From Janthinobacterium sp. PC23-8 (lineage in GTDB: Bacteria > Pseudomonadota > Gammaproteobacteria > Burkholderiales > Burkholderiaceae_D), in contig NZ_NJGY01000001.1 of the NCBI RefSeq assembly GCF_002250505.1, positions 2,239,878 to 2,303,877 on the forward strand: DNA of 64,000 nt. The letters run 5' to 3'. Of the stretch, positions 1-64,000 are shown one piece after another (position 1 is the first letter of the stretch; the number at the start of each line of letters is the position of its first letter). The notes beneath the pieces are model-generated. The model saw only the letters and a list, made by a program, of their open reading frames with translations, was not told the DNA's origin and did not search any database. The position numbers and the translations under genes were made by a program.

Positions 1-531
1 CCGGAGCCCCCACGCATTCGGATGGACACGATGAACGCGCGCGCGGAAGAAGTTGGGAGCAAGCTCAACTATAAGCGCTTCTGGCTGCAGCAGCAGTTGT
101 GCATCGTGCCCGCGTTAAGGGTCTTCGAGCCAAATTGGGAAACAGGCGTGCACGAGCGCTGGGCAATCGAGCTCGCAGGCGCCGAGCCTATCGGGTTGCC
201 TGGGATGTGGCGAACTTGGGAAGAGAAAGATGGCATCATCACTCACAGCTTTACTCACTTCACATTGAATGCTGACGACCACCCATTACTCAATCGATTC
301 CATCGGCCTGGAGAAGAGAAACGAGGCGTAGCAATTCTTCGACCGGAGTATTACGATGATTGGCTTAGCTCGACGAATCCCGAGTTCGCGCGTGTCCTCA
401 TTGAGCTGCGTTCGGAGACAGAGCTGCAGGCGTTCGCGGCACCGAAACAGACCATGGATAAAGACGAGGTTGATGACGCCGAGCCCCCTCTTGCGGAGCC
501 AGAGAGCGCGCTGCAGGCATCTCTATTTTAA
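1..531 (+). CDS. SRAP (YedK/HMCES-type) protein, 3' part only
   Basis: C-terminal part of a SOS-response-associated peptidase (SRAP) protein, a family that forms a thiazolidine crosslink with abasic sites in single-stranded DNA and so shields them. The frame is open to base 1, so the N-terminus with the catalytic Cys2 lies outside the window; the ATG at 22 is internal. Family marks are the NARAE motif near the start of the visible part, a glycine-leucine-proline-glycine and tryptophan-rich core (GLPGMWRTW), and the segment NADDHPLLNRFH, which carries the active-site histidine region. It ends with an acidic, poorly conserved tail of about 30 residues. Typical proteins have about 220-240 residues, so roughly 50-60 residues are missing. 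It could be core chromosome or cargo of the element to its right. Confidence 0.85.
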   Translation, partial: PEPPRIRMDTMNARAEEVGSKLNYKRFWLQQQLCIVPALRVFEPNWETGVHERWAIELAGAEPIGLPGMWRTWEEKDGIITHSFTHFTLNADDHPLLNRFHRPGEEKRGVAILRPEYYDDWLSSTNPEFARVLIELRSETELQAFAAPKQTMDKDEVDDAEPPLAEPESALQASLF

Positions 532-1114
532 CTTGGTCTAGGCCAAGGTATGAAAAGCCTCAGAGGCATGCGCCAACTGCAGAGAGGCACAAAACTTAGT
601 TGTACTTCGCAAGCTCTTCCGGCGTTATACGGCGAAGTTACATCACAGGACTTGCGCTTTGCGCAGATGCGGCATGTCGGCAGCGAGAAGGCTTTGAAAC
701 CAAAAGCGTGTACGTCGACATGATGCCGGCATTCATTCCGCGATGCATCACGTGCGTGGGTGGTTGTCGACAATGGACTTTGTTCCAAGCGGCAGCGATG
801 GTCGCGTCTACTTCGAGTCGTTCGGCGAAGCGAGACCGAAGCAGGGGCTGAGCTTCAGGGAACTGCGGACACCGAGCTGATTGACGGTATCCCGCCAGAG
901 TCTGGACCTAAAAACGTCCCGTAAAGAGGTGATGACATTCTAGGGAGCCAGCGCACTCGTGTGGCACATTGTTTGATGTCACGACACGACGCTTGCGAGC
1001 TTGCCAAAGTCAAATGACCGCTGGAGCGCTCAGGGAGTAAGGACGCAGCTTAATGAAAGTCTTGGCGCTACTTCCCATGAGCCGGGAGCGAATGGAGTTG
1101 CGCGTGGTATGGAA
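532..1114. other. intergenic stretch without a recognisable gene
   Basis: Short open frames exist on both strands (for example 600-851 plus and 528-788 minus), but none shows a family motif, a convincing ribosome binding site or a codon pattern like its neighbours. The base composition is like the rest of the accessory region. It may be decayed coding DNA, like the stretch at 2270-2948, but I cannot name a parent gene. Confidence 0.5.
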
Positions 1115-2269
1115 CTAGGCCGACTGCCTTTGGCTTCTGTGATGCATAATGAATGGTGCCATGGCTTCCACTACTTTCTTTTCGAAGATTGGATACAGAG
1201 TCCCAGAAATTGAGTCGTTTTCACTTAGGCCCATATCTAGCATCGCTTCCTTGCATGCGGCTTGATAAGCGAGATTGAAGCTTCGGTCCCATGAACGTTT
1301 CATCAGCGCGTCCATGACCTGTCCCACTGCCTTTTCAGTGCGCTCCGAATCGTAGCCATCTCCATAGAGAATTCTGTCAACTAAAGAGATTTCCAAGTTC
1401 CAATCAACAGTGATTTCAATTTCACGGGCTTCGTCTGGAACTATCGCATAGGTTGATGCAATGGCGGGGCCATCGTACTGTCGACTAAGCTCAATGTGCC
1501 ATCGTGCAAATGAGAAGTACTCCACATATGCTAGCAGCCTAGATGTTTTAGGGTCCCCAGAAATGCTTACGCAATGAAAAATCTGACCGGGTTTGCGCCC
1601 CTTTACAACGTCTATCAGGCTGCTCCAGCCATAGCTGGTCGTCAGCAGTTCTGGCTGACGAAGAAATGGTAGGACTACTTCACATTCATGCGGACTTATG
1701 CCGAGTTTGAAGGCGTACGCAAGCGCTGTAGTGACAATTGAGCGTCCGGCCTCCGGTCCGCCAGGTGCCAGGTCGACCTTTATAGGTTCTTCTAAATAGC
1801 TGGTGCTCATCTTTGCGGAGGAGAGAGCTGCTTGGTCGTCAAGATTCGGGTAACGTTGTTTAAGTTCCGATACCTTCTTTCGCACCTCCCCCATATCCCG
1901 AGCTATAAAGGAAATCTTCGTCTTATCGCCGTCCGGTACTTGACTGTATTGAAAGCGAGCAGGTGTCATGGTCCCATCATTGTGTAGCTTGTAGTCTTTC
2001 CCACCGATAGTGGATACTACAACTGACGGCACTGAACCCCTATCGCGTGATATACCTGTCATGGACGACATCCAAGCGAATTGCTTGGATAAAACAGCAT
2101 CCCAAGTCCGACCTTTTCTGTTATTGCACTCGCGGCAGATGAACCTGTTGACGGTCATCCAACCACCTATGGAATTCGGAATAATGTGTTCGTCGGAATC
2201 GTTAGCCTCGGTGAGCGGGTCGAGGCAAAACGCGCACTTATCGACTACGGAGTCTTCTTGTGTCTGCAT
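1115..2269 (-). CDS. HNH endonuclease-like protein
   Basis: A 384-residue protein with an N-terminal HNH zinc-finger nuclease module. Cys12-x2-Cys15, the Glu27-His28 pair followed by IIPNSIGG, and Cys45-x2-Cys48-Asn49-Asn50 give the usual zinc-binding and metal/nucleophile positions, as in the HNH_5 type. The remaining 320 residues are not recognised; they are mixed alpha/beta without membrane segments and presumably set specificity. The gene stands alone, transcribed away from the CHAT gene across a stretch of gene relics. Stand-alone HNH proteins of this kind are frequent in phages, islands and defence loci. Whether this one cuts phage DNA, works with the CHAT protein or is a homing-type gene cannot be told from the sequence. 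The HNH call is firm; the role is open. Confidence 0.75.
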   Translation of the reverse strand: MQTQEDSVVDKCAFCLDPLTEANDSDEHIIPNSIGGWMTVNRFICRECNNRKGRTWDAVLSKQFAWMSSMTGISRDRGSVPSVVVSTIGGKDYKLHNDGTMTPARFQYSQVPDGDKTKISFIARDMGEVRKKVSELKQRYPNLDDQAALSSAKMSTSYLEEPIKVDLAPGGPEAGRSIVTTALAYAFKLGISPHECEVVLPFLRQPELLTTSYGWSSLIDVVKGRKPGQIFHCVSISGDPKTSRLLAYVEYFSFARWHIELSRQYDGPAIASTYAIVPDEAREIEITVDWNLEISLVDRILYGDGYDSERTEKAVGQVMDALMKRSWDRSFNLAYQAACKEAMLDMGLSENDSISGTLYPIFEKKVVEAMAPFIMHHRSQRQSA

Positions 2270-2335
2270 ACTTCATCGCCTGAAGGATGGGCTTGGTTTT
2301 GAATTCATTTTCCGGCATCTAATAGGGTAACGGTG

Positions 2336-2434
2336 CAGACCCTATGGTACGCCGTACACAATAAGCTGCCGGTGCCTGGATTGAGCCACAACTCCGACCG
2401 CGGTACGCAGTATTGCGCCCACGACTATGATAGG
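2336..2434 (+). pseudogene. IS3-family transposase relic
   Basis: In the frame beginning CAG at 2336 the DNA encodes a run ending PVPGLSHNSDRGTQYCAHDY. This matches the hallmark of the IS3-family OrfB integrase around the second catalytic Asp (typically PAPGLIHHSDRGSQY). Only about 33 codons are recognisable; the match is lost on both sides and no terminal repeats are seen. It marks old insertion-sequence activity between the HNH and CHAT genes. Confidence 0.7.
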
Positions 2435-2592
2435 GGTTCAGCGTACCTGTCCTGCACGATTATATGCGCATGAACTCAGCATCGCTCTATCTCAATGAAA
2501 GTTCCGCGACCTAGTGTCCAGTTCTCCAAGAATGTGGCGCAGGTCCACAAGCCACTTTGCAACCAAGTGCCGTACGTTGCGCTCACACTGCC

Positions 2593-2778
2593 ATCTTGCA
2601 CGACGGAGAAACGCCAGTAGAAACCCCTCGGCTGACTGTTCAACAGCGCGGTCAGGAAAGCTGCTGGCTCATGGCACTTCAGCCAACTTGAGGTATACGC
2701 CAAGAGCGGAAAGGAAGCGGCATGAGACTCGGTAAAACTGTACTCGCCCACCTGATTTGGCGGATGATTGATGTCGCG
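2593..2778 (-). pseudogene. dnaE2 (imuC) relic, error-prone DNA polymerase fragment
   Basis: On the minus strand from 2751 to 2593 the frame reads [18 protein letters not shown], then [18 protein letters not shown], then SQPRGFY and VVQD. This is the very conserved stretch of DnaE2/ImuC, the SOS mutasome polymerase (usual form GEYGFPESHAASFALL...LNSQPMGFY). Just upstream, in another frame, IIRQI matches the residues that normally precede it, so a frameshift lies near 2755. Nothing else of the roughly 1000-residue protein is found. It is a dead remnant, probably of an imuA-imuB-dnaE2 cassette broken by insertions. Confidence 0.8.
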
Positions 2779-2948
2779 AACTAGGTGCTAGAGTAGCTGT
2801 CCGACGAAATGCCCATCACCATGTCTTGCCGCAATCAGCGCTCAGGCATATGCTTGCACCGCGTCCTCATCCACGCCCACAGCGCTAGCAGCTGCAATCA
2901 ATCACTGCATACCAATGCAGATTCGAACACAACACCAAGGACACTGAC

Positions 2949-5900
2949 GTGCAGGCACATGAACCCAGTAATCGAGTAATGCAAGGTCTTGACCCGGCTG
3001 TCCTGTTCGGCAAAGGCTTTGATTTAGGATGCGCCGACCTTGTTATAGGTGGCTCCTTGCGAGAGGTCATTGGCCGAATTACGACTGACCTTTTGATAAA
3101 AGCCACGGACAAAGATGGGCGTCAGGTCTTCACCGGCGCCACCATCATATTGCCGCCTGCGGACGCGACGGCTGTCACCGAGGAGAATGTGTTCGCTGCT
3201 TTAATTGGGGCAACTCAGGAACTGCGCGGTTTTCCAGTCGACGATGAGGAAGAAAAGGTACTCCGCCGCATTGTCAGGGTGCTACATACACCTTCACTCG
3301 TCGTCGCCGACTTGGTTTGCAAGATACAGGAACAAGGCTCAAACAGACTTATCGCGGTCGCCGAGGCGAGTCGCTTTCAAGACCCGTCTGTCAACTTGCC
3401 AATCGTGTTCGGGGCAAGTGCCACGCGGTTCCCTGAGGACCGTTGGGCACCTCATGTAACGTCGTTATGCAGGCAAGTGGTTTCTGCTGTGCAGAGTATT
3501 GGCAGCTATGCCGTCGTGCATGTGCGGGAACTTCCGGCGCGAAAGCCGGAAAACAGGCAACTGCTTCTCTCAGTAGACGACTGTTACGTCCTAGAGTTGT
3601 CTCAGGCAGACGACATGGAGGAGGTACTCTCTACACGGAGTGAAACTTGGGTGTCTATGACCTTGCAAGGAAGGCTTAAAGAAGTGCAGACCGAGCTGGA
3701 TGGCCTGGACCTTCCAGAGGCGACCAAGTTGCACATACTTGTCCAGCTCGTGAATCGGATGGGACAAACAGCTGATACCCTTGACCTTCTCAGGCGACTA
3801 CCGCCCCATCTGCCGGCGCTTCCAGTAGAGGCCGCCGTTCAGCTCGCACAATTTGCGATTCGGGCTGGCGACGAAGACTTGGCGCAGGAGCTATTGCCAG
3901 ATAGCCCAGACGGCATCTTCGACGATATGTGGCTCGAAGCGGGGCTGGAAGTTGCCACACAGCTGGAAGACAACGACCGCATCGCGAGGTTTGACGCTCG
4001 ATTGGAAGCACTTATGCCTGCCTCAGAGCGCCTAAGAGAGAATCGAGACCGTCGGCTTTTAACTAACTGTCAGGAGACAACAAGTGCTGTCGAGCAGCGC
4101 TTTACAAGCGCTGGTTTCAATGCACATCATCTGGAGTTACAGGAGCGCCTGACTGAACTTAAGCCAAACTACGACGCAGCTATTAAGGCTGCGCATGCAT
4201 GGGGTCAAGAATGGTGGCAACTCGCTGTCGTGTGCTGCGCAATACACGCCAGAAGCATGGGCCAGTTTCGTGACGCGGCCGACGCGGCCAGCATCATTAC
4301 CTCTTCAGATGTCTACGGAAGGCAAGCCACGCAGGTATTACTTTACTCAATTCGAGCAATGATGCTCAGGGAGTTGATACCAAAGGAAGAGCGCGATTAC
4401 TACCGAGGACTCTTTCAATCAGCATTCCAATTTTTGGCTCGTAATCCTGCAGACGACGGAATCCGGTCGAACCTCACTTCGCTCCTCTCAGTCGAGTCGT
4501 GTGGTAACCAAGGCCTACCTCTCATCGCTTTGACTATGCTTGACCTGGCGGAGCACGGAATCAGCTTGTCATCTTCGGATGAAATACCAGATAAGAGCAA
4601 TACCGACCTGCTTAACGACGAAGTGAAAACTTCCCTAGTTAACGCGATGCGTTGGATGGGCGAAAGCGGTGCTGGTGAGCCTGGAGTCACAGTCATCCCA
4701 CGAGAACTCATTGTCGCTTCCCCCGACGACTTTGTAGCTGCAATAGGGCTGCTGGTTCAACGAGGGAGTGAGCAACTTGGCGAAGACGTCGACTTGGTCT
4801 CCATGGAGAAACTTGTCCTCATCGCTTGCGCTGTCTGCCCTCACGCCACTAAGGAGCGCGATGACGACATCCGCTTGATGCGTTTGCTCGCATCACAGTT
4901 TGCAACGTCAGGGCAGTTTCAGCGCGCAAGAGACTCCGCAGAACAAATTTTGCTGATGGGGCAGACCTCATTGCTTCGCCAACGTCTTGCGTGGGCGGCC
5001 TTTGCCGATATCTATCACCGTTGCCGAAACTATGTCGTCGCGCTTGTGGGGATGGCTTGCGCGCTCGCGACTGACGTCACTGTTCCCAAGGCAGACCTAT
5101 GGCACGAGGTACACGCCATCCATCGCGTCCTACGAGACCTTGGCCTCTTTGAACTCTCTCTCCAGTTCGTTCCCGCAATGAGAAAACTGCTCGGAGACCT
5201 CGGCTTTGACCCAGAAACCGACCCCAGAATTATTGCAGCTGACCTTGGCTTGCAGCTCATGCTGGCTCGGAATGCATCACTAGATAGGCTGCAAGAATTA
5301 TTGACCAAGATTGCTGCAGCTTCCGAAAGCGCACTCGGGAACAGAAACCGCCTGTTTCCCCTCGCATTGCTTCTAGGCCAAGCTTCCTCGAAGGTTGACG
5401 CTGCGGGCGGCGTTGTGACGCGGTCTACAAAAGCACTTCTTGAAACGGCGCTGCAACAAGTCGGACACAAGTCCGCCACCTTAATCAAGACCATTTCTGC
5501 GGAGAAGCCATCTGTCGAGGACGTTCTAGCGATGTTCAACGAAGTTCAGCACACCGCTTTCGCTGCGGACTTTGCTCGCGACTATGCTTCTATCGCGCTG
5601 GCGGCAAGACGTCTATTAAACACAAATAATTCAGCCGTTACCGTCGCTTCTGATGCAGTCTTCGCAGTCGAATTGCTTGCGGACCAAACCGTAACGCTCC
5701 CATCCGGCCGGCCTGTGATGACGGTGGACTGGGCGATGCAGCAAGCTTTTGAACTGAGCGATGCCGGCTACGATATTGTATTCATGGCGTTAGACGAGAA
5801 AAGTGAGCTGTCGGTCACTCACGTCGCCGACCAAAAGGTCCTCACTGTAGACCAGCCTCGGCAGGAGCAGACGTTCAGGCGACGCTTTGATGCGTGGCTG

Positions 5901-6815
5901 TTGGAGTATCCAAGGAAGTACGGAACTATCGACCGCAACGACGGCAACAACATTTTCTACCTCACGATGGAGAAGCTGGACGTTCGCCTTCCACGAAGTG
6001 AAAGACTAATTATCGTCGCAGAGCCAATGCTCCAGCAGTTGACTGCCAACCTGGTCGTGATACAACCTGACGATGGCAGCTGGAGTTACTTCGCAGGGAC
6101 GCAAAGTTCCATCGGTGCCGTTCCTTCGCTGACTTGGCTTGCTGCAGCGAAAGCTGCGCAGCGCTCCGCAAGGACTTGCTACAAAGCTTGGATTTCCGCC
6201 CAGTTGGACTCTAAGCTTGAGGACAGCGAATCCCCGGGCGACCGCGATGACGTCGATGCTCATGAACCTGACCGCGCGCAGACGCTCGACGTGGCGCTTC
6301 GCCGTCTCAGCGGGAGCTTTGCCGAATTTGGATTTACCGTCGACACCGGTCGCCGACTCCCAAGTGACATGGGAGATGCTGCTCTCGCCGTGGTGACTGC
6401 ACACGGAGGTCTTAATAGCGACGGAAACTACTTGCACAGCATCCGCGATGACGAAGTGCTCGTAGAGGCACCTTCTGCTCTGGCGAACGCGCTAGCGGGT
6501 GTCGAACTGGTCATTCTTTTCGTATGTAGTGGGGGACGCATCGACAAAAATCCTTGGGACAACTCTACTACCAGCCTACCCAAGCAACTTTTGAGCAGAG
6601 GCAGCCGGGCAGTAATTGCATCACCGTGGCCGCTCAACGTGTTGGTTACATACAATTGGCTCGACCCATTCATGAGAGCTTGGGAAGCTGGCTTCACTGT
6701 TTTAGACGCGACGAAAACGGCAAACGATGCTGTTGCCAAACACCTCGGAGATGTGCCGCAGTATTCCCTTGCAATGCGTGTTTATGGTGATGTCTTGCTA
6801 ACACGCCCGGTTTAG
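2949..6815 (+). CDS. large helical-repeat protein with C-terminal CHAT protease domain
   Basis: A 1288-residue, apparently cytosolic protein. The C-terminal 200 residues or so form a CHAT (caspase-HetF-associated) cysteine-protease domain: the catalytic His is His1152 in VVTAHGG and the nucleophile Cys1193 in ILFVCSGGR, followed by the usual LLSRGSRAVIASPWP strand-helix and a C-terminal VYGDVLL strand. Residues from about 240 to 900 are alpha-helical with TPR-like spacing (for example residues around 260-330 and 400-500). The first 230 residues form an unrecognised alpha/beta domain. There is no signal peptide or membrane segment. The GTG start is chosen because AAGGA sits 7 bases upstream; an ATG at 2979 is the alternative. 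The gene is monocistronic, in a mobile region beside three recombinases. TPR-CHAT proteins act as triggered proteases in some immune systems, for example with type III-E CRISPR; that role here is inference. Confidence 0.8.
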   Translation: MQAHEPSNRVMQGLDPAVLFGKGFDLGCADLVIGGSLREVIGRITTDLLIKATDKDGRQVFTGATIILPPADATAVTEENVFAALIGATQELRGFPVDDEEEKVLRRIVRVLHTPSLVVADLVCKIQEQGSNRLIAVAEASRFQDPSVNLPIVFGASATRFPEDRWAPHVTSLCRQVVSAVQSIGSYAVVHVRELPARKPENRQLLLSVDDCYVLELSQADDMEEVLSTRSETWVSMTLQGRLKEVQTELDGLDLPEATKLHILVQLVNRMGQTADTLDLLRRLPPHLPALPVEAAVQLAQFAIRAGDEDLAQELLPDSPDGIFDDMWLEAGLEVATQLEDNDRIARFDARLEALMPASERLRENRDRRLLTNCQETTSAVEQRFTSAGFNAHHLELQERLTELKPNYDAAIKAAHAWGQEWWQLAVVCCAIHARSMGQFRDAADAASIITSSDVYGRQATQVLLYSIRAMMLRELIPKEERDYYRGLFQSAFQFLARNPADDGIRSNLTSLLSVESCGNQGLPLIALTMLDLAEHGISLSSSDEIPDKSNTDLLNDEVKTSLVNAMRWMGESGAGEPGVTVIPRELIVASPDDFVAAIGLLVQRGSEQLGEDVDLVSMEKLVLIACAVCPHATKERDDDIRLMRLLASQFATSGQFQRARDSAEQILLMGQTSLLRQRLAWAAFADIYHRCRNYVVALVGMACALATDVTVPKADLWHEVHAIHRVLRDLGLFELSLQFVPAMRKLLGDLGFDPETDPRIIAADLGLQLMLARNASLDRLQELLTKIAAASESALGNRNRLFPLALLLGQASSKVDAAGGVVTRSTKALLETALQQVGHKSATLIKTISAEKPSVEDVLAMFNEVQHTAFAADFARDYASIALAARRLLNTNNSAVTVASDAVFAVELLADQTVTLPSGRPVMTVDWAMQQAFELSDAGYDIVFMALDEKSELSVTHVADQKVLTVDQPRQEQTFRRRFDAWLLEYPRKYGTIDRNDGNNIFYLTMEKLDVRLPRSERLIIVAEPMLQQLTANLVVIQPDDGSWSYFAGTQSSIGAVPSLTWLAAAKAAQRSARTCYKAWISAQLDSKLEDSESPGDRDDVDAHEPDRAQTLDVALRRLSGSFAEFGFTVDTGRRLPSDMGDAALAVVTAHGGLNSDGNYLHSIRDDEVLVEAPSALANALAGVELVILFVCSGGRIDKNPWDNSTTSLPKQLLSRGSRAVIASPWPLNVLVTYNWLDPFMRAWEAGFTVLDATKTANDAVAKHLGDVPQYSLAMRVYGDVLLTRPV

Positions 6816-6941
6816 AAAGTACTGCGACAATTTTTGAAGGTGAGAAGATTCCATCGGGAACGTACCGGCGCGTCCCTGAATCGCTCAAGCGGCAACGACC
6901 TACTTGGAAATTTTGCTCAGTGAGTTGTTGCCCATTTGCCC

Positions 6942-7397
6942 TCATCCACCTCTGGTCAGCTTCAACTTCGTAACGTCGGTCCGCTCCCGGTCCACCTTCG
7001 GCATCGGCGTGTCCAGAAATTCCTTGGTAAGGTTCCTGGAATTGGCGTTGTAGGCCCATCGTGCAAACTGCTCAAGTAAGCGGTGTTGTTCAGCCTTCAT
7101 GCGCTGGTTCTCGGCGGTCAACCGTTCGACATGTTCCAACGCCATCTTCAGCTCAGGGTCCATATTGACATCAGCATTTTCGGCAGGGCTGCCACTAAGC
7201 GACCTTTTTCGAGTAACAAATGCGAGGTGGATACGCTCGTAGCGGTGCAGGGCCTGGCGGGTGTATCGCAGGCGAGTACGCTTCTCAATGGCGTCGATGA
7301 ACATCTCCCAAGTCAGCTTGCCACTCCAGCCATCTAGTACGCCCACTATGGCTTCTATAGCTTCCTCATCGATGTTCTTCTCTCGGGTTCGTGTCAT
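6942..7397 (-). CDS. small HTH/coiled-coil helper of the recombinase operon
   Basis: A 151-residue protein encoded last in the recombinase operon; its start overlaps the stop of the 676-residue recombinase by four bases (ATGA), which implies translational coupling. Residues about 25-60 look like a winged or three-helix DNA-binding segment (LTWEMFIDAIEKRTRLRY...RYERI). Residues about 85-120 form a strongly predicted coiled coil (ERLTAENQRMKAEQHRLLEQ). The same architecture occurs in the small third protein of Tn554-type transposons and in other multi-recombinase elements, where it assists or directs integration. I infer an accessory DNA-binding role. It has no catalytic residues and is not itself a recombinase. 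Confidence 0.6.
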   Translation of the reverse strand: MTRTREKNIDEEAIEAIVGVLDGWSGKLTWEMFIDAIEKRTRLRYTRQALHRYERIHLAFVTRKRSLSGSPAENADVNMDPELKMALEHVERLTAENQRMKAEQHRLLEQFARWAYNANSRNLTKEFLDTPMPKVDRERTDVTKLKLTRGG

Positions 7398-9424
7398 CGG
7401 CTAACCTCCTGTATGCCAAGAATTGTGTGCTTGGGCTGTTCTTCATAGCCGAGACGAGCCGCCACCGCGTGTTCAAGCCGGGAAGGGACGTTTGCAGGAC
7501 TCAGCCGGATGACAGCGCCGCTTGGAACTAACGGATTCTCGAGAATCTCCATGAGCGACGACAGTCGCTCCATCTGTGCACGATGGTGTTCGACCCACTC
7601 CGACGCCCCGAAATCGCCTTCCTCTTCAGCCTTTTCTGCCATCTGGAGAAGTCGAGTGGCCTCTGCGAACGCTAAGCGAGTCCTTCCTTCTTTCTCAACC
7701 TCTCCTTTGATGCAAACTTGTTCGCCGCAATTGATGCAATCACGATGCATCTGGCACGGCGCCATGACGTAGTCGTGGATGCAGTAGCCGAACTCAGTAG
7801 TATGGGCGGTCGGTACCTTGAGGCGTGCGAATTGGACCCGCGGAATCAAGTTCTTCCGTGACGCTGCCGCTAGGGGACCAAACATGCGCGTATCGTCACC
7901 AACGGCCTCCCGGACTCGTGCCAGCAAGGACTCATTTGACTCATGGTCGTAGACCTCGTTCTGCCGAATGTCCTTGCGCCCGGACCATTTTGCTATGTCG
8001 AGCTGGCTTAGTCCGCCAGCTTGCGCCAAAGTGTTCAGATAGTGCCTGAATTGGTGAGTAGTGACGTGAATAGAGCTGCCGTCATATTCCGTGAACCCGG
8101 CTCGGTCAAAAATAGACTTTTGGTCGTCCCGAGCACCCAAACGATTCCAGATGAAGCCTTGCCCGACCGGCTCGATGATGCACCTGAACGACGACTTATT
8201 AACCTCTACACCATTTCGAAGAATTACAAAGAGAGCGTCGCTATACCGAAGGCCAATTCCATCGACCATCACAGGGAATCCCCGTGGGAGCCATTTCAGA
8301 ACAGCAGCTTCAAGGTCTGCGAATCGCACAGCCACGTTTTTTCGGAAAGGGCCGGCCACGGCAATGTTTTTCTTACACCATTCGCGAGCTACCCCAAGGT
8401 CGACAGCCTCAGCGTAAAGAATATCGGCTACTTCACGTAACGTTAGCCACTCCTTGGTTCGCAGGTGCTGCAGTTCGGCAGTAAGATAGATTTTTGTCGG
8501 ATTTTGCTCGTACCACCGCGCCACCGTGCGAGCCTCATCGGTCAGGCGTCGAATGCGTTCTATTGCTTCCTGAACAACTCCCGACATCGAGGAGACGACC
8601 CATTTCACCATCGGGTCAGCCCCCTTGGCAGGCCACCAGCGAAGTCCAAAGTGCTCTCCATTTTCTCCGTTCGGCTGCCGAACCTCACATTTTTCCGGCA
8701 GCATAAGAAGCTCATTGATACGGTCAGGTGCCGAACACAGGACGGCACAGGCAGACGAAACCAAGATATCGCCAGGTTCCGTGGCGAGGCGATAGACTTT
8801 AGGTAAAGCGCCCAAAGCGGCCTCGCTGGGGAGTTTCGCTGTCCGCCGGTCGTCAAACACCTTCCCGACCCGAACACCTTCAACTGGCCGCGGAATGGGG
8901 TTGTGCCAGATTGTGCGAATGCTTGTCAAATGGTTCACACACAGAAACTCCGAAACAAGTTCCAGCTGTCCGCCAGCCCGATATGCCGTTGCAGGAGCAA
9001 GTCGGTCCTTAAGCATCTGTGCCGCTCGGTTAAGTATGTGAGAGTCCACTCTAACAGGGTCCGCCGTACCGGCTTCAAGCAAGGCAGCTTCCAGTACTCG
9101 TAATGCGACCAGGCGCCCTGAGACATTGTCAGTCGGTCGAAAAGCATGCTGGTTCCGCATGTAGCCTTTGGCGAATGATAGGTACGGTTCCTGCATTGGC
9201 ACAAAGTTCTTCTTTGTCGAAGTTTCGAGATTGCTGAACACCATTCGAATCGCGTGGTACTTGGCTTTAAGCTCGATGGTCTCGCTAACGTCCCACTTGT
9301 TTGCATCGAAATCCAAGTCTTTGCCGAACACCGTAAGACGGCACCGGCAAAACTCGATGAACCCCTCCAGATTTGCCTGCGCATCGAGCTCGGCCCTGGG
9401 GACAAATACGACAATCTCACTCAT
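7394..9424 (-). CDS. tyrosine recombinase, third of the trio (676 residues)
   Basis: A site-specific integrase of the tyrosine recombinase family. The catalytic set is visible in the C-terminal half: Arg in APDRINELLML, a lysine in the following beta-hairpin region, the HxxR box in THQFRHYLNTLA, Trp in AKWSGRK and the nucleophile Tyr in NEVYDHES. After the catalytic domain comes a cysteine cluster (CIHDY...CQMHRDCINCGEQVC), probably a zinc finger, then a helical tail. At 676 residues it is much longer than lambda-type integrases (about 350). Its start overlaps the preceding gene by four bases, as does its stop with the helper gene. It is expected to act with its two partners at the element ends. 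Confidence 0.85.
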   Translation of the reverse strand: MSEIVVFVPRAELDAQANLEGFIEFCRCRLTVFGKDLDFDANKWDVSETIELKAKYHAIRMVFSNLETSTKKNFVPMQEPYLSFAKGYMRNQHAFRPTDNVSGRLVALRVLEAALLEAGTADPVRVDSHILNRAAQMLKDRLAPATAYRAGGQLELVSEFLCVNHLTSIRTIWHNPIPRPVEGVRVGKVFDDRRTAKLPSEAALGALPKVYRLATEPGDILVSSACAVLCSAPDRINELLMLPEKCEVRQPNGENGEHFGLRWWPAKGADPMVKWVVSSMSGVVQEAIERIRRLTDEARTVARWYEQNPTKIYLTAELQHLRTKEWLTLREVADILYAEAVDLGVAREWCKKNIAVAGPFRKNVAVRFADLEAAVLKWLPRGFPVMVDGIGLRYSDALFVILRNGVEVNKSSFRCIIEPVGQGFIWNRLGARDDQKSIFDRAGFTEYDGSSIHVTTHQFRHYLNTLAQAGGLSQLDIAKWSGRKDIRQNEVYDHESNESLLARVREAVGDDTRMFGPLAAASRKNLIPRVQFARLKVPTAHTTEFGYCIHDYVMAPCQMHRDCINCGEQVCIKGEVEKEGRTRLAFAEATRLLQMAEKAEEEGDFGASEWVEHHRAQMERLSSLMEILENPLVPSGAVIRLSPANVPSRLEHAVAARLGYEEQPKHTILGIQEVSR

Positions 9425-10968
9425 AGGGATGGCCGTTGTTCGGCTCGCACTTCGTTACAAAGCTGAACTACCTGTGCCACAGCATAGATAGTGCGGTCGT
9501 TGACCTTTGCTATTCGGGCGTCCGTTGTCGAAAGAAGGCGCTCACGGTCTACGAGCAAATACTCCAAAACTTGCTCATGCGGACCGTCCAGCCACGGCTC
9601 AAAACTGCTGCAGGTATAGCAGGCAACTGGTTTCATAAACCCGCAAAAACCATGTTTCCCACAGCTGGATATGCCGTCAAATGAGTTAATGATGGATGGC
9701 GCGCGAATGATGCTGGACGGGTCCTCGGCCCGGGTTGCCTCGGAAATGTCGGCAATGAGCTTCCCCGCAAAAGCTTGTGCAAGAGGCGCCAAGGACATCG
9801 CGAGGGTCTTGTTGATGCGCTCGACGATGGCCGGAGTCGAACTGACATAGACGCCAACGTTCTGGGTGTCCGAGTGGTCAAGGAGTTCGGCAATCACTAG
9901 CTCACCGTGGCCTTCCTCGGCTGCACGTGTCCCGATAGTCTGCCTGAAGCGCTTAGGGGTAATATTCATGAAGTCACCCGTCCGTTCGGATACGACGTGA
10001 AGGCGACTCAAGGTCTTGCCAAGAATGTAGCCAATGTGCGCAGCAGTGGGATGATAGGCATACCCTTCAACATTTTTTTCGGCTTGTTCCTTGGGGAACA
10101 GTGGCGCTTTCTCGACGTCTGGGAGCAACCCGCGGAATCGCTCGCGCACAGTGGCGGCGTATTCGATAACCAGCCGGCCGATTTCCGGCACGAGCACCCG
10201 CTCTTTGAACGCCCCTCGGGCGTCACTATCTCTAGTCTTTGCGCGCGGCATCCGGACAACAAAAGACTCCAAGCCCTCGGAATCTATCATTTTACTAACA
10301 TCGGAAACTTTCAAGGCGGCGTATTGGGTGGCCCGTTGGCCTAATGTCATAACCAGCCAAGCCAACACATACTCTGAAAGTTCTACCTCTTTACAAGCGA
10401 AGGCCTCATTTAGCGCGTGCTGAAGCGCTTCAAGCTCAATGTCGGTGAACGGCCCGGTGTACGGGTCCCTGGTAGCAGTTCCCACACCCTTGCGATTTCC
10501 CTTCAATGTAAGCTGCTTCAAAAGGATGACCGCATCGGCCGAGACTCCTCCGTAGCCTAATGCACCCCATTTTCGGACAAGACCCGACAGTACACCGACA
10601 TACCATTCCTTCTCTTTTCCGAGGGACGCCTTGTAGTTCAGTATATCTGCAGCGGTAACCTCGGAAACGAGCACACCCGTCTGGTCAAATTTGAAATGAA
10701 AGAATTCCCGACTTTGATAGTAAAGATTTTTCAGGTGCGACAGGGACGAGTTTTCTGCATACCAAACGAGAGTCGCCTTCAGGGCAGTCTTGATGTCATG
10801 GACGACAGCGAAGGGCGCGAAATCAGCATAGAATTTGCGCGTCGCTTCGCGCAGTTCCCAGTAATCGGACGTCGGCTCGAAAACGGCATGGCCACGTGTT
10901 TGGGCGGTAGGCGGCAAGGTGCCAAAGTAGTTCGCCTGCGGCGACCTAAGTACCATAAGTTGACTCAT
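9421..10968 (-). CDS. tyrosine recombinase, second of the trio (515 residues)
   Basis: A site-specific recombinase with the catalytic Arg in LGQRATQYAAL, a Lys in RMPRAKTRD, the second box as KRFRQTIGTRAAEEG (Lys instead of the usual His at the first position, a substitution known in active members), His in LLDHSD and the nucleophile Tyr in VGVYVSS. A C-terminal cysteine cluster (CGKHGFCGFMKPVACYTC) resembles that of the partner downstream and is likely a zinc-binding element. Both ends overlap neighbours by four bases, giving one polycistronic unit. The sequence differs strongly from the other two recombinases, so this is not a recent tandem duplication but a functional set. Confidence 0.85.
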   Translation of the reverse strand: MSQLMVLRSPQANYFGTLPPTAQTRGHAVFEPTSDYWELREATRKFYADFAPFAVVHDIKTALKATLVWYAENSSLSHLKNLYYQSREFFHFKFDQTGVLVSEVTAADILNYKASLGKEKEWYVGVLSGLVRKWGALGYGGVSADAVILLKQLTLKGNRKGVGTATRDPYTGPFTDIELEALQHALNEAFACKEVELSEYVLAWLVMTLGQRATQYAALKVSDVSKMIDSEGLESFVVRMPRAKTRDSDARGAFKERVLVPEIGRLVIEYAATVRERFRGLLPDVEKAPLFPKEQAEKNVEGYAYHPTAAHIGYILGKTLSRLHVVSERTGDFMNITPKRFRQTIGTRAAEEGHGELVIAELLDHSDTQNVGVYVSSTPAIVERINKTLAMSLAPLAQAFAGKLIADISEATRAEDPSSIIRAPSIINSFDGISSCGKHGFCGFMKPVACYTCSSFEPWLDGPHEQVLEYLLVDRERLLSTTDARIAKVNDRTIYAVAQVVQLCNEVRAEQRPSL

Positions 10969-12239
10969 TTTGTTCTTTTCACCATTTTTTCTTGCATTTC
11001 AAGAGACGCTTTGCGTGCCCTACGTTCAGTCGCACGGCGGTTATAAGTCTCGGCTGTTTTAGATGTTGGCTTCCACCCCATCAAGCGTGACCGCATTTTC
11101 TGTTCGTTCTCAGGGGCGGTACCGGAATCGTCCATGGCTATCGAGAAGTTATCGTTCCAAGTGTGGCGTAATACATGCGGCATCACGTCGTCAGGGAGGT
11201 CCGGACAGCGCTCTCGTAGTGCTTCGAAAATCTTGTTCAACGCTCGAATGCCCAAGGGGCGCCCACCGTTGGCGACAAAGAGAAACGGATGCTTCTTGGC
11301 AAACGGAAATTTTCGGCGGAAATTGATAATGTAGTCCTGAGTCCGCTTAGCCAGGTCGCCATTGAAGGGCAGTACGCGGTCCAGCGTCTTGGCGTTAGGC
11401 TGAATCCCCCTAGGGTCGTGCTTATCGTCAGCACGACGGACGACCACAACCTCGTTGCTTCGAAAATTGATAAGCCGGATATCGACGCCAAGTAACTCAC
11501 CGCGACGCAAGCCTAAGCCAAGAAGCCACCGGACTATTAGCTCATTTCGGGCCCTCGCATGAGCCCCCTTCCACGGATTCTCCGGCGATTCCGGGCCAAT
11601 TACTTGCCAAACCCGCTCTTGCGCTTCTTGAGTGAGAGACGTTCGCTTACCTAGACCATTTCGCCCCTTGCCTCCCGGGACGCGAGCCAAGATGGCGTCA
11701 AGCACGAGACTCTTCACTTCTATCAATGCAGCAAACATTGGATGTTGTGGTGGAAGGTTGAGTAATCTCCTCTCTGTAAGCCACTTGAGGTACTGAGCGA
11801 TATAGCGGAGCCGCATACCTGCACTTCCAACCTCAGTCTTCGAGGACAAAACTGAACGATTTCGATAGCCCAGTAGGGAAACCGTAGTGGAGGAACTGGA
11901 TTTATATGGGATAGTCGCGCGAAGGACTTGAGCTTCGAGGTCGTCAATAGAGAACCGACAATGCCGCGCCAGGTCATCCACCTCGCCCAATTGCAGGAGC
12001 CTCCCTTGGGAAAGCCGCTCGTCGAGCGAGATGCCTTGCAGGTCACAAAACAAGAACAGGACCTTCAGTGCGCGAAGGACTTGCTCGATTGTTGCACTAG
12101 CTAGGTTTCGCGACCGTAGCTCGCAGAGCGTGAAGACCGTAGCATCAAACAGCGGCTGACCGGAATCAGTATCAAGCAGCATCGGCAAACGTTCGCCATC
12201 CTGGCAAACTACAGTCTTTACAGCGTATTTTGCACACAT
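10965..12239 (-). CDS. tyrosine recombinase, first of the trio (424 residues)
   Basis: The promoter-proximal recombinase. The catalytic residues are Arg in GLRRGELLGVD, Lys in RADDKHDPRG, the HxxR box in PHVLRHTWNDNF, Trp in LMGWKPTSKTAE and the nucleophile Tyr in TYNRR. It lacks the cysteine cluster of the other two. The GGAAG upstream of the ATG is a weak, distant ribosome binding site. Its 5' leader and promoter region coincide with an inverted repeat that may be a recombination site or operator. The three-recombinase, end-overlapping layout is known from RIT elements and Tn554-like transposons, and from the gammaproteobacterial mobile-trio islands. Which of these is closest needs a search. 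Confidence 0.85.
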   Translation of the reverse strand: MCAKYAVKTVVCQDGERLPMLLDTDSGQPLFDATVFTLCELRSRNLASATIEQVLRALKVLFLFCDLQGISLDERLSQGRLLQLGEVDDLARHCRFSIDDLEAQVLRATIPYKSSSSTTVSLLGYRNRSVLSSKTEVGSAGMRLRYIAQYLKWLTERRLLNLPPQHPMFAALIEVKSLVLDAILARVPGGKGRNGLGKRTSLTQEAQERVWQVIGPESPENPWKGAHARARNELIVRWLLGLGLRRGELLGVDIRLINFRSNEVVVVRRADDKHDPRGIQPNAKTLDRVLPFNGDLAKRTQDYIINFRRKFPFAKKHPFLFVANGGRPLGIRALNKIFEALRERCPDLPDDVMPHVLRHTWNDNFSIAMDDSGTAPENEQKMRSRLMGWKPTSKTAETYNRRATERRARKASLEMQEKMVKRTK

Positions 12240-12251
12240 TTTTATTTACAC

Positions 12252-12276
12252 TTCCGAAAGTTCTCCCCTTTCGAAA
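12252..12276. repeat. inverted repeat at island edge, candidate recombinase site
   Basis: TTCCGAAAG (12252-12260), seven spacer bases, then CTTTCGAAA (12268-12276); eight of nine arm positions pair. Two arms of 9 bases around a 7-base centre is the usual geometry of a tyrosine-recombinase crossover site. Further TTACACT-like words flank it: TATTTACACT at 12243, ATTACACT at 12279, and an inverted AGTGCAAATA at 12298-12307. They could be arm-type sites. Alternatively the repeat is an operator for the recombinase operon, whose start codon is only 13 bases away. Confidence 0.45.
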
Positions 12277-12308
12277 TATTACACTACGGCAAATAAAGTG
12301 CAAATAAT

Positions 12309-12345
12309 AAAAAAGGCCCGCAGTCTCTCGGCTGCAGGCCTTTTG
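12309..12345 (-). terminator. rho-independent terminator of ssb
   Basis: A GC-rich hairpin (AAAAGGCC...CGCAG, six-base loop, CTGC...GGCCTTTT) with a run of T on the minus strand, 25 bases past the ssb stop. The run of T on both sides makes it usable in both directions. It marks the limit of the core genome on this side. Confidence 0.85.
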
Positions 12346-12369
12346 TTTACGAATTAAGAAAAGTGCCCA

Positions 12370-12894
12370 TTAGAACGGAATATCGTCATCCATATCCGAA
12401 AAATTCGGTGCTGGCTTCGGTGCCGGGCGCGGTGCTGGCGCCGGGGCCGGACGCGGGGCTGGCGCCTGGCGTGGGGCCGGGGCGTCGTAGCCGCCGCTGT
12501 TGCCACCGCCGTTGCCACCATAGCTGTCGTCGCCACCGCCGGCGTCGCCGCCCATGCCGGAACGGCCGCCCAGCATTTGCATGTTTTCCGCGATGATGTC
12601 GGTGGCGTATTTCTCGACGCCGTCCTTGTCCGTGTATTTACGGGTTTGCAGGCGGCCTTCGACGTAGACCGAGGAACCTTTTTTCAGGTATTGGCCGACG
12701 ATTTCAGCCAGGCGGCCGAAGAACGAGATGCGGTGCCATTCGGTCAACTCTTTTTGTTCGCCCGTGTTGCGGTCCTTCGATTTGTACGAAGTGGCCACGG
12801 CGATGTTGGCGATCGCGTCGCCGCTAGGCATGTAGCGGATTTCCGGGTCGCGGCCCAGATTGCCGACGATAATGACTTTGTTGACTGATGCCAT
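12370..12894 (-). CDS. ssb: single-stranded DNA-binding protein SSB
   Basis: A 174-residue SSB that coats single-stranded DNA and recruits repair and replication proteins. The OB fold spans about residues 1-112 ([20 protein letters not shown]...), followed by a Gly-rich then Pro/Ala/Arg-rich linker and the acidic tip DMDDDIPF, which binds partners such as PriA, RecO and exonuclease I. The ATG at 12894 is chosen over an upstream in-frame ATG (12984) because the family begins MASVNK and AGGAG lies at the right distance. It is divergent from uvrA. A TATAAT-like -10 element lies on its strand at 12961-12966, and the shared LexA box at 13063-13082 may make it partly SOS-controlled. Confidence 0.97.
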
Positions 12895-13062
12895 GAATAA
12901 CTCCTGATGAACGGCTGCGGCGGTCGGAATTGCCGCGCGTTGGATTTTCTGTAAACGGGAATTATAAGCGAGTAGGCGATGCAAAGCACCCGCTTTCTGG
13001 ACCGTCCCGCAACTGTGCGGCGCAACGTTTTTTTCGTGGCACGCACGAACAAGAATATTGAA

Positions 13063-13082
13063 TACTGGTATTATATACAGTG
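13063..13082. promoter_or_regulatory. LexA (SOS) box between ssb and uvrA
   Basis: TACTGGTATTATATACAGTG matches the LexA consensus (CTG-N10-CAG core with AT-rich centre) at nearly all positions. It lies about 185 bases before the uvrA start and 169 before the ssb start. uvrA-ssb divergent pairs with a shared SOS box are known in Proteobacteria. The rest of the 372-base intergenic region (12895-13266) shows no gene. Confidence 0.85.
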
Positions 13083-13266
13083 TTCAAACGTCTGTACGCA
13101 TCTGCATCAAGCTTTGTCCGCGCATGCCGGGCAGGCGGCAATATTCGCTTGCCATGGCCTCGCGCGTGCGCATCAAAACCCGGCTATAGTTACAAGTTGA
13201 CCCGTTGCAGGCCCGTTTCCGGGCAGTACGGGTCCACCGCATCCCACTGAAAGCAAGGCTCATCAC

Positions 13267-16116
<2,850 letters not shown>

Positions 16117-16133
16117 GCGGTCAGCGCCATAAA

Positions 16134-16172
16134 AAACGGCGCGGTTTGCTCATGCAATCCGCGCCGTTTCTC
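16134..16172 (+). terminator. uvrA terminator
   Basis: Hairpin with 11-base arms (AAACGGCGCGG and CCGCGCCGTTT) starting 17 bases after the uvrA stop, followed by TCT. Confidence 0.75.
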
Positions 16173-16179
16173 TCGACTA

Positions 16180-16236
16180 GCACGCCAGTCATTGCCGGCG
16201 TGTCTTTTTATCACACGCCGGTCGTTGCCGGCGTGC
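16180..16236 (-). terminator. two adjacent GCCGGC hairpins after pckG
   Basis: Two related inverted repeats, each about 22 bases (CACGCC...GGCGTG and ACGCCGG...CCGGCGT), separated by TCTTTTTATCA. On the minus strand the A/T spacer gives a short T run after the first hairpin, so the pair can stop transcription from pckG. They are diverged copies of one another. Confidence 0.6.
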
Positions 16237-16254
16237 GTCTCCCCCCACTAACTC

Positions 16255-18126
16255 TTAGCCCGCCAGACGTTGCTCCAGCGCCGCCTTGTTGTCTGCCAGT
16301 TCCTGCGGCAGATGATACGCCAGCTTTTCAAACAATTCCGTATGCAATTTCAATTCTTCCAGCCACGCCGCCTTGTCGATCGAGGTGATAGTGTCGAATT
16401 GTGCTTGCGTAAACGGCAGGCCGTCCCAGTTCAGGTCGCCATATTCGGGCGTGGTGCCGAACAGGTTTTCCACGCCGCCCGCCTTGCCTTCGATGCGTTC
16501 CAGCATCCACTTCAGCACGCGCATATTGTCGCCGAAGCCAGGCCAGACGAATTTGCCCGCTTCGTCGGTACGGAACCAGTTGACGCAGTAAATCTTTGGC
16601 AGCGCGGCCGGGTTGACCTTGCCCACTTTGACACCCATGTCCAGCCAGTGCTGGAAATAGTCGCTCATGTTATAGCCGATAAACGGCAACATTGCAAATG
16701 GATCGCGGCGCACCACGCCCATCTGGCCAACGGCGGCAGCCGTCGTTTCGGAACCCATGGTGGCGGCCATGTAGACGCCTTCGACCCAGTTGCGCGCTTC
16801 GGTCACCAGTGGCACGGTGGTCGAGCGGCGTCCGCCAAAGATGAAGGCCGAGATCGGCACGCCAGCCGGATCGTCCCAGGCCGCATCGATGACGGGGTTT
16901 TGCGTGGCGGCGACAGTAAAACGCGCGTTCGGATGGGCGGCCTTGGTGCCGGACTCTGGTGTCCAGTCCTTGCCCTGCCAGTCGATCAGGTGGCTCGGCG
17001 CTTCTTTCGTCAAACCTTCCCACCAGACATCGCCGTCGTCGGTCAGCGCGACGTTGGTAAAGATGGTGTTTTCACGCATCGAGGCCATGCAGTTGTAATT
17101 GGTTTTTTCGTTGGTGCCCGGCGCCACGCCAAAATAGCCCGCTTCCGGGTTGATGGCGTACAGGCGGCCATCGGCACCGGGCTTGATCCACGCGATATCG
17201 TCGCCGATGGTGGTCACTTTCCAGCCCTTGAAACTGGCCGGTGGAATCAGCATGGCGAAGTTGGTCTTGCCGCAGGCCGAAGGGAAGGCTGCCGCCACAT
17301 AGTGCTTCTTGCCTTCCGGCGACTCGACACCGAGGATCAGCATGTGTTCGGCCAGCCAGCCTGGTGCGTCAACCGACGCTTGCGCTTCCTGGTGCCCCAT
17401 GTTCGAGGCGATGCGCAGGGCGAAGCATTTCTTGCCCAGCAGCGCGTTGCCGCCGTAGCCGGAACCGTAGGACCAGATTTCGCGCGTTTCCGGGAAATGC
17501 ACGATGTATTTGGTGCTGTTGCATGGCCATTTGACGTCGGCCTGGCCGGCGGCCAGCGGCGCGCCGACGCTGTGTACGCAAGGCACGAACTCGCCATCGG
17601 TACCGAGCACGTCATAGACGGCGCGGCCCATGCGGGTCATGATTTTCATGTTGACGGCAACATAGGGCGAGTCGGACAGTTCGACGCCGATATGCGCGAT
17701 CGGCGAACCGAGCGGGCCCATCGAGAACGGCACGACATACATGGTACGACCCTGCATGCAACCGTCGAACAGGCCGTTCAGGGTGTTGCGCATCTCGCCC
17801 GGTTCGGTCCAGTTATTGGTCGGGCCGGCCGCTTCTTTGGTTGCCGAGCAAATATAGGTGCGGTCTTCGACACGCGCCACATCGCTCGGGTCCGAGCAGG
17901 CCAGGTAGGAATTGGGACGCTTGTCGGCGTTCAGTTTTTTCATGGTGCCGCTGGCAACCATCTCGGCACACAGGCGTTCGTACTCTTGCTGCGAACCGTC
18001 GCACCAGTAGATGCGATCCGGCTTGGTCAGTGCGGCAATTTCCGCCACCCAGTTGATCAGTTTCTGTTGTTTAATATAAGCTGGGACGTTGAGTGTAGCA
18101 ACGCCACCCATGACGGGCTGATTCAT
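16255..18126 (-). CDS. pckG: phosphoenolpyruvate carboxykinase (GTP)
   Basis: GTP-dependent PEPCK converts oxaloacetate plus GTP to phosphoenolpyruvate, GDP and CO2, the first committed step of gluconeogenesis. The 623 residues match the GTP class (about 600) and not the shorter ATP class. The P-loop and hyper-reactive cysteine lie at about residues 280-292 ([12 protein letters not shown]). Metal and substrate motifs include [16 protein letters not shown] and the guanine-binding region near [12 protein letters not shown]. The ATG at 18126 has a strong GGAGG 9 bases upstream. It stands alone, convergent with uvrA. Confidence 0.97.
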
Positions 18127-18428
18127 ATTACCTCCAATACAATTAAGAATTCTGGTCGTTCCGGCAGATCACCGTGCTGCGGCGCGCTCGCGCTGGCTGT
18201 TTGGTCGTCTTGCCGGCCGCAGCGCGAGGCGCCAGCGGCGGGTGTTTGCGCCTGGTGGCGCGCGGTGCATGCACCAGAATGTTGCAAAGTGTCGGCGATT
18301 GTACACCCGTAAAAGCGCTATTTCCGCAAAAATGTAGGAGAATAGCCCGACTAATGTAGTAGGCTATTCAGCATTGCCCGTATTTTGTTATTTCCCTACC
18401 AAATTCACATTAAGATCGGTCAACTTCC
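18127..18428. other. divergent promoter region pckG / dehydrogenase
   Basis: A 302-base spacer between two divergently transcribed genes. The half next to pckG is GC-rich with CGGCCGC-like inverted words; the half next to the dehydrogenase is AT-rich. No gene and no clear regulator site could be assigned. Confidence 0.5.
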
Positions 18429-19454
18429 ATGAAAATTGCCATACTCGATGATTATCAGGATGCCGTGCGCGGCCTCGATTGTTTCAAATTAAGCACAGGC
18501 CACGACGTCAAGGTATTCAGTAACACCACGCGCGGCCTGGGCCAGCTGGCGATCCGCCTGGCGCCGTTTGATGCCCTGGTGCTGATACGCGAGCGCAGCA
18601 GTTTCAACCGCGCCCTGCTGGCCAAGCTGCCCAATCTGAAACTGCTGTCGCAGACGGGCAAGGTCAGCGGCCATGTCGACGTGGCGGCCGCCACCGAACT
18701 GGGCATTGCGATTGCCGAAGGCGTGGGTTCGCCGACGGCGCCGGCCGAGCTGACATGGGCCTTGATCATGGCGGCCCAGCGCAAGATCGTGCCGTATGCA
18801 CAGAACCTGAAAGAAGGCTTGTGGCAAATGGCCTCGCTGGAACCGGCGCACAACACCCTGGGCACGGCGCTCAAGGGCCGCACCCTCGGTATCTGGGGCT
18901 ATGGCAAGATCGGCCAGCTGGTAGCCGGCTATGGCCGCGCGTTCGGCATGCGGGTGCTGGTGTGGGGCAGCGAAACGAGCCGCGCGGCGGCGGTGGCGGC
19001 CGGCGACACGGCGGCCGCGTCGCGCGAGGAGTTTTTTGCGCAGGCCGATGTGCTCAGCCTGCACCTGCGCCTGTCGGACCAGACGCGTGGCCTGGTCACG
19101 GCGCAGGACCTGGCGCGCATGAAACCGAGCGCGCTGTTCGTCAATACCAGCCGCGCCGAACTGGTGGCCGATGGCGCGCTGGAGGCGGCCTTGCCGCAAG
19201 GGCGTCCGGGCGCGGCCGCGCTGGACGTGTTTACGGAGGAACCCTTGCCGCCAACCTCACCGCTGTTGCAAATGCCCAATGTGCTGGCCACGCCGCACCT
19301 GGGCTACGTCGAGCGTGACGGCTATGAGCTGTATTTCCGCTATGCACTGCAAAATATTGTCGATTATGCACAAGGGCAATGCACGCGCCTGCTGAACCCC
19401 GAGGTGCTGGCGCATGCGCGGCAAACGGCTTTCAGGAGCGCTGGAACCCCTTGA
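18429..19454 (+). CDS. D-2-hydroxyacid dehydrogenase family protein
   Basis: A 341-residue NAD(P)-dependent oxidoreductase that reduces 2-keto acids to D-2-hydroxyacids or the reverse. It has the N-terminal flavodoxin-like substrate domain and an inserted Rossmann domain with GIWGYGKIGQLVAGYGRAFGM at about residues 155-175. The catalytic triad is visible: Arg in FVNTSRAEL, Glu in TEEPLPP and His in ATPHLGYVE. The substrate cannot be told; 3-phosphoglycerate and glyoxylate enzymes are both in this superfamily, but the N-terminus (MKIAILDDYQDAVRGL) belongs to a separate, poorly characterised branch. The last 23 bases overlap the convergent gene at 19432. Confidence 0.9.
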   Translation: MKIAILDDYQDAVRGLDCFKLSTGHDVKVFSNTTRGLGQLAIRLAPFDALVLIRERSSFNRALLAKLPNLKLLSQTGKVSGHVDVAAATELGIAIAEGVGSPTAPAELTWALIMAAQRKIVPYAQNLKEGLWQMASLEPAHNTLGTALKGRTLGIWGYGKIGQLVAGYGRAFGMRVLVWGSETSRAAAVAAGDTAAASREEFFAQADVLSLHLRLSDQTRGLVTAQDLARMKPSALFVNTSRAELVADGALEAALPQGRPGAAALDVFTEEPLPPTSPLLQMPNVLATPHLGYVERDGYELYFRYALQNIVDYAQGQCTRLLNPEVLAHARQTAFRSAGTP

Positions 19455-20205
19455 GCAGGTCCGGTTCACCCGCGAGGCTGACGGGCGGCAGCGGCAGCAC
19501 GTGGGCGCGCGACCACAGGCCGGTCCAGCCCGGTGGCCAGGCGAGCAGCGGACCGGTGTAGGCGGGAAGGCCGGCGCGCACGGCAATCACCGGTACCGGC
19601 GGCAGCTCGGGCAGAGGGGCGCCCGGTGCGCGCGGCATGTCCAGGCTGTACATATAGTTGGGCAGCAAGGCGTCGCAGACGTGCGCGAACCAGACCGCGT
19701 GGTCTTCGTCGCGGCCCAGCGCCTGGGCCAGCCCTTGCGGGTCGAAGCGCGCCAGGGCGTCGACCAGTTCGCTGGTGGCCGCGCCGGGCGTATCGCCCCA
19801 GCCCATCACGGGGTTGACGTTGTAGTCGGCGCCCGAGCCATACCAGCCTTCGCGCCAGGGCCGCTGCATCCAGTAGCGCGGCCCCGTAAACAAATGCCAG
19901 CGCCAGTGCAGGCCGGACGGTTTCGGCCAGGAATACAGATACAGCTTTTGATAGCCGGCGCGGTGCAGCTCGCGCACCATGGCCATCAGGCGCGCATGCG
20001 GCATGCGGTCGGGCGGCGCGCGGCGAAAACGGATCGCTTCGCCATCGGCGAACTCGACGTCATCGGTGGACAGGTTCAGGTCCAGGGTGCGCGCTTCGCT
20101 GCCGAAGCGCGCGGCGACCCAGCCGGTCAGCAAGTTGACGGACGTGATCACGCCATAACCGCGATGGCGGTGAAAAATGACGGTGCCGGGAGCAAGCGCT
20201 TTCAT
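19432..20205 (-). CDS. conserved hypothetical protein, KOW/CarD-like N-terminus
   Basis: A 257-residue protein of unknown function. The first 30 residues (GTVIFHRHRGYGVITSV) look like the small beta-barrel of CarD/TRCF or KOW type that contacts RNA polymerase or RNA. The rest is rich in Trp, Pro and Arg, with a WREGWYGSGADYNVNP motif and no known catalytic pattern, signal peptide or membrane segment. It overlaps the 3' end of the dehydrogenase gene by 23 bases tail to tail. Codon use is like that of its neighbours, so it is a real gene, probably lineage-restricted. Confidence 0.7.
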   Translation of the reverse strand: MKALAPGTVIFHRHRGYGVITSVNLLTGWVAARFGSEARTLDLNLSTDDVEFADGEAIRFRRAPPDRMPHARLMAMVRELHRAGYQKLYLYSWPKPSGLHWRWHLFTGPRYWMQRPWREGWYGSGADYNVNPVMGWGDTPGAATSELVDALARFDPQGLAQALGRDEDHAVWFAHVCDALLPNYMYSLDMPRAPGAPLPELPPVPVIAVRAGLPAYTGPLLAWPPGWTGLWSRAHVLPLPPVSLAGEPDLLKGFQRS

Positions 20206-20372
20206 GGGGAATCATCAAGCCGGAGCGGGAACAAAACATCCAGTGTACTCACAGATGGGCGAATTTTCCAGCGACGCCAACAAGCCCTGCTCAAGCCGGC
20301 ACCATCATTCACGCAAGCACGGCAATCCAAGATATCATGCGCGTCATTCTCCACTGACATCGTGACCACATC

Positions 20373-20858
20373 ATGACCTTGCGCATCCTCGCCACCGGCG
20401 GCACTTTCGACAAGCATTACAACGAATTGAACGGCACCCTGGGCTTTTCCGACAGCCATTTGCCGGCCGCCATCGCGCGCGCGCGCATGACGGCGCCGGT
20501 GGCGCTGGAGCAATTGCCCTTGCTCGACTCGCTCGACATGCAGGATGCCGACCGCCAGCGCGTCCTGGCCTCGTGCCGCGCAGCGCGCGAAAAAGCCATC
20601 GTCATCATCCACGGCACCGACACCATGCGCGAAACGGCGCAAGTGCTGGGCGCGGCGCAATTGCAACAGACCATCATCCTGACGGGCGCCATGATTCCGT
20701 ATGAAATCGACAACTCCGACGCCCTGTTCAACCTGGGCTTTGCCTGCGGCGTGGCGCAAGCCCTGCCGGCCGGCGTATATGTGGCGATGAACGGGCAGAT
20801 CTTTGCCTGGGACAATGTGCAGAAGAACCGCGCCGCCGGCGTGTTCCAGCCATTGTAA
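20373..20858 (+). CDS. short asparaginase-like protein (N-terminal domain only)
   Basis: A 161-residue protein equal to the N-terminal domain of type I/II L-asparaginases. It has both nucleophile regions: ILATGGTFD near residue 10 (first catalytic Thr) and IIHGTDTMRETAQVL near residue 75 (second Thr-Asp pair), plus IILTGAMIPY. Full asparaginases have about 330 residues with a C-terminal domain that completes the active site in the dimer. Single-domain forms like this are a known separate family of uncertain activity rather than a truncation, since the frame ends cleanly before a terminator. It may hydrolyse asparagine or a related amide, or have lost catalysis. Confidence 0.8.
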   Translation: MTLRILATGGTFDKHYNELNGTLGFSDSHLPAAIARARMTAPVALEQLPLLDSLDMQDADRQRVLASCRAAREKAIVIIHGTDTMRETAQVLGAAQLQQTIILTGAMIPYEIDNSDALFNLGFACGVAQALPAGVYVAMNGQIFAWDNVQKNRAAGVFQPL

Positions 20859-20904
20859 AGCGCCTGGCGCAGGCCGCCGCGGCCAGCGCCGACACAATCC
20901 CAAC

Positions 20905-20928
20905 AGCCCGCTTCTGGCGGGCTTTTTT
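20905..20928 (+). terminator. terminator after asparaginase-like gene
   Basis: GCCCG, seven-base loop, CGGGC followed by six T; 47 bases past the stop codon. Confidence 0.85.
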
Positions 20929-21346
20929 ACGCCTATTGAAAATTCTGCATTTTCACTAAAATCATCGAATTATTGTCGGTCGAATAAATGATTGTAAAAA
21001 TTATCAGTCATTTGTTGTAAAAAAACACCAATCATAATTTATTACATTAGTAAAATTAAAGAATATAAATCTTTACATTTAACAATTTATTAAATTTTAT
21101 TCAGTATCTGCAATTTATTGCCAAATCCCACATGGTTGAGTTCCATTTTTTATTGCTGAGACGACATAATGTTTATCACGATAAGCAAAAAGTGCATTTA
21201 TAACAATATTGCGCGCTGTGGTTTTCCCTCTCTGTCCGAGGTGGATACGCCACTGTGTACAGCATCACCGGCCTGCCACCCGTTGGCCGTACCACTGCTC
21301 GTACGCTGCTTGTCGTTATTAAAACTACTACGGAGTAATTGTTATA
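20929..21346. other. AT-rich leader of the TonB receptor gene
   Basis: A 418-base spacer that is strikingly AT-rich from about 20935 to 21125 (many A/T runs), becoming GC-normal closer to the gene. It must hold the promoter of the TonB-dependent receptor, but I could not fix a good -35/-10 pair. The ribosome binding site is GGAG about 10 bases before the ATG at 21347. The AT-rich stretch is a plausible target for H-NS-like or curvature-dependent control. Confidence 0.5.
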
Positions 21347-24082
21347 ATGGCATTTAAAGAAAAAATCGGCGTACGCAGCGTACGCCTGGCCCTGACCGTG
21401 TTGGCGGGCAGCGTCTTGTTGACCGGCCAGGCAATGGCACAGGAACAGGAAGTCGTCCAGAAGGTCGAAATTACCGGTTCGAGCATCAAACGTATCGCCG
21501 TCGAAGGCGCCCTGCCAGTGCAGCGCCTGACGCAAGAAGCGATCGCCAAATCGGGCGCCACTTCCGTGGCCGAGCTGATTCAGGCGCTGCCAGCCATGCA
21601 GGGCTTCACCATCGGCGCCGTTGCCGCCGGTTCGAATTCGGGCGGCAATACCAGTGCATCGCTGCACGGTATCGGCGAGACCTACACCCTGGTGCTGCTG
21701 AACGGACGCCGCATCGCGCCACAAGGCTCCGGCACTACCGTCAATCTGAACGCCATTCCAATGAGCGCCGTCGAGCGCGTCGAGATCCTGACCGATGGCG
21801 CTTCGGCCCTGTACGGCTCGGATGCCATCGCTGGCGTATTGAACTTCATCCTGAAGAAAAATGTCCAGGGTGCAACCCTGGAAGCGACCTATGGTGGTCC
21901 TGAATACAAGGGCGGCAACGCCTGGAACAGCAGCATCACCGCTGGCTTCGGCGACCTGGACGAAGACCGCTACAACGTCCTGATTTCTTATCGTCACGAC
22001 GAACAGGAAAAGCTGCGCGCCACCGACCGTTCGTTTGCCGATACCTCGTATCTGAAATTCAAGCGCGGCGGCAAGAACTATATCTGGGATCGCACCAGCA
22101 CGTCCGCTTCGCCGGCTGGCGCCACCGTTGCCTACAACAATGTCAATAGTGCTTCGAGCGCCTTTACGCCGTACCTGCTGCAAAACGGCGCCTGCCCTAC
22201 CGATTCCTACGTTACCACCAGCAATGCCCGCGCTTGCGGATTTGACACGGGCTCGACCGTGGAAATCGTCCCGCAATCAAAACGCGACAGCATTTTCTCG
22301 CGCGGCACTTACAAGCTGAACGAAAGCATGAATGCGTTTGCCGAGGTTGCTTACTCGCGTTACGACCTGACGGCGCGGATTGCTGCCAATCCAGTACCTA
22401 TCTCGATCGCCAAAAACAGCGCACTGTACAACACCTACGTATCTCCTTATCTGACGCCAGCGCAACGCGCCGACGTCAAGTCGGTGACGGCCAACTACCG
22501 CACCACCGATTTTGGTCTGCGCGCGAGCAATACGATTACCGAAACCAAGCATGTGGTATTGGGCATGGAAGGTGAAATCGGCGCATGGAACTTTGAAAGC
22601 GGCCTGACCTGGTCGCAAAACGCGATCGACGAACGCTACACGGGCGGCTATGCCAAGAACCAGGCATTCAAGGATATTGTCGCCAATCCTGCATTCAATC
22701 CGTTCTCGCCAACCCAGAGCGCTTCGGTGCAGTCGCAAGTCGCCAATGCCCAATTCACCGGTTCGATCCGTACCGCATCGACCACCATGCGCGGCGTCGA
22801 CACGCACGGTTCGCGTGAACTGTTCGACCTGCCAGGCGGCAAAGCCAGCGTCGGCGTCGGCGGTGATTACCGTACCTACCGCTATGAGCAGTCGCCAAGC
22901 AGCGGCGCCACCACGGCCGACATCTACAACTTCAACACCTCGCCTGCGTACGACCTGAGCCGTGATACCTACGGCGCTTTCGTCGAACTGCTGGCGCCGC
23001 TGACCAAGTCGTTTGAAATGACCGTCGGTGGCCGTTACGATGCCGTCAAGGCCATCGACAACAAGCTGACGCATGAAACGGTGGGTAAAAAAGACAGCGC
23101 CAATACCTACAAGGTATCGGCACGCTGGCAGCCGGTACAAACCGTGCTGATCCGTGGTTCCTACGGCACCGGCTTCAAGGCGCCTAGCATGCTGGATATC
23201 GCCCAGCCACTGGTCAATGCCGGCTTTACCGCCAAGAAGTTCGATTGCCCGTACCCGGGTACCGCACTGTGCCGTTCCGAAGCGACACAATACAATGAAG
23301 TCTCGCAAGGCAACCCGAACCTGAAATCGGAAAAATCGAAGCAGTTCACCTTGGGCTTCCGTATCGAGCCTAGCGCCGCCTTCTCGTTTGGCGCCGATCT
23401 GTGGGACGTGAAGCTGACCAATGCGGTGTCGGAAATCACCGAAGAGCAGGCATTTGCCGATCCGGTCAAATACGCGACCAGCTTCACCACCTACACCGAG
23501 CCATCGACCGGCAACACCTACTACGCGTTCAAATCCTTGCAAGTCAATATCGGCAAGAAGGAATACCGTGGTATCGACTGGGATCTGTCGGCCAACCACA
23601 AGTTTGACTTCGGCAAGCTGACCGCTCAACTGAGCGGCACCCACATGCTGCATGCGAACTACACGGTACCAGGCAGCGACAGCGTCTACACCAGCAACAT
23701 GAACTTCTTTGGCAGCACCAACGAAGTGACGTTCCGCAACCTGATGAAGCTGACGACGACCCTCGATACTGGCCGTCTGAGCAACACCTTGACCGTCAAC
23801 TACCGTAACGGCTACACCGATGCGGCGGCCTCCGTGCGCAACCTCGATAGCGGCAAAAACGAAACGCTGCGCCTGGAAGTACCGTCGTACACCACGGTCG
23901 ACTGGCAAGCACGCTTCGCCTTTGACAAGCAAACCACGATCCGCGCCGGCATCAAGAACCTGTTCGACCGTGAGCCACCGCTGTCGCTGCGCGCGTCGTC
24001 GGGCCACCAGATCGGTTTCGATCCCCGCTACGCCGATCCGATGATGCGTTCGTTCTACATCACCGGCAACTACAAGTTCTAA
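21347..24082 (+). CDS. TonB-dependent outer-membrane receptor
   Basis: A 911-residue outer-membrane active transporter energised by TonB-ExbBD. Residues 1-31 form a signal peptide ending QAMAQ. The plug domain follows (residues about 45-170: VEITGSSIKRIAVEGALPVQRLT, then VERVEILTDGASALYGSDAIAGVLNFILKK), and the rest is a 22-strand barrel ending in the sorting signal SFYITGNYKF with terminal Phe. Type and length fit the TonB receptors without an N-terminal signalling extension that Oxalobacteraceae and Xanthomonads use for oligosaccharides or peptides. No substrate can be assigned, since neighbouring genes are unrelated. It is monocistronic with a strong terminator behind. Confidence 0.93.
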   Translation: MAFKEKIGVRSVRLALTVLAGSVLLTGQAMAQEQEVVQKVEITGSSIKRIAVEGALPVQRLTQEAIAKSGATSVAELIQALPAMQGFTIGAVAAGSNSGGNTSASLHGIGETYTLVLLNGRRIAPQGSGTTVNLNAIPMSAVERVEILTDGASALYGSDAIAGVLNFILKKNVQGATLEATYGGPEYKGGNAWNSSITAGFGDLDEDRYNVLISYRHDEQEKLRATDRSFADTSYLKFKRGGKNYIWDRTSTSASPAGATVAYNNVNSASSAFTPYLLQNGACPTDSYVTTSNARACGFDTGSTVEIVPQSKRDSIFSRGTYKLNESMNAFAEVAYSRYDLTARIAANPVPISIAKNSALYNTYVSPYLTPAQRADVKSVTANYRTTDFGLRASNTITETKHVVLGMEGEIGAWNFESGLTWSQNAIDERYTGGYAKNQAFKDIVANPAFNPFSPTQSASVQSQVANAQFTGSIRTASTTMRGVDTHGSRELFDLPGGKASVGVGGDYRTYRYEQSPSSGATTADIYNFNTSPAYDLSRDTYGAFVELLAPLTKSFEMTVGGRYDAVKAIDNKLTHETVGKKDSANTYKVSARWQPVQTVLIRGSYGTGFKAPSMLDIAQPLVNAGFTAKKFDCPYPGTALCRSEATQYNEVSQGNPNLKSEKSKQFTLGFRIEPSAAFSFGADLWDVKLTNAVSEITEEQAFADPVKYATSFTTYTEPSTGNTYYAFKSLQVNIGKKEYRGIDWDLSANHKFDFGKLTAQLSGTHMLHANYTVPGSDSVYTSNMNFFGSTNEVTFRNLMKLTTTLDTGRLSNTLTVNYRNGYTDAAASVRNLDSGKNETLRLEVPSYTTVDWQARFAFDKQTTIRAGIKNLFDREPPLSLRASSGHQIGFDPRYADPMMRSFYITGNYKF

Positions 24083-24100
24083 TCTGAACCAGCCTTGCGA

Positions 24101-24137
24101 AAACGCCCTGCACTTCACCGTGCAGGGCGTTTTTTTA
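24101..24137 (+). terminator. TonB receptor terminator
   Basis: AAACGCCCTGCA, loop, TGCAGGGCGTTT followed by more T; 18 bases after the stop codon. Confidence 0.9.
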
Positions 24138-24160
24138 TGTCCGTATCAAAACGCACACGT

Positions 24161-24186
24161 AAAAAAAGAGCCGCAGGCGGCTCTTC
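24161..24186 (-). terminator. rdgC terminator
   Basis: AGAGCCG, loop CAGG, CGGCTCT with a run of seven A on the plus strand, giving a T run after the hairpin on the minus strand. Confidence 0.85.
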
Positions 24187-24208
24187 TTCGTACGGCAAAG
24201 CCGGCGGT

Positions 24209-25105
24209 TTATGCCTTCGCTTCGCCACCCAGTGCTTCGACCACGTCGGCCATCAGCTTGGACAGTTCGCCCGTCATCAGCATCATGTCGCCGTCGAAAC
24301 GCTCTTCGTCGTTTTTGGTGCTCGATTCGGTTTCCTTGATCACGTCGAGCGGCTTGATGCTCTTGATCGCCAGCGATTCCGTCAGCACGAACGAGATCTT
24401 GTCGTTCCACGTCATGGCCAGGCGCGTGCACTGCTTGCCGGCCGCGATATGGCGGCGCACGTCGTCCGCTTCCAGGGTATGGCGCACATAGCGCACGGTG
24501 GCCTTGCTTTCGCCGGTGGCGCGCAATTCCGTATCCATGTCGACCGTGAAGCCGGCCGGCGCGTCGTCGGCCTGCAACCACTCCGTCATCACCGCCACCG
24601 GCGAGCGCTGCACGCGCAGGCTTTCCAGCGGCAATTTGTCGACGGCTTTCAACAGCAGCTTGATCACTTCGTCGGCCTTGGCCGGGCTGGCCGCATCGAC
24701 CACCAGCCAGCCGTTGACCGGATCGATCCAGGTCCAGACATTGCTGCGGATGCTGAAGGCGCGCGGCAGCAGTTCGTCGGCCACGCGCTCCTTGAGTTCC
24801 TTCATGGCCTTCTTGCCTGGCGCAAAGCCTTGCGCCTCTTCCATTTCAGCGGCGCGGGCCTTGGCCACCTGGTTGATCACGGTCGCTGGCAGCAGTTTTT
24901 TTTCCGTACCCAGCAGGATCAGCATCTGTTGGTTGACCACATGCACCAGGCCGCCATTCGGACGCGGCGTATCCCAGCCCTGGCGCATCAGGTCCATGCT
25001 GGTGGCCGGCGTAAATTTGTTCGACGATAGCGCCTCTTCCAGCTGTTCTGGCGTGCAGGCCCACGGCGCGGGCAGGCGGTAAATCTGAAGATTCTTGAAC
25101 CACAT
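24209..25105 (-). CDS. rdgC: recombination-associated protein RdgC
   Basis: A 298-residue ring-forming DNA-binding protein that covers double-stranded DNA and restrains RecA. The N-terminus [11 protein letters not shown] and the segments [19 protein letters not shown] and [22 protein letters not shown] are family hallmarks, and the length is normal. The start has GGAAGAC upstream. It lies in the same direction as dinB, 117 bases downstream of it, possibly as a second gene of the same transcript, although a separate promoter is just as likely. Confidence 0.95.
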
Positions 25106-25222
25106 AGTTTTTGTCTTCCGGTTGTTTCGTTGGAGCTAATAGGACGCCATTCTACACTTTCGACACGTTCCTGCCGTCAAAAGCGCGTGCTGGCGCGACG
25201 CTTGAAATACGGTTCCGAGCAC

Positions 25223-26464
25223 CTACAAGGCGGGGAACAGCTCGGCCTGGGCCGGGGCCTGCCGCGTTGCCAGGGACGGGTCGCACAGGGTGGAAATGCG
25301 CACCCCCAGCAGGCGGATTTTCTTTTCGAACGGCACCCGCCGCAGGCAGTCGCGCGTGGCGCGCAGAATCGCCGCCGCGTCCGCCGTGGCGCTGGGCAAG
25401 GTGATATCGCGCGTGACGGTGCTGAAGTCTTCGAAGCGCAACTTGATGCCCACCGTGCGCCCGGCCAGCGCCTGCTTGTCGAGGTCGCCGGCCACCCGCG
25501 TGCACAGGCTTTCCAGCTTTTCCGACAGCATGGCGCGGTCGCGCACCACCTGCAGGTCGCGCTCGAAGGTGGTTTCGCGGCTGACCGACTTGGTTTCGCG
25601 GCTGGTTTGCACGGGGCGATCATCGATGCCCAGCGCCGCCTGGTGCAGCCAGCCTGTATACACATCGCCGAACTGCGTGCGCAGCATGGCGAGGTCGGCC
25701 TGCGCCAGCTCGCCGATGGTCACTATGTCCATCGCTGCCAGCTTGGCGGTGGCTTTCGGGCCGATGCCGTTGATTTTTTTTGCCGGCAAGGGCCATACGC
25801 GCGTGGCGATATCGTCCGGGTGCAAGATGGTCAGGCCATCGGGCTTTTCAAGGTCGGAACAGATTTTTGCCAGCAACTTGTTGGGCGCGAGACCAATCGA
25901 GCACGACAGCCCGGTGGCTTCGAACACGGCCGCTTTCAACGTTGCCGCAAACGCCGGCGCAGCTTCGCCATGTTCGGTCAGGTCGATATAGATTTCATCG
26001 ATGCCGACGTTCTGGATCACCGGCGCCAGGTTCGCCACGGCCTGCTTGAAGCGGGCCGAATACTCGCGGTAGGCGTCGAAATCGGCCGGCAGCAAGATGC
26101 TGTCGGGCGCCAGCCTGGCCGCCTTCATGATGCCCATCGCCGAAAACACGCCAAAGGCGCGCGCCGCGTAAGTGGAAGTGGTGACCACGCCGCGCCCCAC
26201 ATAGTCGCGCATGCGCGCGAACTGGCGCGTGCCGTCCAGCTGCAACACGGGCTGCTGCAGCCGCCCGCCACCGATGACGACGGCTTCGCCGCGCAGCTCC
26301 GGATACTTGAGCAGTTCGACGGACGCAAAAAAGGCGTCCATATCGAGGTGGGCGATCCAACGGCGCGCGGCGGGTAGTTCAGGCGATGGGGGAGCAGATG
26401 GAGTCAAGGACACCTCGCGGCGGTTGGGCCTGCCGCAGAATGGTGGCGGCAAGATACTGGTCAT
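25223..26464 (-). CDS. dinB: DNA polymerase IV
   Basis: A Y-family translesion polymerase. The catalytic acidic residues are in HLDMDAFFASVE and in IDEIYIDLTE (usual form SIDE.YLD), followed by the HhH region (INGIGPKATAKL) and the little-finger domain. The longest frame has 413 residues, about 50 more than usual, because of a Pro-rich N-terminal extension. The start is doubtful: the ATG at 26464 lies inside a LexA box and has no ribosome binding site. In-frame GTG at 26413 or TTG at 26407 (with GAGGTG just before) would still include the whole catalytic core from about residue 36. SOS control by LexA is very likely. Confidence 0.93.
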   Translation of the reverse strand: MTSILPPPFCGRPNRREVSLTPSAPPSPELPAARRWIAHLDMDAFFASVELLKYPELRGEAVVIGGGRLQQPVLQLDGTRQFARMRDYVGRGVVTTSTYAARAFGVFSAMGIMKAARLAPDSILLPADFDAYREYSARFKQAVANLAPVIQNVGIDEIYIDLTEHGEAAPAFAATLKAAVFEATGLSCSIGLAPNKLLAKICSDLEKPDGLTILHPDDIATRVWPLPAKKINGIGPKATAKLAAMDIVTIGELAQADLAMLRTQFGDVYTGWLHQAALGIDDRPVQTSRETKSVSRETTFERDLQVVRDRAMLSEKLESLCTRVAGDLDKQALAGRTVGIKLRFEDFSTVTRDITLPSATADAAAILRATRDCLRRVPFEKKIRLLGVRISTLCDPSLATRQAPAQAELFPAL

Positions 26465-26474
26465 GCATACAGTA
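26455..26474. promoter_or_regulatory. LexA (SOS) box of dinB
   Basis: TACTGGTCATGCATACAGTA fits the LexA consensus and shares the CTGG...ACAG half-site choice with the box in front of uvrA. It covers the longest-frame dinB start codon (26462-26464). Confidence 0.85.
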
Positions 26475-26543
26475 TTACCCGAAACGGATGTTCTGGCAAG
26501 TTGAAACGGACAGGCAGAATCATGGATAATTTGAAAAAAGCGC

Positions 26544-26572
26544 TTGCAGAAGCATTTTTACCATCCTATAAT
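26544..26572 (+). promoter_or_regulatory. sigma-70 promoter of first tRNA unit
   Basis: TTGCAG at 26544-26549, a 17-base spacer and TATAAT at 26567-26572, a near-consensus pair about 60 bases before tRNA-Val. Confidence 0.85.
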
Positions 26573-26632
26573 AGCGCCTCTTCCAGACGTGGTGACAAAC
26601 GTCGGGATGGTTTTCTGAGACAAGCAAGCATC

Positions 26633-26708
26633 GGGTGCTTAGCTCAGTTGGTAGAGCGGCGCCCTTACAAGGCGTAGGTCGGGAGTTCGAGCCTCTCAGC
26701 ACCCACCA
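26633..26708 (+). tRNA. tRNA-Val (TAC), copy 1
   Basis: A 76-base cloverleaf with encoded CCA. Acceptor GGGTGCT pairs with AGCACCC; the anticodon loop CTTACAA gives anticodon TAC; the T loop is GTTCGAG. First gene of the unit. Confidence 0.98.
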
Positions 26709-26762
26709 AATCAGAAAACTGTCCAGTGCTTCATGGATCGGCAATACAGATCATACGAGCTT

Positions 26763-26839
26763 GGAGTGGTAGTTCAGTTGGTTAGAATACCGGCCTGTCA
26801 CGTCGGGGGTCGCGGGTTCGAGTCCCGTCCGCTCCGCCA
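26763..26839 (+). tRNA. tRNA-Asp (GTC), copy 1
   Basis: A 77-base cloverleaf with encoded CCA. Acceptor GGAGTGG pairs with CCGCTCC through one T-G pair; the anticodon loop CTGTCAC gives GTC. It lies 54 bases after tRNA-Val, in the same transcript. Confidence 0.98.
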
Positions 26840-26846
26840 ATAAAAG

Positions 26847-26882
26847 AAAAGCCCTTTGGTTCTCTGAACCGAAGGGCTTTTC
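26847..26882 (+). terminator. terminator of first tRNA unit
   Basis: AAAAGCCCTTTGGTT, short loop, AACCGAAGGGCTTTT; a long stem directly after tRNA-Asp. Confidence 0.9.
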
Positions 26883-26941
26883 CCATTGGGGCGCCGGAAA
26901 ATCATCGGCTCTTTTCCTTGAAAGTTTTTTTGTACTTTTAG

Positions 26942-26971
26942 TTGCACAAGCGGGAATCTGCCCTCTATAAT
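26942..26971 (+). promoter_or_regulatory. sigma-70 promoter of second tRNA unit
   Basis: TTGCAC at 26942-26947, an 18-base spacer and TATAAT at 26966-26971. The -35 region is not a copy of that of unit 1, so the second unit acquired or kept its own promoter. Confidence 0.8.
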
Positions 26972-27023
26972 AGTGCCTCTTCCAGACGTGGTGACAAACG
27001 TCGGGATAGTTTTCTGGGTATGC

Positions 27024-27099
27024 GGGTGCTTAGCTCAGTTGGTAGAGCGGCGCCCTTACAAGGCGTAGGTCGGGAGTTCGAGCCTCTCAGCACCCACCA
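27024..27099 (+). tRNA. tRNA-Val (TAC), copy 2
   Basis: Identical in sequence to copy 1 over all 76 bases, including CCA. Confidence 0.98.
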
Positions 27100-27153
27100 C
27101 ATCAGAAAATTATCCGGTGCTTCATGGATCGGCAACACAGATCATACGAGCTT

Positions 27154-27230
27154 GGAGTGGTAGTTCAGTTGGTTAGAATACCGGCCTGTCACGTCGGGGG
27201 TCGCGGGTTCGAGTCCCGTCCGCTCCGCCA
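27154..27230 (+). tRNA. tRNA-Asp (GTC), copy 2
   Basis: Identical to copy 1 over all 77 bases, including CCA. Confidence 0.98.
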
Positions 27231-27236
27231 ATAAAA

Positions 27237-27272
27237 GAAAAGCCCTTTGGTTCTCTGAACCGAAGGGCTTTT
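27237..27272 (+). terminator. terminator of second tRNA unit
   Basis: The same stem and loop as at 26847-26882. Confidence 0.9.
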
Positions 27273-27332
27273 CCCATTACTGGACAGCAAATGCACTAGA
27301 ATCAGCGCTCCTCCTGATTGCTTTCTGCCCGC

Positions 27333-28436
27333 ATGCGCTTACCCAGCAGTACTCATCCCTATATTGCTCTGCGGTTGCGCCTGGCGCATCAGGCTTTGCT
27401 GCAATTTGCCGCCAGCCTGATGAGCTCCATGGAAATTGCCGTATTCCTGGCCGGTCCCGTCCTGCTGGCGCTGATCAGCAGCATCGCCCTGCCCGGTTTC
27501 CTGGCCATGACGCTGCCCTGGCCCGCCGCGCTGGGCCTGCTGGGCGCGCAAGTGTTGCTCACGTGCCTGCCCGCCTGGCTGCTGCGCAAGCGCCTGCTGC
27601 CCGCTCCCGTCGCGGCGTGGCTGCGCCAGCTGCCCGTGTCGCCACGCCTGCGCCGGCAAGCCGATATCGCCGTGGCCGGCCTGCTGATGCTGCCGCTGGG
27701 CGTCGCCTATGCCGTCTCGGCCGGCATCTGGCTGCTGCAGTCGCCACCGTGGCTGCGCCCGGTCGCCGCGCCCGGCATCGCCATCATCATCGTCGCATGG
27801 CTGCTGGCCTGGTTAGTGACCAGCTGCATCGTGGCCCTGCGCCTGCGCACACCGCGTCCGGCGCAACAGGCGCGCGCGCCAACCATGACGGCATATAGCT
27901 ACCGCCGCCCGCGCTGGCCTGCCCTGTTCCTGTGGCGCCAGTTGTTCTGGCTGCCGTTCTGGCGCAACGACAATGTGATCGGCGCGCAGCAAAGCGTGCT
28001 GATGGCCGGCGCGACCGCCAGCATGCTGGCCTGGCTGCTGCGCGTGCCGCTGGTGCCGGCGCCGCTGCTCGGTTTGCTGGCCAGCGCCAGCCTCGTTCTT
28101 GTGACGGACCGGGGCGACAAGGCCGTGCGCGAACAGCTGGCCGTGCTGCGCCCATCGCTCAATGCGTGGCCCGTGAGCAGCGCCCATGTGATCCGCCTGG
28201 CCTGCGCCGCCAGCCTGCTGCCCGCCTTGACAGTGCTGCTGGGTGCTGCTGTCTTGCTGTACTGCATCGATCCAGCCGTGTTGCAGCAGCGCGTCACCAG
28301 TGTCTACGCCATCACCGCCAGCGTGGCCGTGCTGGCTATCGCCGGCCTGCCGCGCCTCACCGCGCGCGGACGCGTCGCGCTGGTCGTGTTATCCATTCTT
28401 GCCTTGAGTGCCATCGGAAGCGAATTATGGAATTGA
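27333..28436 (+). CDS. ABC transporter permease-like membrane protein
   Basis: A 367-residue polytopic inner-membrane protein with about 8-9 hydrophobic segments in two blocks (about residues 35-75 and 105-170; then 215-260 and 280-365), separated by an arginine-rich cytoplasmic stretch. There is no assigned family signature. Its identification as the permease of an exporter rests on the next gene, an ABC ATPase that overlaps its end by 10 bases. The ATG at 27333 is preferred to a TTG at 27318. The substrate is unknown. Confidence 0.7.
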   Translation: MRLPSSTHPYIALRLRLAHQALLQFAASLMSSMEIAVFLAGPVLLALISSIALPGFLAMTLPWPAALGLLGAQVLLTCLPAWLLRKRLLPAPVAAWLRQLPVSPRLRRQADIAVAGLLMLPLGVAYAVSAGIWLLQSPPWLRPVAAPGIAIIIVAWLLAWLVTSCIVALRLRTPRPAQQARAPTMTAYSYRRPRWPALFLWRQLFWLPFWRNDNVIGAQQSVLMAGATASMLAWLLRVPLVPAPLLGLLASASLVLVTDRGDKAVREQLAVLRPSLNAWPVSSAHVIRLACAASLLPALTVLLGAAVLLYCIDPAVLQQRVTSVYAITASVAVLAIAGLPRLTARGRVALVVLSILALSAIGSELWN

Positions 28437-29053
28437 AGCAGTCCTCTCCCATGCTGCATGTCGAGCAGCTCGATTTTCATTTCGCCACGCACAGCGTGTT
28501 CCAGGGCTTCAGCCAGCAATTCGGCCCCGGCATTACCTGGCTGCGTGGTGCCAACGGCACCGGCAAGACCACCTTGTTGAAACTGGCCGGCGGCGCACTG
28601 GCGCCGCTGCGCGGCAAGCTGCGCCTGGACGAACTCGACAGTGCCAGCATGCCGCTGGCCTACCGCGCCCAGGCCTTCTATTGCGGCGGCGACGCGCCTG
28701 CCCTGCCCTGGCTGCGGGTCCATGAATTTCTCGACCTGCACCTGGCGCTGTATCCGGGCAGCGACCAGGCGCTGCTGAACGCGGAACTTGCCGCCTTTGC
28801 CATCACGTCGAGTCTGGAGCAAAGCATCACCGCCCTGTCGCTGGGCCAGCATAAAAAGCTGCAACTGGCGCTGGCGCTGGCCTTGCCGGTGCGCCTGCTG
28901 CTGATCGATGAACCGTTCAACGGTCTCGATAGCGACGCCATGGCGCATCTGCGCCAGCGCCTGGCCGAGCCCGCCCGCCTGACGCGCCAGTGCATCGTGC
29001 TGACCAGCCATCTGGCGCCGCAGCTGCCGCTGGCGGCAACCGTGCAACTGTAG
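28427..29053 (+). CDS. ABC transporter ATP-binding protein
   Basis: A 208-residue ATPase of a probable two-gene export system. Walker A is GANGTGKTT (about residue 40), the signature is the slightly unusual LSLGQHKKLQLALAL, Walker B is LLLIDEP with FNGLDSD as D-loop, and the H-loop is LTSHLA. Without a regulatory extension it resembles CcmA-type and small drug or lipid exporters, but no cytochrome-c maturation genes are near. The ATG at 28427 overlaps the end of the permease gene; a longer open frame upstream is only a shadow of that gene. Confidence 0.88.
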   Translation: MELKQSSPMLHVEQLDFHFATHSVFQGFSQQFGPGITWLRGANGTGKTTLLKLAGGALAPLRGKLRLDELDSASMPLAYRAQAFYCGGDAPALPWLRVHEFLDLHLALYPGSDQALLNAELAAFAITSSLEQSITALSLGQHKKLQLALALALPVRLLLIDEPFNGLDSDAMAHLRQRLAEPARLTRQCIVLTSHLAPQLPLAATVQL

Positions 29054-29067
29054 GTTCAAACAGGCGT

Positions 29068-29106
29068 AAAAAAACCGGAACCTCCTGTGGTGGTTCCGGT
29101 TTTTTG
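29068..29106. terminator. bidirectional terminator between ABC genes and ahpF
   Basis: AAAAAAACCGGAACC, loop, GGTTCCGGTTTTTTT; T runs on both strands serve both converging transcripts. Confidence 0.9.
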
Positions 29107-29117
29107 TGTATCGCAGC

Positions 29118-30713
29118 TTAGGCCGTCATGGCTTCTTTCGAGGCCGACTCTTCCACCACTTCATCGTCGCCTGAACGGATCAGGTGGTCAAAGGCGGACA
29201 GGGCTGCCTTGGCGCCTTCGCCGGTGGCGATAATGATCTGCTTGTACGGCACCGTGGTGACGTCGCCGGCCGCAAACACGCCCGGAATCGAGGTCTGGCC
29301 GCGGGCGTCCACTTCGATCTCGCCGTGGCGCGACAAGGCCAGCGTGCCCTTGAGCCATTCGGTATTCGGCACCAGGCCGATCTGCACGAACACGCCTTCC
29401 AGCTCGACCTTGTTCGACACACCGCTGACCCGGTCGGTGTAGCTCAGGCCATTGACGATCTTGCCGTCGCCGTGGATCTCGGTGGTTTGCGCCGAAGTAA
29501 TCACGGTGACGTTAGGCAGGCTGTGCAGCTTGCGTTGCAGCACCGCATCGGCGCGCAGTTCTGCACCGAATTCGACCAGGGTGACATGTTTGACCAGGCC
29601 GGCCAGGTCGATCGCCGCTTCCACGCCCGAGTTGCCGCCGCCGATCACGGCCACGCGCTTGCCCTTGAACAGCGGGCCATCGCAGTGCGGGCAGTACGCC
29701 ACGCCCTTGTTGCGGTATTCCTTCTCGCCCGGCACGTTGATTTCGCGCCAGCGCGCGCCGGTCGCCAGAATCACGGTCTTGGCTTTCAACACGGCGCCGC
29801 TGGCCGTTTCGATCTCGATCAACTTGCCTGGCGTCAGCCTGGCGGCGCGCTGGGTGTTCATGATGTCGACGTCATAGGTCTTGACGTGCTGTTCCAGCGC
29901 CATGGCAAATTTCGGGCCGTCGGTTTCCTTGACCGAGATAAAGTTCTCGATGGCCATGGTGTCGAGGGTCTGGCCGCCGAAACGTTCGGCCAGCACACCC
30001 GTATTGATGCCTTTGCGGGCGGCGTAGATGGCCGCTGCCGCGCCGGCAGGACCGCCGCCGACGATCAGCACGTCAAACACGTCTTTCTTGCTCAGTGCTG
30101 CGGCCTGGCGCACGCCGGCGTTGGTGTCGAGCTTGGCGAGAATTTCCTCGACATTGGTGCGGCCCTGGCCGAAATGCTGGCCATTCAGGAACATCATCGG
30201 CACGGCCATGATCTGGCGCTCTTCGACTTCTTTCGGGAACACGCCGCCGTCGATGGTGGTGACCTTGATGCGCGGGTTGATCACCGACATGGCGTTCAGG
30301 GCCTGCACCACTTCCGGGCAGTTATGGCAGGACAGCGAAATAAAGGTTTCAAACTCGAAGTCGCCGTCGAGGTTGCGGATCTGCTCGATGACGGCGTCAT
30401 CGAACTTGATGGTGTGGCCGCCCACTTGCAGCAATGCCAGCACCAGCGAAGTGAATTCGTGGCCCATCGGCACACCGGCGAAACGCACGCCGATGTCGGA
30501 GCCTGCACGGTTGATGCTGAACGACGGAGCGCGTACGCCAGCGTCATTGCGCTCGACCAGCGTGATCTTGTCGCTCAACAGGACTATTTCCTGGAGCAAT
30601 TCTTTCATCTCGCGGGCTTTTGCGCTGTCATCGAGAGAAGCGACCAGCTCAAGCGGATACACCACTTTTTCCAGGTAGGATTTCAGTTGGGTTTTGAGGG
30701 TTGCGTCTAACAT
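29118..30713 (-). CDS. ahpF: alkyl hydroperoxide reductase subunit F
   Basis: A flavoprotein that passes electrons from NADH to AhpC. The 531 residues have the expected order: an N-terminal tandem thioredoxin-like domain with redox centre SCHNC near residue 130, an FAD-binding [17 protein letters not shown] near residue 220, the catalytic YCPHC near residue 345, and NADH-binding [13 protein letters not shown]. The ATG at 30713 is preceded by AAGGAAAA. It lies 98 bases downstream of ahpC in the same direction and is probably co-transcribed with it or run from its own weak promoter. Confidence 0.98.
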
Positions 30714-30811
30714 GATTATTTTTCCTTTTACAAATATTTAGGCGATTGCCGGGCCGGACGCCCGGTCCGGCATCGCGGTAACTACTTGTGTGCTGCGTGG
30801 TGCATCAAGAC

Positions 30812-31375
30812 TCAGATCTTGCCAACCAGGTCCAGCGATGGGGTCAGGGTGGCGGCGCCTTCGGTCCATTTGGCCGGGCAAACTTCGCCTGGGTGAGCGG
30901 CAACGTATTGTGCGGCTTTGACTTTGCGCAGCAGTTCCGACGCGTCACGGCCGATGCCGTTGTCATGCACTTCCAGCACTTTGATGAAACCGTCAGGATT
31001 GATGACGAAGGTACCGCGCAGTGCCATGCCTTCTTCTTCGATCATGACTTCGAAGTTGCGCGACAGGGTGCCGGTCGGGTCGCCGATCAGTGCGTATTGC
31101 ACTTTCTTGATCGCGTCCGAGGTGTCGTGCCAGGCTTTGTGGGCAAAGTGCGAGTCGGTCGAGATGCCGTAGACATCGACGCCCATTTGCTGGAAGGCGG
31201 CGTGGTGATCGGCCAGGTCTTCCAGTTCGGTTGGGCAAACGAAGGTGAAGTCGGCTGGGTAGAACACAAAGATCGACCACTTGCCTTTCAGGGACTCTTC
31301 CGTCAGGTCGACGAATTTGCCGTTGTGGTATGCGGTTGCCTTGAATGGTTTAACTTGGGTATTGATGAGCGACAT
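30812..31375 (-). CDS. ahpC: alkyl hydroperoxide reductase subunit C (peroxiredoxin)
   Basis: A typical 2-Cys peroxiredoxin of 187 residues that reduces hydrogen peroxide, organic peroxides and peroxynitrite. The peroxidatic cysteine is Cys47 in FTFVCPTE and the resolving cysteine is in GEVCPAKW near residue 166. The start at 31375 (MSLINTQ, as in relatives) is favoured over the ATG two codons earlier, because AGAGGA is 8 bases from it and too close to the first. It is the first gene of the ahpC-ahpF pair. The AT-rich upstream 100 bases may hold an OxyR site, but I see no full match. Confidence 0.97.
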
Positions 31376-31529
31376 GGTCATTTCCTCTCGTGTGGTGAAT
31401 CAGTAAGACCCTAGTGTAAAGGGTTTCAGTCCATATTCAAAATTGATTGTCACAATAGATTCAATTGCTTTTGACTATCGTGGCCGTATGGAAACCCCAT
31501 CATAGGGGCTTCCCGGCGGCTTGAACAGC

Positions 31530-31925
31530 TCAGTTCTTCAGCGAGTCCGGCACCGTGCCGCCGTTTTCGGCCAGCTTGACCATCACCTGGCGGTGCAGCC
31601 AGATGTTCATGCTGGCCGAGTCATTGGTGTCGCCCGTGAAATGCAGTTCCTGCGCCAGTTCCTTGCGCGAGGCCAGGCTGCTATCGAGTTGCAACAATTT
31701 CAGCAGGTCGACGATGGAAGTGCGCCAGTTGAGTTTTTCCGGGTTCTTTTCAGCCAGGCTGGTCAGCACGGCTTCGACATCGACGGCTTGTGCCGGTGCT
31801 GCCGCAGGGGCTGGCGCGGCCGGCGCCGCTGCTGCTGCAGGAGCGGCCGGGGTGGCAGGTGCATCCGGCTTGGCGGCCTCGCCATGATGAAAAATCTTGT
31901 TGTAGATATTGGTAAAAATGCCCAT
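31530..31925 (-). CDS. DUF3597 domain protein
   Basis: A 131-residue protein of unknown function. It begins MGIFTNIYNKIFHH, has an Ala/Pro-rich linker of about 35 residues, then the conserved DUF3597 domain (VDVEAVLTSLAEKNPEKLNWRTSIVDLLKLL...LAQELH...MNIWLHRQVMVKLAENGG). No signal peptide. GAGG precedes the start. It stands alone. Relatives occur widely in Proteobacteria and some resemble small LysM-associated proteins, but no role is known. Confidence 0.85.
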   Translation of the reverse strand: MGIFTNIYNKIFHHGEAAKPDAPATPAAPAAAAAPAAPAPAAAPAQAVDVEAVLTSLAEKNPEKLNWRTSIVDLLKLLQLDSSLASRKELAQELHFTGDTNDSASMNIWLHRQVMVKLAENGGTVPDSLKN

Positions 31926-32123
31926 GTGTGCGCCTCTTTAGGTCAGTGGATGGAAGTATCAATGGAGAACCAGCCGGACGAGTATAAGCCGGGAACGACA
32001 AGCGGCCGCGTCCCGCTAGCCAGATAGCAGCTGGCGGCGGGAGGCGCGTGTTTCAAGGGGAGAGACGCCGCCAGGACGATGGCGGCGCGTGCTTCGGTCA
32101 GGACGGCAGAAAGGGGATGGCGC

Positions 32124-32516
32124 TCAGAACACCACGCCGGCCACCAGGATCACATTGGCGTACGGGCTGCATTCGCCGGTGCGCACGATGGCGCGCGCGC
32201 GTTTGCTCAGCTGCTTGAATTCTTCATGCGACAGCTGGCGCGCATCCGGCAACGCCAGCGCCGCCACTTGCGCGGCGATGGTCGGGTTGTGGTGCGGCAG
32301 TTCGGTGGCCAGGAAATGGTGTTCGACCTGCATTTCACTGAGCACCGCAGTGACGGTGTCGATAAAGCCGGGAATGCCATGCGTGAGGGCCAGGTCGATC
32401 AGGGGAACCCCGGGCTGCGACGGCAGGCCGGCGTCGCCGATGACGACCATGTCGCCATGGCCAAGCGAGGCAACCAGTTGCGACAGGGCAATATTGAGCA
32501 GCGGTGATTTTTTCAT
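32124..32516 (-). CDS. rbsD: D-ribose pyranase
   Basis: A 130-residue RbsD/FucU-family mutarotase that converts beta-pyranose ribose to the furanose form used by RbsK. Motifs are LVASLGHGDMVVIGDAGLP with the catalytic His near residue 20, IDLALTHGIPGF, and the C-terminal ARAIVRTGECSPYANVILVAGVVF. It is the last gene of the ribose operon, 8 bases after rbsK, with no strong ribosome binding site of its own, so coupling to rbsK is likely. Confidence 0.97.
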   Translation of the reverse strand: MKKSPLLNIALSQLVASLGHGDMVVIGDAGLPSQPGVPLIDLALTHGIPGFIDTVTAVLSEMQVEHHFLATELPHHNPTIAAQVAALALPDARQLSHEEFKQLSKRARAIVRTGECSPYANVILVAGVVF

Positions 32517-32524
32517 GGGCGTGA

Positions 32525-33436
32525 TTAAAACAATTCGTGCAGGTAGGGAATCGAGGTCTGCGCACCGGGCTTGGTGACGCTCCAGGCGGCCGCGCGCTGG
32601 CCTTGGGCAATCGCTTCGGCTTCGTCCAGGCCCGACGCGAGACCGGCCACAAAGCCGCCGATAAAGGTGTCGCCGGCGGCCGTGGTATCGACCGCCTGCA
32701 CCGCTTGCGCCGGAAAGTCGTAGTCGCCGCCATACAGGGCCGCATGCACGCCCTTGGAACCCAAGGTGATGATGATATTGTCGCTGCCCTGCGCCTGCAA
32801 GGCCGCCGCCAATGCCTTGACATCGTTCGCGGCGACCTCGCCGCCGGCCAGCATGGCCGCTTCGATTTCGTTCGGGATCAGGTAGTCGACCAGCGCCAGC
32901 ACGTCGGCCGGCACACGGGCGGCCGGGGCCGGGTTCAGCACCACGGTCTTGCCCAGCGAGCGCGCCAGCTTGATGGCGTGGATCACGGTCTCCATCGGCA
33001 CTTCCAGTTGCAGCACGACGATGTCGGACTGTGCTATCAGTTCCCTGGCCGCATCGATATGCGCCGGGCTCAGGCAGTCGTTGGCGCCGCCGGCCAGCAC
33101 GATGCTGTTCTGGCCGTTGTCGTCGACCAGGATCGAGGCGATGCCGGAGGCCACGCCCGGCACGGTGCTGACATGGCTGTCGATGATGCCGTCAGATACC
33201 AGCGCGGCACGCAGGGTGGCGCCGAACGCGTCGTCGCCGACGCAGGCCACCATGGCCACCTGCTGGCCGCCGGCGGCGACCTTGCCGCTCATGCGCGCGC
33301 AGGCGACGGCCTGGTTGGCGCCTTTGCCGCCGGCAATGGTACGGAAGGCGCCGCCGGTCAGGGTTTCGCCGGGAAGCGGCATGCGCGGCACGCGCAAGAC
33401 CAGGTCCATGTTAATGCTGCCGATAACCACGATCAT
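32525..33436 (-). CDS. rbsK: ribokinase
   Basis: A 303-residue PfkB-family kinase that phosphorylates ribose at O5. It begins MIVVIGSINMDLVLRVPRMPLPGETL, followed by GGKGANQAVACARM (substrate-binding signature) and the ATP/anion-hole motif DTTAAGDTFIGGF with the catalytic Asp near residue 250. The start codon overlaps the stop of rbsR by four bases, so translation is probably coupled. Confidence 0.97.
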   Translation of the reverse strand: MIVVIGSINMDLVLRVPRMPLPGETLTGGAFRTIAGGKGANQAVACARMSGKVAAGGQQVAMVACVGDDAFGATLRAALVSDGIIDSHVSTVPGVASGIASILVDDNGQNSIVLAGGANDCLSPAHIDAARELIAQSDIVVLQLEVPMETVIHAIKLARSLGKTVVLNPAPAARVPADVLALVDYLIPNEIEAAMLAGGEVAANDVKALAAALQAQGSDNIIITLGSKGVHAALYGGDYDFPAQAVQAVDTTAAGDTFIGGFVAGLASGLDEAEAIAQGQRAAAWSVTKPGAQTSIPYLHELF

Positions 33437-34470
33437 GGTGTCATTCCCATCTGTTCAGTAAAAGGTGAAGTCAAAGTATGGCCGGACGAGCCGCGCACGT
33501 GCAGCACCGGCGCCACGCTGCGCTGCTGGCGCGGCAAGGCAGGGTCGGCAATGCGCGCCAGCAGGCAGGCGGCGGTGATATGGCCCAGCTCGCGCGTATT
33601 TTGCGCCACGCTGGTCAATGGCGGATGCACGAAGCTGGCCAGGTCGATATCGTCAAAGCCCACCACGGCCAACTGGCCCGGCACGGCAATGCCCAGCTCG
33701 GCGGCAGCGCGCAGGGCGCCAAACGCCATCAGGTCATTGCAGCAAAACAGGGCGTCGGGGCGCTGCCCTGGCGGCAGCGCCAGCAACGCCAAAGCGGCCG
33801 CATAGCCGCCGGCGCTGGTAAAGTCGCTGTGGCGGCACAAGGCGGCGTCGAAGGCCAGGCCGGCGTCTTGCAGGGCGCCGCGCACGCCGTCAATGCGCTC
33901 GTTGGAAATGCCGACTTCCTGCGGGCCGGCGATGCAGGCGATACGGCGGCGTCCCAGGCCCAGCAGATGCCGGGCGGCCAACAGGCCGCCGGCGCGGTTG
34001 TCGACCGCCACCACATCGTGCGACAGGTCGCATGGCGCGCGGTCGAGCAGCACGGCCGGCACCTTCATTTTATGCAGCAGTTCGCCATCGCGGTCGGCCA
34101 GCGCGGACAGAATCAAGCCGTCGCAGCGCTTGGTCAGCAGCACGTTCAGGTACTCGCGCTGCTTGACCGGGTCGTCATCGGAATTGCACAGGATCACGCT
34201 GTAGCCGGCCGCATAGCAGCTGTCTTCGATACCGCGCGCCACTTCCGAAAAATACGGGTTGGTATTGTTGGGAATGATCAGGCCGACGGTGCCGGTGCTG
34301 CGGCACTTCAGGGAACGCGCCAGCGCGCTGGGCACGTAATGCAATTGCGCCACCGCCGCCAGTACGGCCGCGCGCGCCTCGTCGCTGACGGGGCGCGTCT
34401 TGTTGAGCACGTGCGAGACGGTGGTGAAAGACACCCCCGCCACCTGTGCCACCTGTTTGATGGTCGCCAT
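33433..34470 (-). CDS. rbsR: ribose operon repressor, LacI family
   Basis: A 345-residue LacI/GalR-type repressor. The N-terminal HTH with hinge (MATIKQVAQVAGVSFTTVSHVLNKTRPVS...YVPSALARSLK) is complete; the periplasmic-binding-like effector domain follows (GLIIPNNTNPYFSEVARGIED). It sits inside the operon it most likely controls, between rbsC and rbsK. Its probable operator is the perfect palindrome ahead of rbsB at 38120-38137. Ribose should act as inducer. Confidence 0.92.
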   Translation of the reverse strand: MATIKQVAQVAGVSFTTVSHVLNKTRPVSDEARAAVLAAVAQLHYVPSALARSLKCRSTGTVGLIIPNNTNPYFSEVARGIEDSCYAAGYSVILCNSDDDPVKQREYLNVLLTKRCDGLILSALADRDGELLHKMKVPAVLLDRAPCDLSHDVVAVDNRAGGLLAARHLLGLGRRRIACIAGPQEVGISNERIDGVRGALQDAGLAFDAALCRHSDFTSAGGYAAALALLALPPGQRPDALFCCNDLMAFGALRAAAELGIAVPGQLAVVGFDDIDLASFVHPPLTSVAQNTRELGHITAACLLARIADPALPRQQRSVAPVLHVRGSSGHTLTSPFTEQMGMTP

Positions 34471-34479
34471 GGAAAGCTA

Positions 34480-35448
34480 TTATGCGCGCTCGCCGCGACG
34501 GCGATAGGTATCGAGCACCACGGCGGCGACGATTACCAGGCCCGTGACGATGCGTTTGACGGGTTCGGATACGCCCACCTGCGCCAGACCCGCTTCCAGC
34601 ACGGAAATGATCAACACACCGATAAAGGTGCTGATGACGGAACCGCGCCCGCCCATCAGGCTGGTGCCGCCAATCACCACGGCGGCAATCACCTGCAACT
34701 CCATGCCCACGCCGCCGTTCGGGTCGGCCGCTTCCAGGCGCGAGACCTGGAACAGCGCGCCCACGCCGGCCAGCAGGCCCATCAGCGCGAAGACCAGCAC
34801 TTTCGACGGTTTTGGATTGATTCCCGACAGGCGCACCGCTTCTTCATTAGTGCCGATGCCGATCCAGTGACGGCCCAGCACGGTACGCGTGAGCACCAGG
34901 TGGCCGATGACGACGATGGCGATCGAGGCGATAAAGGCCGGCGACAGGCCGAACGCGATCGGCGAGCTGATGCCTTCGACGGCACTGCCGATATATTCGG
35001 TGCGCGAGTTCGTCACCTGGTAGGCCAGGCCGCGCGCCATTTCCAGCACGCCCAGCGAGACGATAAAGGACGGAATGCGCCAACCGACGGAAATCAATCC
35101 GGTAATCGCGCCGCAGGTGCCGGCCACCAGCATGCCCAGCAAGGCCGCGCTCCATACGGGCCAGCCCCAGTGCACCACCGCCAGCGACAGCACCGAGGCG
35201 GCCAGCGCCATCACCGAGCCGACCGACAGGTCGATGCCGCCGATAATCAAAATAAAGGTCATGCCAACCGCCATCACCACCAGCGTCGGAATATTGTTCG
35301 ACAGGGTGCTGAGGGTAGCCACGGTAAAGAAGTTTTCGCTGGCAAACGAGAACAGCACACACATGGCCAGCAGCGCGCCGATCAGGCCCGCATAGTTTTT
35401 CAGGTCGGCCAGGCTGCGCTGCAGATACGAAGGAGAAGAAGTCGTCAT
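34480..35448 (-). CDS. rbsC: ribose ABC transporter permease
   Basis: A 322-residue inner-membrane permease with about 8-10 transmembrane segments. The family motif FILIIGGIDLSVGSVMALAA (residues about 62-81) and the cytoplasmic loop near GLLAGVGALFQVSRLEAADPNGG, which meets the ATPase, are present. It lies between rbsA (19-base gap) and rbsR in one operon. Confidence 0.95.
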   Translation of the reverse strand: MTTSSPSYLQRSLADLKNYAGLIGALLAMCVLFSFASENFFTVATLSTLSNNIPTLVVMAVGMTFILIIGGIDLSVGSVMALAASVLSLAVVHWGWPVWSAALLGMLVAGTCGAITGLISVGWRIPSFIVSLGVLEMARGLAYQVTNSRTEYIGSAVEGISSPIAFGLSPAFIASIAIVVIGHLVLTRTVLGRHWIGIGTNEEAVRLSGINPKPSKVLVFALMGLLAGVGALFQVSRLEAADPNGGVGMELQVIAAVVIGGTSLMGGRGSVISTFIGVLIISVLEAGLAQVGVSEPVKRIVTGLVIVAAVVLDTYRRRGERA

Positions 35449-35467
35449 GGATAGCTTTCCGGCGGCG

Positions 35468-37021
35468 TCAAGCCGCGGCGGGGGTGGAAGGAGTATTCAT
35501 ATAGCCGGAGAACGCCGCCGACAGCAGCGCGTCCTGGCTCCAGGCGCCGCGCTCGAAAGTGTCGACGATCTTGCCGGCGCTCATCACGGCGATGCGGTCG
35601 CAGATCAGCATCAGTTCGCGCAGGTCGCTCGAGACGATGAGCAGGCCCTTGCCCTGGCGCGCCTGTTCGGCCAGCACCTGATAGATGTCGAACTTGGCGC
35701 CGATATCGATGCCGCGCGTCGGCTCGTCAAACAGCATCACGGGGCAGTCGCGGTACAGCCAGCGCGCGATCACCACTTTTTGCTGGTTGCCGCCCGACAG
35801 TTCGCCGACGGCCTGCTCGCAGTTGCGCGAACGCACGCCGAGCTGGCCGATATAGTCATTGGCGACGGTGGCTTCCGCCGCATGATCCATCCAGCCGGCG
35901 CGGTTGACGGTGTCGAGCGATGCGAGGGTGGTGTTGATGGCGATCGACTGGCGCAGCAGCAGGCCCTGGCCCTTGCGGTCTTCGGTGATCATGGCGATGC
36001 CGGCCTTCACGGCCGCCTGCGGCGAGCCGAGCACGGCCGGCGTTTCGCTGTCGCCCAGGAAGACCTGGCCGGCGTCGGCGCGGTCGGCGCCAAAGATCAG
36101 GCGCAGCAGTTCCGTGCGGCCCGAACCGATCAGGCCGGCGATGCCAAGGATTTCACCGGCGCGCAGGTCGAACGAGGTGGGGTGCACGGTGTCGCCACGC
36201 GCCAGGCCGCGCACGCGCAGCAGCGGTGCGCCAATGGTGCGCCCGCTCAGGTCGATCTCGTCGTCGGCCGAGCGGCCCACCATCAGACTGACCAGGTCGG
36301 CCGCCGTATGGCCTGCGATATCGTCGTCGCACACCAATTGGCCGTCGCGCAGCACGGCGATGCGGTCGGCCACGCGCTTGAGTTCTTCCAGGCGGTGCGA
36401 AATATAAATGATGGCCACGCCTTCGGCTTTCAGGCGTTCAATTTGAAGGAACAGCAGTTCGACTTCGCGGTGCGTCAGCATGGCGGTCGGCTCGTCGAGC
36501 ACCAGCAAACGGCACGAGCCGATCAGGTTGCGCGCGATTTCAATCATCTGCTGGTGGCCGATGCCCAGTTCGCCCACCAGGGTCCACGGGTCGAGCCCGC
36601 CCAGGCCGACTTTTTCCATCTGTTCGCGCGCGTCGCGCTCGAGACGGGCGCGGTCGATCCAGCCGAAACGTTGCGGCAAATTTTTAAGATATAAGTTTTC
36701 CGCGATCGACAGGGTCGGAATCAGGTTCAGCTCCTGCATCACCATGCGGATGCCCAGCGCTTCGGCAGCGCCGCGCGAGGCCGGCTGATACGGTTTGCCA
36801 TCGAGCAACATGGTGCCCGTGGTGGCTTGCTCCAGGCCGCAGACGATCTTCGACAGCGTGCTCTTGCCCGCGCCGTTTTCGCCCGTCAGCGCCAGCACCT
36901 GGCCGGGAATGAAACGCAGGGCCACGCCGCCGAGCACGGGGCCGACATAGGACTTGCCGATATTGTCGAGCGTGAGCAAAGGGGTGGCGGCAAGGTGCGC
37001 TGCAGGGGTGTCGCTAGGCAT
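35468..37021 (-). CDS. rbsA: ribose ABC transporter ATPase
   Basis: A 517-residue double-domain sugar ABC ATPase. Domain 1 has Walker A GENGAGKSTLSK (about residue 45) and the modified signature GELGIGHQQMIEIAR; domain 2 has GLIGSGRTELLRL and the standard signature ELSGGNQQKVVIARW. The start at 37021 (MPSDTPAAH) is chosen because GGAG lies 7 bases upstream, not the longer frame to 37072. It powers import of ribose captured by RbsB. Confidence 0.95.
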   Translation of the reverse strand: MPSDTPAAHLAATPLLTLDNIGKSYVGPVLGGVALRFIPGQVLALTGENGAGKSTLSKIVCGLEQATTGTMLLDGKPYQPASRGAAEALGIRMVMQELNLIPTLSIAENLYLKNLPQRFGWIDRARLERDAREQMEKVGLGGLDPWTLVGELGIGHQQMIEIARNLIGSCRLLVLDEPTAMLTHREVELLFLQIERLKAEGVAIIYISHRLEELKRVADRIAVLRDGQLVCDDDIAGHTAADLVSLMVGRSADDEIDLSGRTIGAPLLRVRGLARGDTVHPTSFDLRAGEILGIAGLIGSGRTELLRLIFGADRADAGQVFLGDSETPAVLGSPQAAVKAGIAMITEDRKGQGLLLRQSIAINTTLASLDTVNRAGWMDHAAEATVANDYIGQLGVRSRNCEQAVGELSGGNQQKVVIARWLYRDCPVMLFDEPTRGIDIGAKFDIYQVLAEQARQGKGLLIVSSDLRELMLICDRIAVMSAGKIVDTFERGAWSQDALLSAAFSGYMNTPSTPAAA

Positions 37022-37098
37022 GGAAGCTCCGCGTAAAAGGACAAACGGGGCTGGCGCCTGCCATTGCGGCACACGCCAGCCCCGGCGGGATCAGACGA

Positions 37099-38058
37099 TC
37101 AGGACTTGGCGCCCTTGGTCACCAGTTCCACCCTGGTTTCGATGGTGCCGCCCAGCTCTGCTTGCTTTTTCTTCTCGGCAATGGCTTTCAGCACGGCTTC
37201 GATACCGAACACGGCTTGCTGCGAACCGAACTGGTCGGCGGTCGCCAGTACGCGGCCGTCAGCCAGCATCGGCTTGATGGCGTTGATATTGTCGTAACCG
37301 ACAACCTTCACCTTGCCGGTCTTGCCGGCGGCCTTGATGGCCGACACGGCGCCGAGGGCCATGTTGTCGTTGCCAGCGAGGATGGCGGTGATGTTCGGGT
37401 TGGCGTTCAGCATGGCGGCGGCGACCGTGTTGGCCGGAGCGATTTCCCACTGGCCCGACTGGACGCTGACGACCTTGGCGCCGGCGCTGGCCATGGCGTC
37501 CTGGAAGCCCAGCGTGCGCTGCTGTGCGTTATAGGTGGTCGACACGCCTTCGATGATGGCGACCTGGTCACCCTTCTTGATCTGCTTGCCCAGGAAGTCG
37601 CCGACCAGCTTGGCGCCCTTGCGGTTGTCCGGGCCGACGAATGGAATCGAGATGCCTTTTTCTTTCAGGGCAGCGTCGTCGAGCTTGTTGTCGATATTGA
37701 CCACGAGAATGCCCGCATCGACGGCTTTCTTCAGTACCGGCACCAGCGCTTTCGAGTCGGCCGGGGCAATCACCAGCGCGTTCACGCGCGAGACGATCAT
37801 CTGCTCGACCAGCTTGATCTGGCTCGAGGTATCGGTTTCATCCTTGATGCCGTTCGACAGCAGGTCATATTTGGCGGCGTTGGCCTTCTGGTGCGCCTTC
37901 GCGCCGTTTTCCATGGTCAGGAAAAATTCATTGGCGAGCGACTTCATCACCAGTGCGACCTTCGGTTTGGCCGTTGTCTGCGCCATCGCCGGCAAGGCAG
38001 GCAGGGTGCACACGAGAGCGGCGGCGGCGATCATTTTGAGGCGAATACGGGATGTCAT
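37099..38058 (-). CDS. rbsB: ribose-binding periplasmic protein
   Basis: A 319-residue sugar-binding protein of the RbsB type. The signal peptide of about 25 residues ends in ALPAMAQ; the mature part begins with KPKVALVMKSLANEFFLTMENGAKAHQKA and carries the binding-site run IAPADSKALVPVLKKAVDAGI, followed by NIDNKLD. Start 38058 (MTSRIRLKM) has CTGGAG 7 bases upstream; the ORF extends 9 codons further without support. As first gene of the operon it lies just behind the operator. Confidence 0.95.
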   Translation of the reverse strand: MTSRIRLKMIAAAALVCTLPALPAMAQTTAKPKVALVMKSLANEFFLTMENGAKAHQKANAAKYDLLSNGIKDETDTSSQIKLVEQMIVSRVNALVIAPADSKALVPVLKKAVDAGILVVNIDNKLDDAALKEKGISIPFVGPDNRKGAKLVGDFLGKQIKKGDQVAIIEGVSTTYNAQQRTLGFQDAMASAGAKVVSVQSGQWEIAPANTVAAAMLNANPNITAILAGNDNMALGAVSAIKAAGKTGKVKVVGYDNINAIKPMLADGRVLATADQFGSQQAVFGIEAVLKAIAEKKKQAELGGTIETRVELVTKGAKS

Positions 38059-38119
38059 GTCAGTCTCCAGGGTATGGTTGGGCAAGCACGTCTGAGCAAT
38101 GCTTTTTTGTAAAACGCTG

Positions 38120-38137
38120 CGCGCAAACGTTTGCGCG
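38120..38137. promoter_or_regulatory. LacI-type operator ahead of the rbs operon
   Basis: CGCGCAAACGTTTGCGCG, a perfect 18-base palindrome with the central CG and AAACG-TTT pattern typical of LacI/GalR-family operators, 62 bases before the rbsB start. The nearest and only LacI-family gene is rbsR in the same operon. Confidence 0.85.
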
Positions 38138-38199
38138 TAGCGAAGTGTGCCTCAATGCCCCATTGGAGTGCAAGCAATTCTGTATGTGCAGTGCAGCAA

Positions 38200-38508
38200 T
38201 TAGTGGGTGATCAGATTGGCGGAAAGGTCGCGTCGTTCGTGCAGGACGCGCAATACTTCGATCCAGATGCCGTCGACACGATAGAACAGCAGAAAGGGGA
38301 AGTGATCAAGCTGCCAGACGCGCAACGATTGGTCAGCAAGGAAATGAGCATAGCGGCGCGATCCGACACCGGGCTGGAAGCACAGGCCGTGCAAGGTAGT
38401 TTCAAGCTCGGAAACGAAGCGCTCAGCCAGGTCGACAGAGATCTCGGCGTAGTAGTCGGTAATCTCAAGCACATCACTTTTGGCAACGGGCGCAAGTTTG
38501 AATTCCAC
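38200..38508 (-). CDS. ParE/RelE-superfamily toxin
   Basis: A 102-residue toxin of the ParE type (gyrase or ribosome-dependent poisons). Family pattern: VEFKLAPVAKSDVLEITDYYAEI...LAERFVSELETTLHGL...PGVGSRRYAHFLADQSLRVWQLDHFPFLLFYRVDGIWIEVLRVLHERRDL, with the usual C-terminal R-VLH-RRD run. A GTG at 38508, 4 bases after the antitoxin stop, is the likely start; the longer frame to 38661 overlaps the antitoxin and its first 50 residues are not toxin-like. Co-transcribed with the antitoxin. Confidence 0.88.
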   Translation of the reverse strand: MEFKLAPVAKSDVLEITDYYAEISVDLAERFVSELETTLHGLCFQPGVGSRRYAHFLADQSLRVWQLDHFPFLLFYRVDGIWIEVLRVLHERRDLSANLITH

Positions 38509-38512
38509 GACT

Positions 38513-38707
38513 TTATCGCTTGGTGCGGATGCGCGCTCGCAGTTCAGCGGCCAACTCGGCGACGTTTGTTGTCGGCGAAGGGCCGCTGTTGAGGCCTTCC
38601 ATGACGAGTTCATACAGCCGGCGTTCCGCCTCGTTTTGCGGGCCAACTGCATCGGCGTCACGGGGCATCAGGAATTTTGGCGCCACAGGCGTGGTTACGG
38701 TAGTCAT
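38513..38707 (-). CDS. antitoxin of the ParE-type module
   Basis: A 64-residue partner, first in the two-gene operon as is usual for antitoxins. The N-terminus is Thr/Val/Pro-rich. Residues about 25-62 (EAERRLYELVMEGLNSGP...NVAELAAELRARI) are helical and end in RIRTKR, resembling the toxin-wrapping C-terminus of ParD-like antitoxins. No complete ribbon-helix-helix domain is seen, so DNA binding is uncertain. Confidence 0.75.
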   Translation of the reverse strand: MTTVTTPVAPKFLMPRDADAVGPQNEAERRLYELVMEGLNSGPSPTTNVAELAAELRARIRTKR

Positions 38708-38737
38708 CAGTGAATTATATGCCTATTTCTTATGCAG

Positions 38738-38772
38738 TTGAAGCAAGCCGGCACCAAACGGGCTTGCTTCAA
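38738..38772. terminator. hairpin between antitoxin and ygiQ
   Basis: TTGAAGCAAGCC, a ten-base loop, GGGCTTGCTTCAA; a 12-base stem with a short T/A flank just after ygiQ. It may end ygiQ transcription, though it lacks a long T run. Confidence 0.6.
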
Positions 38773-38780
38773 TTGGCCGC

Positions 38781-41111
38781 TTATCTGCGCCCGCGTGCCG
38801 GCGCACCACCCTTGGCCGCAGGCGTCTTGCCACGGCTGATCGGCGCAATAGCCGCCGGTTTTGCCCTGGTCTTGATGGTCGACAGAATCGACGGACGCAC
38901 TTTTGACTCGGCCGCCGAGGCTTTCGGCGCGGCCGCCGTGCCGCCCAGCGCTATGCGGTTCTTGCCCGGCGTGACCTTGAACTTGTCGGGCGTGCCGGCG
39001 CCGTGCGTCTGGCGGCTGCGTTCGCCTGCGGCCAGGCCGCCCGATTCCGACGAGGTCCAGGCCGGAATCAAATGCTTGTCGCCATTGCCGATCAGGTCGC
39101 CACGGCCCATGTTGACCAGCGCTTCGCGCAGGATCGGCCAGTTGGCCGGGTCCTGGTAGCGCAGGAAGGCCTTATGGGTGCGGCGGATCTTGCCGCTGCG
39201 CGCCGTTTCCACCGTTTCCGAGTCGGCGGTCACCTTGCGCAAAGGATTCTTACGCGTGTGATACATGGTGGTGGCCATCGCCATCGGTGTCGGCATGAAG
39301 GTCTGCACCTGGTCCAGCTTGAAATTGTTTTTCTTCAGCCACAGCGCCAGGTTCAGCATGTCCAGATCGGTGGTGCCGGGGTGGGCGGCGATGAAATACG
39401 GAATCAGGTACTGCTTCTTGCCCGCTTCGAGCGAAAAGCGGTCGAACATTTCCTTGAATTCGTCATAGGCGCCAATGCCGGGCTTCATCATTTTCGACAA
39501 GGTGCCCTCTTCCGTGTGCTCGGGCGCGATTTTCAGGAGGCCGCCGACGTGGTGGGTCACCAGTTCCTTGACGTATTCGGGCGAGCGCACGGCCAGGTCG
39601 TAGCGCAGGCCCGAGCTGATCAATACCTTCTTGATGCCGGGAATCGCGCGTGCCTTGCGATACAGTGAAATGAGCTTGCTGTGGTCTGTGCCGAGGTTGA
39701 CGCAGATCGACGGGTACACGCACGACAGGCGGCGGCACGATACTTCGATCTCTTTTTCCTTGCAGGCCAGGCGGTACATATTGGCGGTCGGACCACCCAT
39801 ATCGGAAATGGTGCCCGTAAAGCCTTTGGTTTTATCGCGGATATGCTCGATTTCGCGCAGGATCGACGGTTCCGAACGGCTCTGGATAATCCGGCCTTCG
39901 TGCTCGGTAATCGAGCAGAAGGTGCAGCCGCCGAAGCAGCCGCGCATGATGTTGACGGAAAAGCGGATCATTTCCCAGGCCGGGATATGCGCCTTGCCGT
40001 AGCTCGGGTGCGGCGCGCGCGCGTAGTTCATGTCGTACACGCCATCCATCTCGTCCATGGCCAGCGGCAGCGGCGGCGGATTGAGCCATACGTCGCGTTC
40101 CCCATGCGCCTGCACCATGGCGCGCGCATTGCCGGGGTTCGATTCCAGGTGAAACACGCGCGAAGCGTGCGCATACATCACCGGGTCGTCCTTGACCACG
40201 TCGTACGCGGGCAGGCGCACCACGGTCTTGTCGTGCTTTTCCTTGGCCATCGCCAGCCGTTCTTCGCGGCTCATGATGCGGATCGGCTTGATCACTTCGG
40301 CCGACTTCGAGGCGTTCTCGGTGGCGCAGGCGGTCTTGTCTTCCTGCACCATGTCATACGGGCTGTAATGCGGATCGACCTTGCCGGGCACGTCGACGCG
40401 GGTGGAATTGTGCACGCCCCAGTCGTCGCCCGGCAACCAGCCGGCCGGCACCATGAAGGCGGTGCCGCGCAGGTCGCGGATATCCTTGATCGCTTCACCG
40501 GCGGCCAGGCGGTGCGTCAGGTCCACCAGCGCGCGCTCGGCATTGCCGAAGATCAGCAAATCGGCCTTGGAATCGGGCAGCACCGAACGGCGGACTTTGT
40601 CCGACCAGTAATCATAGTGGGCGATGCGGCGCAACGAGGCTTCGATGCTGCCGATCACCACCGGCACATCCGGATAAGCTTCACGCGCGCGCTGGGCGTA
40701 GACGGTGACGGCGCGGTCCGGGCGTTTGTTCGGTTCGGCGTTGGCCGTGTAGGCGTCGTCGGAGCGGATCTTGCGGTCGGCCGTGTACTGGTTGACCATG
40801 GAATCCATATTGCCGGCGGTCACGCCGTAGTACAGGCGCGGCTTGCCGAGGATGCGGAAGGCGTCGGCCGACAGCCAGTCGGGCTGGCTGATGATGCCGA
40901 CGCGGTAACCTTGCGCTTCGAGCAGGCGGCCGACCAGGGCCATGCCAAAACTCGGGTGGTCGATATAGGCGTCGCCGGTGACGAGAATGACGTCGCACTG
41001 GTCCCAGCCCAGCGCATCCATCTCGGCGCGCGACATCGGCAGGAAAGGCGCCACGGCAGCGCGGGCAGACCGCTTGGGAACGGTCGCAAATAAATTGGTT
41101 GGGGAGTTCAT
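38781..41111 (-). CDS. ygiQ: radical SAM protein YgiQ (UPF0313)
   Basis: A 776-residue radical SAM enzyme of unknown reaction. The N-terminal half holds the UPF0313 domain ([38 protein letters not shown]). The cluster motif Cys-x3-Cys-x2-Cys is in [10 protein letters not shown] at about residue 390. The C-terminal DUF3362-like part ends in an Ala/Lys/Arg-rich tail of about 100 residues. Start 41111 (MNSPTNLF) fits the distance to the conserved core; ATGs at 41159 and 41138 are alternatives, and the ribosome binding site does not decide. It stands alone. Confidence 0.92.
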
Positions 41112-41259
41112 TGGCCCGATTGTACCGGAATTGGCCATTTCAAACCTGACAGCCTGCATTCGACTGTTGGATTTCGGTGCAAAAAACGTTTATATTTCAA
41201 TCACTTGGGGGCGATGCGCGCCAATGGGGCGCATCGCGATCGCGAAGCGACAGACCCCC

Positions 41260-41550
41260 TCAAATCCCCATATTCGCCAGTATCTCCCCCAGTTCGCGCA
41301 GCGCCGGCTCCAGCTTCGGATGCTTGACAGCAAACTTGGCCGACAGTTCCTGGCTGCGCTCGGCCAGGCCATAGGTGGTCGATTCTTCTTCCGGCGGTGA
41401 CTGGGCTTCGAGCGCGGCGCGCTTTGCCAGCAGCAGGTGGATGTCGCCATCGAGCTTTTGCAGCAAACCTTGCAACTCTTCATCGACGGGGCTGCTCGAC
41501 TCCAGGTTCGAGCGCAGCTGTTGTAACGATTCCTTGAGTTTGCTTTCCAT
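41260..41550 (-). CDS. DUF4404 protein
   Basis: A 96-residue, mainly helical cytosolic protein (MESKLKESLQQLRSNLESSSPVDEELQGLLQKLDGDIHLLL...FAVKHPKLEPALRELGEILANMGI) of the DUF4404 family, with no known function. It follows the VF530 gene after an 11-base gap and is likely co-transcribed with it. Confidence 0.85.
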   Translation of the reverse strand: MESKLKESLQQLRSNLESSSPVDEELQGLLQKLDGDIHLLLAKRAALEAQSPPEEESTTYGLAERSQELSAKFAVKHPKLEPALRELGEILANMGI

Positions 41551-41561
41551 GTTTTTTCCTG

Positions 41562-41771
41562 TCAGTCAGTAAATTGCGTGTCCAGATACAGCTGTTCCAC
41601 CTTGCTCCTGGCCCACGGGGTCTTGCGTAAAAACTTCAGGCTCGACTTGATGCTCGGCTCGCTGATAAAGCAATTGATATCGATCCGCTTGCCCAAGCCA
41701 TCCCAGCCGTAATGGGCTTGCAATCGCGTCACGATCGCTTCCAGGGTGACGCCATTCAAATCTTGACTCAT
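41562..41771 (-). CDS. VF530-family DNA-binding protein
   Basis: A 69-residue protein of the VF530 (DUF2132) family: [59 protein letters not shown]. The fold is helical and similar to small DNA-binding proteins; the biological role is unknown. The length is normal for the family. First gene of a two-gene unit with DUF4404. Confidence 0.9.
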
Positions 41772-41829
41772 TTTTCTCTTTCAACGCCTTGTTTTCTATC
41801 TTACTCAATTCTACGCCGCCCGTACGTTA

Positions 41830-41863
41830 CGCTTGCACCTTCCGCTCAGGAATGGTGCAAGCG
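41830..41863. terminator. hairpin after first M3 peptidase gene
   Basis: CGCTTGCACC, a 14-base loop and GGTGCAAGCG, lying between the convergence-free 3' end of the peptidase gene and the VF530 gene. Moderately strong, without a T run. Confidence 0.5.
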
Positions 41864-41873
41864 CAGTCAAGCT

Positions 41874-44030
41874 TTACTGTGTTTTCAGGCCACGGCGTTC
41901 CAGCAGCGGCTCGACGGTGGCGTCACGGCCGCGGAAATCGCGGAACAACTGCAGCGCGTCGACGCTGCCGCCGCGCGACAGCAGTTTGCTGCGGAACCAG
42001 TCGCCGTTCTTGCGCGTCAGGCCGCCATTTTCCTTGAACCAGTTGACCGACTCGGCATCGAGTTTTTCCGACCACAGGTAGGCGTAATAGGCGGCCGAAT
42101 AGCCGCCCGAAAAACTGTGCGAGAAATAGCTGGTGCGATAGCGTGGCGGCACCGGCGCATAGTCGACGCCGGCATCCTTCAAGGACGCCGCTTCAAACGC
42201 CAGCACATCGGTCGGTATCTGGCCTGGCGCCAGCTGGTGCCAGCGCTGGTCGAGCAGGGCGGCGGCCAGGTATTCGGTGGTCATGAAGCCCTGGTTGAAT
42301 TTTTTCGCCGCCATCACTTTGTCGAGCAGTTCCTGCGGCATCGCCGCGCCGCTCTGGTAGTGTTTGGCGTAGTTCTGCAGCACTTCCGGCCAGACGGCCC
42401 ACATTTCATTGACTTGCGACGGATATTCGACAAAGTCGCTCGGCACGCTGGTGCCGGCAAAGCGCGGATATTTCACGTTCGAGAACATGCCGTGCAGCGC
42501 ATGGCCAAATTCGTGGAACATGGTGGTCACTTCGTCAAACGTCAGCAGGGTCGGCTGGCCAGCCGGCGGCTTCGGAATATTGAGTTGATTGGCCACCACC
42601 GGATGCGTGCCCATCAGGCCCGATTGCGACACATATTCATTCATCCAGGCGCCGCCGTGCTTGTTGCCGCGCGCGTAGAAGTCGGCGATAAACAGCGCCA
42701 GCGGCTTGCCATTGGCGTCGATCACGTCGTACACGCGCACGTCCGGGTTATACACCGGGAGATCGGTGCGCTGTTTGAAACTGATGCCATACAGTTTATT
42801 GGCCGCAAAAAATACGCCGTTGTTCAGTACGCTATTGAGTTCCAGGTAGGGCTTCAGCTGGTTTTCGTCAAAATTGAAACGCTGCTTGCGCAGTTTGTCG
42901 GTATAGATGGCCCAGTCGGCCCCCGCCACGGTGAAACCGCCTTTTTCCGCGTCGACCACGCCCTGCAGGTCGGCCGCTTCGCGGCGTGCATTGGTCACCG
43001 CCGGTTTCGCCAGTTCCGACAGCAAGGTGTTCACCGCCGTGGTGGTTTTCGCCGTCTGGTCTTCCAGCGAGTAGGCCGCGTAGTTCGGGTAGCCGAGCAA
43101 GGTGGCGCGTTCGGCGCGCAGTGTTGCCAGTTTCAGCACGATGGCGCGGTTGTCGAATTGGCCGCCCTGGCTGCCGCGATTCAAGGACGCGTCCATCAGG
43201 CGCTGGCGCGTGGCGCGGTGGGTCATGACGGCCAGCGGCGGCTGGCCGCTGGTATTGACCAGGGCGATGAGGAACTTGCCGTCCAGGCCGCGCTCCCTGG
43301 CGGCGGCGGCGGCCGTGTCGATATCGCTGTCGGTCATGCCGGCCAGCTCTTCGCGGGTGTGCACCACCAGGCCCTTGGCATTGGTTTCCTTCAGCACGTT
43401 TTGCGCAAACGCCGTTTCCAGGCCGGCCTGCTCGGCATTGAAGGCTTTCAGTTTTTCCTTGTCGGCGTCGGACAGCTTGGCGCCGGCACGCACGAAATCG
43501 GTATGGTAGCGGTCCAGCAGGCGCAGCGATTCTGCGTCCAGGCCCAGCTTGTCGCGCTTGGCATACAGGGTGTCAATGCGGGTAAACAGTTTCGGATTGA
43601 GGCTGATGGCGTCCGCATGGGCGGCCAGCTTGGGCGACACATCGACTTCCACCGCTTCAAGCACGGCATTGGTATTGGTCGAAGTCATGTTACTGAAAAT
43701 GCTCTGCACGCGGTGCAGCAACTGGCCCGTGCGTTCGAGCGCGACGATGGTGTTTTCAAACGTCGGCGCCTGGCGATTGTTGGCGATCGCATTGACTTCG
43801 GCCAGCTGGCGCTTCATGCCTTCGGCAAACGCCGGCGCGTAGTGCGCGTCCTTGATCAGGCCAAACTGCGGCATCTGGAACGGCAGCGGGCTTGCTTTCA
43901 ACAGCGGATTTTGCGCGCTGACGGCGGCAGGCGCGGTGGCGGGCGCAGGCGCGGCGGCGGCCATGGCTTGCGGGGCGGCGTGGGCCAGCATGACGCTGGC
44001 GGCGATGACGAGCAGTGGTGGACGGAGCAT
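41874..44030 (-). CDS. secreted M3 family metallopeptidase (Dcp/oligopeptidase A type)
   Basis: A 718-residue zinc peptidase that cleaves short peptides. A signal peptide (MLRPPLLVIAASVMLAHAAPQAMA) and an Ala/Pro-rich linker precede the enzyme, pointing to the periplasm. The zinc-binding motif HEFGH lies in TMFHEFGHALHGMFS at about residue 505; a downstream SFSGGYSAAYYAYLWSEKLDAE segment completes the site. The start has AGAAGGA. It is a close paralogue of the next gene upstream (44224-46377) with the same layout; an intervening terminator shows the two are separate units. Confidence 0.93.
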   Translation of the reverse strand: MLRPPLLVIAASVMLAHAAPQAMAAAAPAPATAPAAVSAQNPLLKASPLPFQMPQFGLIKDAHYAPAFAEGMKRQLAEVNAIANNRQAPTFENTIVALERTGQLLHRVQSIFSNMTSTNTNAVLEAVEVDVSPKLAAHADAISLNPKLFTRIDTLYAKRDKLGLDAESLRLLDRYHTDFVRAGAKLSDADKEKLKAFNAEQAGLETAFAQNVLKETNAKGLVVHTREELAGMTDSDIDTAAAAARERGLDGKFLIALVNTSGQPPLAVMTHRATRQRLMDASLNRGSQGGQFDNRAIVLKLATLRAERATLLGYPNYAAYSLEDQTAKTTTAVNTLLSELAKPAVTNARREAADLQGVVDAEKGGFTVAGADWAIYTDKLRKQRFNFDENQLKPYLELNSVLNNGVFFAANKLYGISFKQRTDLPVYNPDVRVYDVIDANGKPLALFIADFYARGNKHGGAWMNEYVSQSGLMGTHPVVANQLNIPKPPAGQPTLLTFDEVTTMFHEFGHALHGMFSNVKYPRFAGTSVPSDFVEYPSQVNEMWAVWPEVLQNYAKHYQSGAAMPQELLDKVMAAKKFNQGFMTTEYLAAALLDQRWHQLAPGQIPTDVLAFEAASLKDAGVDYAPVPPRYRTSYFSHSFSGGYSAAYYAYLWSEKLDAESVNWFKENGGLTRKNGDWFRSKLLSRGGSVDALQLFRDFRGRDATVEPLLERRGLKTQ

Positions 44031-44166
44031 GAGATCCTTCTGGAGTGCGGGGAAGAACCGCGACCATGTCGCGGACCAGTGGCAAATGATAGCAGGGCAG
44101 TCCGCCAGCGCGGCGGCCCGGGCCGAATGCGCGGTTTACCACGGCGCGCTTTCCGCTTGACCAAAT

Positions 44167-44199
44167 AAAAATGGCCGCCCAGACGTGGCGGCCATTTTT
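44167..44199. terminator. terminator between the two M3 peptidase genes
   Basis: AAAAATGGCCGCC, loop, GGCGGCCATTTTT; ends transcription of the upstream peptidase gene on the minus strand. Confidence 0.9.
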
Positions 44200-44223
44200 A
44201 GCTTAGTGGCAGATGAGGGGTAC

Positions 44224-46377
44224 TTATTTGCCGGCGAGGCCGCGGCGCTCCAGCAGCGGTTCGATCTTTGCATCGCGGCCGCGGAAATCGCGGTAAATCT
44301 GCAGCGCATCGGCGCTGCCGCCGCGCGACAGCAGTTTCGTACGGAACCAGTCGCCGTTCTTGCGCGTCAGGCCGCCGTTTTCCTTGAACCATTCCACCGT
44401 ATCGGCGTCGAGCTTTTCCGACCACAGATAGGCGTAGTAGCCGGCCGAATAGCCGCCGGCAAAGGCGTGCGAGAAATACGTGGTGCGGTAGCGTGGCGGC
44501 GCCGGCGCAAAGTCGATGCCGGCCTCCAGCAAGGCGGTTTTTTCAAACGCCAGCACGTCGCTCGGAATCTGTTGCGGCGTCAGTTGGTGCCAGCGCTGGT
44601 CGAGCAGGGCCGAGGCCAGGTATTCGGTGGTTTTATAGCCCTGGTTGAAATTGTCGGCCGCCGTCACCTTGGCCAGCAGTTCGGCAGGAATAGCCACGCC
44701 CGTCTGGTAGTGCCTGGCGTAGTTCTGCAGCACTTCCGGCCACAGCGCCCACATTTCATTGACTTGCGACGGGTATTCGACGAAGTCGCGCGGCACGCTG
44801 GTACCCGAGAAGCGCGGATACTTCACGTTCGAGAACATGCCGTGCAGCGCATGGCCGAATTCGTGGAACATGGTGGTCACTTCGTCGAACGTCATCAGGG
44901 TCGGCTGGCCCGCTTCCGGCTTCGGAATGTTCAGGTTGTTGGCGATCACCGGTTCGTTGCCCAGCAGCGCCGACTGGCTGACATAGGCATTGGCCCAGGC
45001 GCCACCGCGCTTGTTGCTGCGCGCGTAAGGATCAAGCGTGAAGATGGCCAGTTGCTTGCCGTCCTCGTTGAACACGTCGAACACCAGCATGTCGGCGTTA
45101 TACACCGGCAAGTCGGTGCGCTGCTTGAAACTGAGGCCGTACAGCTTGCCGGCGGCAAAAAACACGCCTTTCGTCAGCACGCTGTGCATTTCAAAATAAG
45201 GCTTCAACTGGTTCTGGTCGAAGTTGTAGCGTTCGGCGCGCACCTTGTCGCTATAAAACGCCCAGTCGCTGGCGCCGACCTTGAAGCCGCCCTTTTCAGC
45301 GTCGATGACTTTCTGGATATCGTCCGCTTCATGGCGCGCGTTGGTCACAGCCGGTTTGGCCAATTCACCGAGCAGCGCATTGACGGCGGTGGTGGTTTTG
45401 GCGGTCTGGTCTTCCAGCGCATAGGCGGCGTAGTTCGGGTAGCCCATCAGCGCAGCGCGTTCGGCGCGCAGCCGGGCCAGGTCCAGCACCACCTGGCGGT
45501 TGTCGAACTGGCCGCCATGGCTGCCGCGCGCCTGCGAGGCCATCATGATGCGTTCGCGCACGGTGCGGTTGGTCAGTTGCGACAGCGGCGCCTGGCCGGT
45601 GGTGTTGACCAGCGCGATCACATATTTGCCATCCAGGCCGCGCTTTTTGGCGAGACCGGCGGCCACTTCGATGGCGGCCGGCGAAAGGCCGTCGAGTTCT
45701 TCGCGGGTATCGACGACCACTGCCGAAGCATTGAGTTCCTTGAGCACATTCTGTGCAAACGTGGTCGACAGCGCGGCCAGTTGGCCGTTGCAGGTTTTCA
45801 GCTGGTCCTTGTCGGCGGCGGACAGCCTGGCGCCGGCACGCACGAAATCGGTGTGGTAGCGTTCCAATAAACGTTTCGATTCAGCATCGAGGCCCAGCTT
45901 GTCGCGCCTGGCGTACAAGGCGCTGATGCGCTGGTACAGCTTGCCGTTGAGCATGATCGCATCGCCATGGGCGGCCATTTTTGGCGCCAGCTCACGCTCC
46001 AGGCCCTGGATGGCCTCGTTCGTGTTCGAGCCCGACATGACCGAAAATACGGTGCGCACGCGGCCGAGCAACTGGCCGGCGCGCTCCATGGCGACGATGG
46101 TGTTCTCAAAAGTGGCCGCTTTCGGGTTGTTGGCGATGGCATTGATTTCAGCCAGGTGCTGTGCCATGCCGGCCGCAAAGGCGGGCGCGTAGTCGGCGTC
46201 CCGCACCTTGTCGAAGGGGGGATAATGGAACGGCAAGGTGCTCGCTTGCGCAAACGGATTGCTTGCAGGCAGGGCGGCGGCCGCCGTGGCAGTGGCCGCT
46301 GGCGCCCTGGTCGCGGCAAAAGCGGCTGGCGCCAGCATCAGGCTGGCGGCGATGACGAGCAGTGTTGGACGGGTCAT
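44224..46377 (-). CDS. secreted M3 family metallopeptidase, second paralogue
   Basis: A 717-residue protein with signal peptide (MTRPTLLVIAASLMLAPAAFA), an Ala/Thr-rich spacer and the M3 domain with HEFGH in TMFHEFGHALHGMFS. Long stretches are identical to the paralogue next door (for example NVKYPRF.GTSVP.DFVEYPSQVNEMWA), so the pair comes from tandem duplication followed by divergence, mostly in the N-terminal half. Start 46377 is chosen because it gives a proper signal peptide; the frame extends to 46530 without support. It probably acts in the periplasm on peptides taken up through outer-membrane transporters. Confidence 0.93.
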   Translation of the reverse strand: MTRPTLLVIAASLMLAPAAFAATRAPAATATAAAALPASNPFAQASTLPFHYPPFDKVRDADYAPAFAAGMAQHLAEINAIANNPKAATFENTIVAMERAGQLLGRVRTVFSVMSGSNTNEAIQGLERELAPKMAAHGDAIMLNGKLYQRISALYARRDKLGLDAESKRLLERYHTDFVRAGARLSAADKDQLKTCNGQLAALSTTFAQNVLKELNASAVVVDTREELDGLSPAAIEVAAGLAKKRGLDGKYVIALVNTTGQAPLSQLTNRTVRERIMMASQARGSHGGQFDNRQVVLDLARLRAERAALMGYPNYAAYALEDQTAKTTTAVNALLGELAKPAVTNARHEADDIQKVIDAEKGGFKVGASDWAFYSDKVRAERYNFDQNQLKPYFEMHSVLTKGVFFAAGKLYGLSFKQRTDLPVYNADMLVFDVFNEDGKQLAIFTLDPYARSNKRGGAWANAYVSQSALLGNEPVIANNLNIPKPEAGQPTLMTFDEVTTMFHEFGHALHGMFSNVKYPRFSGTSVPRDFVEYPSQVNEMWALWPEVLQNYARHYQTGVAIPAELLAKVTAADNFNQGYKTTEYLASALLDQRWHQLTPQQIPSDVLAFEKTALLEAGIDFAPAPPRYRTTYFSHAFAGGYSAGYYAYLWSEKLDADTVEWFKENGGLTRKNGDWFRTKLLSRGGSADALQIYRDFRGRDAKIEPLLERRGLAGK

Positions 46378-46553
46378 GACATCTTTCAAAGAACGCAAGA
46401 GAACCGCGATTGTGTCGCGGGCCAGCCTGAAATCATAACAGCCTGACATACTTGCGTCATCCGCAACAAGCGATGGTAGCGGTGAGAAAGCGCGTATTTT
46501 CTTGCCGCCCGCATGTCGTATAGTATCCAATCAGCAACAATTTAGGATGCCAG

Positions 46554-46913
46554 ATGAACTTTGAACAGCGCAAGACACGGGCCATGGAATTATTGCAAGC
46601 GACAGGCATGATGCGCAGTCATTACGCGCCGCCGCTGATCCGCCTGCTGTGGAAGGCCGGCGTGCAGATCGCACCGCCACATTTCCAGTCTTTTCTATCC
46701 ACTGCGCTCCTCACGGGCGGCTGGTTTGGTCTCTTCATGGGCGTGTTCCTGGGCGTGTTCGGCTGGTTCCAGGGTGCCGCGCCGCTGCAAGCCGCCTTGA
46801 TCGCGATGGCGGCGGCGTGTGTCGCCGGCCTGCTGTTTGGCCTCGCCCTGGCCAGCTTCTACGCCCACGACCGGCGCAAGCACCAGTTGCCGGACTGGTC
46901 CACGCTGGGCTGA
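46554..46913 (+). CDS. DUF6404 membrane protein
   Basis: A 119-residue inner-membrane protein with two transmembrane segments (about residues 50-70 and 78-100), linked by a short loop and preceded by a conserved cytoplasmic part (MNFEQRKTRAMELLQATGMMRSHYAPPLIRLLWKAGVQIAPPHF). Function unknown. It is convergent with slyX, 8 bases apart. Confidence 0.8.
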   Translation: MNFEQRKTRAMELLQATGMMRSHYAPPLIRLLWKAGVQIAPPHFQSFLSTALLTGGWFGLFMGVFLGVFGWFQGAAPLQAALIAMAAACVAGLLFGLALASFYAHDRRKHQLPDWSTLG

Positions 46914-46921
46914 GCTGCCTC

Positions 46922-47146
46922 TCAATAATGCGGCGGGCGCTCGTTGACCTGGCCGCCATTGGCCTGCTGCGCGCCGTCGCGCACGTGTTCGCCCAGCTTG
47001 TGCAGCATCGCTTCGAGCTGGTCGATGCGGCGGCCCTGCTGGTACACCATCTGGTTCAGCGACTCGACCAGGTCTTCCTGCTGCGCCAGCTTGATCTCGA
47101 TATCGACGAAGCGGCTTTCCATCTGTTCATTATCCATCGTGCTCAC
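46922..47146 (-). CDS. slyX: SlyX family protein
   Basis: A 74-residue coiled-coil protein (ESRFVDIEIKLAQQEDLVESLNQMVYQQGRRIDQLEAMLHKL) ending in the family tail ERPPHY. The GTG at 47146 with AGGAG 5 bases upstream is the best start; an ATG three codons later is possible. Function unknown; relatives are often next to peptidyl-prolyl isomerase SlyD, which is not seen here. Confidence 0.93.
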   Translation of the reverse strand: MSTMDNEQMESRFVDIEIKLAQQEDLVESLNQMVYQQGRRIDQLEAMLHKLGEHVRDGAQQANGGQVNERPPHY

Positions 47147-47291
47147 GGTAACTCCTGGCATCAAACGCGCATTTTACTCTCCCTGCATCGCGATCCACCG
47201 CAAACGAGCTGCTGTCTTGGCCATGTGGGGCGGGATTTTTACTATGCTTGAATCGCCTATGCTCCTTGACGAACGAGAACAAACGATTACA

Positions 47292-47693
47292 ATGGATACA
47301 TTAACTCGTAACGAACCGTGCCTGATCGATACCTACAAGACGGCGGAGTATCGGCGCTGGGAAGGCAGGCTGCACGATGTGGCGGCGGCCGCCATTGACG
47401 CGCGCATCAAGAACTTGCAGCATGGGAAAAGAGGCGACTGGCGCGCGGTCGGCGACGGCGTGTGCGAACTGCGTTTTTTACAGACGGGGCCGGGATGGCG
47501 CGTGTATTTTCACGAAACCAATCTGGGCGCCTTGATCCTGCTGCTGCTCGGCGGCGACAAGGCCAGCCAACAGCGCGATATCGCGCAAGCAAAACAGATA
47601 TTGGCCGAATTGAAGGCAAAGCAGGCGGCGCTGCGCAAGCAGAAACAGGCCGCCGTCAACGACCGAAAAGGACGAAAAGGACGAAAACAATGA
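47292..47693 (+). CDS. HigB/Gp49-like toxin with basic tail
   Basis: A 133-residue RelE-superfamily addiction-module killer protein (the Gp49-like type). The core is residues 10-105: YKTAEYRRWEGRLHDVAAAAIDARIKNLQHGKRGDWRAVGDGVCELRFLQTGPGWRVYFHE...LLLLGGDKASQQRDIAQAKQIL. Members usually stop near residue 95-100; here a Lys/Arg/Ala tail of about 28 residues follows, ending in repeated Arg-Lys-Gly encoded by a 9-base repeat. Toxin first, antitoxin second, overlapping by four bases, is the usual order for this type. Confidence 0.85.
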   Translation: MDTLTRNEPCLIDTYKTAEYRRWEGRLHDVAAAAIDARIKNLQHGKRGDWRAVGDGVCELRFLQTGPGWRVYFHETNLGALILLLLGGDKASQQRDIAQAKQILAELKAKQAALRKQKQAAVNDRKGRKGRKQ

Positions 47694-48031
47694 ACCATGA
47701 CCACGACAGTTTCGACCTCGACGACTTGGGCGCGCTGGGCCTGAGCCGTTTCGACCCGACCCAGCATCTGACCAGCCCGGACGCCATCGCCGCCTACATG
47801 AGCGAGATCGTCGCCACCGGCAATGCCGAACTGTTCCAGGCAGCCATGGGCGACGTGGTGCGCGCGCATGGCATGGGCAAGGTGGCGGCAAGGGCCGACA
47901 TCACGCGCGAAGGCGCCTATAAAGCCTTGCGCGAAGGCAGCAAGCCGCGCTTTGACACCATCCTGAAAATGCTCGACGCGCTGGGCATGCAGTTTGCCAT
48001 CGTGCCCAAGGTCACGCCCGACGCCAGCTGA
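47690..48031 (+). CDS. HigA-like addiction module antidote
   Basis: A 113-residue HTH antitoxin of the addiction-module antidote type: FDPTQHLTSPDAIAAYMSEIVATGNAELFQAAMGDVVRAHGMGKVAARADITREGAYKALREGSKPRFDTILKMLDALGMQF, with the helix-turn-helix at about residues 62-85. An extra acidic stretch at the N-terminus (HDHDSFDLDDLG) may balance the basic tail of the toxin. Its start overlaps the toxin stop (ATGA). Confidence 0.9.
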   Translation: MNHDHDSFDLDDLGALGLSRFDPTQHLTSPDAIAAYMSEIVATGNAELFQAAMGDVVRAHGMGKVAARADITREGAYKALREGSKPRFDTILKMLDALGMQFAIVPKVTPDAS

Positions 48032-48033
48032 AC

Positions 48034-50094
48034 TCAACCCTTGGGAGTGGCCAGCAGCGCCTTCATGCGCGCCAGGCGTTCCTTCGGTGAAATCACTTCC
48101 GACTCGGTCGGCACGGCGTCGCCCACGTCGAGTTCCATTTCCTTGACAAAGCGCGACACGTCGCAATGCACCTGCTCGCCGGCGCGCTTGCGCTTCTTGC
48201 ACCAGGTAATCTGCAAGGTGCGCTGGGCGCGCGTGATGCCCACGTACATCAGGCGACGTTCCTCCTGGATGCGCGCGGCCATGGTTTCGGGCGGCGCATC
48301 GGCGTCGCCCTTGTGCGGCAAGATGCCCTCTTCCACGCCGACCAGGAACACATGCGGAAACTCCAGTCCTTTCGAGGCATGCAGGGTCGACATGCGCACC
48401 GCATCCTGCTCTTCGTCCTTGCCTTCCAACATGGTCATCAGGGCCACCATCTGCGTCAGTTCCAGCACGTTTTTTTCTTCGCCGTCGCGGTCCTTGCCGC
48501 CCCGGCCGCGCTCCTTCAACCAGTTGACGAATTCAAGCACGTTCTGCCACTTGCTTTGCGCCTGCCGCTCTTCGAAGGCGTCGTACAGGTAGGACTCGTA
48601 ATGGATTTCCTTCATCATGTCGTCGAGCACTTCGGCCGCCGCGTCGCCGCTGCCGGCCGCGCCGGGCCGGCTGGCGCGCGATTCGAGGTCGTTGATGAAG
48701 TTGCAGAAATCCCTGAGCGGCCCCAGCTGACGATCGGTCAGCTTGGCTTCGATGCCGCCCTTGAACACGGCCTGGAACAGCGAACACTGCCACTGGCCCG
48801 AGAACGCCCCCAGCACCTCCAGGGTCGACTGGCCCACGCCCCGGCGCGGCGTGGTGACGGCGCGGATAAAGGCCGGATCGTCGTCTTCATTGGCCAAGAG
48901 GCGCAAATAGCTGATGATGTCCTTGATTTCGGCCTTGTCGAAAAAACTCTGGCCGCCGGAAATCGTGTATGGGATGCGCTCCTTGCGCAAGCACTGCTCG
49001 ATGATGCGCGCCTGGTGGTTGCCCCGGTACAAAATGGCGTAATCGGAAAATTTGTTCTTGCGTTCAAAATGGTCGGCCGAGATCATGATGGCGACCTGTT
49101 CCGCTTCCTGCTCGTCGGACTGCATGCCCAGTACCTTGATCGGCTCGCCCAGGCCATGCTCGGACCACAGCGACTTGTCAAACAATTTGGGGTTGTTGCC
49201 GATCACGGCATTGGCCGCATTCAGGATGCGCATGGTGGAGCGGTAATTCTGCTCCAGCTTGATCACGCGCAGGTCGGGGAAATCCGTTTCCAGGGTTTTC
49301 AGGTTTTCCACGGTGGCGCCGCGCCAGGCATAGATCGCCTGGTCGTCGTCGCCCACGGCGGTAAACATCGGCTTTTTGCCGATGCCCGTCACCATCAGTT
49401 TTACCAGTTCGTACTGGCAGGTATTGGTATCCTGGTATTCGTCGACCAGCAGGTAGCGCAGGCGGCGCTGCCATTTGTCGCGCACCGCGTCGTTGTTGCG
49501 GAACAATTCCACCGGCAAGCGGATCAGGTCGTCGAAGTCGACCGCCTGGTAGGCCGACAAGGTGGCCACGTAGCTGCGGTAGATGCGCGCCGCGTTCGCT
49601 TCGTCTTCATCCCTGGCTTGCGCCAGCGCCGTGTCCGGGTCGATCAGGCCGTTCTTCCACAGCGACATGGCGGTCTGGATCTGGCGAATGATCTGTTTAT
49701 CGGTGGTAATGGCAAGGTCTTGCACCAGCGAAAAGCAGTCGTCGCTGTCCATAATGGAAAAGCGGTCCTTCAGCCCCACGCCATTGGCTTCCTGGCGCAG
49801 GATTTTTACGCCCAGCGAGTGGAAGGTCGACACCGTTAACTGCTTGGCCTGGCGCGGCTGTTTTAATAACTTGGCAATGCGCTCCTGCATTTCCAGCGCC
49901 GCCTTGTTGGTAAAGGTCAATGCGGCGATGGTGCGCGGGTCGTAGCCGCGGTCTTCGATCAGGTGGGCGATCTTTTGCGTGATCACGCGCGTCTTGCCCG
50001 AGCCGGCGCCGGCCAGCACCAGGCAGGGGCCGTCGAGATAGGTGACGGCTTCGCTTTGGGGAGCGTTCAGGCCGAATTGTGGTGCTTTGGACAT
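48034..50094 (-). CDS. rep: ATP-dependent DNA helicase Rep
   Basis: A 686-residue superfamily 1A 3'-5' helicase that clears proteins ahead of replication forks and restarts stalled forks. Q motif and Walker A: LNAPQSEAVTYLDGPCLVLAGAGSGKTRVITQKIAHLI, the form typical of Rep rather than UvrD. Further motifs are LLVDEYQDTN, FTAVGDDDQAIYAWRGA, LEQNYRS and MSTLHASKGLEFPHVFLVG. Start 50094 (MSKAPQFGLN) fits the family; the frame runs to 50190 without support. Confidence 0.93.
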   Translation of the reverse strand: MSKAPQFGLNAPQSEAVTYLDGPCLVLAGAGSGKTRVITQKIAHLIEDRGYDPRTIAALTFTNKAALEMQERIAKLLKQPRQAKQLTVSTFHSLGVKILRQEANGVGLKDRFSIMDSDDCFSLVQDLAITTDKQIIRQIQTAMSLWKNGLIDPDTALAQARDEDEANAARIYRSYVATLSAYQAVDFDDLIRLPVELFRNNDAVRDKWQRRLRYLLVDEYQDTNTCQYELVKLMVTGIGKKPMFTAVGDDDQAIYAWRGATVENLKTLETDFPDLRVIKLEQNYRSTMRILNAANAVIGNNPKLFDKSLWSEHGLGEPIKVLGMQSDEQEAEQVAIMISADHFERKNKFSDYAILYRGNHQARIIEQCLRKERIPYTISGGQSFFDKAEIKDIISYLRLLANEDDDPAFIRAVTTPRRGVGQSTLEVLGAFSGQWQCSLFQAVFKGGIEAKLTDRQLGPLRDFCNFINDLESRASRPGAAGSGDAAAEVLDDMMKEIHYESYLYDAFEERQAQSKWQNVLEFVNWLKERGRGGKDRDGEEKNVLELTQMVALMTMLEGKDEEQDAVRMSTLHASKGLEFPHVFLVGVEEGILPHKGDADAPPETMAARIQEERRLMYVGITRAQRTLQITWCKKRKRAGEQVHCDVSRFVKEMELDVGDAVPTESEVISPKERLARMKALLATPKG

Positions 50095-50298
50095 CAGGGT
50101 ATTTCCGCAGGGAATAGCGGCCCATTGTAACAGCGTCGTGTGCGCTGTTTGCACGGCCGACGGTCTTGATAAATGCCGCATGGGCGCCATGTTGGCCGAT
50201 TCAATCCATGCGGCGCAGCCCGGGCTGGAGTACCATTCCGGCTATGATTCCAGCTATAACGCCCGCCCTTGCGCCCCAACCTCTAGAATGGCCGTCCC

Positions 50299-50784
50299 AT
50301 GAAATTTGAACATCTGATTGAAATCAACGATCCCCTCAACCCGCTGATCGATACCCTGACGGTCGAACAGGTCTGGCGCGGCCTGGTGTTGCGCGCCGAG
50401 TCGCCCAAGCTGTTCGTGCCGCACCTGGACGCGTGCGACATCAGCGAGCGCACCGACAGCGGTTTTTCACGCCGCCTGCGCTACGGCGAACTGGTGATCG
50501 AAGACAAGGTCGTGCTGCTGCCGCAATTGCAGGTGCGCTATCAAGTGGCGGCGCAAAAGGAGATCAGCGCCTCGTCCCTGGTGATGACCATCGAAATGCC
50601 CGATGAATACAGCCTGTGGGTGCGCTTCCAGTATGACGACGGGCATGACGTTGCCACCGATGCGGCCAACGCCATGTACGACGACTTCCGCCGCTCGGCC
50701 TACCAGGAGTCCGATATCGACACCATCCGCGTGCTGCGCGAGCTGGCGGCGGAAGGCCGGCTCGACACGGGTTTGCTGAACTGA
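50299..50784 (+). CDS. SRPBCC/DUF1857 family protein
   Basis: A 161-residue START-like beta-barrel protein of the AtaL/DUF1857 type (MKFEHLIEINDPLNPLIDTLTVEQVWRGLVLRAESPKLFVPHLDAC). Such proteins bind small hydrophobic ligands; no catalytic role is known for this one. It is convergent with the flavoprotein gene, with one base between them. Confidence 0.85.
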   Translation: MKFEHLIEINDPLNPLIDTLTVEQVWRGLVLRAESPKLFVPHLDACDISERTDSGFSRRLRYGELVIEDKVVLLPQLQVRYQVAAQKEISASSLVMTIEMPDEYSLWVRFQYDDGHDVATDAANAMYDDFRRSAYQESDIDTIRVLRELAAEGRLDTGLLN

Positions 50785-50785
50785 A

Positions 50786-52246
50786 TCACGCGCCCGGCGT
50801 GCAGTCGGCGCAGGCCGGCACGTCGCCGGGACCTTTTTGCAGGTGCAGCGCCAGTTCGCGCAAGGCCGTGCGCACGCCCTCTTCGACGACCGGGTGGTAG
50901 AACGGCATGTCGAGCATGGCGTGTACCGTCAGCTGCGCCTGGCAAGCCCAGGCCAGCAAGTGGCCCAGGTGTTCGGCACGCGGGGCAATCATTTCGGCGC
51001 CCAGGAAACGCTGGCTGCCGAACTCGGCGTACACACGCAATAGCCCATGGTTTTGCAGCATCACGCGGCTGCGACCCTGGTTGCCGAATGACACCGCGCC
51101 TACCGCGAAGCGGCCCGCATGGGTGATGCACAGTTGCTGGTAGGTCGCGCCCACGGTGGCGATCTGCGGCTCGGTAAAGGCCACGCCCAGCGGCGTGCGG
51201 CGCAGGCCCGGTTGCACCTCGGGAAAGCGCGCCGCATTCTCGCCGGCAATGCGGCCCTGGTCGGCCGCCTCGGGCAGCAGGGGCAGCTCGTCGCTGGCGT
51301 CGCCGGCGATAAAGATGGCGCTCTTGCCGCACTGCATGGTGTGCTTGTCATACAAGGGCACGCCATGGCGGTCGAGTTCAATTTGCGCCGTTTCCAGGCC
51401 GATGCCGTGCACATTCGGGCTGCGGCCGATGGCGGCCAGCACATACTCGAACTGCTCGGTTTTTTCATTTCCTTCGCCATCGCGGCTGGTCAGCAATACG
51501 CCGGCGCCATCGTCGGTTTTGGCCAGATGCGCCACGCTGGTCTGGAAGCGCAGATCGAATTGCCCGCCCAAGACCTTGCCCGCTTCGGCCAGCACCAGCG
51601 GATCGGTCAGCTGCGCCACCCTGGCGCCGCGCGCAAACAGGGTCACGCGCACGCCCAGGCGCGCCAGCGCCTGCCCCAGTTCCAGGCCGATCACGCCGGC
51701 GCCCACCACCGCCAGCGAGCGCGGCAGGTCGGTCCAGGCGAACACGGCATCGCTGGTAATGACGCGCTCGCCCGCCGCCTTCCATTCGGGTGGCACGATG
51801 GGCGAGGAACCGGTGGCGATCACCACGCTGGCGGCCTCGACAATCGTGTGCTCATCGACCTGCAGCTTGCCGGGCGCGATAAAGCGGGCGTGGCCGCGCA
51901 ATTTTTCTTCGTCCGCAATCGCATCGACGCCGTCGAGCACGAAGCCGACAAAGCGGTCGCGCTCGCTGCGCACGCGCGCCATCACCTGCTGGCCGTCGAT
52001 CCGCAGCGCGCCCGGATGCACGCCGAATGCGGGCGCGGCCGTCACCGCATGGGCCGCTTCGGCGGCGGCGATCAGCAGTTTGCTGGGCATGCAGCCGACC
52101 CGCGCGCAGGTGGTGCCGTAGGGGCCGCTTTCCATCAGCAGCACGCGCTTGCCGTGCTGGCGCGCCGCCTTGTGCGCCGTCAGGCCGGCCGTGCCGCTGC
52201 CGATCACGGCCACGTCCACCCGGATAGTCTTGATGTCCTTGTTCAT
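50786..52246 (-). CDS. dihydrolipoamide dehydrogenase-like flavoprotein
   Basis: A 486-residue pyridine nucleotide-disulfide oxidoreductase. FAD-binding GSGTAGLTAHKAARQHGKRV (about residue 18), redox disulfide in CARVGCMPSK, NAD-binding VVGAGVIGLELGQALARLG and the C-terminal dimer domain with His in MPFYHPVVEEGVRTALRELA. The active-site spacing CxxxxC with ARVG (instead of LNVG) and the absence of a 2-oxoacid dehydrogenase operon mark it as the stand-alone Lpd-like subtype, whose partner is unknown. Start 52246 is chosen because the longer frame begins with TTG. Confidence 0.9.
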   Translation of the reverse strand: MNKDIKTIRVDVAVIGSGTAGLTAHKAARQHGKRVLLMESGPYGTTCARVGCMPSKLLIAAAEAAHAVTAAPAFGVHPGALRIDGQQVMARVRSERDRFVGFVLDGVDAIADEEKLRGHARFIAPGKLQVDEHTIVEAASVVIATGSSPIVPPEWKAAGERVITSDAVFAWTDLPRSLAVVGAGVIGLELGQALARLGVRVTLFARGARVAQLTDPLVLAEAGKVLGGQFDLRFQTSVAHLAKTDDGAGVLLTSRDGEGNEKTEQFEYVLAAIGRSPNVHGIGLETAQIELDRHGVPLYDKHTMQCGKSAIFIAGDASDELPLLPEAADQGRIAGENAARFPEVQPGLRRTPLGVAFTEPQIATVGATYQQLCITHAGRFAVGAVSFGNQGRSRVMLQNHGLLRVYAEFGSQRFLGAEMIAPRAEHLGHLLAWACQAQLTVHAMLDMPFYHPVVEEGVRTALRELALHLQKGPGDVPACADCTPGA

Positions 52247-52369
52247 TGTTGCCACCAATCAGTTCATTCGATGAGCATGCATACTACCCTGTTGGCACAG
52301 AAAAGGTTTTGCCAGGCAGCACTGATATATTAGTATGGCTGATTATGTTCACCGGTATAAGTGCAGCTC

Positions 52370-53251
52370 ATGGTATCACTCGATTATCGCGCGCTGGCCG
52401 TGCTCGACGCCGTCGCCAGCCATGGCAGCTTCGAGAAGGCCGCCGTGGCGCTGGGCATCAGCGGGCCGGCCGTCGCGCAGCGCATCAAGGCGCTGGAAGA
52501 CGCCAGCGGGCGCCTGTTGATCATCCGTGGCCAACCGGCCGTGCCCACCGGCCTGGGCCAGCGCCTGATCACGCACCACCGCCACGTCAAACTGATGGAG
52601 GCCTCGCTCGATATCGACCTGGGCAATACCGTCAGCATGCCCGGGCTGGCCATTGCCATCGATGATGACAGCCTGGCGACCTGGTTTCCCGACGTCCTGG
52701 CGCCGCTGCTGGCGCCGCCGCGCTGCCAGCTCGAGGTGCGTCTGGCCGACAGCGGTACCGCCCTGCAAATGCTGCGCGACGGCACGGTGTTTGGCTGCGT
52801 GGCCAGTGACACGGCGCCAGAGGCCACCGCTGCCAGCGTGACGCCGCTGGGCAGCTTGCACTACGTCTGCGTGGCCACGCCGGTGTTTGCCGGCCACTGG
52901 TTCAGCGACGGTTTCAGCGCTGCGGCGGCGCAGTTGGCGCCGGCCGTGGTGGGCCAGCACAGCCTGCTGGCGCGCCTGCTGGCAGAGCAACTGGCCCTGC
53001 AGGTGCCGTTTCCCCATCATAGCCTGCCGGCGGAAGCGGCGCGGCGCGCCTGCATCGAGCAGGGCCTGGCCTATGGCCTGATGCCGCAGCGCCTGGCCGC
53101 GCCCTTGCTGGCCACCGACCGCCTGGTCGATCTGCTGCCTGGCCGTACGCTGGCGGTGCCGCTGTACTGGCATGCCTGGAGCCTCGATACGCCATTGACC
53201 CAATTGTTGTCGGAACAGGTGGTGCGCTCGGCGCGTGCCTGGTTGCGTTGA
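52370..53251 (+). CDS. argP: LysR-family regulator ArgP
   Basis: A 293-residue LysR-type regulator of the ArgP/IciA type, which senses lysine and arginine and commonly controls a LysE-type exporter. The HTH at residues 1-60 reads DYRALAVLDAVASHGSFEKAAVALGISGPAVAQRIKALED; the RG-PAVPTGLGQRLI segment also follows ArgP. The ATG at 52370 is preferred over a GTG nine bases before. It is divergent from the flavoprotein gene, not from lysE, so its target is not evident here. Tail to tail with priA with no spacer. Confidence 0.9.
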   Translation: MVSLDYRALAVLDAVASHGSFEKAAVALGISGPAVAQRIKALEDASGRLLIIRGQPAVPTGLGQRLITHHRHVKLMEASLDIDLGNTVSMPGLAIAIDDDSLATWFPDVLAPLLAPPRCQLEVRLADSGTALQMLRDGTVFGCVASDTAPEATAASVTPLGSLHYVCVATPVFAGHWFSDGFSAAAAQLAPAVVGQHSLLARLLAEQLALQVPFPHHSLPAEAARRACIEQGLAYGLMPQRLAAPLLATDRLVDLLPGRTLAVPLYWHAWSLDTPLTQLLSEQVVRSARAWLR

Positions 53252-55273
53252 TCAGATATCGAGCGGATCGACTTCCAGCGACCATTTCACGCGCGTCTTC
53301 ATGGCGCGCAAGGCCGCCAGCCATTCTTTCAGGAAGGCCTGCAGCGCCGGGCGCGAGCTTGACTCCAGCAACAACTGGGCGCGGTCAACGTTGTAGACGC
53401 GCGTCATGCTCATCGGAATCGGATCGTTGAGGGTAATCGCCGGATGCGCCATGCAGTCCTTGGCCGCCTGCAGAAATTCGATGGCGCTCGCCAGTTCCGG
53501 CGCTTCGGCGCGCAGCAGCGCCTGAAACAGATACGGTGGCAGTGCCGCCTGCGCTCGCTCTTCGAGCAAGGTGGTGGCGAAATGGTCGTAATCGTGGCTG
53601 ACCACGGCGTCATACAGCGGATGGCGCGCATAGCGGGTCTGGATCAGCACTTCGGAAACGCTGCCGCCCTCGGTCTGCGCGGCCCGCCCGGCCCGGCCCG
53701 CCACCTGCATCAGCTGGGCGAACAGGCGCTCGCTGGCGCGGTAGTCCTGCGAAAACAGCGCCGTGTCCGGGTTCAGGATACCGACCAGGGTGAGCTTTTT
53801 GAAGTCATGGCCCTTGGCCACCATCTGCGTGCCGATCAGGATATCGACTTCGCCGCGGTGCACGGTGTCGAACGCTTGCTGCGCGCTGCCCTTCTTGCGC
53901 GTGGAATCGGCATCGATGCGCAGGATGCGCGCCTCGGGAAACAGTTGCTGCAAGCCCTCTTCCACGCGCTGCGTGCCGCGGCCCAGCGGCTGCAGATCGA
54001 CATTGCCGCAGGTTGGGCAATGGCGCGGGATGCGCAATTCCAGGCTGCAATGGTGGCAGCGCAGCCGGTGCTCGGGTTTGTGCAGCACCATAAACGAGGT
54101 GCAACGGGTGCAGTTGCTGATCCAGCCGCACGATTCGCAGCAGATCACCGGCGAATAGCCGCGCCGGTTCAAGAACAGCAGCGACTGCTCGCCGCGTTCC
54201 ATGCGCAGTTTCAATGCCGCCACCAGATGCGACGTCAGCCCATCCTTCGGCTTGTCGCGCTCCATGTCGAGCAGTTTGACGCGCGGCAAGACGGCGTTTT
54301 TCACGGCGCGCTCGCGCAACTCGAGCTTGCGGTAGCGCCCCGTCTGCGCGTGGTGCCAGCTTTCCAGCGAGGGCGTGGCCGAACCGAGCACGATGGGAAT
54401 CTGCAACTGCCAGGCGCGCCAGACGGCCAGGTCGCGCGCCGAATAGCGCAAGCCTTCCTGCTGCTTGTAGGAAGGATCGTGCTCCTCGTCGATGACGATC
54501 AGTTTCAGGTTCGGCAAGGACGCCAGGATGGCCAGCCGCGTGCCCAGCACGATGCGCGCCTGGCCCTGGTGGGCGGCAAGCCAGTGCAGCATGCGCTCGC
54601 CCTCGGACAGGCTGCTGTGCAAGGTGGCCAGCATGACGCCGGGAAAGCGGGCGCGGATATTGCCTTCCAGCTGGGGCGTGAGGTTGATTTCCGGCACCAG
54701 GATCAGGATCTGCGCCGCTTGCTCGCGCGCCAGCACCCGGGCGCAGGCCTGCAGATAGACTTCGGTCTTGCCGCTGCCGGTCACGCCGTACAACAAGGTC
54801 GGCTTGAAGCCTTGCGCGCCGCCGATGGCGTCCACCGCTTCCTGCTGTGCAGGGTTCAGCGGCGGCATGTTCAGCGGCGTGCCGTCATGCGCCTCCTTCA
54901 GCTTGGCCAGCTTCTTGATGGCGCGGTCGAGCGCCACCGTGGTCAGCACGCGCAGGTTTTTAGGCAAGCCCGGCAGCGCCACTTCGCCCAGCGGACGCTG
55001 GTAATAATCGGCGGCGAACGCGGCCAGCGCCAGCCATTGCCCGGACAAGGGCGTCAGCTGGCTGCGCACGGCCAGCACATCTTTCATTTTCGCATCGGGC
55101 ACCTCGGTGCTGTCGGCCACGCCGACGATCAGGCCCATCACTTCGCGCCGGCCGAACGGCACCAGCGCCAGCTGGCCGATCTGCGGCAGGGACGCGTCGT
55201 CGCTGCGCCAGCGATAGTCGAACAGGGTGTCGAGGGGAGTATCGAGCGCGATTTTCAGAATGCACTGCGCCAT
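53252..55273 (-). CDS. priA: primosomal protein N' (replication restart helicase)
   Basis: A 673-residue 3'-5' helicase that recognises abandoned forks and reloads DnaB. 3' DNA-binding domain at the N-terminus, Walker A GVTGSGKTEVYLQ (about residue 165), DEEHDPSYKQQEG, GSATPSLESW, the zinc-binding region with CCESCGWISNCTRC...CHHCSLE...CPTCG, and the C-terminal motifs DILIGTQMVAKGHDF and QVAGRAGR. Length and domains are complete. The 800-base space upstream holds the DnaA-box modules. Confidence 0.97.
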   Translation of the reverse strand: MAQCILKIALDTPLDTLFDYRWRSDDASLPQIGQLALVPFGRREVMGLIVGVADSTEVPDAKMKDVLAVRSQLTPLSGQWLALAAFAADYYQRPLGEVALPGLPKNLRVLTTVALDRAIKKLAKLKEAHDGTPLNMPPLNPAQQEAVDAIGGAQGFKPTLLYGVTGSGKTEVYLQACARVLAREQAAQILILVPEINLTPQLEGNIRARFPGVMLATLHSSLSEGERMLHWLAAHQGQARIVLGTRLAILASLPNLKLIVIDEEHDPSYKQQEGLRYSARDLAVWRAWQLQIPIVLGSATPSLESWHHAQTGRYRKLELRERAVKNAVLPRVKLLDMERDKPKDGLTSHLVAALKLRMERGEQSLLFLNRRGYSPVICCESCGWISNCTRCTSFMVLHKPEHRLRCHHCSLELRIPRHCPTCGNVDLQPLGRGTQRVEEGLQQLFPEARILRIDADSTRKKGSAQQAFDTVHRGEVDILIGTQMVAKGHDFKKLTLVGILNPDTALFSQDYRASERLFAQLMQVAGRAGRAAQTEGGSVSEVLIQTRYARHPLYDAVVSHDYDHFATTLLEERAQAALPPYLFQALLRAEAPELASAIEFLQAAKDCMAHPAITLNDPIPMSMTRVYNVDRAQLLLESSSRPALQAFLKEWLAALRAMKTRVKWSLEVDPLDI

Positions 55274-55380
55274 GGGTCTTGCCTATTCCAGGTTGATAAC
55301 AGGGTAACAGCGCGGCAGGCGCACCGCCGGCCATGATACTTGGTCTCGCCAGGAAAGCAGGGCCAGCCAGAAGATAATTC

Positions 55381-55553
55381 TGTGGATAACTTTGTGGACA
55401 AAGCAAAATTAACCGTCAAAATACGCAGTGCATACAATGCCAATCGCCGTCAAGAGCGCACGTTAAATAAATTAACCTTTTAAAATCAGCAACTTGAAAA
55501 GCAGCTGCCCGGCAGGGCCAAAATGGCAGGCTTAACTCGGCAGCTGTGCATAA
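55381..55553 (+). repeat. DnaA-box/IHF module, copy A
   Basis: DnaA boxes TGTGGATAA (55381-55389, perfect) and TGTGGACAA (55393-55401, one mismatch) are 12 bases apart start to start. An AT-rich stretch and an IHF-type site AATCAGCAACTTG (55484-55496) follow, then CCCGGCAGGG (55508-55517), then DnaA box TGTGCATAA (55545-55553, perfect to TTATNCACA). The order and spacing are repeated in copy B. Confidence 0.8.
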
Positions 55554-55778
55554 CTGAGCCATTTCGGCGCTTGTTTCTTGGCATTAATCACGGTCGCCAT
55601 GATATGCATCAACGCATTTCCCCCGAAATCGGCACACATGGATACACCGCCGGGCACGGCCGCATGTGGATCACGATGGCAAGTTAACACGGCTTCAATC
55701 ATCATGCGGTGCACCATGCATCTCAGGTAAAACCTGCACATCGCCGCTAAGTCCCGGTTAACAAAATGCTTTTCGTTT

Positions 55779-55976
55779 TTATCCACAGAATCTGTTGATA
55801 ACTTTGTGGACAATGAAGGAATAACGGCGTCTGCAGGACGAACAACCTTGGCCGATATGCCGGCACGGTTTACCACGCCGCATATTAATCTATTTAAAAT
55901 CAATGACTTGCAATATCCTCCCGGGCAGGGATTTATCACTGCCTGTTATTTCCGCAGTAAAAAAAATTGTGCATAA
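55779..55976 (+). repeat. DnaA-box/IHF module, copy B
   Basis: DnaA box TTATCCACA (55779-55787, perfect, opposite orientation), TGTTGATAA (55793-55801, one mismatch), TGTGGACAA (55805-55813), IHF-type site AATCAATGACTTG (55898-55910, exact to WATCAANNNNTTR), CCCGGGCAGGG (55920-55930), and DnaA box TGTGCATAA (55968-55976, perfect). Same order as copy A; distances differ by only 2-10 bases. Confidence 0.8.
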
Positions 55977-56004
55977 GTCGGTTTTCATGCAGTGGTGGCG
56001 CCAA

Positions 56005-56040
56005 CAAAAAAGGCAGGCTTCCTGTGGAAAACCTGCCTTT
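56005..56040 (-). terminator. hemE terminator
   Basis: AAAGGCAGG, a 14-base loop, CCTGCCTTT; the run of A before it gives a T run on the minus strand, 35 bases after the hemE stop. Confidence 0.85.
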
Positions 56041-56074
56041 GCGGTGCCGGCGACAGGCGCTGGCGGGCGACTAG

Positions 56075-57160
56075 TCAGCGGCCGGCGCGCATGGCGCGGC
56101 TCTGGCTGTGCACGGCTTCCACCATGGCCCCCACCGATTCAGGCGGCGTGAACTGGGAAATGCCATGACCGAGGTTGAATACGTGGCCCGTGCCTTCGGA
56201 CGGCGCGCCAAAGGCGTTCAACACCTTGCTCACTTCGGCGCGGATCTGGTCCGGGCTGGCGAACAGGATGGCCGGGTCCAGGTTGCCCTGCAAGCCGACT
56301 TTATGGCCCACCAGCTGGCGCGCGCGCGCCAGGTTGACGGTCCAGTCCAGGCCGACGGCGTCGGCGCCGATATCGGCGATCTGCTCGATCCACTGGCCGC
56401 CGCCCTTGGTAAAGACGATGGCGGGAATCTGCACGCCATCCTTGTCGCGTTTCAGCTGCGCCACTACCTGCCGCATGTAAGCGAGCGAGAATTCCTGATA
56501 GGCGCCATCGGCCAGCGCACCGCCCCAGGAATCGAAAATCATCACCGCTTGCGCGCCGGCATCGATCTGCGCGTTCAGGTATTGCGCCACCGAGGTGGCG
56601 TTGATCGCCAGGATGTGGTGCATCAGCTCGGGGCGGTTGTACAGCATCTTCTTGATGGTGTGAAATTCTTTCGAGCCGCCGCCTTCCACCATATAGCAGG
56701 CCAGGGTCCACGGGCTGCCGGAAAAGCCGATCAGCGGCACGCGGCCATTGAGTTCGGTGCGGATCTGCGTGACGGCCTTGAAGACGTAGTCGAGCGATTC
56801 CAGGTCCGGCACTTGCAGCGCCATCACGTCCTGTTCGGTACGCAGCGGGCGCTCGAATTTCGGCCCTTCGCCATCGGCGAAATACAGGCCCAGGCCCATC
56901 GCATCGGGCACCGTCAGGATGTCGGAAAACAGGATCGCCGCGTCCAGTGGAAAGCGATCCAAAGGCTGCAGGGTCACTTCGGTGGCGTAATCGGGATTTT
57001 TTGCCAGGCCCAGGAAGGAGCCGGCCCGCTCGCGCGTGGCGCGGTATTCGGGCAGGTAGCGGCCGGCCTGGCGCATCAGCCAGACCGGCGTATGCTCGGT
57101 CGGCTGGCGCAGCAGGGCGCGCAAAAAGGTGTCGTTCTGGAGCGGAGCAAATTGTGGCAT
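56075..57160 (-). CDS. hemE: uroporphyrinogen decarboxylase
   Basis: A 361-residue enzyme that removes four carboxyl groups from uroporphyrinogen III to give coproporphyrinogen III in haem synthesis. Signature 1 [17 protein letters not shown] (near residue 25) and signature 2 [19 protein letters not shown] (near residue 145) are both intact, and [18 protein letters not shown] carries the catalytic Asp. The ATG at 57160 is used; the longest frame starts with TTG three codons earlier. It is divergent from the S9 peptidase gene. Confidence 0.97.
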
Positions 57161-57319
57161 GGCAGGCAATCTAGCTTGGGGGAAGCGGTATTATCGCATC
57201 CAATTGCCGCAAGTTCATTGATTCCGGTAACGCTTTGCAGCAATTGGCGCAGCTTGCGCGCTTCCTTTATGATGATGCACGCCTGGCGCCTGGCGCCCCA
57301 TCGAACCATGGAGTTCCGC

Positions 57320-59269
57320 ATGACATCGACCACCACCGCCCCTGTGATCCCCTATGGCGCCTGGCCCTCGCCCATCAGCGCCGCCATCGTCGCGGCCGGC
57401 GCCTCGCCGCTGGCGCAGCTGATGCTGGGCGGCGCCGATGGCGGCGATGTGTACTGGCTGGCTGGCAGGGCCAGCGAAGCGGGCCGCAACACCCTGCTGC
57501 GCCAGCGCGGCGCGCGCGTCGACGATGTCACGCCCGCGCCGTTCAATGTCCGCACCCGCGTGCATGAATATGGCGGCGGCGCCTGCGTCGTCGACGGCGA
57601 CACCGTGTATTTTTCGCATTTTGTCGATAACCGCCTGTACCGCATCGCGGGCGATGGCGTGGCAGAAGCGTTCAGTACCGGCAGCAATACGCGCTATGCC
57701 GACTTGGTGGTCGACCGCGCCCGCGCGCGCCTGATCACGGTGCGCGAACAGCATCCCGAACAAGGCCATGCCCATCCCGACAACCAGCTGGCGGCGGTCG
57801 GTTTCGACGGTAAGGAAACGGTATTGGCGCAGGGCCACGATTTCTATGCGGCGCCGCGCCTGTCGCCCAACGGCCGGCAGCTGGCGTGGCTCACCTGGGA
57901 CCATCCGCGCCTGCCGTGGCAGGGTACCGAGCTGTGGCTGGCCGAGGTGCGGGCCGACGGCGGCCTGGGCACGCCGCGCCTGGTGGCCGGCAGCGCGCAG
58001 GAATCGATTTGCCAGCCGGAATGGTCGCCTGCCGGCGTGCTGCACTTCGTGTCGGACCGCAGCGGCTGGTGGAATCTGTACCGCCTGCACGGCGGCAAGA
58101 TCGAAGCGCTGTGCCCGATGGAAGCCGAATTTGCCACGCCGCACTGGACCTTTGGCGGCAGCCTGTACGGTTTTGTGTCCGACGACGAACTCATTTGCAG
58201 TTATATCGTGCAGGGCGTAAGCCACCTGGGCCGGCTGACGGTGGGTGCGGCCAAACTGGAAGCCTTGCCGCACCCGTACCAGGAAATCCGCGAACTGCGC
58301 GTCGGTGCAGGCTTCGTCGCCCTGCTCGGCGGCAGCCCCACCATCGCGCTGGAGCTGGCGCGCATCGACCTGTCGAACAATGAGCTCGAAGTGCTGGCGC
58401 AATCGATTACCGGGCTGCCTGATCTGTCCTATCTGTCGGTGCCGCGCAGCATCAGCTACGCCTCCAGCGGCGGGCGCACGGCACATGCGTTTTTCTACCC
58501 GCCCACCAATGGCGATGTACAGGCCCCGGCCGATACCCTGCCGCCGGTGATCGTCATCAGCCATGGCGGCCCGACCAGCATGGCCAGCAATACCTTGAAG
58601 CTGGCGACGCAGTACTGGACCAGCCGCGGCATCGGCGTGCTCGACGTCAACTATGGCGGCAGCAGCGGCTTTGGACGCGCCTACCGCGATGCGCTGCGCG
58701 GCCAGTGGGGCGTCGTCGACGTGGAAGACTGCATTGCCGGCGCGCACTACCTGGTCGAGCAGGGCCTGGCCGATGGCGAGCGCCTGATCATTCGCGGCGG
58801 CAGCGCCGGCGGCCTGACCACCCTCTGTGCGCTGACGTTCCACGATGTGTTCAAGGCCGGCGCCAGCTATTACGGCGTTTCCGACCTGAAAGGGCTGGAC
58901 CTCGATTCGCACAAGTTCGAATCGCACTACAATGACTACCTGATCGCCCCGCAACCGCAGGCCGAAGCGCTGTACCGGGCGCGCTCGCCGATCCACCACA
59001 CCGACAAACTGGCGCGGCCGATGATTTTCTTCCAGGGCCTCGACGACAAGGTGGTGCCGCCGCAGCAGTCGCAACTGATGGTCGACGCCTTGAAGGCCAG
59101 CGGCGTGCCGGTCGCCTATGTGCCCCTGGAGGGAGAAGGCCACGGTTTTCGCAAGGCGGAAAACATTATCCGCACCCTGGAGGCAGAACTGTATTTTTAT
59201 CAGCGCGTCTTTCAGCTGGCCACGCCGCAAGGCGAGGCGCCGGTACGGATCGACAATCTGCCCGCCTGA
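57320..59269 (+). CDS. S9 family peptidase (prolyl oligopeptidase-like)
   Basis: A 649-residue serine peptidase of the acylaminoacyl-peptidase/prolyl-oligopeptidase group, with an N-terminal beta-propeller (about residues 40-370) that filters substrates and a C-terminal alpha/beta hydrolase. Catalytic Ser in RGGSAGGL, Asp in QGLDDKVVPP, His in GEGHGF; the oxyanion region is ISHGGPTSM. There is no signal peptide, so it is cytosolic. The ATG at 57320 has GGAG 6 bases upstream; the open frame extends much further up, but only as a shadow of hemE. Confidence 0.93.
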   Translation: MTSTTTAPVIPYGAWPSPISAAIVAAGASPLAQLMLGGADGGDVYWLAGRASEAGRNTLLRQRGARVDDVTPAPFNVRTRVHEYGGGACVVDGDTVYFSHFVDNRLYRIAGDGVAEAFSTGSNTRYADLVVDRARARLITVREQHPEQGHAHPDNQLAAVGFDGKETVLAQGHDFYAAPRLSPNGRQLAWLTWDHPRLPWQGTELWLAEVRADGGLGTPRLVAGSAQESICQPEWSPAGVLHFVSDRSGWWNLYRLHGGKIEALCPMEAEFATPHWTFGGSLYGFVSDDELICSYIVQGVSHLGRLTVGAAKLEALPHPYQEIRELRVGAGFVALLGGSPTIALELARIDLSNNELEVLAQSITGLPDLSYLSVPRSISYASSGGRTAHAFFYPPTNGDVQAPADTLPPVIVISHGGPTSMASNTLKLATQYWTSRGIGVLDVNYGGSSGFGRAYRDALRGQWGVVDVEDCIAGAHYLVEQGLADGERLIIRGGSAGGLTTLCALTFHDVFKAGASYYGVSDLKGLDLDSHKFESHYNDYLIAPQPQAEALYRARSPIHHTDKLARPMIFFQGLDDKVVPPQQSQLMVDALKASGVPVAYVPLEGEGHGFRKAENIIRTLEAELYFYQRVFQLATPQGEAPVRIDNLPA

Positions 59270-59278
59270 TTTTTATTG

Positions 59279-62200
59279 ATGCCCAACCCGAAAAGCCGCA
59301 TGAACGACCCGCATTTGCTTGAGTTGCTTGAACAATTCGACGCCCTGGCGCTACCTGAAAAAATGATTTTGGCCTTGCTGGCCATCGTTGGAGAACCGGT
59401 CGGCAAACAGGCCGCCTATGAACATTTGCAGCGCGCCCATATCGTCGAAGCCGACGGCACGCCCTTCAAGCTGATCACGGTCACCAGCATGCTGCAGCGG
59501 CTCTCGCGCCTGGCCCTGGCGACCGAGGTGGTCGGGCGCGGCTTTGCCTGCGAAGCGAAACTGCGCTGGCCGGCCATGCGCGAGGCGATCGAGCACCTGC
59601 ACTTTCGCGACCTGTGCCACGCCATCGAAACCATCAACCCGGTGCGCCGCAACTGGGACGGCTATGTCGAATTGCGCAGCTACCGGCAAGGCGTGGCGCG
59701 CTTGCGCATTGCGCTGTTGCGCAATGACGAGCGCAGCCAGGTAGCAAGCCTGCTGGCCGCCTGCATGGCCTGCTACGAAGCGCAGCAGCTGCATCCGCTG
59801 ATCGAGATCTGCGGCCGGCCGTTCGAGCCGGCAATGCTGTCCACTATCGTGCCGCAGCTGCAGGACGAGATCCTGGCCGTGCTGCTGGCCAACGCGCCGC
59901 GCGAGCCCGCCACGGCGCCAGCCATCCGCGCCTGTGCGCGCGCGCATTTCGCCGCGCAAACGGCGGTCGGCGACCGGATCGCCCCTGCCTTGCCCTTCGC
60001 CCTGGCCGAGGACGCCATCCTGTGCGGCGAGCTGGAGCAGGCGGCCGCTTACCTGGCCGGCCAGGAAGGCGCGCAGACCCTGTCTATCGACAGCACCATC
60101 GCCGTGCTGCGCGGCGAGCATGCCCAGGCGCTGGCCGGTTTTGAAGCGGCCCTGAAAGCGCTGCGCAAGGAAACGGGCAAGCGCAAGCAACTGTTTGCAG
60201 GCATCAGCGGCCATCTGTACATGCTGGCGCTCCTGAAAAGCGGCGACGCCAAACACCTGAAGACGGCCGAGACCTATCTCGATATCGCCGTGCATGTCCA
60301 GCCCAGCCACGACAGTGCCGTCTACCAGCAGCTGCACATGCTGCGCCTGGTGCGCGCCGGCGTGATGCAGGCCGAACTGGTGCAAACGCGCCACTGGGAA
60401 ACCGCCTTGCAGGCGCAGTTGTTCCAGGGCTTGCTGTACTACTGGCTGTCGTTGCCGCAACTGCCCGAGCGCCAGCCGCAACTGGAAGCGTTAATCAGCC
60501 AGGCCGATACGGCAGGCTACGAGCTGATCGCGGCGCAGGCGGCCGGCTTGCTGGGCCTGATGGGCAAGCCGGCCCAGGAACGCCATGCCACGGCCCTGCG
60601 CGCCAGACACGGATTGACCGACATGGCGCCCTGGTTCGAACGCCAGGAAGCCTGGCAACGCCAGCTGAGCGCGCTGATCAATTTGCAACCGGGCGCGCCC
60701 AGCGATGCACCGGGCAGCGCGTCGCGGCTGGTCTGGCTGGTGGCGTTCGACACCCGCTATGGCCTGACGGCGGTGGAAGTGCGCGAACAGAAGCGCGACG
60801 CGCGCGGCGGCTGGAGCAAGGGCCGCGCCATGAGCCTCAAGCGCCTGGCCGAAGAAGCGCACGAGCTCGAATTCCTGTCGCCGCACGACGTGCGCGCGGC
60901 GGCCAGTATTTTACCGTTCAAGCAATATTATTCATCGGCGCCGCGCCATGAAATCGTGCCCGACAAGGCAGCCCTGCTGCTGGTGGGACACCCGCTGGTG
61001 TTCTGGCTCGATGCGCCCGACACGCGCGTGGAATTGCTGGCCGGCGCGCCGGAACTGCTGATCAAGTCGCACGACGGCCAGCTGTGGCTGGGCCTGCAAC
61101 CGCCCGTGCCCGAGGCAGCGGTCGAGGTGGTGGTGCTGAAGGAAACGCCGACCCGCCTGCGCGTGGTGCATATCCAGGACGAGCACCGGCGCATCGCGGC
61201 CATCGTCGGCCTGGGGCTGTCGGTGCCGCTGCATGCGGAAAAACAGGTGCTGCAGGCGATCGCCTCCATCTCGTCCATCGTCACGGTGCAGTCGGACATC
61301 GGCGGCGGCGTGGCCCACGCGGAAGTGATCACGGCCGACCCGCGCCTGCACCTGCATTTGTTGCCCTATAACCAGGGCCTCAAGATGCAGATCCTGGTGC
61401 GCCCGCTGGTCGACAGCGGCGCCTATTACGCCCCCGGCAGCGGCGCCGAAAGCGTGTTTGCCGACGTGGCCGGGCGCGCGGTGCAGGCGCGGCGCGACCT
61501 GAACGCCGAGCGCGAAGCGCAGCGCCAGCTGGTCAAGCAGTGCCTGGTACTGGAACAGGCCGAGGAAGAGCATGGCGAATGGCTGCTGGGCCAGCCGTCG
61601 CTGTCCTTGCAACTGCTGGTGGAGCTGCAGGAACTCGATCCGACCGGCATCGTGCTGGCCTGGCCCGAGGGCGAATCGATGCGCGTCTCCAAACGCATCA
61701 CGAGCGGCCAGATGCGCCTCCATATCAAGAGCGACAAGGACTGGTTTGCCGCCAGCGGCGAAGTGCAGATCGACGAAGACCAGGTGATGGACCTGCGCGC
61801 CCTGCTCGATTTAATGCAAAACAACAAGAGCCGTTTCGTGGCGCTCGGTGACAACCAGTTTCTGGCCTTGAGTGACGAATTGCACCGGCGCCTGTCGGAA
61901 CTGGCTGCCTATGGCCAAGTGCACGAAGACGGCGTGCACATCCACCCGCTGGCCGCGTTTGCGCTCGAAGAGCTGGCCATGGACGCCGGTGGCGTCAAGG
62001 CCGACAAACTGTGGCGCGAACACCTGCTGCGCCTGCGCGCGCTCGACGACTTTACGCCGCAGTTGCCGAGCACCTTGCAGGCCGACCTGCGCGACTACCA
62101 GCTGGCCGGCTTCGAGTGGCTGGCGCGCCTGGCCAACTGGGGCGTGGGCGCCTGCCTGGCCGACGACATGGGGCTCGGCAAAACGTTGCAGGCGCTGGCG

Positions 62201-63478
62201 CTGATATTGTCGCGCGCGCCGAACGGCCCGACGCTGGTGGTGGCGCCGACGTCCGTCTGCATGAACTGGCTGTCCGAAGCGCAGCGCTTCGCGCCGACCT
62301 TGAAGCTGAAACTGTTCGGCAGCGGCGACCGCGCCGACATGCTCGACCAGTTGCAGCCGTTCGACCTGGTGGTGACCAGCTATGGCCTGCTGCAGCAGGA
62401 GGCGGCGCTGTTTGCCGGCGTGCGCTGGCATACCATCGTGCTCGATGAAGCGCAGGCGATCAAGAATGGCGCCACCAAGCGCTCGCAGGCGGTGATGGCG
62501 CTGCAAGGCGACTTTCGCATGGTGGCCAGCGGCACGCCGCTGGAAAATCACCTCGGTGAATTGTGGAATCTGTTCCGCTTCATCAACCCCGGGCTGCTGG
62601 GCACGCTGGACCAGTTCAACCTGCGCTTTGCCGGGCCGATCGAAAAAGACCAGGACCAGCGCGCCGCCGCCGGCGCCCGATTGCGGCTACGCCGGCTGAT
62701 CGCACCTTTTATTCTGCGCCGCACCAAGACGCAAGTCTTGTCGGAATTGCCGCCGCGCACGGAAATCGTGCTGGAAGTGCAGCTGTCGCCGCAGGAAACC
62801 GCGCTGTACGAGTCGCTGCGCCGCGAAGCGCTGGAAAAGCTGGCGATGGTGGAAGGGCCGGCGTCGAAAAAAGCCATCCAGATCCTGGCCGAGATCATGA
62901 AGTTGCGCCGCGCCTGCTGTAACCCGCAGCTGGTGGCGCCGGAATTGAAACTGGCCAGCAGCAAGCTGGCGGCGTTTGCCGGGCTGTTGTCGGGCTTGCT
63001 GGAAAACCGCCACAAAGTGCTGGTGTTCAGCCAGTTCGTCGACCACCTGACCCTGATCCGCCAGCACCTGGAGCAGCATGGCGTGCACTACCAGTATCTT
63101 GACGGTAGCACCCCGATGCAGGAACGCAAGCGCCGGGTCGACGCTTTCCAGGCCGGCGACGGCGAGGTGTTCCTGATCAGCCTGAAGGCGGGCGGCATGG
63201 GCATCAACCTGACGGCGGCCGACTACGTGATCCATATGGACCCGTGGTGGAATCCGGCCGTGGAAGACCAGGCCTCGGACCGCGCCCACCGCATGGGCCA
63301 GTTGCGCCCCGTGACGATTTACCGGCTGGTGGCAAAACACACGATCGAGGAAGGCATAGTCGAATTGCACCAGCACAAGCGCGACCTGGCCGACAGCTTG
63401 CTCGAAGGCAGCGATGCAGCCGCGCGCATGTCGGCCCAGGACATGCTGGGCATGCTGCAGGAAGGCATGAAAAAGTAG
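59279..63478 (+). CDS. SNF2-family DEAD/DEAH helicase-like ATPase
   Basis: A 1399-residue Swi2/Snf2 ATPase that presumably tracks on DNA and remodels protein-DNA complexes. Walker A DDMGLGKTLQAL (about residue 962), DEAQAIKN (about 1056), the SGTPLENHLGELW motif, then the second RecA fold with KVLVFSQFVDHL, GGMGINLTAADYVIHMDPWWNPAVEDQASDRAHRMGQ (about 1310-1340). The first 900 residues are unrecognised: a helical, Ala/Leu-rich half with TPR-like repeats, then a SNF2-associated beta region. It is not the RapA type (about 970 residues). The ATG at 59279 has no clear ribosome binding site and an ATG at 59300 is possible. It follows the peptidase gene by 9 bases, so it may share its transcript. 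Confidence 0.9.
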   Translation: MPNPKSRMNDPHLLELLEQFDALALPEKMILALLAIVGEPVGKQAAYEHLQRAHIVEADGTPFKLITVTSMLQRLSRLALATEVVGRGFACEAKLRWPAMREAIEHLHFRDLCHAIETINPVRRNWDGYVELRSYRQGVARLRIALLRNDERSQVASLLAACMACYEAQQLHPLIEICGRPFEPAMLSTIVPQLQDEILAVLLANAPREPATAPAIRACARAHFAAQTAVGDRIAPALPFALAEDAILCGELEQAAAYLAGQEGAQTLSIDSTIAVLRGEHAQALAGFEAALKALRKETGKRKQLFAGISGHLYMLALLKSGDAKHLKTAETYLDIAVHVQPSHDSAVYQQLHMLRLVRAGVMQAELVQTRHWETALQAQLFQGLLYYWLSLPQLPERQPQLEALISQADTAGYELIAAQAAGLLGLMGKPAQERHATALRARHGLTDMAPWFERQEAWQRQLSALINLQPGAPSDAPGSASRLVWLVAFDTRYGLTAVEVREQKRDARGGWSKGRAMSLKRLAEEAHELEFLSPHDVRAAASILPFKQYYSSAPRHEIVPDKAALLLVGHPLVFWLDAPDTRVELLAGAPELLIKSHDGQLWLGLQPPVPEAAVEVVVLKETPTRLRVVHIQDEHRRIAAIVGLGLSVPLHAEKQVLQAIASISSIVTVQSDIGGGVAHAEVITADPRLHLHLLPYNQGLKMQILVRPLVDSGAYYAPGSGAESVFADVAGRAVQARRDLNAEREAQRQLVKQCLVLEQAEEEHGEWLLGQPSLSLQLLVELQELDPTGIVLAWPEGESMRVSKRITSGQMRLHIKSDKDWFAASGEVQIDEDQVMDLRALLDLMQNNKSRFVALGDNQFLALSDELHRRLSELAAYGQVHEDGVHIHPLAAFALEELAMDAGGVKADKLWREHLLRLRALDDFTPQLPSTLQADLRDYQLAGFEWLARLANWGVGACLADDMGLGKTLQALALILSRAPNGPTLVVAPTSVCMNWLSEAQRFAPTLKLKLFGSGDRADMLDQLQPFDLVVTSYGLLQQEAALFAGVRWHTIVLDEAQAIKNGATKRSQAVMALQGDFRMVASGTPLENHLGELWNLFRFINPGLLGTLDQFNLRFAGPIEKDQDQRAAAGARLRLRRLIAPFILRRTKTQVLSELPPRTEIVLEVQLSPQETALYESLRREALEKLAMVEGPASKKAIQILAEIMKLRRACCNPQLVAPELKLASSKLAAFAGLLSGLLENRHKVLVFSQFVDHLTLIRQHLEQHGVHYQYLDGSTPMQERKRRVDAFQAGDGEVFLISLKAGGMGINLTAADYVIHMDPWWNPAVEDQASDRAHRMGQLRPVTIYRLVAKHTIEEGIVELHQHKRDLADSLLEGSDAAARMSAQDMLGMLQEGMKK

Positions 63479-63542
63479 GAGCGGTGCGAACCGGCAGGCA
63501 GATTCCATGCGATGATGTTTTTTCCCTGTTTGAGAACGCCCC

Positions 63543-64000
63543 ATGACCGATCCTCTTGCCCTCCCCGACAGCGGCGGCCCGCGCGCCGTCTTTTTATGCG
63601 GAAAATCCTGGACCGCCTATGCCGGCACCTTCGTCATTGCCGTGCTGCTGTTTTTCGCCGCCCTGCCGCTGGCCTTCAGGTACAACGCGCGCGCCGCCTT
63701 GATCGTGCTGATCGGCTCGGCGCTGATCGTCGGCTACCGCCTGCTGACCATCCGCAGCCATCAGCTGTATTACGACGAGACCGGCGTCTGGCTGGCCTCG
63801 GGCATCTTGCCGTGGAAGAAAAAGCTGGTGGGCCTCGCCTGGCGCGACATGGGCCAGGCCGCGTACGACAGCACCTTCTGGAGCTGGCTGTTGCGCGCCC
63901 ACACGGTACGCATCAGCCGGCGCACCACGCAGCAGACGGCGATCCATGCCAGCAGCATGGCAAACGGCAAACTGGCCGTCGAAACGCTCAATGCGCGCCG
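63543..64000 (+). CDS. membrane protein, 5' part only (cut by window end)
   Basis: An open frame from ATG 63543 runs past the window end without a stop; 152 residues are visible. Two transmembrane segments lie at about residues 27-46 and 51-69, followed by a cytoplasmic part reading SHQLYYDETGVWLASGILPWKKKLVGLAWRDMG, which looks like a small membrane-associated PH-like domain. Function unknown. Codon use matches the neighbours. Confidence 0.75.
   Translation, partial: MTDPLALPDSGGPRAVFLCGKSWTAYAGTFVIAVLLFFAALPLAFRYNARAALIVLIGSALIVGYRLLTIRSHQLYYDETGVWLASGILPWKKKLVGLAWRDMGQAAYDSTFWSWLLRAHTVRISRRTTQQTAIHASSMANGKLAVETLNAR

Follow-up and report, generated by a model that had tools for sequence, protein, structure and literature searches.

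A probable pair of tandem DARS-type elements between hemE and priA in Janthinobacterium sp. PC23-8

The hemE-priA gap

The window analysed here is a 64-kb stretch of the genome of Janthinobacterium sp. PC23-8 (C4:2239878-2303877 of its assembly, which comprises 6.39 Mb in 12 contigs). Between two minus-strand genes, hemE and priA, it contains a gap with DnaA boxes and IHF-type sites; the names of both flanking genes, given in a preliminary description of the sequence, are borne out by NCBIfam. The features, numbered from the first letter of the window, are:

53252..55273, minus strand: priA (NCBIfam name); module 1 lies directly upstream of the gene
55367..55375, plus strand: expected place of box I in module 1; no box, 7 of 8 informative positions differ
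55381..55389, minus strand: module 1 DnaA box II, TTATCCACA
55393..55401, minus strand: module 1 DnaA box III, TTGTCCACA, 1 mismatch
55484..55496, plus strand: module 1 IHF-type site, AATCAGCAACTTG, 1 mismatch, 107 bp from box II; consensus match only
55545..55553, minus strand: module 1 distal DnaA box, TTATGCACA, 57 bp from the IHF-type site
55779..55787, plus strand: module 2 DnaA box I, TTATCCACA, head-to-head with box II
55793..55801, minus strand: module 2 DnaA box II, TTATCAACA, 1 mismatch
55805..55813, minus strand: module 2 DnaA box III, TTGTCCACA, 1 mismatch
55898..55910, plus strand: module 2 IHF-type site, AATCAATGACTTG, 109 bp from box II; consensus match only
55968..55976, minus strand: module 2 distal DnaA box, TTATGCACA, 66 bp from the IHF-type site
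56009..56040, minus strand: terminator-like hairpin 3' of hemE, between hemE and the modules; pattern match
56075..57169, minus strand: hemE (NCBIfam name), upstream of module 2

Nine DnaA-box-like nonamers with 0 or 1 mismatch to TTATNCACA lie within 651 bases (55381-56031); the window as a whole has 26 such matches, against a shuffle mean of 22.7 over all 64 kb. Seven of the nine had been recognized before, and each is found where it was described, with at most one mismatch; the two extra ones nearby are at 55665 and 56023. The nonamer at 56023 is inside the hairpin 56009-56040, which contains the DnaA-box-like TTTTCCACA, and is for that reason left out of the module parts. The hairpin is the only one of its kind that a pattern search finds in the gap (shuffle mean 1.4), and an Rfam search of 54000-57500 matched 0 families.

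Both modules also have the order attributed to them, a pair of boxes followed by an IHF-type site and a distal box. When boxes I, II and III and the IHF site are scored jointly, the gap has 2 mismatches, compared with 12 in the best of 200 shuffles of the gap. What the preliminary description overlooked is that the plus-strand box at 55779 faces the pair at 55793 and 55805 head-to-head, and this is the feature that identifies the element. One word that it put forward as conserved, CCCGG(G)CAGGG, has to be dropped from the parts of the module: it occurs in 2 of 113 related modules, both of them the window's own, and is thus no conserved part.

Core geometry compared with Escherichia coli DARS1 and DARS2

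In E. coli, according to the available text of PMC10380432, PMC5742627 and PMC4245941, box III helps, DARS2 needs IHF and Fis, and datA hydrolyses. Read from the MG1655 sequence, DARS1 (bioD-uvrB) and DARS2 (rppH-mutH) share a core with box I on the plus strand, box II on the minus strand at +14 and box III on the minus strand at +26. Module 2 has this three-box DARS core, with the same spacings of 14 and 12 bp and the same orientations; mismatches number 2 in 24 positions for DARS1 and 3 in 24 for DARS2. Module 1, having no box I, does not have the core and is therefore not filed as a full DARS. The gap as a whole probably contains two tandem DARS-type elements, which by analogy with E. coli would reactivate ADP-DnaA. 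The spacing itself is distinctive: across 81 priA-upstream gaps (80 PriA-homologous loci and the window) the 14/12 core is found with at most 4 mismatches in 24 positions in 46, other tested spacings are found in 0-17 gaps, and the best core among 2.0 million background positions has 5 mismatches.

The comparison extends beyond the core. As in DARS2, the IHF-type sites of the window lie on the box III side at a fixed distance from box II (107 and 109 bp; consensus matches only), although this distance is 99 bp in DARS2, by our own assignment of IBS2, and 107-111 bp in the modules. DARS2 requires its Fis sites in E. coli, as stated in the available text of PMC4245941, whereas the counterparts of FBS2-3 are missing here: no exact Fis consensus occurs in 55301-56060, and over the 113 modules the consensus is not enriched (17 sites, 19.7 in shuffles). 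DARS2 also differs in that its best distal box 40-100 bp past the IHF site has 3 mismatches, and in that it is not located at priA. In DARS1 the IHF-like stretch, at 111 bp, is degenerate, with 2 mismatches, and TTATCCCCA follows 98 bp further on. DARS1 is active in vitro in the absence of further factors, according to the available text of PMC5742627; the window's modules, in contrast, have a good IHF consensus and a perfect distal box.

Conservation of the module upstream of priA

The preliminary description had made its proposal depend on finding the boxes in the corresponding gaps of related genomes, and there they are conserved. With a module defined by at most 1 mismatch in the distal box, 3 in box III and 1 in box II, one or more modules are present in 78 of the 81 gaps and two or more in 34; L070, L071 and L072 have none. 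(This definition accepts the doubtful L073, which has no match to the sequence model R1 introduced below, and rejects L070 and L072, which match it in part.) Duplicated modules are found mainly in genera of the Oxalobacteraceae, judged by record titles. A strict pattern search recovered the arrangement in 46 of 300 genomes of the order, with 0 instances of the reversed control pattern among the matches listed.

The IHF-type site is held in place with some precision. Its consensus is matched without mismatch in 76 of the 113 modules, with 1 mismatch in 32 and with 2 in 5 (shuffled spacers yield 0 mismatches in 1.2% and 1 in 18%), and it lies 107-111 bp from box II in 108. The distance from the distal box to the IHF site is more variable and takes the values 55-57 bp (24 modules), 65-69 (55), 75-79 (28) and 88 (2), with 4 others, which is to say that it changes in steps of about 10-11 bp. 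The vector strength of the distal-box phase is 0.80 for a period of 10.5 bp (0.77 at 10 and 0.78 at 11) and 0.67 with each distance counted once, values that are no formal probability, since the module sequences are related. A passive titration site, merely lowering free DnaA, should not require conserved orientation, a conserved IHF distance or helical steps; it would account for the many close boxes, for their duplication and for another box array near the oriC-like cluster described below, and we consider it very unlikely.

Kinship and reach of the element

The sequence model R1, which uses no base pairs, derives from 41 priA-upstream modules, 39 from 35 of the 80 loci together with the window's two; its calibration was shortened, and its E-values are consequently rough. 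At these rough E-values the kinship to both E. coli elements is nonetheless apparent: in 20 kb of E. coli sequence R1 finds DARS1 with 27.6 bits (E 2.3e-8) and DARS2 with 26.1 bits (E 6.4e-8). It has no match at E. coli oriC (20 kb searched) and none in 8 kb around E. coli priA. Inside DARS2 there is a second match (L160 2452-2608; 22.9 bits, E 6.6e-7) whose box II is 316 bp from that of the first. This second stretch has a perfect box II and an IHF consensus (1 mismatch) 109 bp away, so that DARS2 likewise looks like a tandem pair.

The E. coli datA locus deserves separate consideration, since it also combines a close box pair with IHF and a further box on the same strand. A datA-like element would loop its boxes by way of IHF, promote ATP hydrolysis and lower ATP-DnaA, an effect on DnaA opposite to that of DARS. 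Its pair TTGTAAACA and TTATCCACA, 12 bp apart, is accompanied by an IHF site and by a same-strand box 162 bp on, and the pair matches R1 with 18.0 bits (a weak separate piece adds a match of 9.1); furthermore, the priA loci that have no box I retain precisely the distal box, the IHF site and boxes II and III. In datA, however, the IHF site stands between the pair, which comes first, and box 3, an order that is reversed in the window's modules; where box I would lie next to the pair, 4 mismatches are counted, and the matches of R1 to DARS1 and DARS2 are longer and higher in bits. An identification with datA is accordingly rated as unlikely. The preliminary description had left the choice between oriC, datA and DARS undecided: box geometry and the R1 matches favour DARS, the reversed order and the partial R1 match disfavour datA, and oriC is dealt with below.

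Searching 1.04 Mb around 80 priA genes, R1 has 121 matches at E <= 0.1, 112 of which, by our count, are on the priA strand inside priA-upstream gaps. The remainder are five weak minus-strand matches and four copies about 1.7 kb further upstream (L027 4051, L028 4094, L035 2216 and L037 4028, the first titled a Burkholderiales MAG and the other three Undibacterium), which presumably lie beyond hemE. Gap matches occur in 78 of the 80 loci, the exceptions being L071 and L073, and in 43 of the 45 loci that had contributed nothing to the model.

At E <= 0.01 R1 matches 255 of 274 genomes sampled from the GTDB class; in a sample of the phylum at the same threshold it matches, by our count, 49 of 51 class genomes and 102 of 149 outside the class, a count that places 29 unlisted matchless genomes outside and judges the outside matches by E-value alone, so that R1 E-values by themselves prove no class specificity. 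Forty class-wide modules, one per genome, were hand-picked as high scorers and are not a random sample (L240 runs into a contig end and has no core). Within this selection 39 modules have no more than 1 mismatch in box I, 39 have an exact box II and 38 an exact distal box; the IHF site shows 0 or 1 mismatch in 39 and is 109-112 bp away from box II in 35. At least two R1 matches at E <= 1e-5 are present in 37 of the 40 genomes. priA could be located in 39 of the 40 genomes; of these, 27 have an R1 match upstream of the gene and 12 have none there. Naming of neighbours by the longest ORF puts priA at 8 of 18 class loci tested (L213 left out), a procedure that misses wrong-strand cases such as G561, which is priA-linked by the HMM test.

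The linkage raises the question of whether the gap is a DnaA- and IHF-controlled promoter region of priA, with boxes that act on transcription and not on the nucleotide state of DnaA. All 27 linked modules have the orientation of priA, and for 26 of the 39 class genomes the distance from the end of the module to the priA HMM start, which is inside the gene, is 737-915 bp, placing the module near the start of the gene (the 27th is at 2475); the terminator-like hairpin after hemE would also suit a promoter. Yet the same module is found beside xseA and other genes, E. coli DARS1 and DARS2 precede uvrB and mutH, and box II starts anywhere from 18 to 921 bp before the PriA match start in the 80 PriA-homologous loci. 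The 2 promoter-like patterns in the gap (shuffle mean 1.0) are both on the strand opposite to priA. A role confined to the priA promoter is improbable on these grounds; such a role could coexist with that of a DARS.

Loss of box I

The head-to-head boxes I and II are essential in E. coli DARS according to the available text of a review (PMC10380432). Box I has at least 3 mismatches in every module of 31 of the 78 module-bearing gaps, and its absence there and in module 1 is evidence against the DARS reading; the unenriched Fis consensus and the R1 matches outside the class weigh on that side too. Seven genomes of the order with two separate copies were compared: box I has at least 3 mismatches in both copies of five (G094, G205, G235, G265 and G295) and is retained in one copy of the other two (G159 and G239).

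The question of the chromosomal origin

The gap was also suggested to be the chromosomal origin, and it does have DnaA boxes and IHF-type sites within a gene-free stretch. The complete genome of a relative, Janthinobacterium sp. LM6, whose PriA is 93% identical, speaks against this. In LM6, dnaA is at 1.1 kb, the hemE-priA gap at 113 kb and rsmG at 369.5 kb. The cumulative GC skew, read without a break over 680 kb (-160 to +520 kb) of the 6.29-Mb chromosome, drops past dnaA, stays on a plateau from about 80 to 190 kb and then drops again to its minimum at 353.5 kb; the gap sits on the plateau and not on a steep fall. In six additional single 20-kb stretches the sign is that expected for an origin near 355 kb in five and contrary in one (at 800 kb). 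Close to the minimum, at 354958-356062 (G001:C1) and about 240 kb from the gap, are three tandem units that have TTATCCACA boxes at either end; next to TTATCCACA every unit carries a TAGTAGTAATAGTAAAC-like stretch, which we take to be a DnaA-trio. This cluster at 354.96-356.06 kb is the putative oriC of LM6. A triplicated origin unit would, to our knowledge, be unusual.

The PC23-8 assembly has a similar oriC-like cluster at C4:2546630-2547665, with dnaA at C4:2146689. Its skew is flat; the minimum, over the 640 kb read, is at 2443.5 kb, away from the gap (2295 kb) and also about 100 kb off the oriC-like cluster (2546.6 kb), and this genome alone would not settle the matter. With the skew minimum and the triplicated cluster elsewhere in LM6, and with R1 passing over E. 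coli oriC, it is scarcely conceivable that the gap is the origin. The two closing guesses of the preliminary description thus part ways: a second DnaA-binding control locus is what the data favour, and the chromosomal origin is not.

Two smaller groups of boxes came to light in this part of LM6. At 341064-341352, about 14 kb from the oriC-like cluster, there are eight DnaA-box-like nonamers on the same strand, several of them 12 bp apart, which form a possible titration or datA-like array; its PC23-8 counterpart is at C4:2532.7-2533.4 kb. A smaller cluster at 330868-331140 has TTATGCACA and TTATCCACA on one strand, 185 bp apart.

Proposed mode of action and ancestry

Hda makes ADP-DnaA in E. 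coli. The PC23-8 genome encodes DnaA, Hda (C4:1842939, 210.6 bits), IHF-alpha (156.5 bits) and a Fis-like protein (40% identity over 77 residues). A second DnaA-domain match, on C7, was considered as Hda and rejected in favour of the gene at C4:1842939; its ORF resembles what we take to be an IstB-type ATPase of IS21.

If the DARS reading is right, ADP-DnaA would occupy boxes II and III as neighbours, and box I in a head-to-head arrangement with box II. This head-to-head contact would loosen ADP, and apo-DnaA would depart and take up ATP, raising ATP-DnaA for the next initiation. An IHF bend about 110 bp from box II would return the distal box, on a fixed helical face, to the core, where it may either stabilise the DnaA cluster or gate it in the cell cycle. 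Of the two modules, module 2 is the complete one, and reactivation of ADP-DnaA would most likely take place there, by analogy with E. coli; module 1 would more probably be an auxiliary copy, or one in decay, with the role of supporting module 2 or titrating DnaA.

A bolder proposal, which is slightly more apt to fail than to hold, concerns the ancestry of these elements. The ancestral DARS of the class would have been compact (about 215 bp), with four boxes, just upstream of priA, and with an IHF bend 110 bp from box II phasing the distal box; DARS1 and DARS2 would be its relocated, degenerate descendants, DARS2 hiding a second unit. Part of the beta lineages would have lost box I and kept the loop, in which case the central feature of the device may be the loop instead of the head-to-head contact.

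The occurrence of DARS beyond E. coli is already on record. The available text of PMC10380432, citing Fujimitsu 2009, mentions DARS-like sequences in many proteobacteria, and that of PMC5742627 mentions DARS in beta- and gamma-proteobacteria near E. coli. Among the literature matches listed, none places a DARS at priA by its title or the start of its abstract, and none, as far as the text given there extends, describes the loss of box I, the tandem form, or a fixed IHF distance together with a fourth box in phase; some of these loci may be listed in Fujimitsu 2009, Sugiyama 2019 and the supplements of PMC4245941. As far as the literature covered goes, the resetting of DnaA between rounds of replication has been worked out in E. 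coli. DARS that a model detects in the majority of the class genomes sampled provide testable sites in many species, and their conservation shows which parts evolution has kept: boxes II and III, the IHF site, the distal box and its phase. Loci that have no box I are natural variants. Through the frequent linkage to priA the initiation cycle becomes connected with a gene for replication restart, which raises the question of co-regulation.

Further copies in the PC23-8 genome

R1 has 37 matches at E <= 1 in the PC23-8 genome, five of which are strong modules (E < 1e-13): the two in the gap, two on C6 and one on C7. Those on C6 form a second tandem pair (G000:C6:415963-416171 and 416982-417180; L193 and L203), complete and with 1 mismatch in each box I, near an ORF that resembles a chromate transporter (below the family cut-off). 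The fifth module (G000:C7:161603-161751, L177) has 2 mismatches in box I and lies directly upstream of xseA on the opposite strand, with several of the weaker matches beside it; the linkage to xseA recurs in G239. Several copies are thus seen before DNA repair genes, in E. coli before uvrB and mutH and in this genome before priA. Six of the weak matches are equal in score (15.6 bits; G000:C4:72440, 222304, 660394, 1783589 and 2448096, and C8:252881) and probably represent one repeated mobile element.
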